The position numbers and the translations under genes were made by a program. Source: Tetrapyrgos nigripes (lineage: Eukaryota; Basidiomycota; Agaricomycetes; Agaricales; Campanellaceae). From it: 64,000 bases of DNA. How positions within the stretch are numbered: position 1 is the stretch's first letter; every line of letters begins with the position of its first letter. The DNA lies in assembly GCA_013368315.1 (NCBI GenBank), contig JAACJM010000118.1, positions 62,001 to 126,000 of the forward strand, in the 5' to 3' direction. Below, in pieces: positions 1 to 64,000 of this stretch. The notes beneath the pieces were generated by a model. It ran no database searches and had not been told where the DNA came from. It saw only the letters and a program-made list of their open reading frames with translations.

Positions 1-640
1 GAGATCTGGTGCTGGTGGTACATACTGCTGTGGTCTGGGACTGCCTCTCCTAGACTGGTTTCAAGATCCTGACTGTGATCTGATTATCTGTTCAGGATTG
101 TTGACCCTGGGTGCTGGCAATTTGTGCCTTGAGCTGTAGCATTGCGAGCTAATAGTCATACAACATCGAGAGCTGGATGATGAGTTGTGATTAGGCTAGG
201 GTGGGGCCCATAACCTATGAGAATAAATGAATATGAGGCACTTGTTAAACAAGCGAGGTGAGAATACTATTGTGGCTCTGGAGGTATTGACAGTAAACTA
301 CTAAGTATTTATACTGTTAGCTACTGTGGCTATGCAAGTTCATAAATATAACACAGTGGAGAAAGGCAGATACTACAATGTAATGTCTGATATCAGTTCA
401 GAGTCAACGATGTAAGAGACAATGTAAGTATGGAGTATAACAGACAATAGGTGGTGCATATGTGGATACAAGTGGATCATGTATACTAGTGAAGTGGAGA
501 GAAAGATATGAGTGTTTGTTGTAAGTATAGATTAACATAAAATTCCAACAGAGAAAGGCTTAAACAGGTCAACCATGGCTGTTCAGGAAATGACTACCAA
601 TCCAGCAGAACCTCACCAGCCACAACAATCAGCTGGGTCT
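1..640. other. No gene seen
   Basis: AT-rich sequence without a convincing open frame, splice-linked exons or recognisable repeat ends. Probably old transposon or intergenic DNA. Confidence 0.5.
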
Positions 641-1076
641 AAGTGCAGACACATCATGCAGAAAAGGATGGAAACCAGTATAAGAAAACACACAGGCAGA
701 GAAAACAGTGTCTTTACAAAAATTGGCTATTGCTAGCTAATCTTTACATCAAAGCCATACCTGTCCAATTCTAGGCAGAAGTATTGTACATAACACTCTT
801 ATTTTGCATATAAGAAAACACCCAGGGAGAGAAAATAGTCTCTTTACAAAAATTGGCTATTGTTAGTTAATCATTACATCAAAGCCTTACCTATCCAATT
901 CTAGGCACAAGTGCTGTACATAACACTCTTATTGTGCTTTCTTAGGGTGTCTGCATATAAGAAAACACCCAGGGAGAGAAAATAGTCTCTTTACAAAAAT
1001 CGGCTATTGCTAGTTAATCTTTACATCAAAGCCTTACCTATCCAATTCTAGGCACAAGTACTAGTGTCTGCACATG
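641..1076. repeat. Three tandem copies of a ~125-148 bp repeat
   Basis: The block that begins AAGAAAACACMCAGG and runs through CTTTACAAAAATYGGC to CCAATTCTAGGCA occurs three times, at about 679-805, 807-953 and 954-1062. The copies are roughly 90% identical by eye. The array is bracketed by the inverted words GTGCAGACAC (643) and GTGTCTGCAC (1064). These resemble the ends of the neighbouring 1087-1539 element, so the array may be internal sequence of a related element. Confidence 0.7.
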
Positions 1077-1086
1077 CACAGACACC

Positions 1087-1539
1087 CTGCAGACACCCTT
1101 CCCAGAAATTACAAATGAGTACAAATTATCTTGAAGCTATTACAATGTATTATCTTGTAGAAACATGCTCAGACATGAACCAAATACTACCAATTGTTTG
1201 ATATAATATGATATTCAAAGATGAGTAGTGCAAATGCAGGTAGCAAGCATCTCAAAGCATTATGAGACATTTTGAGTGTCCTTGCTTTACATATTCACAC
1301 TGATATACACTCATGAGAATGTAGAAATACTCTCCTGGTATCCCGAATAGAGAAAATCTGTAAAAATGTTTCAGGAAAAAATCTGTGGCTGTGCTTATAC
1401 TCCTTTTTTTGAAGATTTGTACACTCTGTGTACACCAGATACACAACTTTAAAAGCATCCTGTAGGTCACACATATATATAGTATGGTACATATAGTCTT
1501 ATACAGTAATTTACAATGCTATGTGAAGGGTGTCTGCAG
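1087..1539. mobile_element. MITE-like element with 15-bp perfect terminal inverted repeats
   Basis: CTGCAGACACCCTTC at 1087-1101 is the exact reverse complement of GAAGGGTGTCTGCAG at 1525-1539. The 453 bp between the outer ends contains no plausible coding frame. I could not define a clear target-site duplication, so the family is unassigned. A non-autonomous DNA transposon is the likeliest reading. Confidence 0.5.
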
Positions 1540-2082
1540 ATTTACCAGTACCGAAGGAGTTTTTGGCTAAGATGTTAGGGGTTAAGGAGAGAGGGGTATA
1601 ACCTTTTAGGCTTTGAAGCTGAACTGATCCCTAACATACGTGAAGATGACTACTAGTGCTTAGGCCTTAGGATCAATCACTGACTAGCAATAGGAATATT
1701 CATTCTGGATATGAAGCGCACTTATTGTCTAATTACTGAGTGGGACTGTTGAGCTCAAAATCAACTCAAATTGATGTATCCTGGTCTTGAACCATTCCAA
1801 TAGCCAACAGCTGCAAGTTGCATCTCATTTATATTCATTCAGACTATTTCGACACACCAAGTATGTCTGGATTCTCAAGGTGATTGGTACCTCCCCCTTG
1901 GAACTTATGCGACAGACAATGATGATGTTTCTTCAGATTCAGACTCCAAGGCCTAAGCCGTCAGGATCATTGAAGGCAGATTACGAAGCACACTGTGCGT
2001 CTAGAGTGACCGGTGGAGGCCCATCCTGAGTTAACAATACGGTGGTTGTAATCATACTCTTCCCGCTCGCGCAAAAACAGTT
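1540..2082. other. No gene seen
   Basis: No supported gene. A short plus-strand frame at 1787-2029 has no family resemblance and no splice context, so I do not call it. Confidence 0.5.
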
Positions 2083-2726
2083 GACGTGGTCCCCAATAAC
2101 TTTCTTGGGGCTCATCTTCCACGAGAAGAAGGAGGCAAGCTTGAAGAGCCGAGAAGAAGGCGGTCAGAATTTAAAAAGAAAGGAAGGGCATACGTGGATT
2201 GACTAATGGACCAACAGTGGACCTACGATATGGTCCGTTCCTCAACTTCCTTTGAGTTTATCCAACTCGATGGGCCATGATTTTGAGCACGGGACAATGG
2301 GCTACAAAATGGTGGGCAACGGTATGGACGTCAAGGACGTAATCGTCCCCCTCTAGTACGTGGAAAGCTGCGCCTCAATGTGACTCGTACATACACGGCC
2401 TTGCACGCCAAAAAAACCCCAAAGTCAACAGTCTAAATTTGCAAGGAAACAATGACGAGTTATGTACCCCTGTGCCTCTCGAAAGTCTACCACAACACGC
2501 CAACATGGACATAGGACATGACAGCCAAATGAGTTTTGATTAGTACAGACGAGTAGACACCACCGTAGTCAGTCAGAAAGCCATCCTCCCAGTCTTTACT
2601 TCCTGCACCAGACCCTCATCTGCACACTTGTCCACTAGGTCAAGCAGTACAAAATCACATCCTCGTCGAGCGACCAAGCTTATTGAGACTGGTAGCTGTT
2701 CTTCTACTTCAGTGATGTTGGAGTGA
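2083..2726. repeat. Segmental copy of the Copia tail / amidase 3' end found at 46.45-47.32 kb
   Basis: Positions 2083-2200 match about 46450-46580 (end of the Copia RNase H region). Positions 2275-2726 match about 46858-47323 with many small differences. Homology stops near 2726/47323, inside the last exon of the amidase gene. The block therefore joins retroelement tail, intergenic DNA and the end of a neighbouring host gene, as in a segmental duplication rather than a simple LTR. About 200 bp present in the 46-kb copy is missing or unrecognisable here. Confidence 0.75.
2573..2726 (-). pseudogene. Amidase C-terminal exon fragment
   Basis: Read on the minus strand this encodes [28 protein letters not shown] and the tail [10 protein letters not shown], then a stop. 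It is almost identical to the last exon of the amidase gene at 47172-47341. No upstream amidase exons accompany it, so it is a non-functional 3' fragment carried in the segmental duplication. Differences from the parent include K to C after LVD and T to M near the end. Confidence 0.8.
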
Positions 2727-2760
2727 GCCTCATCTCGGAATTCGTTCATCACCATCCACC

Positions 2761-3556
2761 ATGAGACTTGTTGATTACCTTCGTGAAGCTGCTGCTGCTG
2801 ATCCTATCTTTCTTTCTCTTCCAACTGAGAGTCTGTCTCAATATTTGGAACGACTGCCTGTCCTGGACCTTTGTCAAATACAACGTCGAATCAATCGCTA
2901 TGCGCCCAATAAACAACTGAAACATATGCGAGCTCAACAGATTGCTAGATTTGTTGTTGACAATTTCTCTATGAGTAACACCGAATTGTTACCTACCGCT
3001 GAGCTTCAATACCATGCAAAGTACCTGTTTGTAGACCAGAAACTCGGACCAGGCTTTAGTCATCTCCTTGGGGAGAAGGTGCTGTACGCCGTAATCCGAC
3101 CTGGTGTGTATGCAGATCGCGATCATTGGCTTCTGAGTGATCACAGTGCTGACTTTATTAGCTGTTCATTTGAATTGCTGGATTATCTCCTCAACTTGTC
3201 ATGACAATCCTGGTCAAAACGAGAACGAGATATGAAAGTGTTGAATACTGGATTCACACTCAAGATTTTCAAAGTCAATCAAAAGTTCTCTCAGATGTCA
3301 TATCCCAATTTTTGCCGCTCGCATGAAGATGTTGTCAAGTTTATGTGATGAAGATCTCGCTTAAATGTTTTTGTTTTATTATCCTGATACTTCTTGTTTT
3401 TCTTTTCCCTCCGAAGATCGATTTTCGATTATTCGCAAAGTTCTTGCTCGCACCTTTGGCCCAATTACCGATAGGTTGTTTGAATATGGCGATGACACAA
3501 TCACATTGTTTCAGACGCACAACTGCAACATCTACGTGCTCCTACATTTGATCAAC
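2761..3556 (+). pseudogene. 5' part of a decayed DUF6570-type gene, split by a Gypsy insertion
   Basis: An open frame starts with [15 protein letters not shown] (2761) and runs 147 codons. A second frame (about 3365-3556) reads FSIIRKVLARTFGPITDRLF and stops being continuous exactly where the Gypsy LTR begins at 3557. The gene resumes at 14778. The frames of the pieces do not join without a shift, and the first frame ends in TGA, so the locus is degenerate. The assignment rests mainly on the downstream part, where a DUF6570-like cysteine region is visible. That domain is commonly found N-terminal in fungal Helitron helicase-like proteins. The function of this N-terminal stretch is not recognised. 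Confidence 0.45.
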
Positions 3557-4073
3557 TGTCAAGGTTGTCGGTACACTTAATAACCACCCAAGTCACACAA
3601 TATGAGAGAGCCGTTTTACAAGAGAATAGATTGATCGAAAGAGGTAGAGAGATAGAGAGAGAGAGAGGTAGTGGGCTGACTAGGCTCTACACTGCATAGT
3701 AAAAGTACGGAGCGGAGACGAAGTGAACAAACTAAGGAATAGGTTACAAGGATCACAGGTATATAAGTAAAATATGAACAGATGGGAAAGAGTAAGTAAT
3801 AATAGACGATATCATATGGAAATGTCAAGGGTGAGAGAATAACAAGTCAAATATGGATAGATGAAGGTACTGGATCATACAGAGTGATTGACAGTGAGAA
3901 TGTCCATGGAGATAGGAATCGGAGGAGATAAGAATGTGAGTCATAGATCTAGAGAGATGGTAACTATAGACGATGATGAGAAATGGTTGATGTTTATGGG
4001 GTTAGAGTAGGAAGTAGATAGTAAAGGGAAAAGAATAGAAAGGAAATGAATAGGCAGGGAGCGATTCATGACA
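3557..4073 (-). repeat. LTR at the left end (3' LTR of the minus-strand element)
   Basis: Direct repeat of 14256-14772 with TG...CA termini, abutting the target duplication TCAAC at 3552-3556. It contains GA-rich microsatellite-like sequence near 3640-3670, the main place where the two LTRs differ. Confidence 0.93.
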
Positions 4074-4084
4074 TTACCCCCTCT

Positions 4085-4600
4085 TTAGGACGAGCTTTCA
4101 CCGGAGCTTGGCAAGCTAGTCTTCCAATGCTCTGCCCATTGTTTGTGGAGTCGCCTGTCCACATCTCCCTGGCTCAGCCAGTATCTGTCCCAATCAATGG
4201 GGTAGTTTGTAATCTCCCATCTAGGATCGTTCCAATCTAAGTCCCCCCTCCCTGTCGTGTTGGTTGCCATCCCCCAGCCTCCTCCATTGTCGCCCGTGTC
4301 GTACTGTGTAGTGCTGTGTGCCCCCCATATACTGCCGTCTCCCCATCCAAGGTTCCCTTTGTGTTCCGCACGTAGGGACGTCCATTGCACCACACACCGA
4401 GCTCGATGTCCTCTGCCCAATCTACATCGTCCTGGTCCATCCTCTCCTCCCCATGTGCAATGTTGGCATCCGTCGTGAGGTCCGGCATGCTGTTTTGAAA
4501 GTCGGCATTGGCGTCCTGAGCGCTTCCTGTAGGTGCAACGTCCTCTGTTGGTTGGGTGTGCGGTTTGAGCAGTAGTGTCAGTGGAGGAAGTAGTAGACAT
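4085..4600 (-). CDS. Accessory ORF of the Gypsy element, function unknown
   Basis: A 171-codon frame lies between the pol 3' end and the LTR. It starts MSTTSSTDTT at 4600. The middle is Cys/His/Arg-rich (RCTYRKRSGRQC, then KQHAGPHDGCQHC) and could bind metal or nucleic acid. The C-terminal third is Trp- and Asp-rich (WNDPRWEITNYPIDWDRYW). The same frame stays open upstream of 4600 without an obvious reason. I do not recognise the family. It could be a third ORF of this retroelement or a captured sequence. Confidence 0.45.
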   Translation of the reverse strand: MSTTSSTDTTAQTAHPTNRGRCTYRKRSGRQCRLSKQHAGPHDGCQHCTWGGEDGPGRCRLGRGHRARCVVQWTSLRAEHKGNLGWGDGSIWGAHSTTQYDTGDNGGGWGMATNTTGRGDLDWNDPRWEITNYPIDWDRYWLSQGDVDRRLHKQWAEHWKTSLPSSGESSS

Positions 4601-4751
4601 TGTTATGACGAGGGTGTGGGTAAGAGTTTGTTGGACTGGTAGTGGTGGATGATGTTCTGTAGTTCTTTGTTGTGGAGAGGGGTCTTTTATAGTTGTTGGT
4701 TGGGTGTGCGGTTTAACACACGTCCGGGGACGGGTTTGACAGTAGACGCCG

Positions 4752-6371
4752 TTAGTGAGGGAATGCGATTGATGAATGATGACAGAAGTTCGAGTTCGAT
4801 TGCCGAGTGGGGTGCGAAGGAGGGCATAGAATACCAACGGTCCGCAATAGTGTTTCTCCTCGGAGTTGCTCTTTCGCTTGAAGCACACGGGTACTTCGCC
4901 ATATGTCTTCCATGGCGATTCCTAGTGAACACACCGTTGTTCCAGGGCGTATCAGGTTCTTGGGTCGATATGCATCTGGATGTTGTTGATGGAAGGTTTC
5001 AATCATCTCCTTCACCTTCATTAATCCTGACGCTGGTTCCCATGAATTTTCCGAGTCAGCGTAATCCAACCATTTGACAAGGTATTGTACTCCCCGGCGG
5101 TTTCTCGTTGGTTTTGAATCTAGAATTGCTTCCACATCGTATTCGTTGTCTTCGGGAAGTAACTCAGCCGGTTCTCCTGGATAGTTCACTCCGTGGGCTT
5201 TGGTCTCTTTGTACGGCGATAGGAGTGAAGCGTGGAATACTGGATGAATGCGCCAACCATTCGGTAACTTGAGTCGGTAATTGACTTCACTGATAACGTC
5301 AGTGATTTCGAATGGTCCGTGACGATGATTTGCCAACTTAGCTTTCAGCCTCGTTGTCTTCAAGTTCTTTCCGTCTAGCAACACTTTGTCTCCAACTTTA
5401 AATTTCACCCCTTCCTCCGTGTAGTCCTTGTTTTGTTCTTTCATTAGTTCTGCTGCTGTCGCCAGACTTGCTTTTAGTTCTTCTCGAAGAGTATCCAAGT
5501 TCTGGAGGCGTTCTTTGACTTTTGGTACATGTGAAGTCGGATTGATGGAAGGGAAGAGTCGGGGTAGATATCCATGGAGTAGTTCGAATGGTGACTTTCC
5601 AGTTGCTGAGTGAATTCAGGTATTGTGACAGAATTTGGCGTAGGGTAGGTATTTAACCCAATCGTCCTGACGATAGTTACAGAAGGTTCGAAGATATTGT
5701 TCAAGTTCTTGATTGAACCTTTCTGTCTCGCCATCTGTCTGCAGATGATAAGCTGTACTGAGTGTTGAAGTAATACCTAACTTAGCGTAGATCCCTTTCA
5801 TTACTTGGCTTGCGAATTGTGGTCCACGGTCAGATATCATTTTATCCCACAAGCCATACCGTTGCCAAGTGTTGTCGAACAATAGGTCAATTGTTCCATT
5901 GCTGTCGATATCTTTTCTGCATGGGGAAATGACAACTGTTTTTGTTGAACAGTCGACTGCGACATGAATTGCATTGAAGCTGTCACATTCTGGCAGATCC
6001 GTGATGAAGTCGGTTGTAATGGTACCAAAGGGTCGTACCGGGATTTCGTTCGGGATTAATGGTACATGCATCGGGTGGTTATTTGCCTTGGTTAACTGAC
6101 AGGTAGCGCATCCTTCAACATAGTTACGAACAAATACTGACATACCGGGCCACCAGAATTCTCTACTGACGAGTTCGTAGGTTTTGAATCGTCCTGGATG
6201 TCCTGCAGTAAGGCTATCGTGATGCATTTTAACGATGTCTCGTCTGAGTTGTTGATCATTTGGGATGTAGATCTTCCCTCTGAACAAGACGATTCCATCT
6301 TCATAGTTCCATTCCTGTAGATTTTTTTGCCAAAGCGCGTGGTCCATTGTTAAAGATGGTTTGTAACGCAC
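4752..6371 (-). pseudogene. Gypsy integrase and chromodomain (pol 3' part, interrupted)
   Basis: Minus-strand frame 6371-5616 has the integrase zinc-binding region (HHDSLTAGHPG ... GCATCQLTK) and the catalytic core: TDFITDLP, then SDRGPQF, then HLQTDGETERFNQ, giving the D, D and E positions. The frame ends in TGA at 5616-5618, where Arg is expected before IHSATGKSPFE. The downstream frame 5498-4752 continues the integrase C-terminal region and ends with a chromodomain (YLVKWLDYADSENSWEPASGL). This marks a chromovirus, whose integrase can be targeted to modified chromatin. The link to RNase H needs a frameshift near a T/A homopolymer at about 6320-6330. Confidence 0.85.
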
Positions 6372-8337
6372 TTATGACTTCAGCATCCCTTTTCGGACAT
6401 TCCTTGATCCGTCTTTTCAACTCTGCATCTCCTATTGCGGTTACCGTTCCTGGCCGTGTCGCTCGAATTCTGAAGAATCTGGGGTCAAGTAAGACCCTGT
6501 CTTTGTTGTCGTTTTCGACCCCCTCTTTATGGTCTGATCTCTGAGAGAGTGGATCACTTTGGTTCAGGTTCCCAGGTTTGTGTGTGAGTGTAAAGTCGAA
6601 TCTGGTCAGAAACAAGGCCATTCTCGCTTGTCATCGGCTGAGTTTCTGGGCAGTGGTGAAGTATCTAAGGTTGTCGTGATCGGTCAAGATTTCGATGGTA
6701 TGTGGTCCGCCTTCCAGGTAGTGTCGCCAGGCTTCAAGTCCACGTATGATCGCTAGTAGTTCTTTATCGTGAATGTTGTAATTCCGTTCCATTTCGGATA
6801 AGGCCTTTGACAAGTAGGCTACTGGATGCCATTTACCGTCCGATCCTTGTTGTTGCAGGATGCCTCCTGTGGCGTAATCTGATGCATCAACTTCTACTCG
6901 GTATGGTTTAGAATGATCAGGCATGAGAAGGACTGGTGAAGTTGTGAACGTATCTTTGAGTGCTTGGAAAGCCGTCTGAGCTTCCTCAGACCATTCCCGT
7001 GGGTGTTCCTTTTTCGTGAGATCGAACAATGGTCATGCAATCTTTGAGAAATCACGTATGAAACGACGGTAAAAGTTTCTGAAGCCGAGGAATGACTGTA
7101 CGTCTTTGACGTTGCGTGGGATTGGCCATTTGGTCACGCCCTCGACCTTGACTGGATCCATCGCCAATGTGTTGTGTGAGACGATAAGGCCGAGGAACTC
7201 CACTGAATCGGTTTCGAAGGTGCATTTCTCCGGTTTAGCGTACAAATCGTTATCATGAAGTCGTGCCAATACTTGTTTCACCATGTATCGATGTTCTTCT
7301 AGTGATTCTGTGAATATGAGAATGTCGTCCATATAGATCACGACTTTTCCAGAGTCGATCAGGTCCTTGAATAGAGTGTTCATCATCGCTTGGAATGTAG
7401 CTGGAGAGTTCATAAGACCAAAAAACGTCACCGTTGGTTCGAAGAGGCCGCGGTTGGTTTTAAACGCCGCTTTCCATTCATCTCCCTTCTTGATACGTAC
7501 ATTGTTGTATCCCCATCTAAGGTCAATTTTGGAGAATATACGCGCCCCTTTTAGTTTGTCTACGAGTTCCGATATAAGCGGTAGGGGGTATTCGTTTTTA
7601 ACGGTCCCTTTGTTTAGGGCACGATAGTCCTGTACTGGTCATAGTTTTCTGTCTTTCTTTTTTACAAAGAAGAAGGGACTTGCCATAGGGGACTTCGACG
7701 GTCTTATATATCCTTTCTCTAAGTTTTCCTTGATAAATTCATCGAGTTCCTTCTGTTCGTTTGGGGATAGAGGGTACGTTTTGCAGGGGCGTGGTTCAAA
7801 GTCTGGTTTTAATTCGATAGCATGATCCCACTCGCCACGTTTTGGTAATCGTTCTGAGGTTTGTTTGTCAAAGACTCGTAGGAACTGATGATATTGCAAA
7901 GGAATCTTATCTTTAAGAGGTACCTCGACCTGGGCGTTCTGAGCTGCCTCTGCGAGTTCTTGTGCTTTTGTGAACCCTGCGCGGATGTTCAGGTTTGGTG
8001 TCTCTTCATCTATTCTTTCTTCCTTCCCCAACAATTCCTCCATTACGTCCTGTTCCCATTGTTCTGGGATTGTATCTCTTCCGTAATCGTCTTCAGTAAA
8101 GATTGCCATTGCCTCCAAACTTCGGTGGAAGGATCGAATAGGAGTTCGACGGCGTCGTCCTGCAGTCTTTGGTTGGGTGACTGGTTTGAATTGTCCGACT
8201 GGTTCTAACCATCTGACTTGGTACTCTTTGTGGTGGGTTCTTGGATCGACGACTGTGGGTTTCAAGGGTTTAGTTTTCAAGTGGAGAACGGGAGGTTTTG
8301 CCGTGATGCATGTTTCTGGGCATCTAGTCATGTCCAT
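6301..8337 (-). pseudogene. Gypsy reverse transcriptase and RNase H (pol middle part, three stops)
   Basis: One minus-strand frame (stops at 7639, 7033 and 6631, each TGA) carries the linker (TRCPETC), reverse transcriptase (FFVKKKD, SKIDLRWGYNN, FGLMNSPATFQAMM, catalytic YMDDIL at about 7325-7340) and RNase H (EVDASDYATGGIL, KELLAI, TDHDNL). The three stops fall where Arg is normally found (after DRKL, FSKIA and LSR) and are explained by CGA to TGA. Without them the frame would be continuous. It encodes the polyprotein that copies the element RNA into DNA, now inactivated. Confidence 0.88.
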
Positions 8338-11300
8338 CACAAAAATGTCTGAAAACTTTTAGGCAATATAATGTACCAAAACATTAGTGAGATGTTACCT
8401 GTGCATATAATGTACTGGGCCAAAATTATGTGGCATTGGAAGTATGGGAATTAAGAGAGAGGATTGTAAGCAAATGTAAGAAGGCCAAGATGATTTTGAG
8501 TTGTTACAAGCCCTGATAATAACAGGGGGTGTCCTGGTAAGCTCTTAAAATGTCTCATTATATTCTTGGACATTATAAGGGTGTATAAGAATGAGGGCAC
8601 TTATATCACAAAAAATCATTTTGGTCCTTATAAGAGTTGGAAATTATCTTATTCCTTGTATTATACCACATTCCTTTTCAGCTCTTATGATTGATTGCAA
8701 GAAGGTATATAGATTTTATAGCATTCCAAGGTAGCGCAATCACTCCAAATGATAACCATAATCACCTCAGTAGAATTGCACAAGTGTTGAGTACTTACAT
8801 GGAGATGGCCAAAGAGGAAACAAATAGGAGGATCCCAACATGGAGTCACGTCATGGAACTTGTGGACTATACCACCATCATCCAAAATGTAGAGTGCCAA
8901 TCCAGCCTCTTCTAATGCTTGGTTCTTCCCCAAATTTCTCCTGGTGCTTCTTATAGTGCCACAGAGTTCCCTTGCAAAAGTATAGCTTAGAAACAGCACT
9001 CCGTCATTGTCAGTGACGTTAACTAGGATGAGCTCAAAAATTTCGAGCAATTCCACGTGTTATGGCGTGATTGTCACACCCCACGTATCCTTCTGATTGG
9101 CTGACAGCCCTCTCGCTTCCCTCCTCTCCTCTAAGAACTACAGTCGTTCTCTGAGAGTTCTAGGTCTCTTATGTTGCGCTGCTACTCAATACACCTCGCC
9201 TCTGACTTCATAGTCCTAGGACTACACACCAGGTCATGACCCATGGGTTTACCATTTGCATAGTACATCGACAGTACTCCTGTAACCCCTAGTCCTACAC
9301 AAATACACTCTATCATTACATACCTCTCCCCTTCGAGTCTTCTTCACTGTCTTTACCCTGCTCATCGTCCCTTTCGTGCTTCGGCCAAGGGCTGCATTAC
9401 CCTCTACGCCTAAACTGTATCCCAGTTCTACTGAGCATAAACTACAGGGTTCCGAATCTGGATTGATGGTCGGATTAAAGAAAATGTGGGCTGCAGCGTG
9501 TTCAATAATATGTTATACAGCGAAAGGGAGGATGTCTGTGTGTTTTCCAGACTTTTCAACATGTGTCACAGTCGTGTACTTATACCTACCCTGAAATGCC
9601 ATCTCGTCACGCAAGCGCTAAACAATATGTACAGGCAGGCAGGGAGCAACGAAAAAGACTTCAAAGTCCATTCAAACTCCGCTGTATTTGACTGTACAGC
9701 TCGGATCAAGCCGCAAATTATCCGCAAATTTTGTTTGTTGCCCCCGCCATCTGACCGTCCTCAACCCCAGTCTTCAAGAGGTCTTCAAGCTTCAAGGGTT
9801 CCATGTTAGTGCTGCAACCATGGACGTCAAGATTTTTATATGTATCTCTCTGAGCTCCCCTCAACTTTTTCAACACCCTCAAACACACTCAAGTTTTTTA
9901 ACAGCCTAGTATACTCAATACGCTGTCAATGCGACTGGAACGTCAAGCAGCTGCAAGATATTGGGCTAACAAACTCTTCAAAGCTTTACAGACACACCAC
10001 CAATAGGTTGAAGCTTGAAGCCAGTCTACCTGCCACACAAATTGCACCATTTTAGATTCATAGTTAGAGGTTGCATTGTGAGTCTCATTTGAACTATCAT
10101 AACATTCATTTCTGATGTATCGTTAGGCATATCATTCTGCATATCGTTCGTAAGACCTGGAGTTGACAAGGATGGGCATGGTCACACAACGACAGTAGTG
10201 ACAGGTGTACGTGCGTGATTCCTCATTCTTCACCTTTTTATCTATTCTACTGTTCATGTGCATTGTTTGATGTTTGGACAGAAGCAAGAACAAACGGTAT
10301 TGGTAGCGGCAGTCCTATTGAGCTACATCATGATTATTGGTAAATCTGTACTCGCTCTCTTCTCTGCGCTGGTGGCTTATATGTTTGTAATAGGATGAGC
10401 TACAGGCACAGGAAGTGCATAGTGTGCCAGCGGGATGATTGCGAACGGTTTTGTGGGTTATAATAGCTTCTATTGTACTACTTAAACGTTCTTTTAATGT
10501 CGCTTTTCTCGAACTTTTATATGGGCTTTTTGTACTTAAAAAAGTAGAGGGACTGGCAAATTAAAAGTAAGCGGATATTTTTTTAAGCTCGGAAAAGTTC
10601 GAAAAAAGGTTCAAAAAGTGATGTTTCCCTTTTGCTGATGTGCCCAATCGAGGAATACCATGCACTTCCCCATTATGGATAGATGACGATGACAACGTCA
10701 CCATACCTACGTCACCTTCCCTTATTTGGTAGGAGCATGCTCGATCTGCGCCCTCTGAAATGTCGGCCATTCCCGTCTGGAGAGTATATAAGGCCTGGGG
10801 TTTTTACTCAACTCCTTCGTCCTTTCCCTCTTCTCCTCACCTCTTACCTGCCTCTACGATCACGCAACTCTCTGTCCATTTATGTGCCAAGGCAGCACTC
10901 GGTCATGCTCCCACGCACAAACGAGACGCATTGATGTTATCAGTGGTGGCTTGGGAATCGGAGAGCGCAAGGGCTATACGTACGTCCTTTCGGTCACAAT
11001 TCCCCACAACTTACACTCACATACGTGCTGACAGCCACTGCTGGAGGCATGGATAGGGGCTTTTATTGTGCTGCTTGTTCCGTCGTTGTGTATTTGCTGG
11101 AAATTATCATACTATACCTTGTTCTTAGTTATTACTCCTTACTGCTGCCGCCACTACAAATGCTTAGTATAAAGTATATACAATTTCATGCCGTTCACCT
11201 GTATATTATATTGTAGTCTACGCACTTTAAATTTGATTGTCTATTACAAAATCATTGCACTTGATTTTGCCTAGTGAATATTAGTCAACGCTTGAATGCT

Positions 11301-11716
11301 CCAGGTTCAATCAAAGCCTTCTATTGGCTTGTATCATTGTAAATATCAGTTAGACTTTGTCTTTCGGTACCTCCTATGCTCTTGTCAATACCAAGTTTAT
11401 TCTGAGGCTTATATGCCCTTATAAGCGCTCAAAATAATTCTGCAAAGGTATAATGGCTGAAATAACTCTTGATCTTGTACCCAGCTACAACATCCAATAG
11501 AATTTTGACGAATCTACACATTAGAATTAATCTACCCCTTGTAAGTGCAATAATAATTTTGATTTCTGGGATAATTATGACTCTTGTATGTGCATACATA
11601 AAAACCACCTTCCCTTTTAAGCTGTTACAAGATACCTAAGCCTTTTTATCTCTTATCTCCCATTAGGGCTCTGGTAAGCACCTATCACGGCTTACATTAA
11701 GCTGGACATTTTCGTG
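8338..11716. mobile_element. 3.4 kb non-coding DNA insertion with CAC...GTG ends inside pol
   Basis: This block interrupts the pol frame between protease (DSWID at about 11717-11730) and the RT linker (MTRCPETC). Its ends are imperfect inverted repeats: CACAAAAATGTC at 8338-8349 and GACATTTTCGTG at 11705-11716 (11 of 12 match). An AT dinucleotide is directly repeated on both sides. CAC-type ends with a 2-3 bp duplication recall CACTA (CMC) elements. AATGTC/GGACATT words recur near the left end (8548, 8570), as subterminal repeats do. No transposase is visible, so it would be non-autonomous. A TATATAAGG box lies near 10783 but no gene follows convincingly. Confidence 0.65.
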
Positions 11717-12240
11717 ATGTCTATCCATGAGTCCGACCAGTCTATATCTGGGTTATGTTCTTCCAACCAGTCGGTACTGAGGATTATATCGTGATCTCCA
11801 ATGTCCGTTACATAGAATTCGGCCTTTTCTTCGTGGTATGCGACGCCGTCTCGGGAATAGATATGAAGGTTTTGGATGGTATATTCTCTCACCCATCCCA
11901 TGGTGTTTTCAGAGCCGTCGACGTTTCAGACTGGGAACGGATTTTTGATGGGAAGAAGGGTGAGTTGATGTTTTTGTGCGAATTGGCCGTTGATAATTAT
12001 GCCTTCTGCACCGCTGTCTATTAGAGCGTTTGCGTCGATTTTTCTGCCAGTAAGTTTGCCGATTAATTCAGTTTTGAGTGTGATTGATGGTGTCTGTCTG
12101 TTACAAGTGATTGCTGACATTTTTATTTTTGAAGGAAAGACTCGCTCAGTAGAGGGGTATAACACACTATATCGATTGTTCTTTAACTGTCCGGTGTACT
12201 GTTCTACTCCTACTGACGACGTAGCAGAGGAGTGATTCAA
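11717..12240 (-). pseudogene. Gypsy aspartic protease region (one stop)
   Basis: Minus-strand frame with the retropepsin motif ANALIDSGAEGIIING (DSG catalytic triplet) and, after an in-frame TGA at 11926-11928, NVDGSENTMGWV ... IILSTDWLEEHNPDIDW. The stop sits in the usual PVRNVDG-like motif at the Arg position, again consistent with CGA to TGA. The protease would cleave the Gag-Pol polyprotein. The frame leads directly into the RT linker once the nested insertion is removed. Confidence 0.8.
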
Positions 12241-12431
12241 AAATCCAATTTAGACATGACGTCTTTTAAATAGACGGTTGCTTGTTCCTTTTCTTCTCCT
12301 TCTAGTCCTTTAACCCTGTTAACCATGTCAGAGATTTCCTTGATCGTGTTTCTGGATGAGGATGCCTGAGCTACTGTTACCAGTGGTGGAGGTGCGGTTT
12401 CGGCTGTTCGAACAGCGCGAGAAGGGAAAGT

Positions 12432-13760
12432 TCAGGAAGTGTTTTGAGATGACGTCCTCGGGTATGTTGGACATTCATTGCTCATGTGTCCGGTTTGTCT
12501 ACACGCAAAACATGCTCCTAATTTTCGGAGTCGGTCCCTTTCATCAGGTGTCAGCTTAGGCAGTGGGTTGAAAGACGAGTTAGCACCTGGTCCCATATTC
12601 ATGAGCGCATTGACGCTCGCTACCGTTCTTCCCTGAGACGGACCTGGGCTACTTTTCGACGTTGAAGTAGTTTTCCAGCGTCCTTGTCTTTCTCGTTCCT
12701 TTAACCACTCTAAGTGAAGCTCCACAGCTCTTTCCTTGTACTCCTCGAAGTCATCCCACTTTGGATACGTCCTTCCAACTGCTTCTCGAAGCTTGGGTGG
12801 TAACCCATCCTGATAGAATTCCAACAATGCTGCTTCTCTGAACTCGGACTCTTCTCCATGTGTATCGAAGATGCTGTTGTAGCTGCTGATATCCATCCCC
12901 TTCATTCTAGCAAACTTGATTTTTGTTCTCGCCACATCTTCCAAAGCAAGAGCTTTGAAGTCCCTTTTGAATCTATTGCGTATCTGTTTCAAGGTTATCC
13001 ATCTCCATTCACCTGGTGTACTTGCCAAGCTTTCATCCTCCTCATCTGCATCTCGTTCTATTAGTCTCTGCGTTGCCCAGTCTCCTCCTTTTTCTCCCGT
13101 GAAGAATGACAGGAATAGTGAAACCTGACTTTCCTCGGTCGGGTACTTTCCTTTATTCATGCGTAGATAGTTATTGAACAGGGCCAGCCATCGTTTTGCC
13201 TCACTACGTTCTCCGTTGAAGGGATCTGGTTTCCTTCCTCGTTCGGAGGTTCCATTCGACCCGATGGGAGGCGTATCAGCCATGACTGAATTGTTCGGGT
13301 CTGATGGATTTGGAGAAGGAGGTGTAGGAGGACGACGAGGGGCTACAGATGGTCCTTCGGCAGACGGAATGATGGGCGAAGAAGGTGGGGAAGTGGGATT
13401 TTCTGGTTCTGATGGGTTATTGGGAGGGGTTTCTGGTGCCGGGTTAGATCCGGAAGGTTGGTTGGTAGGTGTAGAGGATCCTTGTTCCGATTCTACTGCA
13501 GGTTTAGGTTTTGGGTGTGCTTTTTGAATCGCAAGTTCTTGGAGTTGGGTTATAACGTGTAGCCCGTTCAGGATTTTTTCAGTGGGAAGTTTTTGAGTGT
13601 TATATCTGTTTAGGCACAGTTGTATGGTGCACGGAGTCCAAGGATCGTCAACGTCTTCGGCGAAGTAGGCGGCGTCTTGGGATGATGAGGGATGGAATAC
13701 GTGTGGTCGGTCGGCACACTGAAGGTTTGGGTCTGCAGATGCGGTTCGTCGACTGGTCAT
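12432..13760 (-). CDS. gag: Gypsy Gag polyprotein
   Basis: Intact minus-strand frame of 442 codons starting MTSRRTASADPN. The N-terminal third contains a Pro/Ser-rich linker. The middle has the retrotransposon Gag fold signature (NGERSEAKRWLALFNNYLRMN ... FFTGEKGGDWATQRL). The C-terminus has a CCHC zinc knuckle CFACRQTGHMSNEC (C-x2-C-x4-H-x4-C) just before the end. Gag forms the virus-like particle and binds element RNA. It is the only full-length open frame left in this copy. The frame upstream (13776-14222) ends in TGA 15 bases away and may be an N-terminal extension. Confidence 0.9.
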   Translation of the reverse strand: MTSRRTASADPNLQCADRPHVFHPSSSQDAAYFAEDVDDPWTPCTIQLCLNRYNTQKLPTEKILNGLHVITQLQELAIQKAHPKPKPAVESEQGSSTPTNQPSGSNPAPETPPNNPSEPENPTSPPSSPIIPSAEGPSVAPRRPPTPPSPNPSDPNNSVMADTPPIGSNGTSERGRKPDPFNGERSEAKRWLALFNNYLRMNKGKYPTEESQVSLFLSFFTGEKGGDWATQRLIERDADEEDESLASTPGEWRWITLKQIRNRFKRDFKALALEDVARTKIKFARMKGMDISSYNSIFDTHGEESEFREAALLEFYQDGLPPKLREAVGRTYPKWDDFEEYKERAVELHLEWLKERERQGRWKTTSTSKSSPGPSQGRTVASVNALMNMGPGANSSFNPLPKLTPDERDRLRKLGACFACRQTGHMSNECPTYPRTSSQNTS

Positions 13761-13775
13761 ATACCAACTTTCTTT

Positions 13776-14222
13776 TCAAGCCAGGTAATTGGGCCCTAAG
13801 ATAAAAGAGGATGCTAGACTGTATTTGGGGGAGGGTGATGATGGAGAGTAGTCGAAGTTTTCCCTAAAGAATAGAGGTCCTTTGATCTGAACCACTATTT
13901 CTCCTGTATCGAAGTCCTCTTTCACTGTTATGTATGAGAACGTTGAGAGGACTACGTCACATGAGATAAGTTTCCACACCCAACGTCTTGTACAAACGAA
14001 GTGTCGGTCGAAGCTCCAAGGGTTCTCTTGTATCTTTCTTCTGTGAGAGACACAGTATTCGGCGTACAAGAGGTAACGAGGAAGGGGAAATGGGACCCGT
14101 TCGTAGTCACGAGGGTTTATAGTGGGTTCGATACGGATTCGAGGATGTGGGGTAGACAGGATGAAAGGAATACAAAAGGAGTTGAGAATAGAGGTGAATG
14201 GGATAGAAGAGGAAAGACTCAA
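13776..14222 (-). other. Leader ORF between the 5' LTR and gag
   Basis: A 148-codon minus-strand frame starts 34 bases inside the LTR and ends in TGA just before gag. It contains Arg/Trp-rich stretches (RHFVCTRRWVWKL) but no domain I recognise. It may be the original Gag N-terminus cut off by a CGA-to-TGA change, or non-coding leader RNA that is open by chance. Confidence 0.35.
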
Positions 14223-14255
14223 ATAGTGAGGTGGGTGTATGGGAGTTCATTCAAG

Positions 14256-14772
14256 TGTCAAGGTTGTCGGTACACTTAATAACCACCCAAGTCACACAAT
14301 ACGAGAGAGCCGTTTTACAAGAGAATAGATTGATCGAAAGAGGTAGAGAGATAGAGAGATAGAGAGGTAGTAGGCTGACTAGGTTCTACACTGTGTAGTA
14401 AAAGTACAGAGTGGAGACGAAGTGAACGAACTAAGGAATAGGTTACAAGGATCACTGGTATATAAGTAAAATATGAACAGATGGGAAAGAGTAAGTAATA
14501 ATAGACGATATCATATGGAAATGTCAAGGGCAAGAGAATAATAAGTCAAATATGGATAGATGAAGGTACTGGATCATACGGAGTGATTGACAGTGAGAAT
14601 GTCCATGGAGATAGGAATCGGAGGAGATAAGAATGTGAGTCATAGATCTAGAGAGATGGTAACTATAGACGATGATGAGAAATGGTTGATGTTTATGGGG
14701 TTAGAGTGGGAAGTAGATAGTAAAGGGAAAAGAATAGAAAGGAAATGAATAGGCGGGGAGCGATTCATGACA
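14256..14772 (-). repeat. LTR at the right end (5' LTR of the minus-strand element)
   Basis: Direct repeat of 3557-4073, 517 bp, with TG...CA ends. It is followed by the target duplication TCAAC at 14773-14777. Transcription of the element would start in this LTR and run toward lower coordinates. Confidence 0.93.
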
Positions 14773-14777
14773 TCAAC

Positions 14778-15157
14778 CAGATTTGTACATGCTGGATTTC
14801 TCGGAACAAAGAGAGAGCTGGCCTCAAGAAGTACCCCTCTCTACTATATTGAGCTGCACGTCCGCTTACCGTCAGAAAACCATCTATGTCCCTCCTCGAT
14901 GTTGTGCTTGTTGTGGTTGTGATGACTTTGAACACTCAGGCCAGTTTATCGCTGTATCTGATTTTCCTAGTCTCGCACTGTTGAAACAAGTTGATCCTTT
15001 TATCAAGTCTCATGCTTCTCCAGATACTTTCACTTATGCCGACTCCTCTTTAAATGGCGCGTTGCTCTCAAAAAAGGGTGTGCTTTTCACTGATGACGGT
15101 CTCAGAGTGTATTTGTGTAATCCGTGTATCTCATCGCTTTCGAAAACCATGTAAATA
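14778..15157 (+). pseudogene. 3' part of the decayed DUF6570-type gene
   Basis: Resumes immediately after the Gypsy target duplication. The frame reads LYMLDFSEQRESWPQEVPL, then a cysteine pair CCACCGCDDF, then SLNGALLSKKGVLF and LCNPCISSLSKTM before TAA. The spacing C-x2-C ... LN..LL..KGV ... LCNPC is characteristic of DUF6570, a putative zinc-binding region seen N-terminal in fungal Helitron-type helicase proteins. The usual continuation after the second Cys pair is missing, so the locus was already truncated. It is either a host domesticate or a Helitron remnant. Confidence 0.5.
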
Positions 15158-15299
15158 AAGCGAGTCTGCCTATACTACTTACCTGGAGTCGGGGGTGGCG
15201 CACCTGTGCGCCGTTGAGATTGGAAGAAAATTTGCAGCGGCGTGGCGTGGTGGTCCTAGACGATGATGTCATCTTAGACTCATCGGAGATTGAACTGGG

Positions 15300-15560
15300 G
15301 TAAAGTGCCATCGCTTCGCGTGGCAAGCTACGAGGCCCTCAGATCGGGGAGGAAGCAAGGAGGAAGACAAGGAGCACCCTGATGCTGCCTACGCTGCCTT
15401 GGTTATGCATTTGTCCGAGGAAGCCGTGAACGACATCATGATGGTCTCGACCGTGATTCCACATGAGCGCTTGCCGAGCGCCAACGAATAGGGGTGGGAG
15501 TTTGAACCCGTGGAAAAGTTTTCGAGGTCGACCTAAGTTAACTCAGCCGGCATCGGCATC
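15300..15560. mobile_element. Short non-autonomous element, TTACGAGGCCC family
   Basis: Shares the terminal hairpin block GCCATCGCTTCGCGTGGCAA plus a TACGAGGCCC word (15308-15338) with the insertion at 23951. It also shares the far-end block TTTTCGAGGTCGACCTAAG TTAACTC (about 15515-15545). The interior has diverged. The rest of 15160-15820 shows no gene. Confidence 0.55.
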
Positions 15561-15827
15561 TCCAAAGTTGAAAGGATATCGCTCTCTTTCCATCTGGAGT
15601 CAGAGCCAAGTGGAGAGCTGATAAAATCCCACCTGGAGGATTTCCATGTGTATCTGCCCTTTACAGGTGAAGTATTTCGTGAAGTGAAACGATTTTGATA
15701 ATTTCGCGTTTTCTTTTAAGTACAATCTGAAGGCTTTGGTTACATATTTATCTAATCGTGAAGAATGGATGTTGCTGTCAGAATAAGAAAGAATTCAGAT
15801 AGCCACACCTGTAACGTAACTCGATCG

Positions 15828-18265
15828 CTAAGCTCCAAAGATGAGCGTCTCGAGCAAAGGATTGGAGAATCGTTCCCGCGTCTCGACCAGTGAACTCCCC
15901 CTCTTAGACGTGATCTTCGACAGCATATCCACAAATTGCTTGATCTCCTCCGGATACGCATCGTTCCTCAAATAATCAATCACATCCTTCCCTCTCACCT
16001 TCAGCCCCTGCCACTCCTTTGCCCAATGCGGACGAATATTGAGCGGCTTTCCATCCGCGTCAGTATAACTCGCCCACATGTCGACAACTTGCTGTTTAAA
16101 TGCGCTCCATTCACCGTCCTTTGAGTTCCGGGTGGTGAGAACCTCGATGGAGATTGTACCGAGGTTGTTATACTGTTGTGGGGCTAGGAGAACGTTGGAC
16201 GAGCCTGTGAGGCGCATTTCAAGAGTGACGCGCATGGGGCAGGTGTCAGTGTTCTTGTAGAATGCGGTGATACCATCCCACCTATGTGATCGATTAGTTT
16301 GATCTGGGATATAATTACTGCAGTGAATAAGGGTACGCACCATGCACGCTGGATGACAGCATAATTCCTGGTCGTTCCCCCTTTTACAGCAGGAATAGGT
16401 ATCTCCCATTCCGAGTCTAGGCATCGCATGTTCTCTGTTTGAATAAGTTATTAGCAAAGAATCAGCTATCGGCTCCTATAGATTTTGAGAACTTGTTGAT
16501 GCACGTACGGATGCCACGCCTAAAGTGTAAGGCCTCGCTGACATAGGTCTTGATTGCATCCTTTGCATTTGGGACGTCGGGCATTTGGAGCATGCCGATA
16601 GCTCCGAAGATCCATGCCTGTAGCCTGCCAGGAAGCCTCTTGAAAACCGACCAGTTGTTGATTAGTTCGGCAAACAGGCCTTCCAGCTAGCGAGAAAGTT
16701 CAAGCAAGTGAATTAGCACATGGTTGAAGATTTCTTACCCATTGGAGCCCAGCCTGAAAGTTACTAGGGTACGGCCCGAGCTTGTCCGTCGTCGTGAACT
16801 CGGCACGCGTCCACACGTTCACCCATACCTCATGCTGGAACGGAAACCAGAACCACTCTACGTAGTATTGGTTCTCAATCGCATCCTGGAAAGCTTTCTG
16901 TGCCTTCTGAAGATCTTGTGGTGTATATCGAGACATGTCTATCTCTGAAGGGACGGGATAATTCGGCGGTGGGGGGATGGCTAGCTGGACTGGAATTTTT
17001 TGCGGTTGCATCACTGCTGTCTGCATCTTGTCGACGCGTAAAGTGACGCTTAACACGACTCCGAGTAGACCGAAGCATCCTGATGCCGCACGAAGCTCTT
17101 CTGGGTCACTGACAGTTTGAATGTTGCCCTGTGGATCGACGTATTCAACCTCCGCGACGAGGTCGGATAGTGTGCTCGTTGTGATACCTGCTCCGTGACA
17201 GATGGGAGCATTGGACCCTCCGAATGTGATCTCAATCTGTACATCAGGTTCGTTTAGTACTTATTTCATTCTGATCATACCTAAAGTATCTCACCATGAT
17301 GACATTAAGAGGGAGTGCCACGGTTTTTTTTTCGAGGCACCATTCCCGGAATTGGTCGTTCGTAGTCCCGGCAGCGATCCTAGCTAGGTATTGCCCACCG
17401 CTCTTGGAGACCTCGATACCTTGAAGATCTGAATTTTTATCGACGATTAAGAAGGATGGTAGATGTATGGTCGTAGATAGTGGGAGGAGGATCACGATGA
17501 TGTCTCCATCAGCAGCGTAGAAATCTCTTTGATAGAAAGTGAGTCATATATGCTAATGGTTCTACGTATACCACTTACCCCCACGTATGTCTAAATCCAG
17601 CTACTCTGACGCGTTTGTTTACAGACGGACCGCTCGCCCACTTGACAAGATTCTGGACCCCGACTCTGGTTCTCGCAGTGAAGGTGTAACTAGGTTTGTT
17701 CTTGACAGTGAGCCCCCAATTCTGGAATGCTAGGTCTGGGATATAGACCATATCCTTGCCGTCGCCTTCCTTTACATCAGGAAAATCTTGACCCTTGGCC
17801 GCTACGAGCTTGAGAAAATCCTGATAGACGAATGATGGTTTCTTCGGGATTGAATTTAGCTCGTTAGAGTCCTGCGGAGCACTGATGCGACCTGTTTTAT
17901 CGTAATGTTCCATAAATATGGTAGAATTCGGGCCGTTGGATTCCCGGCTATTCACGTTCAGGTCAAGGTCCACTGGTCAGCTTATTGCTAGGGAGAAAGA
18001 TGACTCTTGGTTGGACGACTCACGCATCTTCAACATGACTCGCTAATGCCCTACCAACAGCTTTAAGCTCGTCGTCTGCCCTATCCTTGTAAAGAGCGTG
18101 CAACTCGTCGTTCTGATGCACCAACTGCCAAACATCGTAGAAAAGCTTGGCGTTCGACCATGAACCACCCTGTAAATCTCTGAGGATGTTGTACAGAGGT
18201 TTGAGCTCTGGGTTGTTGTCGCATTCTTTGCTGAACTCTTTGAGGAGATCTTGACTTGGTGACAT
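15828..18265 (-). CDS. FAD-linked oxidase (PCMH-type FAD domain, lactone-oxidase-like C-terminus)
   Basis: Multi-exon minus-strand gene. I take ATG at 18265 (MSPSQDLLKEF); an in-frame ATG exists at 18343. Exons encode an N-terminal region, then the FAD-binding segment KRVRVAGFRHTWG joined to DFYAADGDIIVILLPLS. The His in FRHTW is where related lactone oxidases attach FAD covalently. Further on are GGSNAPICHGAGITTSTLSDL and ASGCFGLLGVV, then a C-terminal region with IRPHWAKEW, resembling the HWAK motif of D-arabinono-/gulono-lactone oxidases. The protein probably oxidises a sugar-lactone or alcohol substrate with O2; the substrate is unknown. Splice signals are clear at most junctions. The join near 17975-18020 leaves the frame off by one, so either my acceptor is wrong or there is a 1-bp indel. 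Confidence 0.8.
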
Positions 18266-18429
18266 TGCTTCCGTGTCGGGATGGATCAGCAGAAGCCAGT
18301 AGGACACCTTTATACCCCTCAGCCTGGGGTTAATGCGGGGCAAGTTCTTTCCATATCCGATGTAGCTTTGACAGGCAGCTCGATGCCGCGAGAAAGTGGA
18401 GTGGTCTTGGGGCTTGAGGGACCGACCTC

Positions 18430-19380
18430 ACGCCTGCGATGTATTAGCAAGTAATTCTTCCGACCCTAAATATTCGGGACACCACGCAATTGATTGACCA
18501 GGTAGCTTCAGCCTTTGGTCCGCTCCAGTGTACGGGCATCATGATTGCTTCCTTCAACGTCACTAATAGTTTAGGGACATATATGTCGGTCGCAGTCTAG
18601 TCAGTCAGTCATGGCATGCATATTTTTGTTTTGTTATTGTTGCCGTGGGTCCCCAATGTACTCCTCCGAAGCTCGTTGAGATGTATATTACAAGGCCGAA
18701 GAATGAGGACGAGTTCTTTACACTCTCTTTCTGCTTGTGGCTATGTCTATTCGGTAACTGGTTATTCCCGTTCCCGTTGCCGTTTCTTTATACATTATAT
18801 CAGCTCTATTTGTCCACAGCTTCGTAGTCAGGCTGTAGGCAAACAACTGCGTCTGCGTCTTCCTTTCTATTATACACACCCATTTTTCATTGACTATCTT
18901 TACTGGACTGGTGTGTGTCTAGCATCCTTAAGCTCACCGGACTCGTTCTCGCCACACTTCGGTGCTGGCCCACACCCCCTTCACATAATCGAAACCTTCT
19001 CTGATTGACAGCTTGAACAGAACATTCGGTACAAAGCTGTCGTTGGTTCAATTCCCGGAAGCACCCATTTCGGGCCCGTGGATTCTGCCCTTCATTCGAA
19101 TCGACGGCCGAGGATCGAAACTGGCGTGGGAAACCAGAATCGATTCGGGGTCTTCCATATAAGGACATTCTCTTCCAGACCTGAGAGACCCGGAAGGAGA
19201 TTGCCTCGAACGGGAGGTAATGTAACAATCTGTTGCTCCATATATAGCACCTGCGACGGTATTCACACATACCGAATATTGTGGCCTTTTGGTCCAATTG
19301 GAGGTTGGGTCTCATCACAGGCTGACCTAATCCTTTACATTGAAGTTCTTTCGATCGAATATCTGAGAGGTAAGTGCATG
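18430..19380. other. No supported gene
   Basis: Upstream region of the FAD oxidase gene and downstream flank. A 167-codon minus-strand frame at 18887-19390 and a plus-strand frame at 18616 have no family resemblance or exon context. I treat them as chance. Confidence 0.45.
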
Positions 19381-19402
19381 TACTGCACAAGGCCTAAATG
19401 AG

Positions 19403-19640
19403 GGAGATGTGGGCCACCACTGCATGGGGCAATGACGAGGCCCAAAGGAAAGGGGTAAGTGGCGTAAATTAGCGCCGCCAACTGTCAACTGTTTGATACC
19501 GGTCTCTATCAGATTCCGAGCCGGAAATTAGTAAGAAAATCTCGAGAAAATCGCATATGAGTTCAAAAGCATAACACCCGCAAAACTGAGCTTGTAATAA
19601 TGAATCAGCGGCTTGTGCAGGACTGCTTTGTTTTATGCTT
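19403..19640. mobile_element. Short non-autonomous element, TTACGAGGCCC family
   Basis: Contains the end block GGGCCACCACTGCATGGGGC followed by AATGACGAGGCCCAAAGG (19411-19448). It also has the internal block CGAGCCGGAAATTAGTAAG plus AAAATCTCGAG (about 19518-19545), both shared with 57393-57589 and, inverted, with 29195-29360 and 61483-61665. The second terminus is not clear. Confidence 0.6.
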
Positions 19641-19989
19641 TTTGCGTGCATTTCGAGATGGGGGCGGTAGGAAATATTGAAGCGAGGATTATATTCGAGA
19701 TGGGTGGCCAGCAGTACAAGACAAGTTGATGTTGCGAGACATCAAGGAAAGAAAGATATGTCAGATATCAAGACGCGAAGTGCGAAACCAAGGGTACCCA
19801 GAACCTGATATCACCTTGGGGGGACTCGGAGGGGGGTGGGTGTAGGGGACCACCCACCCCATTAGCAACTCTTCCACATCTTCCTTCGTTAGGGTCTCCC
19901 GCAACTTCTGCTCACAGGAAGGAGGAGGTTGGGTATCATGGTATACAAATGGTTTGTGAGGTGGTGACTATATCATGGCCTCTTACATT

Positions 19990-20720
19990 GGGCAAGAACT
20001 GGTGAATGTCTTCAGAGTCATTTTTGGTTGTATTTTCCCTGTCTCTTCTTCTTACTCTTTCATCTTCGTTTTTTTTTGGTTTTACCTTCAGGCATTTTGG
20101 TGCTGGTCTTCAGTTTCCTTCTTCGACCTCTTCGTTCTTTTATTCGCCTTCCTCTACTCATTTTACTCTTGGTTTATTCTCGCCCTTCTCCCTTTCCCTT
20201 CCATTCTCTCATCTATACCCATACCTGTCCTCATCTATGCGCATCCCCAATCGCTTGACCCATCGCATTGGCTACCGATATCCCGTCCGTATCAATTAAT
20301 ATCCTGTCCTTTCCCTCGTATTCGTTATTCGTATTCTTTTCTCATACTCGGGCTTCCTTTCCTCGTTTTCTTCCTTCTCCTTCGTTTATGTTTATATTTT
20401 TCCTTCCCATTGTGATTGTCGTCGTTCGTTCCTTGTTCGTTTCCCGTTTTCTTTCTCCCCTTTCGCCTTCCCCCTTTCCTTTTTTATGTTGGCGTTTGGT
20501 TCTTCTATCTTCCATCAGTTGTCTATCATTCTCTTTGTTCTCATTATCTACAGTGTACGCTAACTGCTTCACCCTTCCACCCTTCTAGCTCTCCTCTCCT
20601 ACCCCCCTCACGAGGCCTCACTGTTCTCTCCCACTCTCGACCTCGAACACCAACCAAAACAATATCTATCATTACCTCTCCTCTTCTCTATCTCCCAAGA
20701 ATCAAGAATCCTTCGTGACT
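19990..20720. repeat. Long pyrimidine-rich (CT) tract
   Basis: The plus strand is strongly biased to C and T over about 700 bp (long runs such as TTCTTCTTACTCTTTC). The bias produces several overlapping open frames on both strands that have low-complexity, non-protein-like composition. It may be a promoter-type CT tract or decayed simple sequence. No gene start can be tied to it. Confidence 0.6.
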
Positions 20721-21221
20721 TTGGCTTCGGCTTCAGCTTCAGATGTACAATATATACCTCTATACCTCTATTAGTATTCAAGTTCGCTCTACACGCTGCC
20801 GTTAGGAATAGCAAAACCAAATTAATACTATGGAGCCTGTGACTCTGACTTGTTGTACCTTCTCTTTTCTATCTCGCCTTTTTTGTCTTCTGTAGTTTAC
20901 TGACCACAAATCACTGAGAAAAGTCTGAATATATTCTTCTGGGTCTGTCGGAAGATCATATGCAAGGTTTGGACTATGATTACTTGAAAGCCTTCATACA
21001 GTATCAAATATGCCTCTGCCTCTGTACAATAGCCACCGTCATCGTGTGTAACGGTTCCTCTCAGCTCGGACCTAGACATACGAGTAGACCTCTTTCTATT
21101 CTGTGAAATAGATGATAGGGAGGTACAAAGTACGCGACGATGGTCAGACAAGAAGGAAAGTTATTATGTAAGTAATTGACAAGGAAAATTTAGAGGGACA
21201 GATAACTGAGATGATAAGATA

Positions 21222-22220
21222 CTACCCTATATGGAACAACCCCTTACATCGTGTCCACAAACTTCTTTTCGACAACCTATTCACTCGCTCCGTTCCCCGA
21301 TGATCATTTTCAAAAGGAGATTTTTGGGCAATTCTCCGATAGTCAACGTAATCCGTCGACAGAAAGAGGTTTAACGCGCCTACGTCGACATCTTCTCTTA
21401 CCAAATAGCCATACGGCGGGGTCCCGCTGGATCCGTACCCTATGGTCAGACAATCGTGAGCTGGAAGGGGTGTTTCGGTCATTCCATTTTTGGCAGTGGG
21501 TGGAAGGAAGTATAGTAACGTGAATAGGGGCACAGCAAGAAGCTAGAGTTTGGCGTACCGATACTCAAATCATTAAAATCAAAATCAAACGATGCGTACA
21601 GATTCAACCCGGTCTTGTTCGTGATCTTGTATCCATATGCAGGCAACTCCACCACCTCCTCCTCATTCTGTGCTCCATCTATGCCAATCGTGATTACTCC
21701 CCCAATATTCAGATTCTTCCCTTCAGGACCTGGAACGAGGATGTCCTCAAAGCTGGACAAGTCTTCAGATTCTTGTAATTGAAAACACTCTATCTCGATA
21801 TTCTTTCCTTCGATGATACGTCTGGATTTCGAGTCGGCCGAGCAATTGAGATGGTGGTAGAAATGTGCTGCGCTTCTCAGGATTTTATGGATTCTTTCTG
21901 CCGAATCTGCTTCATCTAGGGGAATATCGAAAGGCATCCTAGTGACCCATGCTGACGACAAAGCGGAGAATTCAACACGACGCGACGCTATCATGTGCTG
22001 AGAATTTTCGCTTCCAGTCACGTCATCCGTCGTTTCAAGGCTTCACTTGATACCACCACCCACCTTGTGCGACGTTGTATATTTCCAAAGACCTCTGGGC
22101 AAACTTAAATTTCGGATTTTTCAGTGCCATTTTTGCTCGCTCGGGTCTACTCCATATGGGACCGATTTGAAGCCGAACAGCCATATGGAGTAGCTTCGGC
22201 GCCGAGCATAAATTCGTCAT
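21222..22220 (-). pseudogene. C-terminal fragment of an Agaricomycete caspase-domain-type protein
   Basis: Minus-strand frames read RIHKILRSAAHFYHHL, then ILVPGPEGKNLNIGGVITI, then YGYKITNKTGLNLYASF plus DFNDLSI, and after a frame change PPTAKNGM, TIGYGSSGTPPYGY, DVDVGALNLFLSTDYVD and AQKSPFE. This order matches the conserved C-terminal region that follows the peptidase C14 domain in many mushroom proteins. The upstream piece KMALKNPKFKFAQRSLEIYN (22035-22220) may belong to the same gene. No caspase domain with His/Cys dyad is visible. The DLSI to PPTAKN link needs a frameshift near 21500-21560, since no good acceptor is present. It is probably a truncated relic, although a distant upstream exon cannot be excluded. 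Confidence 0.6.
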
Positions 22221-22539
22221 CTATGTTTGCCCAAAAGATCTTTCCAGATGTGCATTGCCGCCCAAGGTGACCGTAATTCGTTGATCCCGTTCTATGCGTA
22301 TGCCTACTTTTCCAGGGAATTACAACGACATGACACTAGTGGAGGTGTACGGAAGATAACGACGTTGGGATTTAGAATAGAGACCTTGCGCAGAGCCAAC
22401 GGTTGCGCAGATTTGAATTGATATGGCTGGCTATGACGTCATTTCCAATTCAAATCTGCGCAACAGTTGGCAGCCGTTGGCTGAGTCTCATCAGCCTTCG
22501 AGTCTACGTCGATGGCTTCTGTCAACCATACCCCGCTGC

Positions 22540-25200
22540 ACTACCCCATTCCACATCACTTCTCCTATAACCACTCTCTCCATCGTTCCAAAGTCAGCTA
22601 CTCATCGGCTGAACCGCCCTTCATCTCTTTTTCTTCTCATTGTCTTCGTCTTCCGTCACTGCTTCACCGAGACCACGAAGAGTAAAGGCCTCACTATGTA
22701 TATGCCTATGCTTTCCTCTCTGTCTCTATATCACAGGGTGTTTTTGAGAGTGAAAGCTCCAGATGACGTTGGCGCTATAGTGAGTACTTGGCAAAGGACG
22801 TCCACTTCGGAGGACTGGGAAGCAAACGCGCCGATTCTGATGTTGTGAAGTCGTGAAACTGAGGATGAGATGAGTGTTGGAGCGCCGGAGTTTATAATTC
22901 GCATTTGTTGGCTCTAAGTACCAGGTGAGTTTATCTTCATTCCTTTGTTTTCATTGAAGAAACACTCTTTAGAACACACCTCATTCGTTGACCTTCCCCT
23001 GCCCTCGTCATCTCTGTTACTACCGAGTGCTTATCTTCCGAATATCTCTCTAGATTCCTCCTATTGTCATCTCTGGCAGTCAGTGCGTCTGAAAGCCGAT
23101 GTCTAGACGTCTCGTCTCGATGCTAAAAAGTTGAAAGGCACGTCGAACCACTCCATCTCCAACACCCAATATCCTTGGTTCCGTCTGAAATCCCATGTTT
23201 CTGGAGGGAGTCGGGTATTGCAATATGGGAGTTGAGAAACGGGGTTCTAACGTCTCATCCCTCTTGGAAGACGTTATCTACCTCACGCACCTCTCACTAT
23301 CCTTCCTTCTGTCCCGTCCAGTGTCATTCAAACGACGATGTAGCTTCAGTTTCAAGTCTTTATCTCACCGCCCATTCACAAATGGGTTGAAGGTAGACTC
23401 GGAGTCAGCGTGAAATTTGGACTATGGAGTAGGTATAGAGAGAGGCGAGTGAAAGTAGAAGGAGAAGATGATGAGTCTCAGAGGATGAGGTCATCATTCT
23501 GAGAGTAGGTGAGTTTTTTATGCACCCAGTTTATGATAATATAGACTAATGACTGATATCGTTCCAGGTCTCATCGTCTCGACCCCTCTCAACTACGACT
23601 GCACGTCTACGCATTTCCCTCTTCCCCTCCCCTACACCGGGATCCGTCAAGTGCCATCCAAAATTGTCCATCTTTACTCTATGATACCGTCCCCATCCCC
23701 GTTTCCCCATACCGGACCCACCACCCCTTTCCATTTGCGCTCTCATCCCTTATTCCCCCTCCTCCATTACCCCCTCTCCGTCCATTACCTTCTCTGCGTC
23801 TATTACCCTGTCTCCATCCATTAACAACCGGCATACGTGTCAACGAACTACCACCGCCGCTACATTATTGGCTTAGCGCGAATTCGGAGACTTTCCTTCA
23901 TCAGCGTCTACGAGTCCTAGACGCACCAGGTTGCCGGTTTTGGAAACTGGGGCAAAGAGCCATCGCTTCGCGTGGCAATTTACGAGGCCCTTTCACCTAG
24001 TCAAACTCAGGTTATGCAGAAGAGAGGGAGAATCGGTGGAGAGTGAGAGGGAAGAAGGGCGTTAAGCTGCAGCAGACCGATTTGACACGCTAGCATGACG
24101 TCGTGGTTATTGACGTCAACAGTCCTTGGATCTGGTCCAGACTGAGTCTGGACATTCCGGTTGTCGGGAATAGTAAAGACCGGCTGTGGCAACGAAAAGG
24201 GGTGGAGTTTGAGGTTGTGGTAAAAATTTCGAGGTCAACATAAGTTAACTCGGCCTTTAAGAGGCCTCGTAACTGGATGACGAGTCTGGTCTGGTGTGCG
24301 AGGCGGAGGCGTGGATACCCAGTGTACACGTATACCTACGGTTTTCATGGGTTAATGGGTCAACGGTTGGGATGGGACAACTTCAGATTGTCAATGTAGC
24401 CGTTGTAGCTGTCTAATTTTCAGCCAGATGTGTGTTCGTCTCAGGTTGGGAAGTTGGGATATGTATTTCTGTTTACGACGTTGGTGGAACGTCACAGTGC
24501 AGATTCAGTGAGGGACTTACGGGATTGGATGGGTTTGGGATCAGGGGACAGAAGAGGAAGATCTAGAGTGAAGAATGACGGACTGGGAGAATGACAAAGA
24601 CTCGAAGCTGCGATGAGAGTGCTAGGTGAGTTTGTATGTGCTGCGATAAGTTTTAGGCACTTTGAAGCTGATCTATCGTCTTCAGTTATTGTAGACTCAA
24701 TCTCCTGCGCCACGCTCCACATCCATGTCAAGTTATCTTTACCACTCTCTCCTTCCATATCCACGTCGAATTTCCTCTCCGCCTTTCCCGACCACTTCAA
24801 TGCCATCTTACATCCAGCCCTACTAGTACCTCATACTACCATCACATGACATCGCTCAGCCTCCAACGATGTCATCCTTCGTCTTTTTCCCTTCGAGTCT
24901 TTCATGGGAACATCCGGGGGATTAGATACAGGACGGTCGGTCCCACAACTTCAAGTCGTTTTCATGAAACGTCTGGTGAAAGTATTAAAAGGGAAAAGAG
25001 CGAGGAGGGGAGAGAGAGGGGGGAGGGCTAAGACGAGAAGTAGGGGATATGTATGGGTGCGAGTGGATGGGGGAGAGGGGGGAAGTGGGGAATGGCGCAA
25101 TTGAAAGAAGGATAGCTGGATTATACAGGATTCTAGGTGAGTTCATCCGTTATGAAATGTGTTTGCATGCTATCATATGATTATTAGTATTACCGTGATC
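22540..25200. repeat. Tandem duplication, unit A (~2.3 kb plus a 326-bp insertion)
   Basis: Colinear with unit B (about 25205-27240). Matching landmarks A/B include: CTCCATCGTTCCAAAGTCAG (22580)/(25230); GAGAGAGGCGAGTGAAA (23440/25731); AATATAGACTAAT before CGTTCCAGGTCTC (23540/25850); ATGACGAGTCTGG (24277/26221); GAAGATCTAGAGT (24553/26438); AGGTGAGTTCATCCGT (25134/27191). Four AGGTGAGT- or AGGCGAGT-like donor sites are conserved at the same relative places, but no reading frame is conserved across both units. Confidence 0.7.
23951..24276. mobile_element. 326-bp insertion with an empty site in the tandem copy
   Basis: Unit A reads GGAAACTGG, then this insert, then ATGACGAGTCTGG. Unit B reads GGACACTGGATGACGAGTCTGG at 26212, without it. 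The insert starts GGCAAAGAGCCATCGCTTCG and carries TTACGAGGCCC at 23980-23990. It ends AAGAGGCCTCGTAACTGG, so the CTGG (or AACTGG) target is duplicated. There is no coding capacity. Confidence 0.8.
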
Positions 25201-25204
25201 CTTT

Positions 25205-27240
25205 TTCACATCACTTCCCTTACAACCACTCTCCATCGTCCCAAAGTCAGCTATTCATCACTTTCTCCTTCTCACTATCTTCGTCTCCATCGCTCACCTT
25301 TGACGACACGAAGTCAAAACTGAAGCTCACTGCTCGCGCTGCTGCTTTGAGTATTACGATTAACGGCTTCACTGCGCCGAGACGACGACAGCGACGACGA
25401 CGAAAAGCTTTACTTTGTATATGCCTATACTTCCCTCTCTGTCCCTGCATCATACAGCATTCTCGAGAGTAAAAGCTCCAGATGACGTTTGCGCTGTGGA
25501 CAGTATCAGGTAAAGGACGTCGACTTCGGAGGACTGGGAAGCAAACGCGCCGATCCTGACATTGTGAAGTCTTGAAGCTGAGGATGAGATGGTTGCTGAA
25601 GTTTCTAATTCGCATTTATCGACTCGGGGTACCAGGCGAGTCTATTTTCATTGAAGGATATCCTTTGTTTTCGCTGAGGGAACTGACTGAGACTCTTCAG
25701 AATGCGCTTCAGTCGTTGACTCTCCCATAGAGAGAGGCGAGTGAAATTAGAAGACACGACAAGATGATGAGGAAAGGAGGAGAGGAGGATGAAGTCGGAA
25801 ATTGAGATTCTGAGAGAAGGTGAGTTTTTTTTTTCACTCAGTCTGTGACAATATAGACTAATAATGATTGACACAGCGTCATCGTTCCAGGTCTCACAGT
25901 CCCGACCCCTCCCAACTACGACTGCCCGTTCACATGTTTTCCTCTTCCCCCTCCCTTACTCCCGGGGTCCATCAAGTATCATCCAACATCTCTGTGAAAC
26001 CACGTCCTCCCCCATGCTGAACCCAATACCCCCTCCATTCACGCTCTCATCCCTGTCCTCCACTCCCCTCTCTCCGCCTATTAACGACCGGTATAGTACG
26101 TGTAATGAACTACTACCCCCGGCCGGTACATCATTGGCTAACGAGCATTTGGAGACTTTCCATCATCAGCGTCTGCAAGTCCCAGACGCAGCAGCCTGAG
26201 GTTGTCGGTTTTGGACACTGGATGACGAGTCTGGTGTGCGAGGCGGAGTTGTGGATACCCAGTGTATACCTGAGTTTTTCATGGGTTAATGAGTCAACGG
26301 TTTGGACGGGACGGCTTCAGCTCGCAGATGCCGTCGTCAACGCAGTCGTTATAGCCATCTAATTTTCGGCGAGACGCGTGTTCGCCTCAGGATAGGAAGT
26401 CGGAACGTGTATCGTTTGAGATTATGGGACCAAGGACGAAGATCTAGAGTCAAAAATTACGGACTTGGGAGAATGACAGGAACTTGAAGCTGATGATGAG
26501 AGTATTAGGTGAGTTTGTATGTGCTGCTCGGATTTTAGGCACTTTGAAGCTGATATATCGTCTTCAGTTGTTGTTGTAGACTTAATCTCTTGCGCTACGC
26601 TCCACATCTATTATGTCAAGCCATCTTTTCCACCTCCATATCCACGTCCAATTTTCTCTCCGCCTTTTCCGATCACGTCAACACCATCTGACATCCAGCC
26701 CTACCAGTACTACTAGCACAAGACATGAGTCACTCAGCCTCCAACAACAATATCATCCTTCGTCTTTTTCCCTCCGAGTCTCTCATGGGAGCATCCGGCG
26801 GATTTAGGATACCGGATGGACGCTCCCATAAGTCGTTTTCAGGAAACGTCAGGTGAAAGCATTAAAAGGGAAAAGAGCGAGGAGCGGAGAGGGGGAAGGG
26901 CGGGGGAGAAGTAGAACGCATATCAGGGGTGAGGATTGACCCCAAGATAACGTGAGAAGGGGAAGAAATGGAGGTAAGAGGCAAGGAGGGACTGGAGGAG
27001 GGGGAGGTTACGGGATTTGAAGGTGGACTGCGACTGTCGGGAAGGTAGGCTAGGCGACGAAATGGGATCATCGAGCCCAGGAAGGGCTAAGACGAGACGT
27101 GAAACGGTGAGGGATACGTATGTGGATGAAGGAGAGGGGGGAAGTGGGGAATGGCGCAATAGAACAGGTGGATAGCTGGATTATATAGGATTCTAGGTGA
27201 GTTCATCCGTCATGAAATGTGTTTGCATGCTAACATATGA
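25205..27240. repeat. Tandem duplication, unit B (~2.0 kb)
   Basis: Second copy of the 22540-25200 unit, diverged by both substitutions and indels and lacking the 326-bp insertion. It contains AGGCGAGT/AGGTGAGT-type donor sites near 25635, 25820, 26508 and 27194, and CTTCAG or CCAG acceptors matching those of unit A. It is unannotated as a protein gene: the frames that overlap it are not shared between the units. Confidence 0.7.
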
Positions 27241-27249
27241 TTATTATCA

Positions 27250-28540
27250 TGAAGGATCACGATGTCCCTATGTCTCCTATTCTGTCTTCAATCCATCGCC
27301 TAACCCTCTACTCTCCTTCCCAGTTGGTTTTTCCAACAATGATATTCAGTATCCTCTATCCGCTCTCGCCGCTGGATAGCTTCATGTGATAATCCAGACC
27401 ACTCCAACTATTCAGGAGTCATTTTTCCCGTTTCTGTCCTCACCTATGCCTCTACTCTCTTTCACCCATCGACTACTCAACCCATTCCATTGTTTCTTCT
27501 CTTTCTCACACCGGCATGAGCTGTACACACAGTGAGTTACGTTCTTTGGTAGAATGGGGATGGGTCACTTTGTTGAGCTTAGGCTCTTGGTATGTGTTGT
27601 CTACCACGGATGCTACTGAATGCTAATGGAGGACGGCGTTGTATCTACGACAGGGATCCCACTTATGCCATTCGGGACAGATATGCAGAACATATACGAA
27701 GTACCACGTTACCCACGGGGTAATCGAATATAACAACTACTTATCACCAATATCAGTGCCCTTGAGGCTGTTTTGGATCTGAAGTAAGCAAGCAAATCTT
27801 TGAAGAGAGCGGGGATCCACGGGTTTCGTGGATTTGGAACATGCAATCTCTGCTCTACGTTGTATTCAAGCGCGGCCCTAGCTGGATGGGCATGTAAATC
27901 TATTACCAATGGGTTGATTGAGAGTGTTTGGTTGCGCTGGATGAGGTCAGAAGTCTCAGGTGAATGTGCGGCATTGGGCGGTATGCATTTTCAACTGCGT
28001 CTGCGGAAGGACGTAGTAAAGTTGGAAGGTCTGTCAAGCGACGGGGACAGCTTGTAACTACTAGTTGCATCAATGACACCAAGTCAGCATTCAGTGTGGC
28101 AACAGCCAAGGAGTAAAACCATCGTTCCAGTATTCACGTTAGCATCGTCACTGGCTAATCAGCTATTCATTTGTTTGCGTCATGACGATTCACAGCAGCC
28201 GTGGCCAAGCCGTGGCAATGGTCGAAAAATCGTATAACTATCGGCTCGGTTCATCGTCGAACTGCAGTCTGATACTCACCACTCTCTTTTCTTTTCTTTG
28301 TCGTGCTGGTGAGTCCAGCAAACCTGGGGAATCAATGTCCTTCCTCGGTGTACGGGATGCTCAAGCTATTCCTGGATTCCTTTCTAGAGGTCACAAAGGC
28401 GTATCCTCCACAATTTACTATACGACTTGGTTTATTGTCCTGATAAGCATCGAAGCTCTGAAAATCCTCCCTCTCACTAATTAATGTGCAGTTAACAACT
28501 TCTGAGCCTTTATCATCAACACATACCTTTCAATCGTTCT
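27250..28540. other. No supported gene
   Basis: No frame with recognisable domains or connected exons. A 100-codon plus-strand frame at 28182-28484 is unsupported. Confidence 0.4.
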
Positions 28541-28549
28541 ATCAATATC

Positions 28550-29147
28550 ATGTCTCGACCAGTCACCCGGAAGATGCTCCACCTCATAGTAGCAGTCGCA
28601 ATCGTCACTGTGCTGGGCGTGCATTCAGTCCCTATAGATTGGCACGATGTAAGTAACATCTTTCTTCGTCTCTTCGATTTTGTCCCAAGCTTCATAAATC
28701 ACTGCTGAACAGGTCTCACAATACCATGACCCAAGCATGGCGGTCACGAACAGTACAGCGACAGATGTGACCGTGCGTTTGCTTTCCGAAACTGAAACTC
28801 AAGACGCGGCCAATACCAGTACTACCATCTTTCAACGAGCAGGACCACGGCTCATGACGCTTGATACTAAATACCAACCCCCCGCTAACAAGAATATCTT
28901 CCTTTACCATGCAATAACAGACATAAATGTCGCTAATGCGATCGCCAAATTTTTCAAGATGGAGCCTATTGCCTGAGGGGATTTTAGTCCTGGCGCTAAT
29001 GGAGGGCAAATAGTACAAGATTCAGGAGTAGGAGGCGCGGGTTATTTCGCTAATAGTTTCTTTGCGAGCGCGCAATTTGCTTGTAATGCGAAGGGGTCCA
29101 CCAAGATTTCGAAGGTACATGCTATCAGTAAGTTGCTACATGCATAA
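28550..29147 (+). pseudogene. Small secreted protein, interrupted by in-frame TGA
   Basis: Exon 1 (28550-28648) encodes MSRPVTRKMLHLIVAVAIV followed by TVLGVHS, a convincing signal peptide. A 64-bp GT-AG intron leads to exon 2 at 28713 (VSQYHDPSMAV). The frame reaches TGA at 28974-28976 after KMEPIA, then continues open for 56 codons (GDFSPGANGGQIV ... GGAGYFANSFFASAQFACNAKG). The pair NIFLYHAITDINVANAI and GDFSPG...GYFA...AQFA vaguely resembles ADP-ribosyltransferase-like or DUF3990-like folds (YHGT ... DFG.GFY.T ... A..WA); this is a weak inference. TGA would come from CGA (IARGDF), so it may be a decayed gene. Otherwise the product is a 120-aa secreted protein. Confidence 0.5.
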
Positions 29148-29194
29148 TAGATATTGATATTGATTGGATACTCATCGGTTTGTTCTTCCCTTTG

Positions 29195-29360
29195 GCAGAA
29201 TTTATGCTCAACAAGATTTTCTTACTAATTCCTGGCTCGGAACCTGATAGAGGCTGGTACTTACTGAACAGTTGACGGTGCTCTGTGTTTAGCACTCGCC
29301 ACTCACACCCTTTCCTTTGGGCCTTGTCATTGCCACACACAGTGGTGGCCCACATCTCTT
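29195..29360. mobile_element. Short non-autonomous element, TTACGAGGCCC family (inverted)
   Basis: Contains GATTTTCTTACTAATTCC plus GGCTCGGAA (about 29213-29240) and the end block CCTTTGGGCCTTGTCATTGC followed by CACACACAGTGGTGGCCC (29314-29351). This is the reverse complement of the blocks at 19411 and 57393. A lone end of the same type (GGGGCCACTGCTTCGCAGGG then CAAATTACGAGGCCCC) lies at 29873-29908. Confidence 0.6.
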
Positions 29361-29574
29361 TCATAGTAATCCTGAGTACGGATGTATAGACTGTACGAGA
29401 ATGGGATTTCTTCTAGTGGTAGCACAATGGATGAAAAGTTCACTCCATTTTGTTTGAGCAAATGTGATACTGTATTGTAGTCGGGATAGTCCCGGTTGAC
29501 TGTTCGAATTGTCTAAGTCTCTGTCAGAGTCAGGTGACTTTGGGCAAGAAGCTCAGAAGCATTCACGCCGAAAA

Positions 29575-29692
29575 GGGACAAATATCCGCTCGGCGGAAAG
29601 GTGTACTGAAAGACAAAAATTGTACTCAAACATGGTATATCAGTACAGAAATGTCTTTCTGTACACCTTTCCGTCGAGCGGAAAGTTGTCCC
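29575..29692. mobile_element. 118-bp palindromic element (41-bp arms)
   Basis: Arms 29575-29615 and 29652-29692 are inverted repeats matching at 37 of 41 positions. Both begin or end with GGGACAA/TTGTCCC and share CCGCTCG and GGAAAGGTGTAC. The 36-bp spacer has no feature. It would fold into a long hairpin and looks like a foldback MITE. Confidence 0.65.
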
Positions 29693-30254
29693 TTCAAGGG
29701 GGGTCAGAAATTTTATTTTATTACACGATGCCTAAAAATTTTTTAACGGTCTCTGAGGCTCGACCGACCGAGCGCTCCTGCCATATATGGAAGGTGGTCA
29801 CATGACTAAGCAGCCACACGTCAGATTGCAGTCGAGTCACGACTCACTACCACCGCCTCTTGACTGGGGTAAGGGGCCACTGCTTCGCAGGGCAAATTAC
29901 GAGGCCCCTTGCTGCGAATAAGGGTGCTGTTATAGATGGAGAGAGGGGTTGAAAAAAGCGTACTCGCTGTAGTTGTGCCGTCGTTGTTGCTGCCGCAAGT
30001 TAGGGATGGCACGGTGGAGACTAGAGGATACCAATGCTCGGTCACGTCGCCGTTCGGTTCTATCTGTCTCTATCTACTACATGTGGTATATAGTTAGATG
30101 CTCATGACAAACATGTACAAACAAAGGACTCCTATCCTTACTCCCCTACTCCAACGGAAGCTCGGTTTAATCGTTTTTTAAAGTCTTTGATTTTACAACA
30201 GTCTCATTATCGCAGTACGTGGTTTTAGTAGTCTATTCTTCCATCAGCAAATTC

Positions 30255-30420
30255 ACAACGGGTATGGAAGGTATGGGACCATACCTCCCATACCGAATTA
30301 TACGTGTATGGAGCAGAGGGGGGGGTACATAAATCCTATACATGCGTATGGGACTGGTATCAGGGTATTCCATACACATCCATACCCCCATCCATACCTG
30401 ATCCATACCTGATCTATGCA
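30255..30420. repeat. Degenerate CCATACC/GGTATGG array
   Basis: Irregular copies of CCATACC occur on both strands (GGTATGGGACCATACC at about 30271, then CATACACATCCATACCCCC and TCCATACC). The two orientations make hairpins possible. A second array of the same word is at 31455-31605. Confidence 0.6.
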
Positions 30421-31454
30421 CCACTGCTGTTCCTTCGTTGTCGGCATTGCCATTGTTGTCACTGACTCAATACTAACGCGAAGGAGGGATGAAAAATATA
30501 TATTCAGCGGTAGACTACATAACATCTATGTATCAACTGAATACCTCCAAAACACCAAGCCACTGACTAACCCGCTGTCAGGCCTACCACTCACAACCTT
30601 CCTACATTCCGACATCTTATCACAATCATGCGTCTCCTGTAGACGAAAGGGTAAGGGAAGAACATGTTTCAGTAGCGAACAACACGAAAGCGAAAAAATA
30701 CGAACCTAGATACAACGATAGAACCCAAAATAACAACGTAGAGCTTGAGAGGGGACAGCATCAGTCATAATTTAGACACAGAGATGAGGATGAATGACAC
30801 ACCTCGGCTATAAAGAGATGAAATACTGCAAGTAGACATAGCAGGTCAGCTAAACATGCGGACAAATTGAGATGTGACGACTCACCATAAAGACGGACAC
30901 CAGCAGACAACCTCAATCATTCCATTCCATACTTCACTTGAGGATTAACAATTGACGAAGAGACTTGACGCAGCAGAACGTGCAGTATAGCAGACGAGAT
31001 AGAGGTGGGGAGCAAAAGAAACACTGAGTGACGATGTCGTTGAGGAAAGAAAGGATGCGAGAAACCAACGTTTTCGCGTCGATTTGATCATGAAAATTTT
31101 CAAGCTCCGATTAAAATTAGTCCCGTGACCGCGACACGTCACCTCTTGGCGCTCGCTCCACGGTCACCGACTGCGGGCACTACAAGGCGCTCCAGCGCTC
31201 ATCACGAACATCATCGGGAGGTACAACTTTGTTGATTACAGCTCAGATATTGATTTCGTGTACTTGTCCTACACTCAACTTATTGGATCACTCTCTAAGT
31301 CTTGTAGCCTCCAATGATGGCAAGTCATCGACAACTTGCCGTTACTAACGACAACGACATTCGTAGAGTCAGTCGCTGCTTGGTTGCTGTGGCAGAGCTA
31401 CTACTATGTGCTTCACAAAGGCAAGGATTTGTCAGACTGAGAATGTCCTTACCT

Positions 31455-31605
31455 TGTCCATACACCCATACTAACCCATACAGACCCATACTTCCATACG
31501 AAATGTGTATGGAACGTTTTGACGAGATTTTGGCAAAATGTGTATGAAAAGGTATGGGCCCCATACCCTCCATACCTTTCATACCTTCCATACAGTTGCG
31601 AGTTT
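31455..31605. repeat. Degenerate CCATAC array, second block
   Basis: At least ten CCATAC or GTATGG words (TCCATACACCCATACTAACC through CCATACCTTTCATACC), with a central GGTATGGGCCCCATACC palindrome at about 31552-31568. Confidence 0.6.
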
Positions 31606-32766
31606 GCTGATGTCTGCACTTCTCCTTTCTCTTTTGCTTCACGTCCATATGTCGTCTGCCTACGTCTCTGTTATATTGTTTCTTATTTCCCCCCTTCACG
31701 TTTTATCCGCTCCATTTTGATCGGCGCACTACACGCTACAGCATCAGCTCCGAAGACGAGTGCCTACCCTTTCTTCCCTTCCACCACTCGTCTTCTTACA
31801 TTCTCTCAGTCTTTTCCCATTCAATATTTGCGCTACCCACCTCCTCTCCCTTGTTTCTTGCTTGATTGCATTTTATCTGTGTTTTCTCTGACTTGCAAGA
31901 TCTTGCACGATGTTGGTGCGGTGGGGCCACACCTTGTTGGATTTTGGGTTTCCGCTGATGAGCTCGGAAGCTCGGAAATGCATTGACGCCTCCATTAACG
32001 AGTTCAATATATTAATTGTAAATACGATTGACTGCGAAAACCCCTATTTAGCTAGATATATACTGTTATGTATGAATTGGGAACCTCGTGCGCTTGCAAC
32101 GGGTTCCCTGCCTATCTGAATTTTACTTCTTGTTGCTCCGAAGTCTTTTCACTCGCCTACACCGAACGTAAAATTCAACACACCTCACGCAGCATGGATT
32201 TTTACCTGACCCAGCAAAGACCTATGAGGGCACAGTGCGGTTACGCCTGAATAGGGGTCGAGGTTTTGATCACAATGCCAGGGAAATTCAGGGGCGTCGC
32301 TGTTTCCCCGTGTTGGCCTAATACTTCCCTCGTTCCTTGACTACGCCCTATCGAAAAGCTGATAATTAGGTATGGTGGTAGTGAAAGCGGGTCGACACAT
32401 TGGCATGACGTTGTGGTTGTCCCTGCACGCCAAAAATACCAAAATATCTGTCAAGCGGATAGGTGACCGGATATGTGTACTTAAATGAGATGTATTCGGA
32501 AACTAGACATAAGTCCCAAAGAAATCACTATAACATTGAGAATATTCAAAATTGCCCATATTTCCTCCTCAGCCTTGAAAATTTTTGAGTCACCAAAATT
32601 TTTTAGTGGCCTCGACCACTCGACCGACCGACCTCCGGAGTGTGCCGGTCCGCATTCCCGGACACCCCTTGTGTCCCTTTTCGGGGTGATTGCGAATGAT
32701 GGAATCATTAATGCAGTTTTGGCCAATTTTAGAGACAACACACGAGGCAAATTTGGTCTTTGGCGT

Positions 32767-32845
32767 AGCCAATCAAGACCAGTTCACGTGCATTTGTCAT
32801 TTGATGGGCTTTCGGGCAGCCAATCAAGACTAGTTCACGTGCATT
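32767..32845 (+). promoter_or_regulatory. Duplicated CCAAT + CACGTG promoter module of the NLR gene
   Basis: A 28-bp block containing GCCAATCAAGAC and TTCACGTGCATT occurs at 32767-32794 and again at 32818-32845, 27 of 28 identical and 51 bp apart. Each copy joins a CCAAT box (Hap complex type) to a CACGTG E-box (bHLH type). The second copy ends 34 bp before the NLR start codon. Confidence 0.7.
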
Positions 32846-32879
32846 CGACACTTTACTGTACTTCTGCGCTCAGCTCACC

Positions 32880-35800
32880 ATGTCTCGACACAACAGAAGC
32901 ACCCCAAGAGACCCATTTCAAGGAGGAAGAAACAATTGCACTGGATACGACGGAAATATGCCATCAACCACTAGTACCATTACAGGCAGTTTTGCTAGTC
33001 AAAGGGCCCAGAATTTCGTGACCTCTGGTTTCTACAATAAGAACACAAAACAATTCATTTCCAGACACACACTGGCACGAAGGAGGATGAACAGCATATC
33101 TCAATCAAGAGACCTTTCTCCTGATAGGATGTTAGTGGATGAGGCTCCCAATAGAAGTGCCAGTCTTCCAGAAAGATCAGACATTAGGGTTCCGGACCCT
33201 GACGAGAGGCCGTCCTTGATGCAATCAGGGGAAGGTGCGTGATCATACAACTAAAGAGCTACCATGCTAGAAATTGAATTATTATAAGCAGCAGAACAGA
33301 TTGTAGTACAATCAACTTCATCTTTAAATTGTAAGTCGTGTGCACTTGACTCTTTTGCTGCTTCTTCACTGGAACCGCGTTATTGGTTCTCAGTCGCAAT
33401 GGACATTAGTAGACTTCTGAATCCAAGCAAACCGGAAGTTGGGTATGTAGACTTATTGCATTTGCTGAGGTCACTTTACTGATTTGTTTATTATGATTAT
33501 ATAATAGACCAGTGGATACTAGTAGACTTCTGAATCTAAGTGAACCAGAGGTTAGGTATGTAAACTTATTGCATTTGCTGAGGGCACTTTACTCATTTGT
33601 TTATTATGATTATATATATAGACCACCTGGAGACAGAAATCTCCCAGCAGGAAATAACAATAGGTTTGTGAACTGTTTATTGTTTTTATGGGAAGAAATT
33701 ATTCATAAAATAACCAATTTCAAGATTTTTCCAAAATGCTTCATACAGCAATTTCCAAGGCAACACCTTCAATGCTGTAGGACGCGATCAGAACATTCAA
33801 AATCACTATGCGCCACAGATTGTTCAAAATATCAACTATGGCCAACAGATTTCTCAAGATACCAGGCAAAATGATCTCATTCATAATATGCCAAGAGCCA
33901 AACATGCCCTTTATGATGCTAATGATGGCAAAGGACAAATCAGAAAGGCTTGCACTGAAGGAACCAGAACAGAAATCCTCAGTGAGATTGTAAATTGGGC
34001 AATTGGAAATTCAAGGATCAAAACTCTGGGGTATTGGGTTTGTGGAATGGCAGGCACAGGCAAAAGCACTATTGCAATGTCTGTCTGTATTGAGCTGGCA
34101 AAACAGAATTGGCTTGGGGCCACATTCTTCTGCAATCGACAAATTCCAGAATGCAGAGATCACAGCCTGATTATTCCTACTATTGCATACCAGCTGGCAC
34201 ACCATTTGCAAGCATTTGCAGAAGCACTTTTAGAGATTCTCAAAAAGGAACCTGAGGCATTTTCCAAGCCACCTTCCATCCAGCTCAATCTTTTACTCAT
34301 GACACCATGGAAGAAAATATCCAGTGTAAATATGCAAACTGCAGTAGTTGTTATTGATGCATTAGATGAATGTGAACACATCTCATCAGTCCTCAGTGGT
34401 TTGATACCTGCTATTAATGAGCAGAGCATGCCTGGATTAAAGTTTTTTTTCACTAGCAGGCCTCAAGGTCATATTCAGAGGCATCTGAAAATTAGTAGAC
34501 CTTTACCCCCAGGATCCCAGGTTGAAGGAATGTTTCTGCATGATGTGGAGGAAGAATTAGTGAAGGCTGATATTGCCAAATTTATCAAAGAAGAGTTTGA
34601 AGCATTGACAATTCCAGAGAAAGATATGTACATCAACAAACTTGCAGAAAAATCTGGTAAATTATTTATCTATGCTGCAACTATGGTCAGGTATATTAAG
34701 GACTATCCAGAATATGTTGAAGATAGGCTGAGTGAAATATTCAAGCCTACCAGTGCACCAGAAGAGAATCAGACTGGGGATCTGGATGACTTGTATCACA
34801 CAGTCATTGAAGTAGCAATCTCTACAAATCGCAGAAAGCTATCCTCAAAGGAGTTTGAAGAGCGTTTGATGATTCTTCATACTATAGCTATAGTAGGCAG
34901 GCCTGTGTCATGTTTTGTCATTTCTGGCCTCCTTGGGCTCAAGATAGGGAATGTGGAGGGGACTGTCACACAGCTTCAATCAGTACTATACATTGGCCAC
35001 ACTGATAAACTGGTTTATACTTTCCATGCATCATTCAGAGACTACATCCTCACACAAAGTCGTGCAGGATCTGACTATGTATGCAACCCACTGGAAAGTC
35101 ACAGTATGTTAAGCAGGAGATGCTTCGATACATTAACCAAGCTCAAATTCAACATCTGTGATCTGCCTTCTTCTTTTTTGGCTGACAAAGATGTCCCCGG
35201 AATAGAACAGAAATTGCAGAATATTGATGATACTTTGAGATATGCTTGTAACTACTGGGGATATCATTTAGCTCAATCAAGCATGGATGCTGAGCTTGAT
35301 AGCCAAGTGACAATATTTCTCAAAAAGAGGTTGATGTTTTGGATTGAAGGAATGAACTTGATTGGAGATTTGGCAAATTGCAGTGAGATTATATTGTCTT
35401 TGGAAAAGGTATGATAATATTTTCTAGTATTTACTTGTGACACTGACCTCAATTTAACCTCTACCTAGGTTGAAATTGGCTTGGAAAACATCACAAAAGT
35501 AATCTGGGATATACAAAATTTTCTGACCTATATTGGAAGTAGTGATGTAAAGGAAATGACACCTCATCTATATCTGAGTCTTCTTCCATTCTGGCCATAT
35601 GACTTCAATGGAAAGCTGGAATTAAATAACATAATAAAATTTGAAAAGAGAGTTAGACAACAATCTATTGGATATTGGAAGATGAATTCAACTATCCACT
35701 GTATGGACTTTTCATCAGATGGAAAAATGTTAGCTTTTGGGTTGAATGGTGGTATAATAGGCATCATGAATTTATTAACAGGAAAATATATTCAAGAACT

Positions 35801-37959
35801 TCAAGGCCATACACATAGTATTAGCTCTGTGGCCTTTTCTCCTGATGGCACCAAGGTGGCTTCAGGCTCTGAGGATAGCACTCTAAGGCTCTGGGATGTG
35901 GCCACAGGCTCTCATATTACAGAACCCTTACAGGGCCATACAGACTCAGTGGAATCAGTGGCCTTTTCTCCTGATGGCACCAAGCTGGCTTCTGGCTCTC
36001 AGGATAGCACTCTAAGGCTCTGGGATGTGGCCACAGGTACTCAGATTACAGAACCCTTACAGGGCAATTCATATGGTGTTAACTCTGTGGCCTTTTCTCC
36101 TGATGGGACCAAGCTGGCTTCAGGCTCTTATGATAAGACTCTAAGGCTCTGGGATGTAGCCACAGGCTCTCAGATTACAGACCCCTTACAGGGCCATACA
36201 GACTCAGTGTACTCAGTAGCCTTTTCTCCTGATGGCACAAAGCTGGCTTCTGGCTCTGGAGATCAAACTCTAAGGCTCTGGGATGTTGCAACAGGCACTC
36301 AGATTAAAGAACCCTTACAGGGCCATACAAACTGGGTGAAATCAGTGGCCTTTTCTCCTGATGGCACCAAGGTGGCTTCAGGCTCTTATGATAACACTCT
36401 AAGGCTCTGGGATGTGGCCACAGGCTCTCAGATTACAGAACCCTTACAGGGCCATACAGACTCAGTGGAATCAGTGGCCTTTTCTCCTGATGGCACCAAG
36501 CTGGCTTCAGGCTCTTATGATAACACTTTAAGGCTCTGGGATCTGGTCACAGGTACTCAGATTACAGAACCCTTACAGGGCCATACATATTCAGTGGAGT
36601 CAGTGGCCTCTTCTCCTGATGGCACAAAGCTAGCTTCAGGCTCTAATGATAACACTCTAAGGCTCTGGGGTATGGCCACAGGCACTCAGATTACAGAACC
36701 CTTACAGAGCCATACATACACAGTGTACTCAGTGGCCTTTTCTCCTGATGGCACAAAGCTAGCTTCAGGCTCTAATGATAACACTCTAAGGCTCTGGGAT
36801 GTGGCCACAGGCACTCAGATTACAGAACCCTTACAGGGCCATACAGACCCAGTGTACTCAGTGGCCATTTCTCCTGATGGCACCAAGGTGGCTTCAGGCT
36901 CACATGATAACACTCTAAGGCTCTGGGATGTGGCCACAGGCTCTCAGATCACAGAACCCTTACAGGGCCATACAGACTCAGTGGAATCAGTAGCCTTTTC
37001 TCCTGATGGCACCAAGCTGGTTTCAGGCTCTTGGGATAACACTGTAAGGCTCTGGGATGTCACCACAGGCTCTCAGATCACAGAACCCTTACAGGGCCAT
37101 ACAAACTTCGTGCTCTCAGTGGCCTTTTCTCCTGATGGCACTAAGCTGGTTTCAGGCTCTTGGGATAACACTGTAAGGCTCTGGGATGTGGCCACAGGTA
37201 CTCAGATTACAGAACCTTTACAAGGCCATACAAACTGGGTGCACTCAGTGGCCTTTTCTCCTGATGGCACCAGGGTGGCTTCAGCCTCAAGGGATAACAC
37301 TCTAAGGCTCTGGGATGTGGCCACAGGCACTCAGATTACAGAACTACAGGGCCATATAAACTCAGTGTGCTCAGTGACCTTTTCTCCTGATGGCACCAAG
37401 CTGGCTTCAGGCTCTCATGATAACACTCTAAGGCTCTGGGATGTAGCCACAGGCTCTCAGATTATGGAACCCTTACAGGGCCATACACACTGGGTGCGCT
37501 CAGTGGCCTTTTCTCCTGATGGCACCAAGCTGGCTTCAGGCTCTCAGGATAAAACAATCAGGATTTGGAACATAGCTATGTGTATTCAGAATCTTCACTA
37601 TAACAGAAATGGAAAAGCAAGTATTTTTTTTTCACTTTTGCAGAAACAGTGTACTGATCAATATCATAAAAACAGCATTTTGCTAATTCCAGAAATGATA
37701 TCAGTATGCATTTATTCTCCCAAATTTTTCCAAAATGTACTGACTTCTGTTTTCAGACACAAGCTGGACACTAGATGATAAAGGCTGGGTTTATTTTCCA
37801 GGTCAAGCTGAAGGAACCATCTGGATTCCTCCTCAATTTCGTGACTCGCTTCTATGGAAAGCTGAGAATACTTGCATTATCTCAAAGGAGGGCTACAACA
37901 AGATTTCATTTGATGAATGTGTATATGGTGAAGATTGGGCTAAATGCTACTGTGGATGA
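32880..37959 (+). CDS. NACHT-WD40 NLR (STAND NTPase) gene, 8 exons
   Basis: Exons read by eye: 32880-33234, 33295-33330, 33394-33442, 33508-33555, 33622-33663, 33749-35408, 35469-37620, 37757-37959. All phases agree and the total (4545 nt) gives 1514 aa. Residues 1-~175 are disordered, Ser/Arg/Asn-rich, with two copies of a DxSRLLNxSxPEV motif. Residues ~177-200 carry NFQGNTFNAVGRDQNIQNHY. The NACHT domain follows: Walker A GMAGTGKST at ~275, Walker B VVVIDALDEC at ~375, sensor-like FFFTSRPQGH. From ~841 to ~1433 there are 14 near-identical 43-aa WD40 repeats after one degenerate repeat, then a C-terminal tail (GQAEGTIWIPPQFRDSLLW). Known relatives (HET-E/HNWD) act in non-self recognition and cell death by oligomerising after ligand binding. 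No known N-terminal effector domain is visible. The last intron (37621-37756) is the least certain. Confidence 0.9.
33400..33621 (+). repeat. Tandem exon-intron duplication (113-bp period) in the NLR gene
   Basis: Exon 3 plus its intron is repeated as exon 4 plus its intron. AGTAGACTTCTGAAT occurs at 33408 and 33521, and TTATTGCATTTGCTGAGG in each following intron. Both exons stay in phase, giving SRLLNPSKPEV and SRLLNLSEPEV. Confidence 0.85.
35799..37578 (+). repeat. 14 near-identical 129-bp WD40 repeats
   Basis: Unit consensus LQGHTxxVxSVAFSPDGT then KLASGSxDNTLRLWDVATG. Units have the same length except the twelfth, which lacks one codon. Nucleotide identity between units is very high, while the residues after GHT and before D vary. 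This fits recent unit exchange with diversifying positions. Confidence 0.92.
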
Positions 37960-38525
37960 GGATTTTCTTCTGAATTATAGCTTCAAATCCTGATGAAATC
38001 AAAGGAAGTTATACAAAGCCATACCTCTACTTTCTCTTTCTGCGATCTCATGATCAAGCAAAACATCTAAAAGTATTAAAACAGGGAGTTCTATGTAGTT
38101 ATACTTGATCTTCTTCAATGAAACATGAATGTTAAGTTATATATGCAAGATACCAGAGCAAAACAACAAATTCTTGAAGGTGAGCAAATCATTATTAGTA
38201 GATACAGAGTCACAGACAAAAAGATATGAATGGACACCTATTCAAAATGAATTGAGATAGCAGACATCAAGTATACTGCAATTGACATTTCAAACTCAGT
38301 CAGGCCATAAATGTTTGAATGCACTTCAATGCATGTGACAAGAGGAAAAGTGACCATGCTCATACTCTTTATGTACTGCTTCTGGTCAAAATTGAAAATG
38401 CTAGCCAGCATTCCAAGAGAATAGTCAAAGGTTGTAGACAATGTGCCAGCAAAGTAAGTTGGCAAATCATGCCTTGCCATGCTGATACTTCCACTAAAAG
38501 TTCCAGCAGCAGCTGAAGCTTCCAT
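37960..38525. other. No gene seen
   Basis: 3' flank of the NLR gene. AT-rich, with no supported coding frame. Confidence 0.5.
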
Positions 38526-38760
38526 TGTCAAGGACACTACTACTCTCAAGGGCAAGACCACCCAAGTCACACAAAAGAAAGAGAAAGAGAAAGAAATATA
38601 TATTAGATAGATGAGTAGGCTGACTATGCTCAACACTGTGTAAGTAGTAGTACAGAGTGGAGACTAAGTGAACAAACTAAGGAACTAACTACCAAAACCT
38701 GCTGGTATATATTACATGTGACTTTATCTATATCTTATCAGGTAACATGTGACTTCAGAT
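38526..38760 (-). repeat. Diverged Gypsy LTR fragment
   Basis: Begins TGTCAAGG like the LTRs at 3557 and 14256. It shares ACCACCCAAGTCACACAA, GTAGGCTGACTA and ACAGAGTGGAGACTAAGTGA with them in order. The right end fades out. It is probably a solo or truncated LTR of a related family, in the same orientation as the 3.5-14.8 kb element. Confidence 0.6.
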
Positions 38761-39518
38761 TTACCATATATGGAAGGAGAGGGGGGAGGGGGGTTCAGGT
38801 CTTGGTAAATGTTTTTTGGAGAGGATGTATGGAATCACTATTCTGCCACCCCCTTGGTTAATGATGGAGAAGTTAGGATAAGAGCCTCTACCTCATTTCG
38901 CCAAGCGAAAATAGTCAATCAGATGCTATGATATGTTGTAGATACTGCAAGCATTCAGAAACAAAACGGAAAGGGGCTGAAACCCAATGGACAAAAAGCC
39001 TGATCAACTGCTAGCAAAAAAGCCACACGGAAAGGAATAGACAGGTGAAGTCAGGAGTATTTGCACATAGCCACCCACAGCAAGTCAGTGTAACAGAACT
39101 CAGCCTCATTTCATTCAGCCTCATAATGGTCAGAAGTGAGTTGAAAGTTTCTGTGACGGCTATCTCAATTATTTTCTATCTTTTCCTTTCACCTCCAATA
39201 CAATTTATTAATATTCATCCATTTGGGCAAAGGTACATCATTTCAAAGCCAACAATAAAAACTGGCAAGTGGTGAGCAAATCAAGAATCCACCAGTTGTC
39301 CTGTGACCCCTTTTGTTTTCATTATTTCATTCCTTGCCATCTATCTCAACTGCCCAGTTAAAGTCTGGCATATCAAGAAGTTTTTTTTAGTTATTCATCC
39401 CCATTCTATATCTTGTCACTTACCTGTTCCTTTGCCACATCGTCGTTAGGTCTTCACATATGTCCTCTCCCTCCTCCTCGCAGAATTCCCCAGCTGTCAT
39501 CGAGTCTTTGGGAGTTTA

Positions 39519-41601
39519 GTGTGGCGTTTTATCACTGCACATCATTTTTGGAGCCCACTGGGAGGGAAAGGTACCTATAGAAGAAGGCCTTTTTCCCTCC
39601 TCGTGCTCGCATCCAAAATCCACCGCTTGGAAGCTCGGAGCAGACTCAGGGTGATCCTACTCAGACTGCTCCTGCGACATCTTCCTCTCAGAACCCTCCC
39701 AATACCAACACTCAGTCTCAATCTCAGAACCAACCTCCTCCTGCCCAGACTACACCATCAATCCAGTCTACCCAGCCTCATACCACTTCTTCCTCTAATC
39801 AGCAGTCTCTGCCATCCAACACCTCTACCAATCCGTCTCCTAGCAACCCCTCGACTATTATTCCTCCTGCTCTGACCTTATTGACTCGATCATTCCTCAC
39901 ACTACCACCTAGAGGTCATCGAGAAGCTCCTTCAATAATTCATGGAGACTATTGCAAGGCTCAGCCATTCATTGATCACTTGGAGTGTCTCTTCATTCAC
40001 AATTCCATCACTGACAACAATGAGAAGATCAATGAGAAGATCAATGCTCTCTTGTATTACTCCTCAAAGCGAGTAGTCAATGTTTTGAAGGGATTTAGGA
40101 GCTATACGGTTAGGAATTGGGTCGAGTTTAGGCAGGAATTTTTGAAATATTATGACGCTGACTGAGATGAGTGTAAATATAAACCAAGACATTTGAAGAG
40201 ACTCACTGATGAGTACCATCGCAAATCCTTTTCTACTAAATGCTCATATCTTGCTTATCTTCGAGACTTCGCCTGGATTGCCAGTCCCCTTCTCCGTCGT
40301 CATGAAATTACTGAGACTCAATATGATGAGTACTTCTTCATGCTCTTCCTACTCAACTCAGGAAGAGAGTCAATCGTCAGCTCGATGGAACCTTGCTTCA
40401 GCGAAACTGAGGAGAGACTATTATCGATGCTTACTGTTGCCAGAAGCCTGCTACTCCTGCCAATCCTGTCTCTCATTTCCTCCAGATATCTGATTCCTTT
40501 ACTGCTCCCACTTCATATTTGATAAGTCATTCAGCCACAGATGAAGAGATTAATCAAGCTTTAGAAGTTCAAAGGATGAAAGGAGAAAAAGCAAGGACTC
40601 AGCCGTATCCAAATACCAGATCTCATCCTCATCCTCAGTCTGACGATACTACTGGCATTCCTAAACCAGTTCAAGATGCTAAAGCAGGACAACCGACAAC
40701 TCCTGTAGCTCCTCCTCCACCAGAACAAGTTCCTTTCAATGTTGTGGACTCCCGAGCTGATCCAGACAATGACAATGTGATCATGGAGGATGATCCCCAG
40801 CCTGTGCAACCTCCTAATCCCACTGGATCCAAACCGCAGAAACCCATCATGAAATGGACTCCTAACCTTCGACAATCCGTGATATCGTCTCAGGTCAATA
40901 AGGATAATATCCTTTACCGCATCCTGAACACCAGTGCAGCCAAACCTTTTGATATTTCTCTTGGAGAAGTTCTCGCAATATTTCCAGAAATGTCTAATAA
41001 GGTTGTGGAGAATCTCAAACACAAGAATCCTTCCAAAGTACAATTCAACCATACCTCCTCTCTGCTATCGACTCCAACCTCCTTAAACCTCATACATTGT
41101 CACCCGATCATGAAATCCTTCATTCTTGATTGCCATCACTTGATTAAATTCATGATCACGGTTGACGGAAAAGAAGTAGAAGCAATTTTGGATACTGGGT
41201 CTATGCTGAACATTGTTCACAAAGCTGTATGGCATGGAGCAATGGGAGGAAGACCCATGGATATCACGAAGACTATGGGAGTCTCTGATGCGAATGGAGG
41301 AGAAGGTATTCTTCAGGGATTAGTCGAATCAGTCCCAATTGTCTGTGGAAATGTCACAACCTTTGCTCATCTATTCATTGGAACGAAAGCTCCCTTTGAT
41401 CTACTCCTTGGACGGCCTTGGCAACGAGGAAACATGATTAGCATTGATGAAAGAGATGAAGGGACCTTGTGTTCAAACAAAGAAATTATGCAGGAGAATT
41501 GGAAGCTAGGTTCGAACATGATGGTTGAATCAGAACCTGCACCAGCCTGGGCAATCCAATTGACTGAATTTATGAATTCAGTCCATGCCTACAAGGAGTA
41601 G
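39519..41601 (+). pseudogene. Decayed retrotransposon gag-protease region
   Basis: Frame pieces read LPPRGHREAPSIIHGDYC ... LECLFIHNSI ... NWVEFRQEFLKYYDAD (Gag). After an in-frame TGA at 40163-40165 come KRLTDEYHRKSF ... LAYLRDFAWIASPL. A third piece (40519-41601) has a Pro-rich linker, DISLGEVLAIFPEMSNKV, and the aspartic protease core AILDTGSMLNIVHKAVW with LLGRPWQRGN. This is the gag-protease arrangement of basidiomycete LTR elements. No RT or integrase of the same element is visible nearby, so it is a partial, dead copy. The TGA fits CGA to TGA. Confidence 0.8.
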
Positions 41602-41739
41602 ATGTCAAAACAAAATATTACGACATTCATGATTGATAGGAACCCCTTACGATTTTTTTTTATGTTTTCATTCATCTTATTTCTCTACTCTCATATCCAT
41701 TCATCTCTTTCTCATCTATTTTCACCTTTCTTGTTTCGA

Positions 41740-42894
41740 TATGTGTAACCATTCACCTCATCATCATCCTTCCCCTGCTGGAGCTACCAAATATCGAGTC
41801 GAGCATGATGGAGCTGATCTTATACTCCTCACCATCCCTATGGGTTATTCCACTTTGGCTCTTCAAATTCTCCAGCCTCCTCCCACTTCTACGACTCCTT
41901 CCACATCCTCAGACAATGATTCCATCATCCCTCCTCTCGAAACCCCCATCAAAAGCACATTCGCCTGTATGAACACCATTCAGAAGCTATGTGTTGAGGA
42001 TAAAGCATTGTATACCACCATTACTACTGCTTCATCCTATTCCTGCCCCTTGTACCATACCCACCAGTTTTACAATGATACATACAACACTATCAAGGAG
42101 TTTCTAGGCATTACCAATACTTTCCATGCCTTCACCTATGGTATCAATGAAAATCCAGTCTAGATGAAGCATGCACACTGGATGAAGGAGAATGGAGCTT
42201 TGGATAAGCTCATTCCTATTGCGGAAACTTATCTTGTCAAACGTGGAGCCCCTCTGTCCCTCTACCACCTCACTATTCTCCATGAGCATGCTGAAGGCAA
42301 AGCTTGTCAGGAGAATACTCCAGCTCTTCCCAGATCCACTATCTTCACTCTTTTTGGACAGGAAGTTGATTGCAAACAGTTATCTGAGGAAAAGCCATAC
42401 CATGTTTCAGACTGCTTGATGTTATCATTTCTATCACCCTCCAGAATGACCTTTCGTACTCTGTCACTGACATTTTCATTCCTGACGTTCTCTATGCCAT
42501 TCCATCTCCTGACCTCATTTACCATTGTCGTGTGCCTTCTTTTAGACTTCTGGGTCATGGGGTCTATCTCAAACGTTGTCTACTCAAGCTTTTGGTCAAT
42601 GAATACGAGATTAGGGGTCTTACTAGTCTCAAGGTGTATCAATGCTACCAAGATTATTATTCAGTCGCCAAACAGCTTCATCAACTTTATTCCCTGTTCG
42701 ACGACTACTGGATCACTCATACTTATCCATCTACACCACCAGCCATTCGTGTGAACCTGTTCTTTAATGATTACGAGTTTCAGTTCATTTGGTTGATGAT
42801 TGGAATGTTGAAAATGGGTGAAGGAATTCCAGGGTTGTTGTGTGAGCAGTTAACTCATTCTCTTTCTCTCTTACTCACTATGGACCAAGCTTGA
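41740..42894 (+). pseudogene. Unrecognised decayed ORF downstream of gag-protease
   Basis: Frames read HDGADLILLTIPMGYSTLAL ... TPIKSTFACMNTIQKLCVED, then a TAG at 42161-42163, then KHAHWMKENGALDKLIPIAE ... LSLYHLTILHEHAEGKAC. A shifted frame follows from about 42480 to 42894 (YLKRCLLKLLVNEYEIRGL). The pieces look like one former protein of several hundred residues. I do not recognise it. Position suggests it belongs to the same element as the gag-protease region. Confidence 0.4.
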
Positions 42895-43130
42895 CCATTT
42901 CCATATCAACTCATCCATAGAAAGATGGGAAAGTACCCAATCCACCAATTCAGGGGACCTAGATGCAATGAGTACAATGACAACAGGCAGCCAAAAGGAA
43001 CACACAGCTCCCCAAAATCATACATAGTGATGATTGACAACAACAAAGACAGGTGAGCAGCAAAGACACAGGTGAAGTATATCTTGTTCCAAAGTTAAAT
43101 GAGACAAGAATTGGCCCATAATAAGGATAT

Positions 43131-43880
43131 ATTGAAGGTAAACTCCCCTGCTCTCATGTACCTTCCCCTCACCCACCCAAAACTCATATCTGTAGATCCA
43201 GAGAACCTCTCAGTATGGGGTTTCTTTCCCTGTTTTTCTGGAGTTTAATGAGGCCAGAAATGCCCCAGATAAAAAAATATATTGATGGTAAACTTCCCAG
43301 CACTCACGTACCCTCCCCTCACCCACCCAAAAACTCATATCTCCACATCCAGAGAGCCTATGACTCTATGTTTTCTTTCCCTCTTATTCTGAGGTTAAAT
43401 GAGGCCAGAATTGCCCCTGAACAAAAATATATTGATGGTAAACTCCTTCACTCTCACATACCTTCCCCTCACCCACCCAAAAACTCATATCTCCACATCC
43501 AGAGCACCTATAACTCTAGGGTTTCTTTCCCCCTTATTCTGAGGTTAAATGAGGCCAGAATTTCCCCAGAAAAAAATATATGAATGGTAAACTTCCCTGC
43601 TCTCACATATCCTCCCCCTCACCCACCCACAACTCATATCCATAGATCCAGAGTACCTCTCAGTATGGGGGTTGTTTCCCTATTTTTATGGAGTGAAATG
43701 AGGCAAGAATTGGCCCAGACCAAACATATATTGATGGTAAACTACCCTACCTAATATTGTGGGCTTTCTTTCCTTCTCAATCTGGAGTTAAAGAAAGCCA
43801 TAATTGGCTCAGACCAAAAATGTATCAATGGTAAACTTCCCCTCACCCCTGCAAAATTTTATTTCCCATCCAAAATAGCC
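43131..43880. repeat. Minisatellite, ~149-bp unit, about five copies
   Basis: Units start at about 43131, 43281, 43431, 43580 and 43730 with TTGATGGTAAACT-type words. They contain CCCCTCACCCACCCA and AAATGAGGCCAGAATTGCCC in order. The last copy is shortened and two more degenerate starts occur at 43826 and 43890. Confidence 0.85.
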
Positions 43881-44040
43881 CCTTAAAATGAATTCATAAT
43901 AAACTTCTCTGCACTTACATATCTTACCCCCCATAAACCAAACCCCCATCTCCATAATCCTTGATGATGTTGAACAAATGGTAATGAACATATATTGATT
44001 GTACAACTAGATATGGACCTTTATGTATGCAGTTTAATGG

Positions 44041-44134
44041 TTGTCCTGTGGTGTAATGGTTTTGCGCTGTGCTAAAGTCCGCGTCAATTATGTTTGGCTT
44101 GCGCAAGTTCAATCCTCGCACTGGCACCCTTTTT
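44041..44134 (+). ncRNA. tRNA-like pol III sequence (tRNA pseudogene or SINE head)
   Basis: A-box-like TGGTGTAATGG (44049-44059) and B-box-like AGTTCAATCCT (44106-44116) are 46 bp apart. A T5 run at 44130-44134 could terminate pol III. The T-arm would be 5/7/5 with one mismatch. The acceptor pairs only at TGTC/GGCA and no clean anticodon arm forms. It is therefore not a confident functional tRNA, and I assign no isotype. Confidence 0.35.
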
Positions 44135-44172
44135 AGGGATACACAATCACTTACTGTAAGCAAATAGATCAC

Positions 44173-46677
44173 ATGAATTTTTCAGCTCAATATAGTGATA
44201 AGTTCCCATGGATCACAGATGCAGTATATTTGTATATGCGCACTCCGATGCAGCGACATAACTGGATAACACCATATGAACCATATGAAGTTCTGGAGAA
44301 GAAGAAGCCTCGTATGGATCACTTACATGTACTTGGCTGTGGAGCATACATCTACATTCCAGTGAAAATTCGAAAGAAACTCGCTTCCAAAACAGAGCTT
44401 ATGACCTACCTTGGTCCCACCCCAGGCGGACATGGTGATCTATTCATGAGAAAGAACAATGCACAATTCACTGCACCACAAGCAGTATTCGACAAAACTT
44501 TGTTTCCTTGATGTGACAAAAGCACAACAAACTCTAAACGACTTCCTATAACATCGAAAGACATACCAAACAATCCTAATGAGGATACTCCTCAAATGTC
44601 GAGCGAAGATGAAGACAAGCATTTTTACATACCACCCAACACACCTTCCAAAAGGAGACCTGACTTTCAGCATGAAGATGCTGATATTCAGAGTCTGCAG
44701 AGATTGCCACCAGAAACACTGCCCCTGAGATCTGAATCTGAACCTGAAACACCACCTCAGCTTCCACAGACACCTCTGAGGCGACCAAAGCAATCGCCAA
44801 ATCTGCCTCCTGCACCTAGACAAACTCAACATGACAGGAGAGCACCAAAAACATTTGTGCTAGACTCTAATCAAGCCTGGAGACAGGGGAGCACTCGACC
44901 CTCTGGTGTGCATACACACAATGCAGACAAACAGGTCGCAATTGATAATCGTGACACTGATAGAGCTGCAAGAGAATGTGAGGCATGGCGACAGCTAAAC
45001 CAGCCACACGGAACTGCAGCTGCAGAACCACAGGATCCCGGTCCTAGTTCTGCAGGACAAAGTGACTCAGGAGACGCTGATGAAGGTCTCAGGCCACATT
45101 CGTCCACATCAGGCGATGACAATTCTGCATCTAATACAGATGGAAACGATCTTTTAGAAGATCAGGCACAACTATGCTGGGAAGGGGGAGTACAGATGAT
45201 AAATCTCTTGCTTAATAATGCAATTGACTCTAAATCTCCCTGCGAATGGACACTCCAAGAAATATCGCTCTTACCAGATAGAGAGCAAGAGGAATGGAGA
45301 ATCGCTTGCCGTGAAGAGCTAGAGGTACTTCGCAGGCGTAGAACTTTCCAACTCGTAGATCGTCCTGAGAATAGGAAAGTCATAAAAAACCAATGGGTCT
45401 TTGACATCAAGACTGATGGTCGTAAGAAGGTGAGACTCATCGCTAAAGGTTTCTCACAGATTGAAGGTCTAGACTTTCATCAAGCCTTCTCTCCAGTTGT
45501 TCGCTTCGAGACGGTGCGCCTTATCTTCGCATTGGCAGCCCTCAATAATTGGCACATCTCAGGTGTCGGTGTCCGTAGTGCCTATCTTTATGGCATACTC
45601 GAAGAAGAGATCTATATGGAACAACTGGAAGGTTTTATAGAACCTGGAAAAGAATGCAAAGTCATTCAGCTACTTCGTGCTCTATATGGACTTAAGCAAG
45701 CTGGACTTGCTTGGTGGAAAGGTCTCGACAAGTCCATGGCAGAACTTGGTTTCAAACAAATCAACTCTGATGCTGGAATCTTCGTATATAATCAAAACGG
45801 TTATATTGTCATTGCCGTTGTCTACGTTGATGATGCTCTATTCTGTGGAGCAGATAAACAGCTAGTGCTCAAACTAAAGGTGAAATTTATGAAGAAATGG
45901 GAATGCAGGGATCTTGGCGATGCCAAAGAATTTCTTAGGATGAACATCATCAGGAAAGGCAGCAAAATCTATCTTGATCAATGCGCCTACCTTGAAAAGG
46001 TACTAGAACAATGTGGTATGCAAAACGCGAAAGCTTCTGTTACTCCATTACCTGCAGGATACTATCCTATAAAAAACAAAGCCCCAGTCAACCCAGTCCT
46101 TTGACAGAAATACCAAACTGTAATCAGGTCTCTTCTTTACATAATGTTAGGAACTCGTCTTGACATTGCCTTTGCCGTTACCAAAATGGCACACCACGCT
46201 GCAAATCCTTCAAATGATCATCTAACCAAAGCTCTCTGGATTTGCCATTACCTCCTTGGTACTCGACACTATGCATTAGTGTACAACGGATCCAAGAAAA
46301 AGATCACTGAATCAGATCCATTAGGAATTGGCCTCACTGCATACACAGACTCTGACTGGGCATCAGATCCAAACAATCACCGATCACATACCGGCTTCTT
46401 CCTAACGTTAGCCCGTGGTACTTTTTCCTGGGCCTCTAGAGATCAAACCACAACCACGTTGTGGTCCCCAACAGCTTTCTTGGGGTTCATCTTCCATGAG
46501 AAGAAAGAGGCAAGCTTGAAGAGCCTAGAAGATGGTCAGAAAAAGAAAGGAAGGGCATTACGTGGACTGACGACTAAAGCTATGGACCAACATGAGCAGA
46601 GAGATACCTTAGAGTTCGTAAATCCTACGGCTAAACTTGTTAACGTAGTGTACAACCTATGTGAAAAGAAATTTTGA
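44173..46677 (+). pseudogene. Ty1/Copia pol fragment (integrase end, RT, RNase H)
   Basis: The 5' part is the integrase C-terminal region (TPYEPYEVLEKKKPRMDHLH, VLGCGAYIYIPV). After TGA at 44509-44511 comes a Pro/Gln-rich linker. Then the Copia RT follows: NQWVFDIKTDGRKKVRLIAK, GLDFHQAFSPVVRFETVRL, LRALYGLKQAGLAWW and the catalytic VVYVDDALF. After TGA at 46102-46104 the RNase H side continues (LLYIMLGTRLDIAFAVTKMA, YTDSDWASDPNNHRSHTGFF). Gag, protease and the catalytic integrase core are missing, so it is 5'-truncated and inactive. Both TGA codons sit where Arg (CGA) is plausible. Confidence 0.88.
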
Positions 46678-47171
46678 AATGGACCAGTCGGAAAAAACCT
46701 CCTCAACCAACGAGTCTTCAGAACCATACTCTGTCCATCCTGGAGTCATCCTGGAACAAATGCTCCCCATCCAGAAAAACTAGCCATGACATTGACTCGA
46801 TCTTGACCAAAATTTCCCTTTTCTCTCTGCGAGAAATCGAACAATAATGCAAGCGTTCTAGGCAATGATTTTGAGAGCGGGACAATGGGCCGCAAAAAGG
46901 TGGGCAATGGTATGGACGTCGAGGACGTAATTATCCTCCTCTAGTGTCTCAAATAGACGTGAAAAGCTGCGCCTCAACGCGATTTGTACATACATGGCCT
47001 TGCACGACGAAAAAACCCCAAAGTCGACAGTCTAAATTTGCAAGGAAGATACAATGACGAGTTATGTACCCTTGTGCCTCTCGAAAGTCCATCACAATAT
47101 GCCGACATTGACATAGGACATGACAGCCAAATAAGTTTTGATTAGTACAGACAGGTAGACGCCGTAATCAG
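46678..47171. other. Copia 3' flank / intergenic, duplicated at 2.28-2.57 kb
   Basis: No gene. It probably includes the remains of the Copia 3' LTR, but without a second LTR the limits cannot be set. It contains blocks shared with 2275-2570, for example GGGACAATGGGC and AATTTGCAAGGAA. It abuts the stop codon of the amidase gene at 47172. Confidence 0.5.
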
Positions 47172-49794
47172 TCAGAAAGCCGTCCTCCCAGTCTTTACCT
47201 CCTGCACCAGACCCTCATCTGCAAGCTTGTCCACTAGGTCAAGCAGTACAAAATCACATCCTCGTCGAGCGACCAAGCTTATTGAGACCGGTAGGTGTTC
47301 TTCTACTTCGGTGATGTTGGAATGGAAAGGTATCTGGCCGACTGTAAGACATGCCAAGGAAGATGAGGCAGGAATGAGAATTGCAGGGAGAACAAGGAAC
47401 GTAAGGACGACGTACTGGGTATAACAACTTCAGCAGATCTAGCCAAGTTGGCGACGCGATTACTAGAAAAGCCGAAGGGTATGATGAAGCTGTTACGACA
47501 GAATGAAGATAAATTAATGAACCGTCCCTGGTGCACTGTGTTGGAAAGGACTTACGGAGAGGAATAGTAGGTTTCCCTGCTGCTATATGTCCCTGAATTA
47601 ATCCTGTACAGGGAATAAATGAGCTATAGTAACGACAACGGACAAGACGGAGGACATACGGATAGAGGAAGATACTCTCGGTGCACGATTCCGCATTGTC
47701 AGTCAACTGGACGTAACAGTCAGGGGCGAGAAAGAAAGAACCATACAATTCACTCACAAAGTTACTCAAAGTCCAATTCTCAAAAGTCTCTCTTTTCTCC
47801 AACTCAGCTGCGTACCCGTCTGCCCCTTTGGATTCACCGTACCTCCATCGATATCTGACTTGTGGGTTGATATGCGGACTGCGTCCTCCGTTTTGAGCAG
47901 CGTAATCCTCAAACAAGGGCTTGCCGACGTTGGTCCATTGGTAATAGGCGACTAGCGTTGCGTATGTCTATCAGAATATGGTCAAAGGAATTCACATCAG
48001 CACATACAGTACAAATCATAAAAACAGATGACCACTGACCTCGTTCAGATATACGCCCAATTCAGCCTGTATACCAGAGCTTGCATTCCAATGCCCCTCA
48101 ATACTATAGTTGCCAGCTGTCTCTCCTCCGAGGAAGGACCTCAACTTCTCTATCCAGGGTCTGTAGACTGCGTTGGCCGCATCCGTGACAGACAAAAAGT
48201 CATCCGAGACCAAAAGTTTTTTCGGGAAAGCGGGATATGATTGGAATGATTCGCCATACCAAGCTTTGCCGAAGCTGGAGAAGAGTTTCGGGGAACGGGT
48301 GAGCTAGAAACGAGCATGAGCTGAGGAAGGACATGAATTGAGGGGAATGAGGACACACATAGCCAGCCGTATCCAGAATAGGCTGAAAAAACAACGATGA
48401 CGATGAGCTACAGTCCAGTATCAGGAGAACACAACTCACACTCAGAGGTAAGACTTCATCCAAACTAATTGCACCAACACTAGGCCGAATACCATATACA
48501 CCATTGAGAGCTGCAGGTGAACGAACTGATCCACCAGTATCTATAAACATTTCACTTTAGCACGCCACAATGTGATGAGTCAAGAACGAACCAACATACC
48601 ACTCCCCAAAGATACATCTAACCAATCCAAGGTCGCAATACTTGTTCCAGCTCCGGTCGAGGAACCAGACGGTTCGAGGTATCCATCTCCTCGGGGTGAA
48701 AACGGTGCGTGATAGTCAACCCAGTCGGCAGTTGCCCTGTCACCGTTAGCGAATTGTACCATCTTCGTCGTTCCGACCATATGTGCACCGAGGTCAGTCA
48801 GACGGGTGATAGCTGGGCCTGTAGAGTTACGAGCAGGATATGTTGAGTAGAAAGCTCTGTTGCCAGCTGAGGTGACGAGGCCCTTCACTAGTAGATTTGA
48901 GGAAGTCAGCATATAGACAAAGGAATAGATAACCATGACGCACTGTAATATAAATCCTTGACGGATACACGGAGACCAGCGAGAGGTAGCTCGGAGTCAT
49001 TTTTGCTAAGGGTGTGGACCCTTGAAGGTACGGCGATATATGGTGACGAGTCGGTGTCGAGAGAGGCGGAGACAACTTCGTAGATCCATCGGATTTCATG
49101 ACCGTAGACTTGTAGAAACTCTGTGAATGAGACAAAGGAGTGTCAGAAGTGACCCGGGGAGTATCCTTGTGACCAACGCACCTGCGAATGATCATAATGC
49201 AAACGCAAAGGAGCATAGACTGCAAGTGAACCAGTTGCGTCATGAGCGAGGATGTATGGGCCAGCAGGCAACTGCGTAACAAGGTGAGTGACAAAGAGTA
49301 TGACAGAAGTAATGAACACGCACATCAGCGTCCGTCAGTTGGGAAAAAGTCGAGGCCGAGAATACAGAAGACATGTCCGTGGTCGTTAACATCATTTGAG
49401 TACCGCTTTCATTCAAAAAGCTCATCAGATCACCGGAGGCGTCCAAGGAAGAACCAGCAAGAACCACAGCTGCGAAATAGATCAATCAGTTACAGATAGA
49501 TAAGATAGAAAGGCAAGACTCACTATTCAAAAACTCCTTATTGAAGACATCATCTATGGTCTCCCAGTTCTCAACCGATGACTTGACACCCGAACCATCC
49601 CCTACGTCTGCCAAGATAGTGAATGGCAACGCGTCTCCAGTAATGTTATGGGTGTCTTGACCGAGAGTAACAAGCGGTTCCGTTGGAAGGTAATATGGCG
49701 AGTCATTGATGATAACGGTTCGGGAGACGGACGATATCCGTGCATAGGCACACGTCAGGCCGAACGCTGCGACTGTGAACGCGATCCGAACCAT
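47172..49794 (-). CDS. Secreted amidase-signature family enzyme
   Basis: Multi-exon minus-strand gene starting at 49794 with the signal peptide [18 protein letters not shown]. All three catalytic positions of the amidase signature family are visible: Lys in [12 protein letters not shown], cis-Ser in GSSTGAGTS, and the nucleophile Ser in [10 protein letters not shown] (split by an intron near 48545-48600). The C-terminal exons encode [20 protein letters not shown] joined to [15 protein letters not shown] and [20 protein letters not shown], with the stop at 47172. The family hydrolyses amide bonds; this one would act outside the cell or in the secretory path, substrate unknown. Boundaries checked by phase include 49524-49794, 49324-49469 and 47172-47341. 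Its last exon is copied at 2573-2726. A link to the neighbouring isonitrile genes is possible but not shown. Confidence 0.85.
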
Positions 49795-49863
49795 TTCCGA
49801 ATGTGAGCAACTGCAGGCCCTGGAGGACTCGCTCGGGCATAATGACAACAGGAATCCTGTTAT

Positions 49864-50300
49864 TTATGCGCTGGAGAAGGGCCAGCCGAGCATAACCCAG
49901 GGTAGATTTCGCCTATCTTCCCGTTGAGACAGAAATAAGGAACCGTCCCACAGGATGACGTTATTGAATGCTGGCCATAGGCCAACGACCATAAGGTTCA
50001 TCTTGAGTTTATTTCGAGTTTCTCCAGTGACCGATTCATGCATAGAAGAAGTGATAAGGCTTCCAGGCGTTATCTTTGTAAAGATTAGGACAAGTACAAG
50101 ACGTTTCAAGGTCAACCACATACCTGATTCCTCTCCAACTTGTCCCTTATATCCAGCGTTAAAGTCATGTCTAAACTATCCTTCGCGACGATCTGGCAGC
50201 TTCCTGCAAGTGAAGTGACGATCGAGAAGACTTCATCAGTGCTGTCCTTCTTCTCCTCAAGCTCCTCCTGGCCACAGTTTTTGAGTGTGTACAATGACAT
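49864..50300 (-). CDS. Hypothetical small protein, two exons
   Basis: Exon 1 starts MSLYTLKNCGQEELEEKK at 50300 and runs to DIRDKLERNQ. A GTATGT donor and an AAAG acceptor near 50062-50122 would join it to ITPGSLITSSMHESVTGETR and NNVILWDGSLFLSQRED. This gives about 130 aa. I recognise no domain. It lies just upstream of the amidase on the same strand and could instead be 5' sequence of that transcript. Confidence 0.35.
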
Positions 50301-50880
50301 TAGACGATAACGTTTTAGGTACCTGGTGGAATGGGAGAAGCTAGTTGGCTTAGCTGCCTTCGAGGTCGCGCGATTCGTGGTGGTTGAAGGAAGAAAGTAG
50401 AGAGCACGTGTTCACTCAAATCTGTCCGACCCTATGGCTCCGGGGTCTTAAACTCTACAGCAACGAAAACGTATCTCAGAATCTATGAGAGAGTCTGACA
50501 AATATTGATGTGGGCTCAGGCCTCAGGAGGAGAACTTAAATATTCTTTAGCCTCGGCAGTGGGCGCGTCCACACTTCGAATTCCCATCATATATTCAACG
50601 GTCTTTCAGGAAACTCTCGTCAATGCAGAAATCTTTTCTATGCTTTGAGCTAGTGACACTGTAATGGACGAAATTTTGGACGGAGCCTCCACATCTACAC
50701 TGTCACTCCTCTCTCAACAGCTCATTTCCATTTTACGCAAGCGCTCTTTTCCAGCCCGGGTAATAGACTCCTCCTTCTCTTCCCAGTCAACATCATTCCT
50801 CTATCGTCAATACCCAATCCCACTCGGATCAGAAGGCGAACATTCGCAGAAAAACTTCAATTTGTCCCGGTCGAGTGTAC
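50301..50880. other. No gene seen
   Basis: Intergenic space between the hypothetical gene and the 3' end of the ABC transporter gene. A plus-strand frame at 50664-50894 has no support. Confidence 0.5.
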
Positions 50881-50883
50881 CGA

Positions 50884-53800
50884 TTAGTCATTAGACAAAG
50901 CATTACGACCGCCAAAAAGCCCTCTTAACCCGGTTTTCCGAATACGGAAGAAATATGTCAACGCGAAGACAGCTACCACCTGCATACCAAGTACAATGAC
51001 TTCATAATTGAAATAATGCGATGAAAAAACCTCAAGACGTACGTTAAACACCACATATCCCCACACCACACCCAGGTCTCTCCAATGATGTGAGTACTGC
51101 ACGTTCAAGTTGGCAGCAAGGAACTCGTCCGTCGTACGTGCCGCACAGTACAAACAGCTTGAATCATCACTGGAGTCTGCCAAATAGCCACCGGCGTTCT
51201 GAATGAAAGGATCAAGATATTGATGACATGACATCCCGGAGGGAGGTATGATAGGAACTAGTTCGACCGATGAGCAGGTAAGCTCAGCGTGGCCAACAGC
51301 TGTATAGAGATGTAACAGCAGGGCGAAGATCCGCATTAGTATTTGATAGAAATATAATAAAGGTCATGCATACCTTGTCCTGCAAATCCCTCGACGAGAT
51401 AAGTGAAGGGGTTGACGCGATACATCCACTTCCACCATCCAAGCCTACGGTAAGGCTGGATGATGCCAGTGCTATTTCGGATAGCCCATCAGTCAGTCAT
51501 TCGTACGGGGGGAAAGGGGAAGCCTACAAAGTGACCGCAAAGGTGAAAAGCCCAAAATAGAGTAACGATGCTATAAGTGAACTAGGAGCCATGGCCGCCA
51601 GTGAGAGGACTTTAATTTCAAATTTCAGAGCAATCAGTAAGGCAGGTAAGTCTGCGGATGTATAATGACCCACCGAAACTCGTATAGAAGAAAGGGAACG
51701 TAAAGCCCATCATCAAGTACGAATAACCTGCACGGTCTGTTGGAAAGCCGACGATCCAATACCAGATGACGAAGAAAACAGAGGACCCAATGACGTTGAA
51801 GACGGTTTCAGCTATAAGCTGAGCAGTAGTCAGAGCTGTCCAACTGTAAACGCGACTGGCACGCTCTCGCAGCTCGTATATACTGCGAGTCTGGATGAAA
51901 GGGATGTGGATCTGATCGCCGATGGGGGCAGAGAGGATGAAAGCCATGAACGTGGCCTGTATAATAGGGCGTCAATGAAGACTGCAGAAACCTATGACCA
52001 TGAGGCACTCACAAACACTTTGTTCTGCGTTCCCTGCAACGTATCCTTGGCCTGGAAAAACGTGAAACCCATAAACACTCCTCCAATGATATTCAACATG
52101 AGTTTGTTCATCAGATATATCGGGTCTCTCCAATGTCGTTGAAAGTCCCTCTTGAGAAGAGTCGTCATTTGGGTGTACCAACTACTCGCAAACTCTCCGC
52201 TGTTGAGTCGTCGTCCTTGGTTGCCCTCGCCATTCGAGTCCTTTCGTCCGTTTCCCAAAATGAGATCAAGTTCCTGATCGAGTTCTTTGGATTCCGGTGA
52301 GTTGGCCCATACTTTGTTCCAATCAGTGACTGCGTTGGTGTTACTGTGTCCCGCCGCCCCAATGACATCAAGCATGTACTCGGCACTAGAGAACAGAGGT
52401 CCATTAGTAAGCCCATGGATTGAAAGGTCTGACTTACGGATTGGCTTCCGCGGGACAAGGCCTAGCTCCGTTGCTCTCGAAATAGCTAATAAGAGACCGG
52501 CCATGAGGTCCTAGTTCTCCTTGATACACAGTCTGTCCCCCGCTCTTCAGAAGAAGTATCCTGTCAAACATGTTGAACAGTTCGGCCGAGGGTTGGTGAA
52601 TGCTATAAACTCATCAGTCAGTCTCAAGTCAAGAGTAGGCAGATGCCAGGTATGATGGTACTCACGTACAAAGCACCGCCTGCCCTTCCTGTGCCAACTC
52701 TTTCAAAAACGTCACAATGGCCCAAGCACTCTGCGAATCCAATCCAGTCGTCGGCTCATCAAGGAATAAAAGCAACTCGGGCTTGGCAGCGAGCTCAACG
52801 GCAATAGTCGTCCGCTTGCTGTACTCCAAATTGAGAGACCCGACGATAGCATGCTCATAATTCTCTAATCCACACATGCGAAGGACGGTGTCGATGCTGT
52901 TGATGGAAGGTGTCAGATATGAATGAGTGAGGATGAGGCCAGTGAAGATTAGGATGGGAGACTCACTACGCCTCTTTCTCCTCTGCAGGGACATGTTTCG
53001 GTTGGCGAAGTTTGGCTGAGAAGGATAGAGCCTCACGGACTACGAAGAACCCATCAGTTCCAGATTAAGATCCAGTCTAGATAATACCCACCAGTACACG
53101 TAGGCAAATGAACATCCAACTGTTGACAATACCCCGTCTGGGCTTGGAAATCCATAGGCAACGCCTTGCCATCAACGAAAACATCCCCCGAAACTACTCC
53201 AACTGAGACACGTTGAGCGAGTGCGTTGAGTAGAGTAGTTTTACCAGCCCCACTTGCACCCATGAGAGCTGTGAGTTTTCCGGGAGCGACATATCCTGAG
53301 ACGTCATCTAAGAGTCTGCGAGTGGTACCCCCCGCGATGGGGACGTCGTAGGTGAGGTGGTGCCAGGTGAAGATTTTTCTGGGTTGACTTTGGGTACTGG
53401 GATCGGTAGTGCTAGCGGGCTTCGTAATGGTGGTATCAGCTGCGTCACCCCCAGCTGCCGACGAGTCTTTCTCCGATACACCTGCTTCCTCGTCGTTGAT
53501 TTTTTTGTTGGTAAGAAGGGGTGAGACACCAGAGGAAGTCCGAGCGAAGTAGGTGACCTCCATCTGCGTCGCAATCCAGGTGTTGACTTCAGTGAAAAGG
53601 AGTAGGAGGAGTAGGAAGAAGACCCCGTAGGCGAAGACGATACCGAGGTTCTATAGATACAGGTTTTAGTGTATGCCATGAATGAACGATGTGACACTCA
53701 CTCTCCAAGCATTCGCATACTTATACTGATAACTCAACGCGATGTAAGCGTTCCCATCCACCGTACTCTGCCCAGGAACTTTCCCAACCGTCGCACAAGC

Positions 53801-56273
53801 CTGGTTTGCCAGAGAAACGTTGGGGTTATCCGAGTATCCAGGACCAGAGGGAACAAGATTAGAGCAAGTTGCATTGAGGGTATGGAACTCGTTGGCCATG
53901 AGGATCTCGAAACCCCAACGACTTGGCTGTGTGAAAGAGAGGGTAAGCACCAGAGAAAGGGAAAAAGGAGAGAAAGGCGTACGTTAAGATAAGTTATCCA
54001 CCTCAACCCCCCGATCATACTCGGTCTTGGCAACGCAAACCCGGTATACAAGACCAACGCCAGCAACGCAACACCTGCCAACGTCTGCGCTGGAGCTGGA
54101 GACCCCACAGCTGCGCTCAGACTCCTCACAAACACTTCATCGTTATCGCCAATGCGAAAAGGGTGACGAAGAACGTGAAGAATTGGGCAGCAGTGGTTTG
54201 GAGACCGACCATAAAGTAAATGATAATGCTGTAGACGAGGGTGGTGAAGAAGGAGATGGGGATGTCAACCAGCGTTTGGGAGAGGGCCTCAAGGAAGGGG
54301 AGGTAGAGGGCGCTGCGGTATTGGCGGATGACGATGGGGCGTTGAGAGAAGAGGATGGGAATTTCAGACATGGCGGAAAGGGTGAGGAAGAGAACAGTGC
54401 TGTAAATAAGAAAGTTGGGACGGAGGCGAGTCAGAAGAGGAAAGAATAAGGGATAGGGAAAGACAACGGTCAGTAAGTGAGGAAGTCAGGGGCGAAAATG
54501 AGGACGACATACTAAAAAATAGCGCCAGCTCTAGAGAAATACGCATCGGTGGATTCTGGAGAATTGTAAAAGACGGTGCCAAGGACGATACCAAAAATGA
54601 CAAAGGAGCTTCCATGAGATGTACGTCAGATACTAGAGCATTGTATAAAAGGCAGTTTAAAAAGACTCACGCAAAAATCATAAACTGGTCCCCAATGCTC
54701 CCCCTCAAAATCTGCACTCTCCTCTTCATCAACGCAAGGAGCTGAGCCCACATTGATACCGTAAACGGACTTGTCTTTGGAAGAGAGCGAGATTTCTCTT
54801 GAGCAATACTCTCCATGTACCGGGCTTTGAGCTCCTGGGCTTTCCGCGAAGTTGAGTTCCCTTCCGTCAATACATGCGTCGATGACTTTGGCGATACCGT
54901 TCCTAAGATTTCCCGATGATATTTCTCCATTTCCTCACGGTTTACCCTGCCCAGTTCACTCTTCAAGAACCTTTCAGCGAATTCGGCGGGGGTACGAGGT
55001 GCAGAGGACTCAAAACCCTTGCGAACAATTCTCTCCTTTGGATCCGTCACTGTAAGAACCAAGGCATTAGCGGTGCTGCTGGACAACGCACAAATCAATC
55101 CAACTCACCACTAACCAAGAAATCCCCAACCGTTTGCCCCTGAGTAGCCCTCTCGAACCCCAACTCTTCAAAATACGCCCTAGCCCTATGTGCCGGTCCA
55201 AAATAAACCATCCGCCCCTCATACAAAACACACGTCTTATCAAACACATCATAAAGCGCATCACTAGCCTGATAAAGCGCCATAATCGTCGTCAACCTCC
55301 CGTCATCCTGATTCGGTAACGACGTCGCCGTTCGAAAATGTTGGAGCAACTCCAACGCAGTAGACGAATCCAATCCCCGTGTCGTATTATCCCAACACCC
55401 CAAAACCGAACGAACAGCCAACATTTCTCCGACACTGACTCGTTTTTTCTCTCCACCGCTGACGCCGCGCAAGGCTTCGTTCCCGACGACAGTGTTGCGA
55501 GTATGGGACAACCCAAGCATGTTTTGCAATACATCGACGAATTGGTTGCGGAATTTTTGAGGAGTGGGACATTCACCAAGGGTTCGTGGGGTGCGAGTCG
55601 TTGCGGCGAAGGACAAAGTTTGCTGGACGGTGAGAGTGGGGAAGTGGATGTCGTCTTCGGGGCAGTAAGTGACGTCTCCACGGAAATGGGAAGAGATTTC
55701 AGAGGGAACGAATGGGCCGAGATGGATTGATCCTTCTACTGAGGAGAAGGAGTGGTGTGGCAGGAGAGAGTCTTGAGGAAGGTGGAACAGCCTGCAGATG
55801 GGCGGCCGAGGACGACTAGAGAAACAATTAGCAGTGTTGCGAGGAATTGAGAAGATGAAGGACGCACGTAGCATCTCCCCAGGCCACACCACACCCTCAA
55901 ACCCTCCAATATCCTCTTCCTGGGCGGCCGCAAGAACTCATTGAGAAAGTCGTAAATATGTCGTGGATTGAAGAACGACTCAAAGGTAAGATGGTACGAC
56001 GCAGATGAACCGGAACCAACGACGTTGAGATTCGAAAAGAGCACTCCAAGCTCACGTGGAGTTATTCCCGAATTTTGGCGGCTGAGACATGATGTCAGAT
56101 CCAAAAAATAAATTCGGCTGCATCACGCACCCTCGAAGAAAATCCTGGAAAGACGTTTCAAAATCGAAACTCGAGCTATCCTTTTCCATGGGTCGTACGT
56201 AGAAAGGTGAGAAGAGGTCAGGATGCAGAGGCAATTGCCCGAGTTCATGACTTTTAGACGACACATAATTCAC
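50884..56273 (-). CDS. PDR-type (ABCG) ABC transporter, apparently frameshifted
   Basis: Multi-exon minus-strand gene starting [13 protein letters not shown] (56273) and ending RNALSND (stop 50884). NBD1 has [15 protein letters not shown] (the usual fungal PDR Walker A with Cys replacing Lys), [31 protein letters not shown] and [10 protein letters not shown]. The first membrane domain follows ([36 protein letters not shown]). NBD2 has [14 protein letters not shown] and [15 protein letters not shown], then the second membrane domain and the Cys-rich end. This full-size (NBD-TMD)2 exporter would act in the plasma membrane on hydrophobic small molecules. Three places need a 1-nt shift to keep conserved frame: about 55905 (ILEG to [10 protein letters not shown]), about 55765 (FLKTL to VEGSIHL) and about 54135 (AITM to FVRSL). 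It may be a pseudogene or contain assembly indels. Confidence 0.85.
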
Positions 56274-56287
56274 GTTGCTGACATGTC

Positions 56288-56331
56288 TCCGAGTCGGAGA
56301 TCTCTGTCCTATATTGGCTCTCCGAGTCGGA
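56288..56331. promoter_or_regulatory. Two TCCGAGTCGGA inverted-repeat sites upstream of the ABC transporter
   Basis: TCCGAGTCGGA occurs at 56288-56298 and 56321-56331, 33 bp apart (about three helical turns). It lies 15-58 bp upstream of the ABC start codon. TCCG-N3-CGGA is an inverted pair of CGG half-sites, the format bound by Zn2Cys6 regulators. Confidence 0.55.
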
Positions 56332-56533
56332 CATCACTGTCATATAAGAAGATCTTGAGAACAGCTTTCATACCTAGTTAGGTTCATTGCGGTAATGAAT
56401 GAACGGGATGCCGTGAACTGAGCAGGAGAGAACGAAACAAGGAATAGAAGGGTGCAAACTGGGAGCAGAGCAAATGAAAATCTGGCGGTAGAAGACCAGT
56501 ACATAGTCACTTAGACTGAAACATTGCCGAAAC

Positions 56534-57105
56534 ACGATCTGCATTGGTGATGCTTGGAGAAGCGGGAGTAGCACTACCAAGTATGTATCCCAAATGCATC
56601 CTTCCAAGTGCGATGATTTCGATAAAGTGTAAATGTCCGAAACGGAGCGCCCTGAAGAAGCACCTCGATAACATGATCTGCGTTGGTGATGCTGGGAGGT
56701 TGCTGGGAGGAGGAACGGGAGTAGCACTACCAAGTATGTATCCTTCAACTAAGCGTGTGATGATTTCGATAAAGTGTAAATGTCCGAAACGGAGCGCCAC
56801 CTGAGGAAGCACCTCGGCAGCACGATCTACGTTGGGAGATTGCTGGGAGGAAGAGGAACGAGAATAGCACTACCAAGTATGTATCCTTCCAAGCGTGTGA
56901 TGATTTTTCGATCAGGTGTAGATGTCCGAAACGGAGCGCCACCTGAGGAAGCACCTCGGCAACACGATCTGCGTTGGTGATGCCGGGAGGTTGCTGGGAG
57001 GACGAGGAACGGGAGTAGCACTACCAAGCGTGTGATGATTTTTCGATCCAAGTGTAAATGTCCGAAACGGAACCCCACCTGAGGAAGCACCTCGGCATGA
57101 GTACT
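56534..57105. repeat. Tandem repeat, ~142-bp unit, four copies
   Basis: Units at about 56534-56674, 56675-56823, 56824-56965 and 56966-57105. Shared words include GGAGTAGCACTACCAAG, TGTCCGAAACGGA and GAAGCACCTCGG. The units differ by small indels. They open frames on both strands (FGHLHFIEIITRLVEGYILG on the minus strand), which I take as by-products. Confidence 0.85.
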
Positions 57106-57392
57106 GATGCATGTTGGGCTACGTCGAGCAATGTCAGTGCCTGTCCTTCTGATCATCACGCAAGGAAAGAACCCACCATAGTAGGGCTACCAGAAATGGA
57201 GCTCCATATCCATCCCATTGAACATCTCGTAGCAATTCCAAAGCTTCCTTGAGCGATACGATGCAGTGATCTTTCTCCTCGATGCTGATAAGGACAACCA
57301 TTCCAACTTTGCTGTCGAGGAAGAGGAACACTCCAACTTCTGCTCAGAGCTCAGTACCGGTACCGGCGCTCCTGACTGAATGAAGGAGATGT

Positions 57393-57589
57393 GGACCACC
57401 ACTGCGTGTGGCAATGACGAGGCCCAAAGGAGTAACGAGCGCTAAACGAGCGTACCGGCTTCTATCAAATTCCCCAAATTCCGAGCCGGAAATTAGTAAG
57501 AAAATCTCGAGAAAAGCGTATATCCAAATTGCATAGTCACACGCGGAAGCCTCAGATTATAAGAACGAGTCCCTAAAGGGCCTCGTAAC
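57393..57589. mobile_element. Short non-autonomous element, TTACGAGGCCC family (197 bp)
   Basis: One end reads GGACCACCACTGCGTGTGGC followed by AATGACGAGGCCCAAAGG (57393-57430). The other end reads GAGTCCCTAAAGGGCCTCGTAAC (57567-57589). The interior block CCGAGCCGGAAATTAGTAAG is shared with 19518 and, inverted, with 61575. No coding capacity. 57600-58260 beyond it holds no gene. Confidence 0.7.
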
Positions 57590-58260
57590 CATGGACAGCA
57601 TACTTTGATCATATAGTTCCGTATTACAAGCTTCACCCGTCTACGCCGGGGCACTAGTACCAGATCGAATTCACCTAGCGAATCCACCATCGCCATCACC
57701 CTCCCAAAAAAGTTGCACGCAGATAAAACAACTGATCCGATTCTCAACGTTAAATCCATTAATCAGGCAACAACTCCAAATTCCATAAAATGTCCACGCC
57801 TGCTTGGGTACGACTACGGAAGTATTGTTGGCGCTGGCCTGGATGAGTTAATGTCTGATATGATTGCATCCTACTCGTGTTACTTTTTATGCACTTTCAT
57901 CGATTCTGTACGCAGCAACGGTTACTTATCAGCTCGGGGTAATCCAGAGTAAAAGGTTCCAGCAGTTTGATTTGACTGATTGTTGATCAAAGAGAAGGAA
58001 GTACTGTTTGAATGACGACGATATTACTTGCAATATGCCGTGGGTGAAGTGATATCTTTGCTACTTCGACCCAGTGAGTCATACGAGAATCGAACGAACT
58101 AGGAAACCTACAGAATCAAAGATATCTTTTATCTGTAATAAATAGTGAAAGGTACAGAGAATTTCGGCATATTCAAGGCCCGAGGGCTACATACATAGAA
58201 GGAATCGAACCAGCCTATCATCATGATCAAGAACAAGAACCTGAGCGACTCAGACGTCGT

Positions 58261-60208
58261 TAATTCAACCAAACTTCAGGCGAAAAGTAGCTCGTCAACT
58301 CCCAATCATGTTTCTTCATTGCGAATGTCAAGTAAGTTTGAATAGCTTTGCCCGGGGTATCAAGAGGCCTATGAGAACTGTAGGTTTTGTTTGAGAGGCG
58401 AACGTTCCAGTAACCAAGTTGAATTACTTACTAGGCTTTGGATACCTCTCGGACGAACCAACCTTCGGGGAGGTGTTCAGCCAGACCAATACGACGGTAG
58501 AATCGTTCGAGCGCTTCGCAAACACTCAAATCGTTTGTAGAGTATACACTACAGTAACCTCAGTTCAGTATGGCCTACAAGAACTCTAAAAACAGTAGAA
58601 CTCACCGGATCGGTAGGTAGACTTTGGGGAAGACCAAGTTCTGTCCGGGCACAAACTCGTAATAGTACAAAAGTCCACCGAGAGGATGAATATTCCTCTC
58701 AGCTTTCACAACATCTTCAGATCTCTTCAAGGGCTGTGAATGGTTCTCAACAGCATTCGGGAACATGGTATCCCAGAGGGTCTCCAAAACCTTGAGGGCC
58801 TTTTCCATTTCAGGCCCTTTGAGACGACCACCAAGAGTAAAACCACTCTTGGCATCATCCCAAGAAGTACCCTTCATAGTATGACAGTAGATCTACAGAA
58901 ACAAGTCAATGATAGTCACCCCACAGAAGAGAAACATTGAGATTCTTACTTTCAAACGATTCTTCAAAGGACTGAGACAGTCGGTAGCTACTATTTCGAA
59001 TACGGGGCGAAGCTCCTTGTCAACGCTGTTCATGTATTCCATCAAGAGATCGAACGGCTGGACGAGTGACGGATCAAGGTCTTGGGCCAATTTACGGAAG
59101 GGTGAAAGGTCGAAATCCCCCATGAACACAGGGCTCTGCGTGTTCAGTGGAGGAGAGGCCGGATCCCAAGGAGGAGCTCGGAAGGCAACATAGTACGCCT
59201 TCAAGACTATGGTACCCAATGAATTAAAGTCCATTCCTGAAAAGGCACTGAGTACAACGCTCGAAATATAAATCAGATCGCTTACCAAGCATGAAACGAC
59301 TTCCAGGAAGAACTTCTTCCCCGAGTTCCGCACTTTGAGAATCCTCGTCCTCAGGAAACATGAATTTTTCAATCTTTCGTCGCCAAAGCATTCCGTCGTC
59401 TTCAATCTTGACCATTCCGCCAAAGTTTCCGAGTGTGGAAACGTAATAATCAAGCATTCTTGCACCCTTATGAAATTGGCCCGTTTTTGGGTCTCTAGAG
59501 GTTCATATCCCAGATCAGAAAGAAGACGGAAGGCAAATAACGATGCAATCTTACCGAGGTTCAATCGCAAAGCGAACGTTGCGATTGGGTTTATCGCCAG
59601 ATGTAGCTTCCTTCAGATTAGAGCTTGGAATGATCCAGCTGGTCTCGATGGGACTGCCGTCGATAGTCATAATAGAAGGAGGCAAGGTGAAAGCATCTGG
59701 GCCCAAGAAGGGGACAACTCGTGCATATACGAAGAGAACATATGCGCATTGTATGGGAAGAGGATAATTCTGGAAAGACACGTAAGAAGATGAAACACCT
59801 CTACAAGAGCGTACTTGCCGATGTATCAAGCATCTGCGCAAAAGGTAAGACTACCTTTCGCCAATAGAAGTAGGTCTGTCCGGACTGGTCGCCTATGAGT
59901 ATCTGATAAAAGATATGAGGTTTGCAGATAGTGAAAATGTCATGAACGGGCTTACATCGGCCAGAGTATCGAATAGCTTTAAACCAGTCTTCTCCTTGCT
60001 AGGCGATGGCTTGATATCAGGAAGACTGCCTCCGTACAGGGCATGGGCGAGCGCTTTGACATTGTCCTCCAACGAGGCGTCTGATTTCCAGACAGACTTC
60101 AGGAGAGCTGCAAATCCCAAGGTAAATGCATGTTCAAATTCCGAATGAGTACAATGAGCACTGTTACTTACATTTGATTGGGGCTTCACTAGGTGCTGGA
60201 GGTGTCAT
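58261..60208 (-). CDS. DMATS-type aromatic (indole) prenyltransferase
   Basis: Multi-exon minus-strand gene. Exon 1 (60172-60208) is MTPPAPSEAPIK; exon 2 (59956-60107) continues SLLKSVWKSDASLEDNVKAL; next come ILIGDQSGQTYFYWRK and MLDTSAR. The core includes GPDAFTLPPSIMTIDGSPIE, NRNVRFAIEP, LKAYYVAFRAPPWD, then DAKSGFTLGGRLKGPE and HPLGGLLYYYEFVPGQ plus FPKVYLPIR, which are DMATS-family landmarks. The last exon after the intron near 58431 gives SHRPLDTPGKAIQTYLTFAM ... YFSPEVWLN and stop at 58261. Such soluble enzymes move a dimethylallyl or longer prenyl group onto tryptophan or related aromatics without the DDxxD motif. No frameshift noticed. It lies 1.7 kb from the isocyanide synthase gene on the same strand, suggesting a shared pathway. 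Confidence 0.88.
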
Positions 60209-60747
60209 AGCAAAGGAGAATAATTTCGTATGTGTGTTTCCGGATACTTGGCTTTTATTTTGGTCCGCCCTATGGAGTTCAAGTTTCAACAAAGAGAGAG
60301 CGGCAGCTAAAGAGTATAGGTACACCTGTAACTCGAACCGAGAGAGAACTTACCCTGATACAGGTACAGGTATGATATTGGTATGATATGTACCCGGGGT
60401 GGTAGTACGGTTGGGTACAGTGTGGAAAGCGTCCAACGGCAACCATCATCCTATGTCTGTAGATCGTACCATATTCAGCAGCTACTAAAACAATGAAAAG
60501 CGGGAGGTAAACAGGATAGGTGCTATATCCTACCTGGAATCAAGAACGGCAGCGAGAAGTATGAGCCTTCTAGTATGGGAAATCCCTCGCGTTTGTAACA
60601 CCATATCATTGATACTGTGACTACGCAATGCCCCGCCGGATCCTGAAGGGGCCACTTGGCGTCTATCTATCCATCTATCTAGAACTCAGAAGATCGAAAA
60701 TCTGGGGTACAGCGGCAACTATTCTATGTAGATCAGAAGATAGATAG

Positions 60748-60976
60748 ATTACGAGGCCCTTCAGGTATCGTTCTTATAATCTGAGGCTTTTGCGTGTGGC
60801 TAATGCAATTTGGATATACGGCATTTGCCTTCACGCCATGTGCCTTGCCTCCTTGACAGCCGCTCTTGTCCTCAATCAACCATCTTGCAACCATCATCAT
60901 CCTCGTGCCGATGAAGCTAAACAAAAATGTGCCAATCAAATAACGGCCTCGTTATTGCCACGCGAAGCGGTGGCCC
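60748..60976. mobile_element. Short non-autonomous element, TTACGAGGCCC family (229 bp)
   Basis: Starts ATTACGAGGCCCTTCAGG (60748-60765) and TTCTTATAATCTGAGGC, and ends CGGCCTCGTTATTGCCACGC then GAAGCGGTGGCCC (60944-60976). A separate inverted word CCTGAAGGGGCC at 60642-60653 and a CTATCTATC/GATAGATAG hairpin lie beside it. Confidence 0.65.
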
Positions 60977-61139
60977 AAAAAGCCTTCATAGATAGATATA
61001 CACAGCATGGTCTACGAACATGCCGGGTGTAGACGTTGTATAGTCCAGTAACAATGCTGATCGCAAAACGGTCCACCAATGTACTCGATTCATTGATGAT
61101 GGGTTGAAGGACTATCCTATGATAAAGTGGTCAAAATCA

Positions 61140-61260
61140 ATCGAACAGAATCAATCAAAATCAAGCAGAATTCACACTTTTCATCTCTCCCGAATTCACG
61201 CGTTCTCTCCTGAACTCACGCCTTTTGATATCTCCCGAACTCACTGAATCGAATAGAATT
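61140..61260 (+). repeat. Short degenerate tandem repeat (CTCCCGAAYTCACG)
   Basis: CTCCCGAATTCACGC, CTCCTGAACTCACGC and CTCCCGAACTCAC follow each other at 25-35 bp spacing, next to AATCAAAATCAA repeats. It lies in the intergenic region between the DMATS start and the isocyanide synthase end. The rest of 60209-61934 has no gene. Confidence 0.5.
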
Positions 61261-61482
61261 TCACAGTCCAACTGATTGACACCGGATGCAAACCCCTGTA
61301 AATCCTCTGCCATACAATGGATTTATTGGGGATTTATTTTGTGCCATTCAATAGACGGATGGTAATTCCTCATTGATTCCTCAGTAAGGCAAAGAATTGA
61401 CATAAACCAGATCGACTCTGTTTCGCAGCATGAATTGAAATCTTAGCTTTTTGTAGTGTTGGATTAATTGAAGACCTTGCTA

Positions 61483-61665
61483 GTTACGAGGCCCTTTAGG
61501 GACTCGTTCTTATAATCTGAGGCTTCTGCGTATGGCTATGCAATTTAGATTTTCTCCAGATTTTCTTACTAATTTCCGGCTCGGAATCTAATAGAAGTCG
61601 GTACCGAACATCCCTTTGGGCCTCGTCATTGCCACACACAGTGGTGGCCCACATCTCCTTCATTC
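61483..61665. mobile_element. Short non-autonomous element, TTACGAGGCCC family (inverted)
   Basis: Begins GTTACGAGGCCCTTTAGGGA and CTCGTTCTTATAATCTGAGG (61483-61522). It ends CCTTTGGGCCTCGTCATTGC then CACACACAGTGGTGGCCC (about 61613-61650). It is the near-complete reverse complement of the 57393-57589 element. Confidence 0.7.
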
Positions 61666-61934
61666 CTAGTGATCACGCCGAGAGGCTCCTTATATATTTT
61701 TTATCATTTCCATTGAAGGACACTATGTCCGTGCGCAGTCGGCACCTGTAACTGCGAATTGTCATAGGGGCCTTTACGGAGTCTCAGCAAATGCGACCAT
61801 CATGTCTTTAAATAAGAAAGACAGAATCCGTCCGAGGCAAATAAATACACGTTCCAGCATATGAAGAACTAACCAGAGTTCACGAAAACCAATAAAAAAC
61901 TTCAATAGACCTGAACAAAATGTTCAAGATCGAG

Positions 61935-64000
61935 TTAGTTAACGTGAATGCGCCACAACTCCCTGGGACCGGGCACGAAAGCAGTCCTTGAGTGCAGCAG
62001 CTGAAGCAATTTTTTAAATACCAGATCAAGATCAAAAGATGAGTTGGTAAGATACTTACTTCGACGTTATCCGCAATGAGGAAATCTCCCGTCGCCCAAG
62101 TATGAGCAAAGCAAAACCTGCGGTCATACAACAAGTTGGAGAGCAAATCAACAATCCTTGCTTCTTCTTCCTGTGTAGCATCACTGATCCCGACGTTAGT
62201 CGCTTTGAACTTCGTCACCCATTGCGGCCTGTTGATCGGCGATCAGACACCGCTCGCTGTCATATCAGCAAAAAGAACGTACCAAGGATCGTTCCATCGC
62301 AATACTTCATGACCAGTAAGCTCATTTTGCATGACCAAGGGGAGTTTGAGATGATCTCCTCCAAACACCGCGTTCTTGGGCGTGAACACCGTGAAGTCCT
62401 TGGACGAAAGTAGCTCTTTCTGCAAATGAGTCACTCCGTATCGCAGGATTTCAGCTGTATTCGTCAAAAGAGTTTGGCCACCTTCTTGGTTCCCTGGTGC
62501 CTGAATGCATTGAAAGACCTGGAACTGAGGAGAATCACTCGTCATTCGTCCATGTTCGTCGGTCTTAGTCTTGAAAAGACCTGCGAGAATTGGACGGAAT
62601 GAGTGAGCATAGAAAAAAAATACAAAGATGAGCACGTACCGTCGTAATGCATAGGCATCGCTTCGCATGTAAGTGTGCTATTTACGTCCCAGTTGGAGTT
62701 CTCTTTCAGCTCGAAAATAGCCCCATAAGCTGGCCAGCGCCTAAATCGACAGTCAGAACGACTTTGAAATGAGACCTAGAGTATAAAAGCCCATACAGGA
62801 TTGGTCCTAGCTCTTCGGATTTCTTGATCATATCGTCACGATCAACCTGGGAGAATCCACGGAGGAGTACACAGGAGTGTACACCCAAGAGCGTACGCAG
62901 TTTGTTCATGGGTAGATCATTCAAGGACAGGCTGTCGGATGGTGAACAAGAGATGGTCAATCCGAATGGGAAGTTTCGAGTGAATGAAATCTGCGCGTCC
63001 AGTTGTGATCCAAATGAGTACACTGTGGACTTCTCGCGAATGTAATAAGGTCGGCCGTGTTTCAAAACAACCTCGTAATTCTTCTTGTCGAACGATTGGA
63101 GGGGACCGATTTGGAGGCGTCCGTCAGCAGCCTCGTATATGACGTTGTGCCACTGTCAAAGCATTTAATATATGCCTAAAAGATCAAGTACGAAAAAGGT
63201 ACTTACTGGTGTAGCGGACATTTTTGTACCCGGGAAGAGATTCAAAGCGAATTTCGGACCTTCGTTGGGATGCTCATGACAGCTTAAGCGGACACAAGAA
63301 GGGAATTTCGCTCGGACAAGATCGGAGAATTTCTTAACGGAAAGATCAGCTCTAAGTGTCGTGAGTTCATGCCAGAAGAACTCACAGTTCCGTGGACAAT
63401 CATCTTCTTGGCAAGCTGCCGACGGATTTTGTCCTTTTGCTTTCCGGAGAGCGGGTTCTCATTGGGATCCATCATCACGCTCGTTCCGTCTAGATCGAAT
63501 TCCAAGAACTTGAGGTATCCTCGGTAGGTTCTTAGTACCCCGGAATCATTTCTGATGCTGTCCTCGATATTGTAGCACGAAATATCGTGGGCAAGGAATT
63601 GAGAGCGGATTATGGGGGCGTAGCGAACGTACTCTTCCAGGGTCATCTCGTTCGAATCGACAGAGAGGACATCACCCTCAATCAAATCCGCAAGCCTCAC
63701 AAACGTGATGTGGTTCAGGTTGCTTTCTACGCACATTTTACGTAGCTCGGCATTGTAGAGGTAGACGCTGGCGTCATCCTGTTCAAGAAGTTCTAGCCTT
63801 AGACATCAGAAAATTGGATTTTCAAGAGTAAAAGTGATAGGAAAAGCCTCACCACCGTACACAATCCCGTCGCTTACTATGCGAACGACAGCACCGGGCG
63901 CATAATCGTCCTCGACGGCGGCAGCAAGGGCTTCGAGCCTATGGAGAAGGAGCTCTTCTCCCAGATCAGGAAGACGGCCAAGGACTTTTCGCGCACTAGG
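61935..64000 (-). CDS. Isocyanide synthase - TauD/TfdA dioxygenase fusion (5' end outside the window)
   Basis: Multi-exon minus-strand gene running off the window. Its N-terminal part is a DIT1/PvcA isocyanide synthase: RKVLGRLPDLGEELLLHRLE, PGAVVRIVSDGIVYG, DASVYLYNAELRKM, RTYRGYLKFLEFDL, SCHEHPNEGPKFALNLFPGT and SATP spliced to WHNVIYEAADGRLQIGP. A linker (VLKHGRPYYIREKS) leads to a TauD-type Fe(II)/2-oxoglutarate dioxygenase: LRTLLGVHSCVLLRGFSQ, MPMHYDG (HxD iron ligands), TLLTNTAEIL, and LLHSRTAF with the third His, then PGPRELWRIHVN and stop at 61935. In known pairs (PvcA/PvcB, IsnA/IsnB, AmbI1-3) the synthase turns the amino group of Tyr or Trp into an isonitrile and the dioxygenase oxidatively decarboxylates it. 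The fungal fusion order matches characterised ICS-TauD proteins. The substrate cannot be read from sequence. Confidence 0.9.

What the first reader, a model, noticed from the sequence alone, without database searches (positions are those of the whole stretch)
58261..64000. Isocyanide synthase-dioxygenase fusion next to an indole prenyltransferase: candidate prenylated isonitrile cluster
The sequence shows a DIT1/PvcA isocyanide synthase fused to a TauD dioxygenase with its HxD...H iron site intact, and a complete-looking DMATS prenyltransferase 1.7 kb away on the same strand. Isonitrile synthase, dioxygenase and aromatic prenyltransferase are also the early enzymes of cyanobacterial hapalindole/ambiguine pathways, where Trp gives an indolyl vinyl isonitrile that is then prenylated. 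A basidiomycete carrying the same logic in different protein families would be convergent assembly. The product (a prenylated Trp- or Tyr-derived isonitrile) is my inference.
Basis: partly seen in the sequence, partly recalled or inferred. Interest (0 to 1): 0.92.

Follow-up and report, generated by a model that had tools for sequence, protein, structure and literature searches.

The report
Mushroom isonitrile and prenyltransferase gene cluster
A leaf-litter mushroom carries several copies of a conserved gene set that probably makes a prenylated isonitrile, and its complete copies add a sulfur-transfer enzyme that could turn the isonitrile into a mustard-oil-like isothiocyanate, which would be new for fungi.

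Summary
Window 61935-64312 (minus strand; start codon 312 bases past the window edge) encodes an intact 660-aa isocyanide synthase-TauD fusion (ICS-TauD). Window 58260-60208 encodes an intact 501-aa DMATS-type prenyltransferase, 1.7 kb away on the same strand. ICS and DMATS are neighbours at 5 of 7 ICS loci; all 5 such DMATS are intact and both stray DMATS are broken. Contig lengths put such a pair on one contig in Marasmius oreades, Collybiopsis luxurians, Stygiomarasmius scandens and Flagelloscypha.

In M. oreades rhodanese, DMATS and ICS have consecutive locus tags. A rhodanese converting an isonitrile to an isothiocyanate is reported in Burkholderia, so these fungi may make prenylated isothiocyanates. 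The window's copy lacks the rhodanese and has a broken P450.

The hapalindole comparison is half right: ICS and dioxygenase are the same families there, only the prenyltransferase differs. 'Indole' prenyltransferase is not shown: the catalytic lysine of Trp-type FgaPT2 is methionine here. Substrate, product and enzyme order are inferred.

The parts
61935..64000 (-). Two-domain isocyanide synthase-TauD dioxygenase gene (660 aa; coding start at position 64312, beyond the window; introns 63852-63793, 63385-63333, 63206-63153, 62796-62741, 62639-62581, 62282-62229, 62059-62001)
   Evidence: Spliced alignment to the Collybiopsis luxurians protein P0003; Pfam exon hits; iron site H481/D483/H642 and R656
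58260..60208 (-). DMATS-type aromatic prenyltransferase gene (501 aa, 8 introns; intron 59818-59770 is GC-AG)
   Evidence: Spliced alignment to the Marasmius oreades protein P0073; Pfam Trp_DMAT exon hits; active-site columns
60209..61934 (.). ICS-DMATS intergenic gap; holds an insertion of about 0.9 kb (60737-61618) that sister loci C281 and C446 lack
   Evidence: blastn of C115 against sister loci
53054..55937 (-). PDR-type ABC transporter (at least this stretch; not modelled exon by exon); candidate exporter, membership uncertain
   Evidence: Pfam ABC_tran, PDR_CDR and ABC2_membrane hits; 84%-identical stretch 6 kb upstream of the ICS at locus C2

Best explanation
The window holds one of several copies of a conserved Marasmius-type pathway. 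The ICS domain turns an aromatic amino acid (Tyr, Trp or similar) plus a C1 donor into the N-isocyano acid; the fused TauD domain decarboxylates and desaturates it to a vinyl isonitrile; the DMATS enzyme adds a dimethylallyl group to the aromatic ring or its heteroatom. In the complete loci (C34/C247) a P450 oxidises the product and a rhodanese passes sulfur to the isonitrile carbon, giving an isothiocyanate. The window's locus is reduced: intact ICS-TauD and DMATS, no rhodanese, a broken P450 beyond the window edge. Shown here: genes, their order, conservation, purifying selection, intact active-site residues. Inferred: substrate, order of steps, product, role of the P450 and the rhodanese.
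For: Intact genes. 5 of 7 ICS loci carry a DMATS 0.9-1.7 kb downstream, same strand; all 5 of those DMATS are intact, 0 of 2 stray DMATS are. dN/dS 0.11-0.24 among 6 ICS and 0.09-0.21 among 5 DMATS copies. C34 and C115 align only over the two coding regions and up to about 125 bp around them, yet keep order and orientation. ICS and DMATS trees agree where resolved. Same-contig pairs in 5 of 5 named species with both. Rhodanese: five fungal orthologues of 62-99% identity, next hit 36%; consecutive tags 013475-013477 in M. oreades; all five keep the Cys loop CGWGVT. In this genome its close relatives lie only at C34, C247, C51 and one fragment on C266. P450 next to ICS at C34/C247, broken relics near ICS at C115 and C51. 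Bacterial rhodanese RhDE makes an isothiocyanate from an isonitrile (passages of PMC12112954).
Against: No metabolite, expression or enzyme assay. The window's locus and C2 lack the rhodanese; C51 has only a relic. The ICS loci C281/C446 have no DMATS. Whether other species have the P450 beside the ICS could not be looked up. The rhodanese may be protective instead. Same-contig claims in other species rest on contig lengths and locus tags, not on sequence read here.
Confidence: 0.72

Rival explanations
1. The rhodanese is a resistance or detoxification enzyme (it removes cyanide or excess isonitrile), and the end product is the prenylated isonitrile or its formamide.
For: Rhodaneses are known for scavenging cyanide (passages of PMC12112954). 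The window's locus and C2 keep ICS and DMATS without a rhodanese, so the pair can persist alone.
Against: It is a separate clade tied to this cluster and not the general enzyme: the C15 homologue is only 37-38% identical, and the five fungal orthologues found occur in species that also returned the ICS.
Confidence: 0.35
2. DMATS acts first, on the free amino acid (Tyr, Trp or His), and the ICS takes the prenylated amino acid.
For: The best structural neighbours of an orthologue's model are free-amino-acid prenyltransferases: DMATS1 (solved with Trp and with Tyr) and FunA (free histidine). 16 of 16 aligned basidiomycete-type relatives outside the clade carry Phe where Tyr O-prenyltransferases do; DMATS1 has Phe there too by profile alignment.
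Against: The ICS-linked clade has Met at exactly that position, which fits a changed substrate such as the isonitrile; but FunA, which takes a free amino acid, also shows Met. One residue is weak evidence either way.
Confidence: 0.4
3. The window's own copy is on its way to being a pseudocluster, and the pathway runs from C34/C247 alone.
For: Broken P450, missing rhodanese, a 0.9 kb insertion between the genes and a transposase-like frame upstream.
Against: Both window genes are open with the expected active-site residues, and dN/dS against the C34 copies is 0.15 (ICS) and 0.09 (DMATS), so selection held for most of their history.
Confidence: 0.3
4. The two genes are unrelated neighbours.
For: ICS-only loci (C281/C446) and stray DMATS (C194, C201) exist, and many agarics returned only one of the two proteins (absence of a hit is not proof of absence).
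Against: Same-contig pairs in five genera, matching trees, intact DMATS only beside ICS.
Confidence: 0.04

Closest known systems
Fungal ICS-TauD (ICS-DOX) clusters such as A. fumigatus xanB/icsB (PMC5974471, passages; PMC10153163, passages)
   Same: Same two-domain backbone enzyme, DIT1_PvcA plus TauD. T. nigripes was already listed with 6 ICS clusters in PMC10153163.
   Different: DMATS and rhodanese partners: words beginning 'prenyl' or 'DMAT' and 'rhodanese', 'sulfurtransferase', 'prenyltransferase' or 'isothiocyanate' anywhere do not occur in the main text of PMC10153163; supplements not searched.
Cyanobacterial hapalindole/ambiguine/welwitindolinone clusters (PMC4236562, passages)
   Same: IsnA/PvcA and IsnB/PvcB homologues plus an aromatic prenyltransferase; the compound family includes isonitriles and isothiocyanates.
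   Different: Separate genes I1-I3 instead of a fusion; a different prenyltransferase family (distant shared fold); 'rhodanese' and 'sulfurtransferase' do not occur in that paper's main text.
Burkholderia sinapigladioside pathway with rhodanese RhDE (passages of PMC12112954; primary papers not held)
   Same: A rhodanese acting on an isonitrile to give an isothiocyanate.
   Different: Bacterial; RhDE sequence not compared here. In the fungi the rhodanese gene sits beside ICS and a prenyltransferase.
DMATS-type prenyltransferases DMATS1 and FunA/GliD1 (PDB 8day, 9iia)
   Same: Among the closest solved structures by profile (with NotF) and the closest by fold; DMAPP-binding residues kept.
   Different: About 20% identity; linked to an ICS; Met at the FgaPT2 Lys174 position (shared with FunA by profile alignment).

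Membership tests
Fungal ICS-TauD two-domain isocyanide synthase | DIT1_PvcA domain over Pfam cut-off | tested here: met
   Window locus exons 84.5, 60.4 and 46.5 bits; sister copy P0002 244.7 bits
Fungal ICS-TauD two-domain isocyanide synthase | TauD domain in the same gene, HxD...H iron ligands and Arg | tested here: met
   H481, D483, H642, R656 in the window's 660-aa model; aligned with PvcB 3eat and 7tcl through P0002. Single TauD exons of the window score 21.0 and 26.8 against a cut-off of 27; whole P0002 scores 100.1
Fungal ICS-TauD two-domain isocyanide synthase | Makes an isonitrile from an amino acid | not testable with these tools
   Needs expression and mass spectrometry
DMATS-type prenyltransferase (PF11991) | Trp_DMAT domain and ABBA fold | tested here: met
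DMATS-type prenyltransferase (PF11991) | DMAPP-binding and Glu89-type residues | tested here: met
   Window E133, R157, K245, K328; residue roles from passages of PMC11443524
Prototype tryptophan C4 DMATS (FgaPT2 type) | Catalytic Lys174 and Gln343 | tested here: not met
   Met231 and Lys418 in the window protein; Lys174 placed by ungapped count from the conserved Asp, as the HMM alignment opens a 2-residue gap there
4-O-dimethylallyl-L-tyrosine synthase | Phe at the Lys174 position, Lys at Gln343 | tested here: not met
   Lys is present, Phe is not: Met in 7 of 7 own copies and in 3 of 3 aligned members from other species of the clade; Phe in 16 of 16 other aligned basidiomycete-type relatives
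Hapalindole-type isonitrile cluster | IsnA/PvcA and IsnB/PvcB homologues with an aromatic prenyltransferase of the AmbP type | tested here: not met
Rhodanese-dependent isothiocyanate pathway | Rhodanese gene with catalytic Cys beside the isonitrile genes | tested here: met
   Met at C34/C247 and, by tags or contig length, in M. oreades, C. luxurians, S. scandens; not met at the window's own locus
Rhodanese-dependent isothiocyanate pathway | Sulfur transfer onto the isonitrile | not testable with these tools
   Needs enzyme assay

The most novel reading that the evidence does not exclude
Marasmius-type mushrooms make prenylated aromatic isothiocyanates (mustard-oil-type compounds) by a clustered route, ICS-TauD, DMATS prenyltransferase, P450 and a dedicated rhodanese that adds sulfur to the isonitrile: a route to isothiocyanates independent of plant glucosinolates, parallel to the Burkholderia one.
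Probability: 0.42. Interest if true: 0.85.

Novelty: new variant of a known kind. Interest (0 to 1): 0.72.

Why it matters
ICS proteins are reported as highly prevalent in Ascomycota and, in that 2018 survey, in only four basidiomycete species (passages of PMC5974471). I saw no report of a fungal ICS cluster with a prenyltransferase or a rhodanese in the listings of my searches of the held library (two searches listed 20 of 200 and 25 of 677 papers). If the rhodanese works on the isonitrile, it would be a clustered, genetically tractable isothiocyanate pathway in fungi and would say what these litter mushrooms make. It also gives a natural enzyme set linking prenylation with isonitrile chemistry outside cyanobacteria. 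Marasmius oreades has three of the genes with consecutive tags, so the question can be tested directly.

Tried and rejected
Considered and set aside: (a) An ICS-DMATS fusion or shared frame: no, two separate genes. (b) A frameshift in the window's DMATS: my first spliced alignment showed one at residue 92; it was an artefact of allowing only GT donors, and a GC-AG intron removes it in C115, C34 and C247. (c) A rhodanese or an intact P450 at the window's locus: none found. (d) A whole-cluster copy at C2: ICS and DMATS, plus an ABC transporter 6 kb away; no C2 match to the rhodanese or to the C34-type P450. (e) Naming the substrate from the prenyltransferase pocket: one position only, alignment gap next to it, no decision. 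(f) Tyr versus Trp from the ICS sequence: I had no reference residue and made no test. (g) The orphan ICS (C281/C446) and orphan DMATS (C201) as independent genes: one search suggests a split pair (C115 similarity ends 18-25 bp before the DMATS start on C281/C446, and on C201 covers only the DMATS plus 83 bp upstream and about 220 bp downstream). (h) Origin of the pair: the DMATS tree is joined to one very long Aspergillus branch, so single or repeated assembly with Flagelloscypha is open. (i) Papers on the FunA/GliD1 enzyme under the name GliD1: none held. One search assembled loci with some wrong orientations; it was redone with 0 conflicts in 36,089 overlapping bases, and nothing is used.

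Left out: alignment A2 holds 21 of the 25 DMATS hits (P0075, P0093, P0094 and P0095 not included); A3 holds 32 of 71 ICS hits. The trees hold 26 rows (20 of the 25 DMATS hits plus 6 own models) and 29 rows (23 of the 71 ICS hits plus 6 own models); Tn_ICS_C281 and Tn_DM_C194 are not in them. dN/dS leaves out the frameshifted or broken C281 ICS and C201 and C194 DMATS. The P450 models of C34 and C247 show no stop or frame break, but my guide sequence was rough: start codon and one exon boundary are not settled. The genome counts score best candidates only and are lower bounds.
Full report
What is there. The window is contig C115:62001-126000 of a 98.46 Mb assembly. Contig lengths in this genome (C34 595507, C446 34408, C201 144505, C194 150835) equal those of the records behind P0002, P0001, P0072 and P0075; three of these four are named Tetrapyrgos nigripes, P0001 has no name. 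I therefore take the genome to be T. nigripes, called a saprobic basidiomycete in PMC10153163.

The ICS-TauD gene runs on the minus strand from 64312 to 61935, so its start lies past the window edge (L028). It encodes 660 aa with seven introns. The iron ligands H481, D483, H642 and the Arg at 656 are present. A sister copy, P0002, matches PvcA-type structures (3e59, 9dhm, 9dh4) in its first part and PvcB/TauD structures (3eat, 7tcl) in its second.

The DMATS gene runs from 60208 to 58260, 501 aa, eight introns. The gap between the genes is 1,726 bp.

Copies in the genome. Exon-level searches found seven ICS loci (C2, C34, C51, C115, C247, C281, C446) and seven DMATS loci (C2, C34, C51, C115, C194, C201, C247). 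Spliced models show ICS followed by DMATS on the same strand, 0.9-1.7 kb apart, at C115, C34, C247, C51 and C2. All five of these DMATS are intact. Of the two stray DMATS, C201 has a frameshift, and C194 is interrupted and shows no similarity over the first exons. C34/C247 (98% identical) and C281/C446 (99.5%) look like allele pairs; C2, C51, C115 and C34 differ by 6-17% in the two proteins. Against my reading: C281 and C446 have an ICS and no DMATS, and the C281 ICS has a frame break near its end. One search suggests a split: similarity of C281/C446 to C115 stops just before the DMATS start, and C201 resembles C115 only over the DMATS and short flanks.

Selection. dN/dS is 0.11-0.24 among six ICS copies and 0.09-0.21 among five DMATS copies. 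C115 and C34 align by blastn only over the two coding regions and up to about 125 bp around them, at dS about 0.6, so the order is kept where the rest is not. The ICS tree and the DMATS tree place the same copies and species in matching order where resolved; the C51/C2 fork is open in the DMATS tree.

Other species. Among named database proteins, five species returned both an ICS (71 hits) and a DMATS (25 hits): T. nigripes, Marasmius oreades (E1B28_013477 and 013476), Stygiomarasmius scandens (VKT23_014709 and 014708), Collybiopsis luxurians (both on a 481,823-base contig) and Flagelloscypha sp. PMI_526 (both on a 347,564-base contig). Many agarics returned only one of the two (for example Infundibulicybe, Pluteus, Ramaria, Sphaerobolus with ICS; Coprinopsis, Amanita, Termitomyces, Hypsizygus with DMATS); a missing hit does not prove absence.

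The larger cluster. At C34 the ICS is preceded by a divergent P450 (about 285.6-287.6 kb) and the DMATS is followed by a two-domain rhodanese (278,788-277,597, 334 aa); C247 has the same four genes. The P450 models have no stop or frame break, but their start codon and one exon boundary are not settled. The rhodanese belongs to a small clade: five fungal orthologues at 62-99% identity, then 36% and less (103 hits). M. oreades has it as E1B28_013475, directly before DMATS 013476 and ICS 013477; C. luxurians has it on the same 481,823-base contig; S. scandens as VKT23_014711; Collybiopsis confluens on another contig than its ICS. All five keep the loop CGWGVT with the catalytic Cys; by sequence it sits nearest to mercaptopyruvate sulfurtransferase 1urh and rhodanese. 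In T. nigripes its relatives are at C34, C247, a relic at C51, a fragment at C266, and a 37-38% relative at C15 that I take to be the general enzyme.

The window's locus within that picture. The P450 relic lies past the window edge (C115:131,901-133,572, several stops and frame breaks), behind a transposase-like frame (L028; DUF659 below cut-off). No rhodanese is found on C115. A PDR-type ABC transporter lies 2 kb downstream of DMATS, and 70-84% identical stretches lie 6-21 kb from the ICS loci C2, C281 and C446, but also at C2:135.8 kb (91%) and C134 without an ICS, so it is only a candidate exporter.

Mechanism. ICS and TauD steps follow from the families (PvcA/PvcB; established knowledge). 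That the vinyl isonitrile is prenylated is inferred from the conserved pairing. That a rhodanese can put sulfur on an isonitrile is reported for Burkholderia RhDE, which I saw only as cited in passages of PMC12112954; the primary papers were not held. A dedicated rhodanese beside the ICS suggests the same in these fungi. The rival, protection against cyanide or isonitrile, is not excluded.

Known or new. PMC10153163 (passages) already lists T. nigripes with six ICS clusters; its main text does not mention prenyltransferase, DMAT, rhodanese or isothiocyanate; its supplements were not open to me. Ten library searches showed no paper, in the listings I saw, on an ICS-DMATS or ICS-rhodanese cluster in fungi; two of them listed only part of their hits (20 of 200, 25 of 677), and subscription papers are mostly not held. 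I file it as a new variant of the known fungal ICS clusters.

Noticed in passing
window 59818-59770; same intron in the C34 and C247 copies: Third DMATS intron uses a GC-AG splice site in C115, C34 and C247, and GT-AG in C2 and C51.
   Followed up: yes
window about 57530-57590, 60749-60808 and 61484-61537: Repeated motif (TTACGAGGCCCTT...CTTATAATCTGAGGC), once reversed, by eye; may belong to a mobile element. Two copies lie inside the 0.9 kb insertion between ICS and DMATS, in the same orientation.
   Followed up: no
C281/C446 (ICS), C201 (DMATS): Looks like one ICS-DMATS pair split by a rearrangement: the ends of similarity nearly coincide on C115 (122226-122291), and the C281 ICS and the C201 DMATS have frame breaks.
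   Followed up: partly
window 53054-55937 and G000 C2:245-247 kb, C281:64.6 kb, C446:25.7 kb: PDR-type ABC transporter copies recur 2-21 kb from four ICS loci; C281, C446 and C134 also pair it with P450 fragments.
   Followed up: partly
L037/L038 (C34 about 275.7-276.9 and 292.8-294.0 kb): Similar membrane-protein-like frames flank the C34 cluster on both sides, and a transporter-like frame lies at 289.7-291.3 kb; judged by eye, not searched.
   Followed up: no
L029:3490-4257: Methyltransferase-like frame (weak Pfam hits) about 8 kb upstream of the window's ICS start, beyond the transposase-like frame and the P450 relic.
   Followed up: partly
P0005/P0100, Collybiopsis confluens: Has the cluster-type ICS and rhodanese but returned no DMATS; may be a loss or an annotation gap.
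   Followed up: no
window 4755-7638 (C115:66755-69638): Frames 25-38% identical to C34:271.5-274.2 kb, probably a retroelement; not searched further.
   Followed up: no
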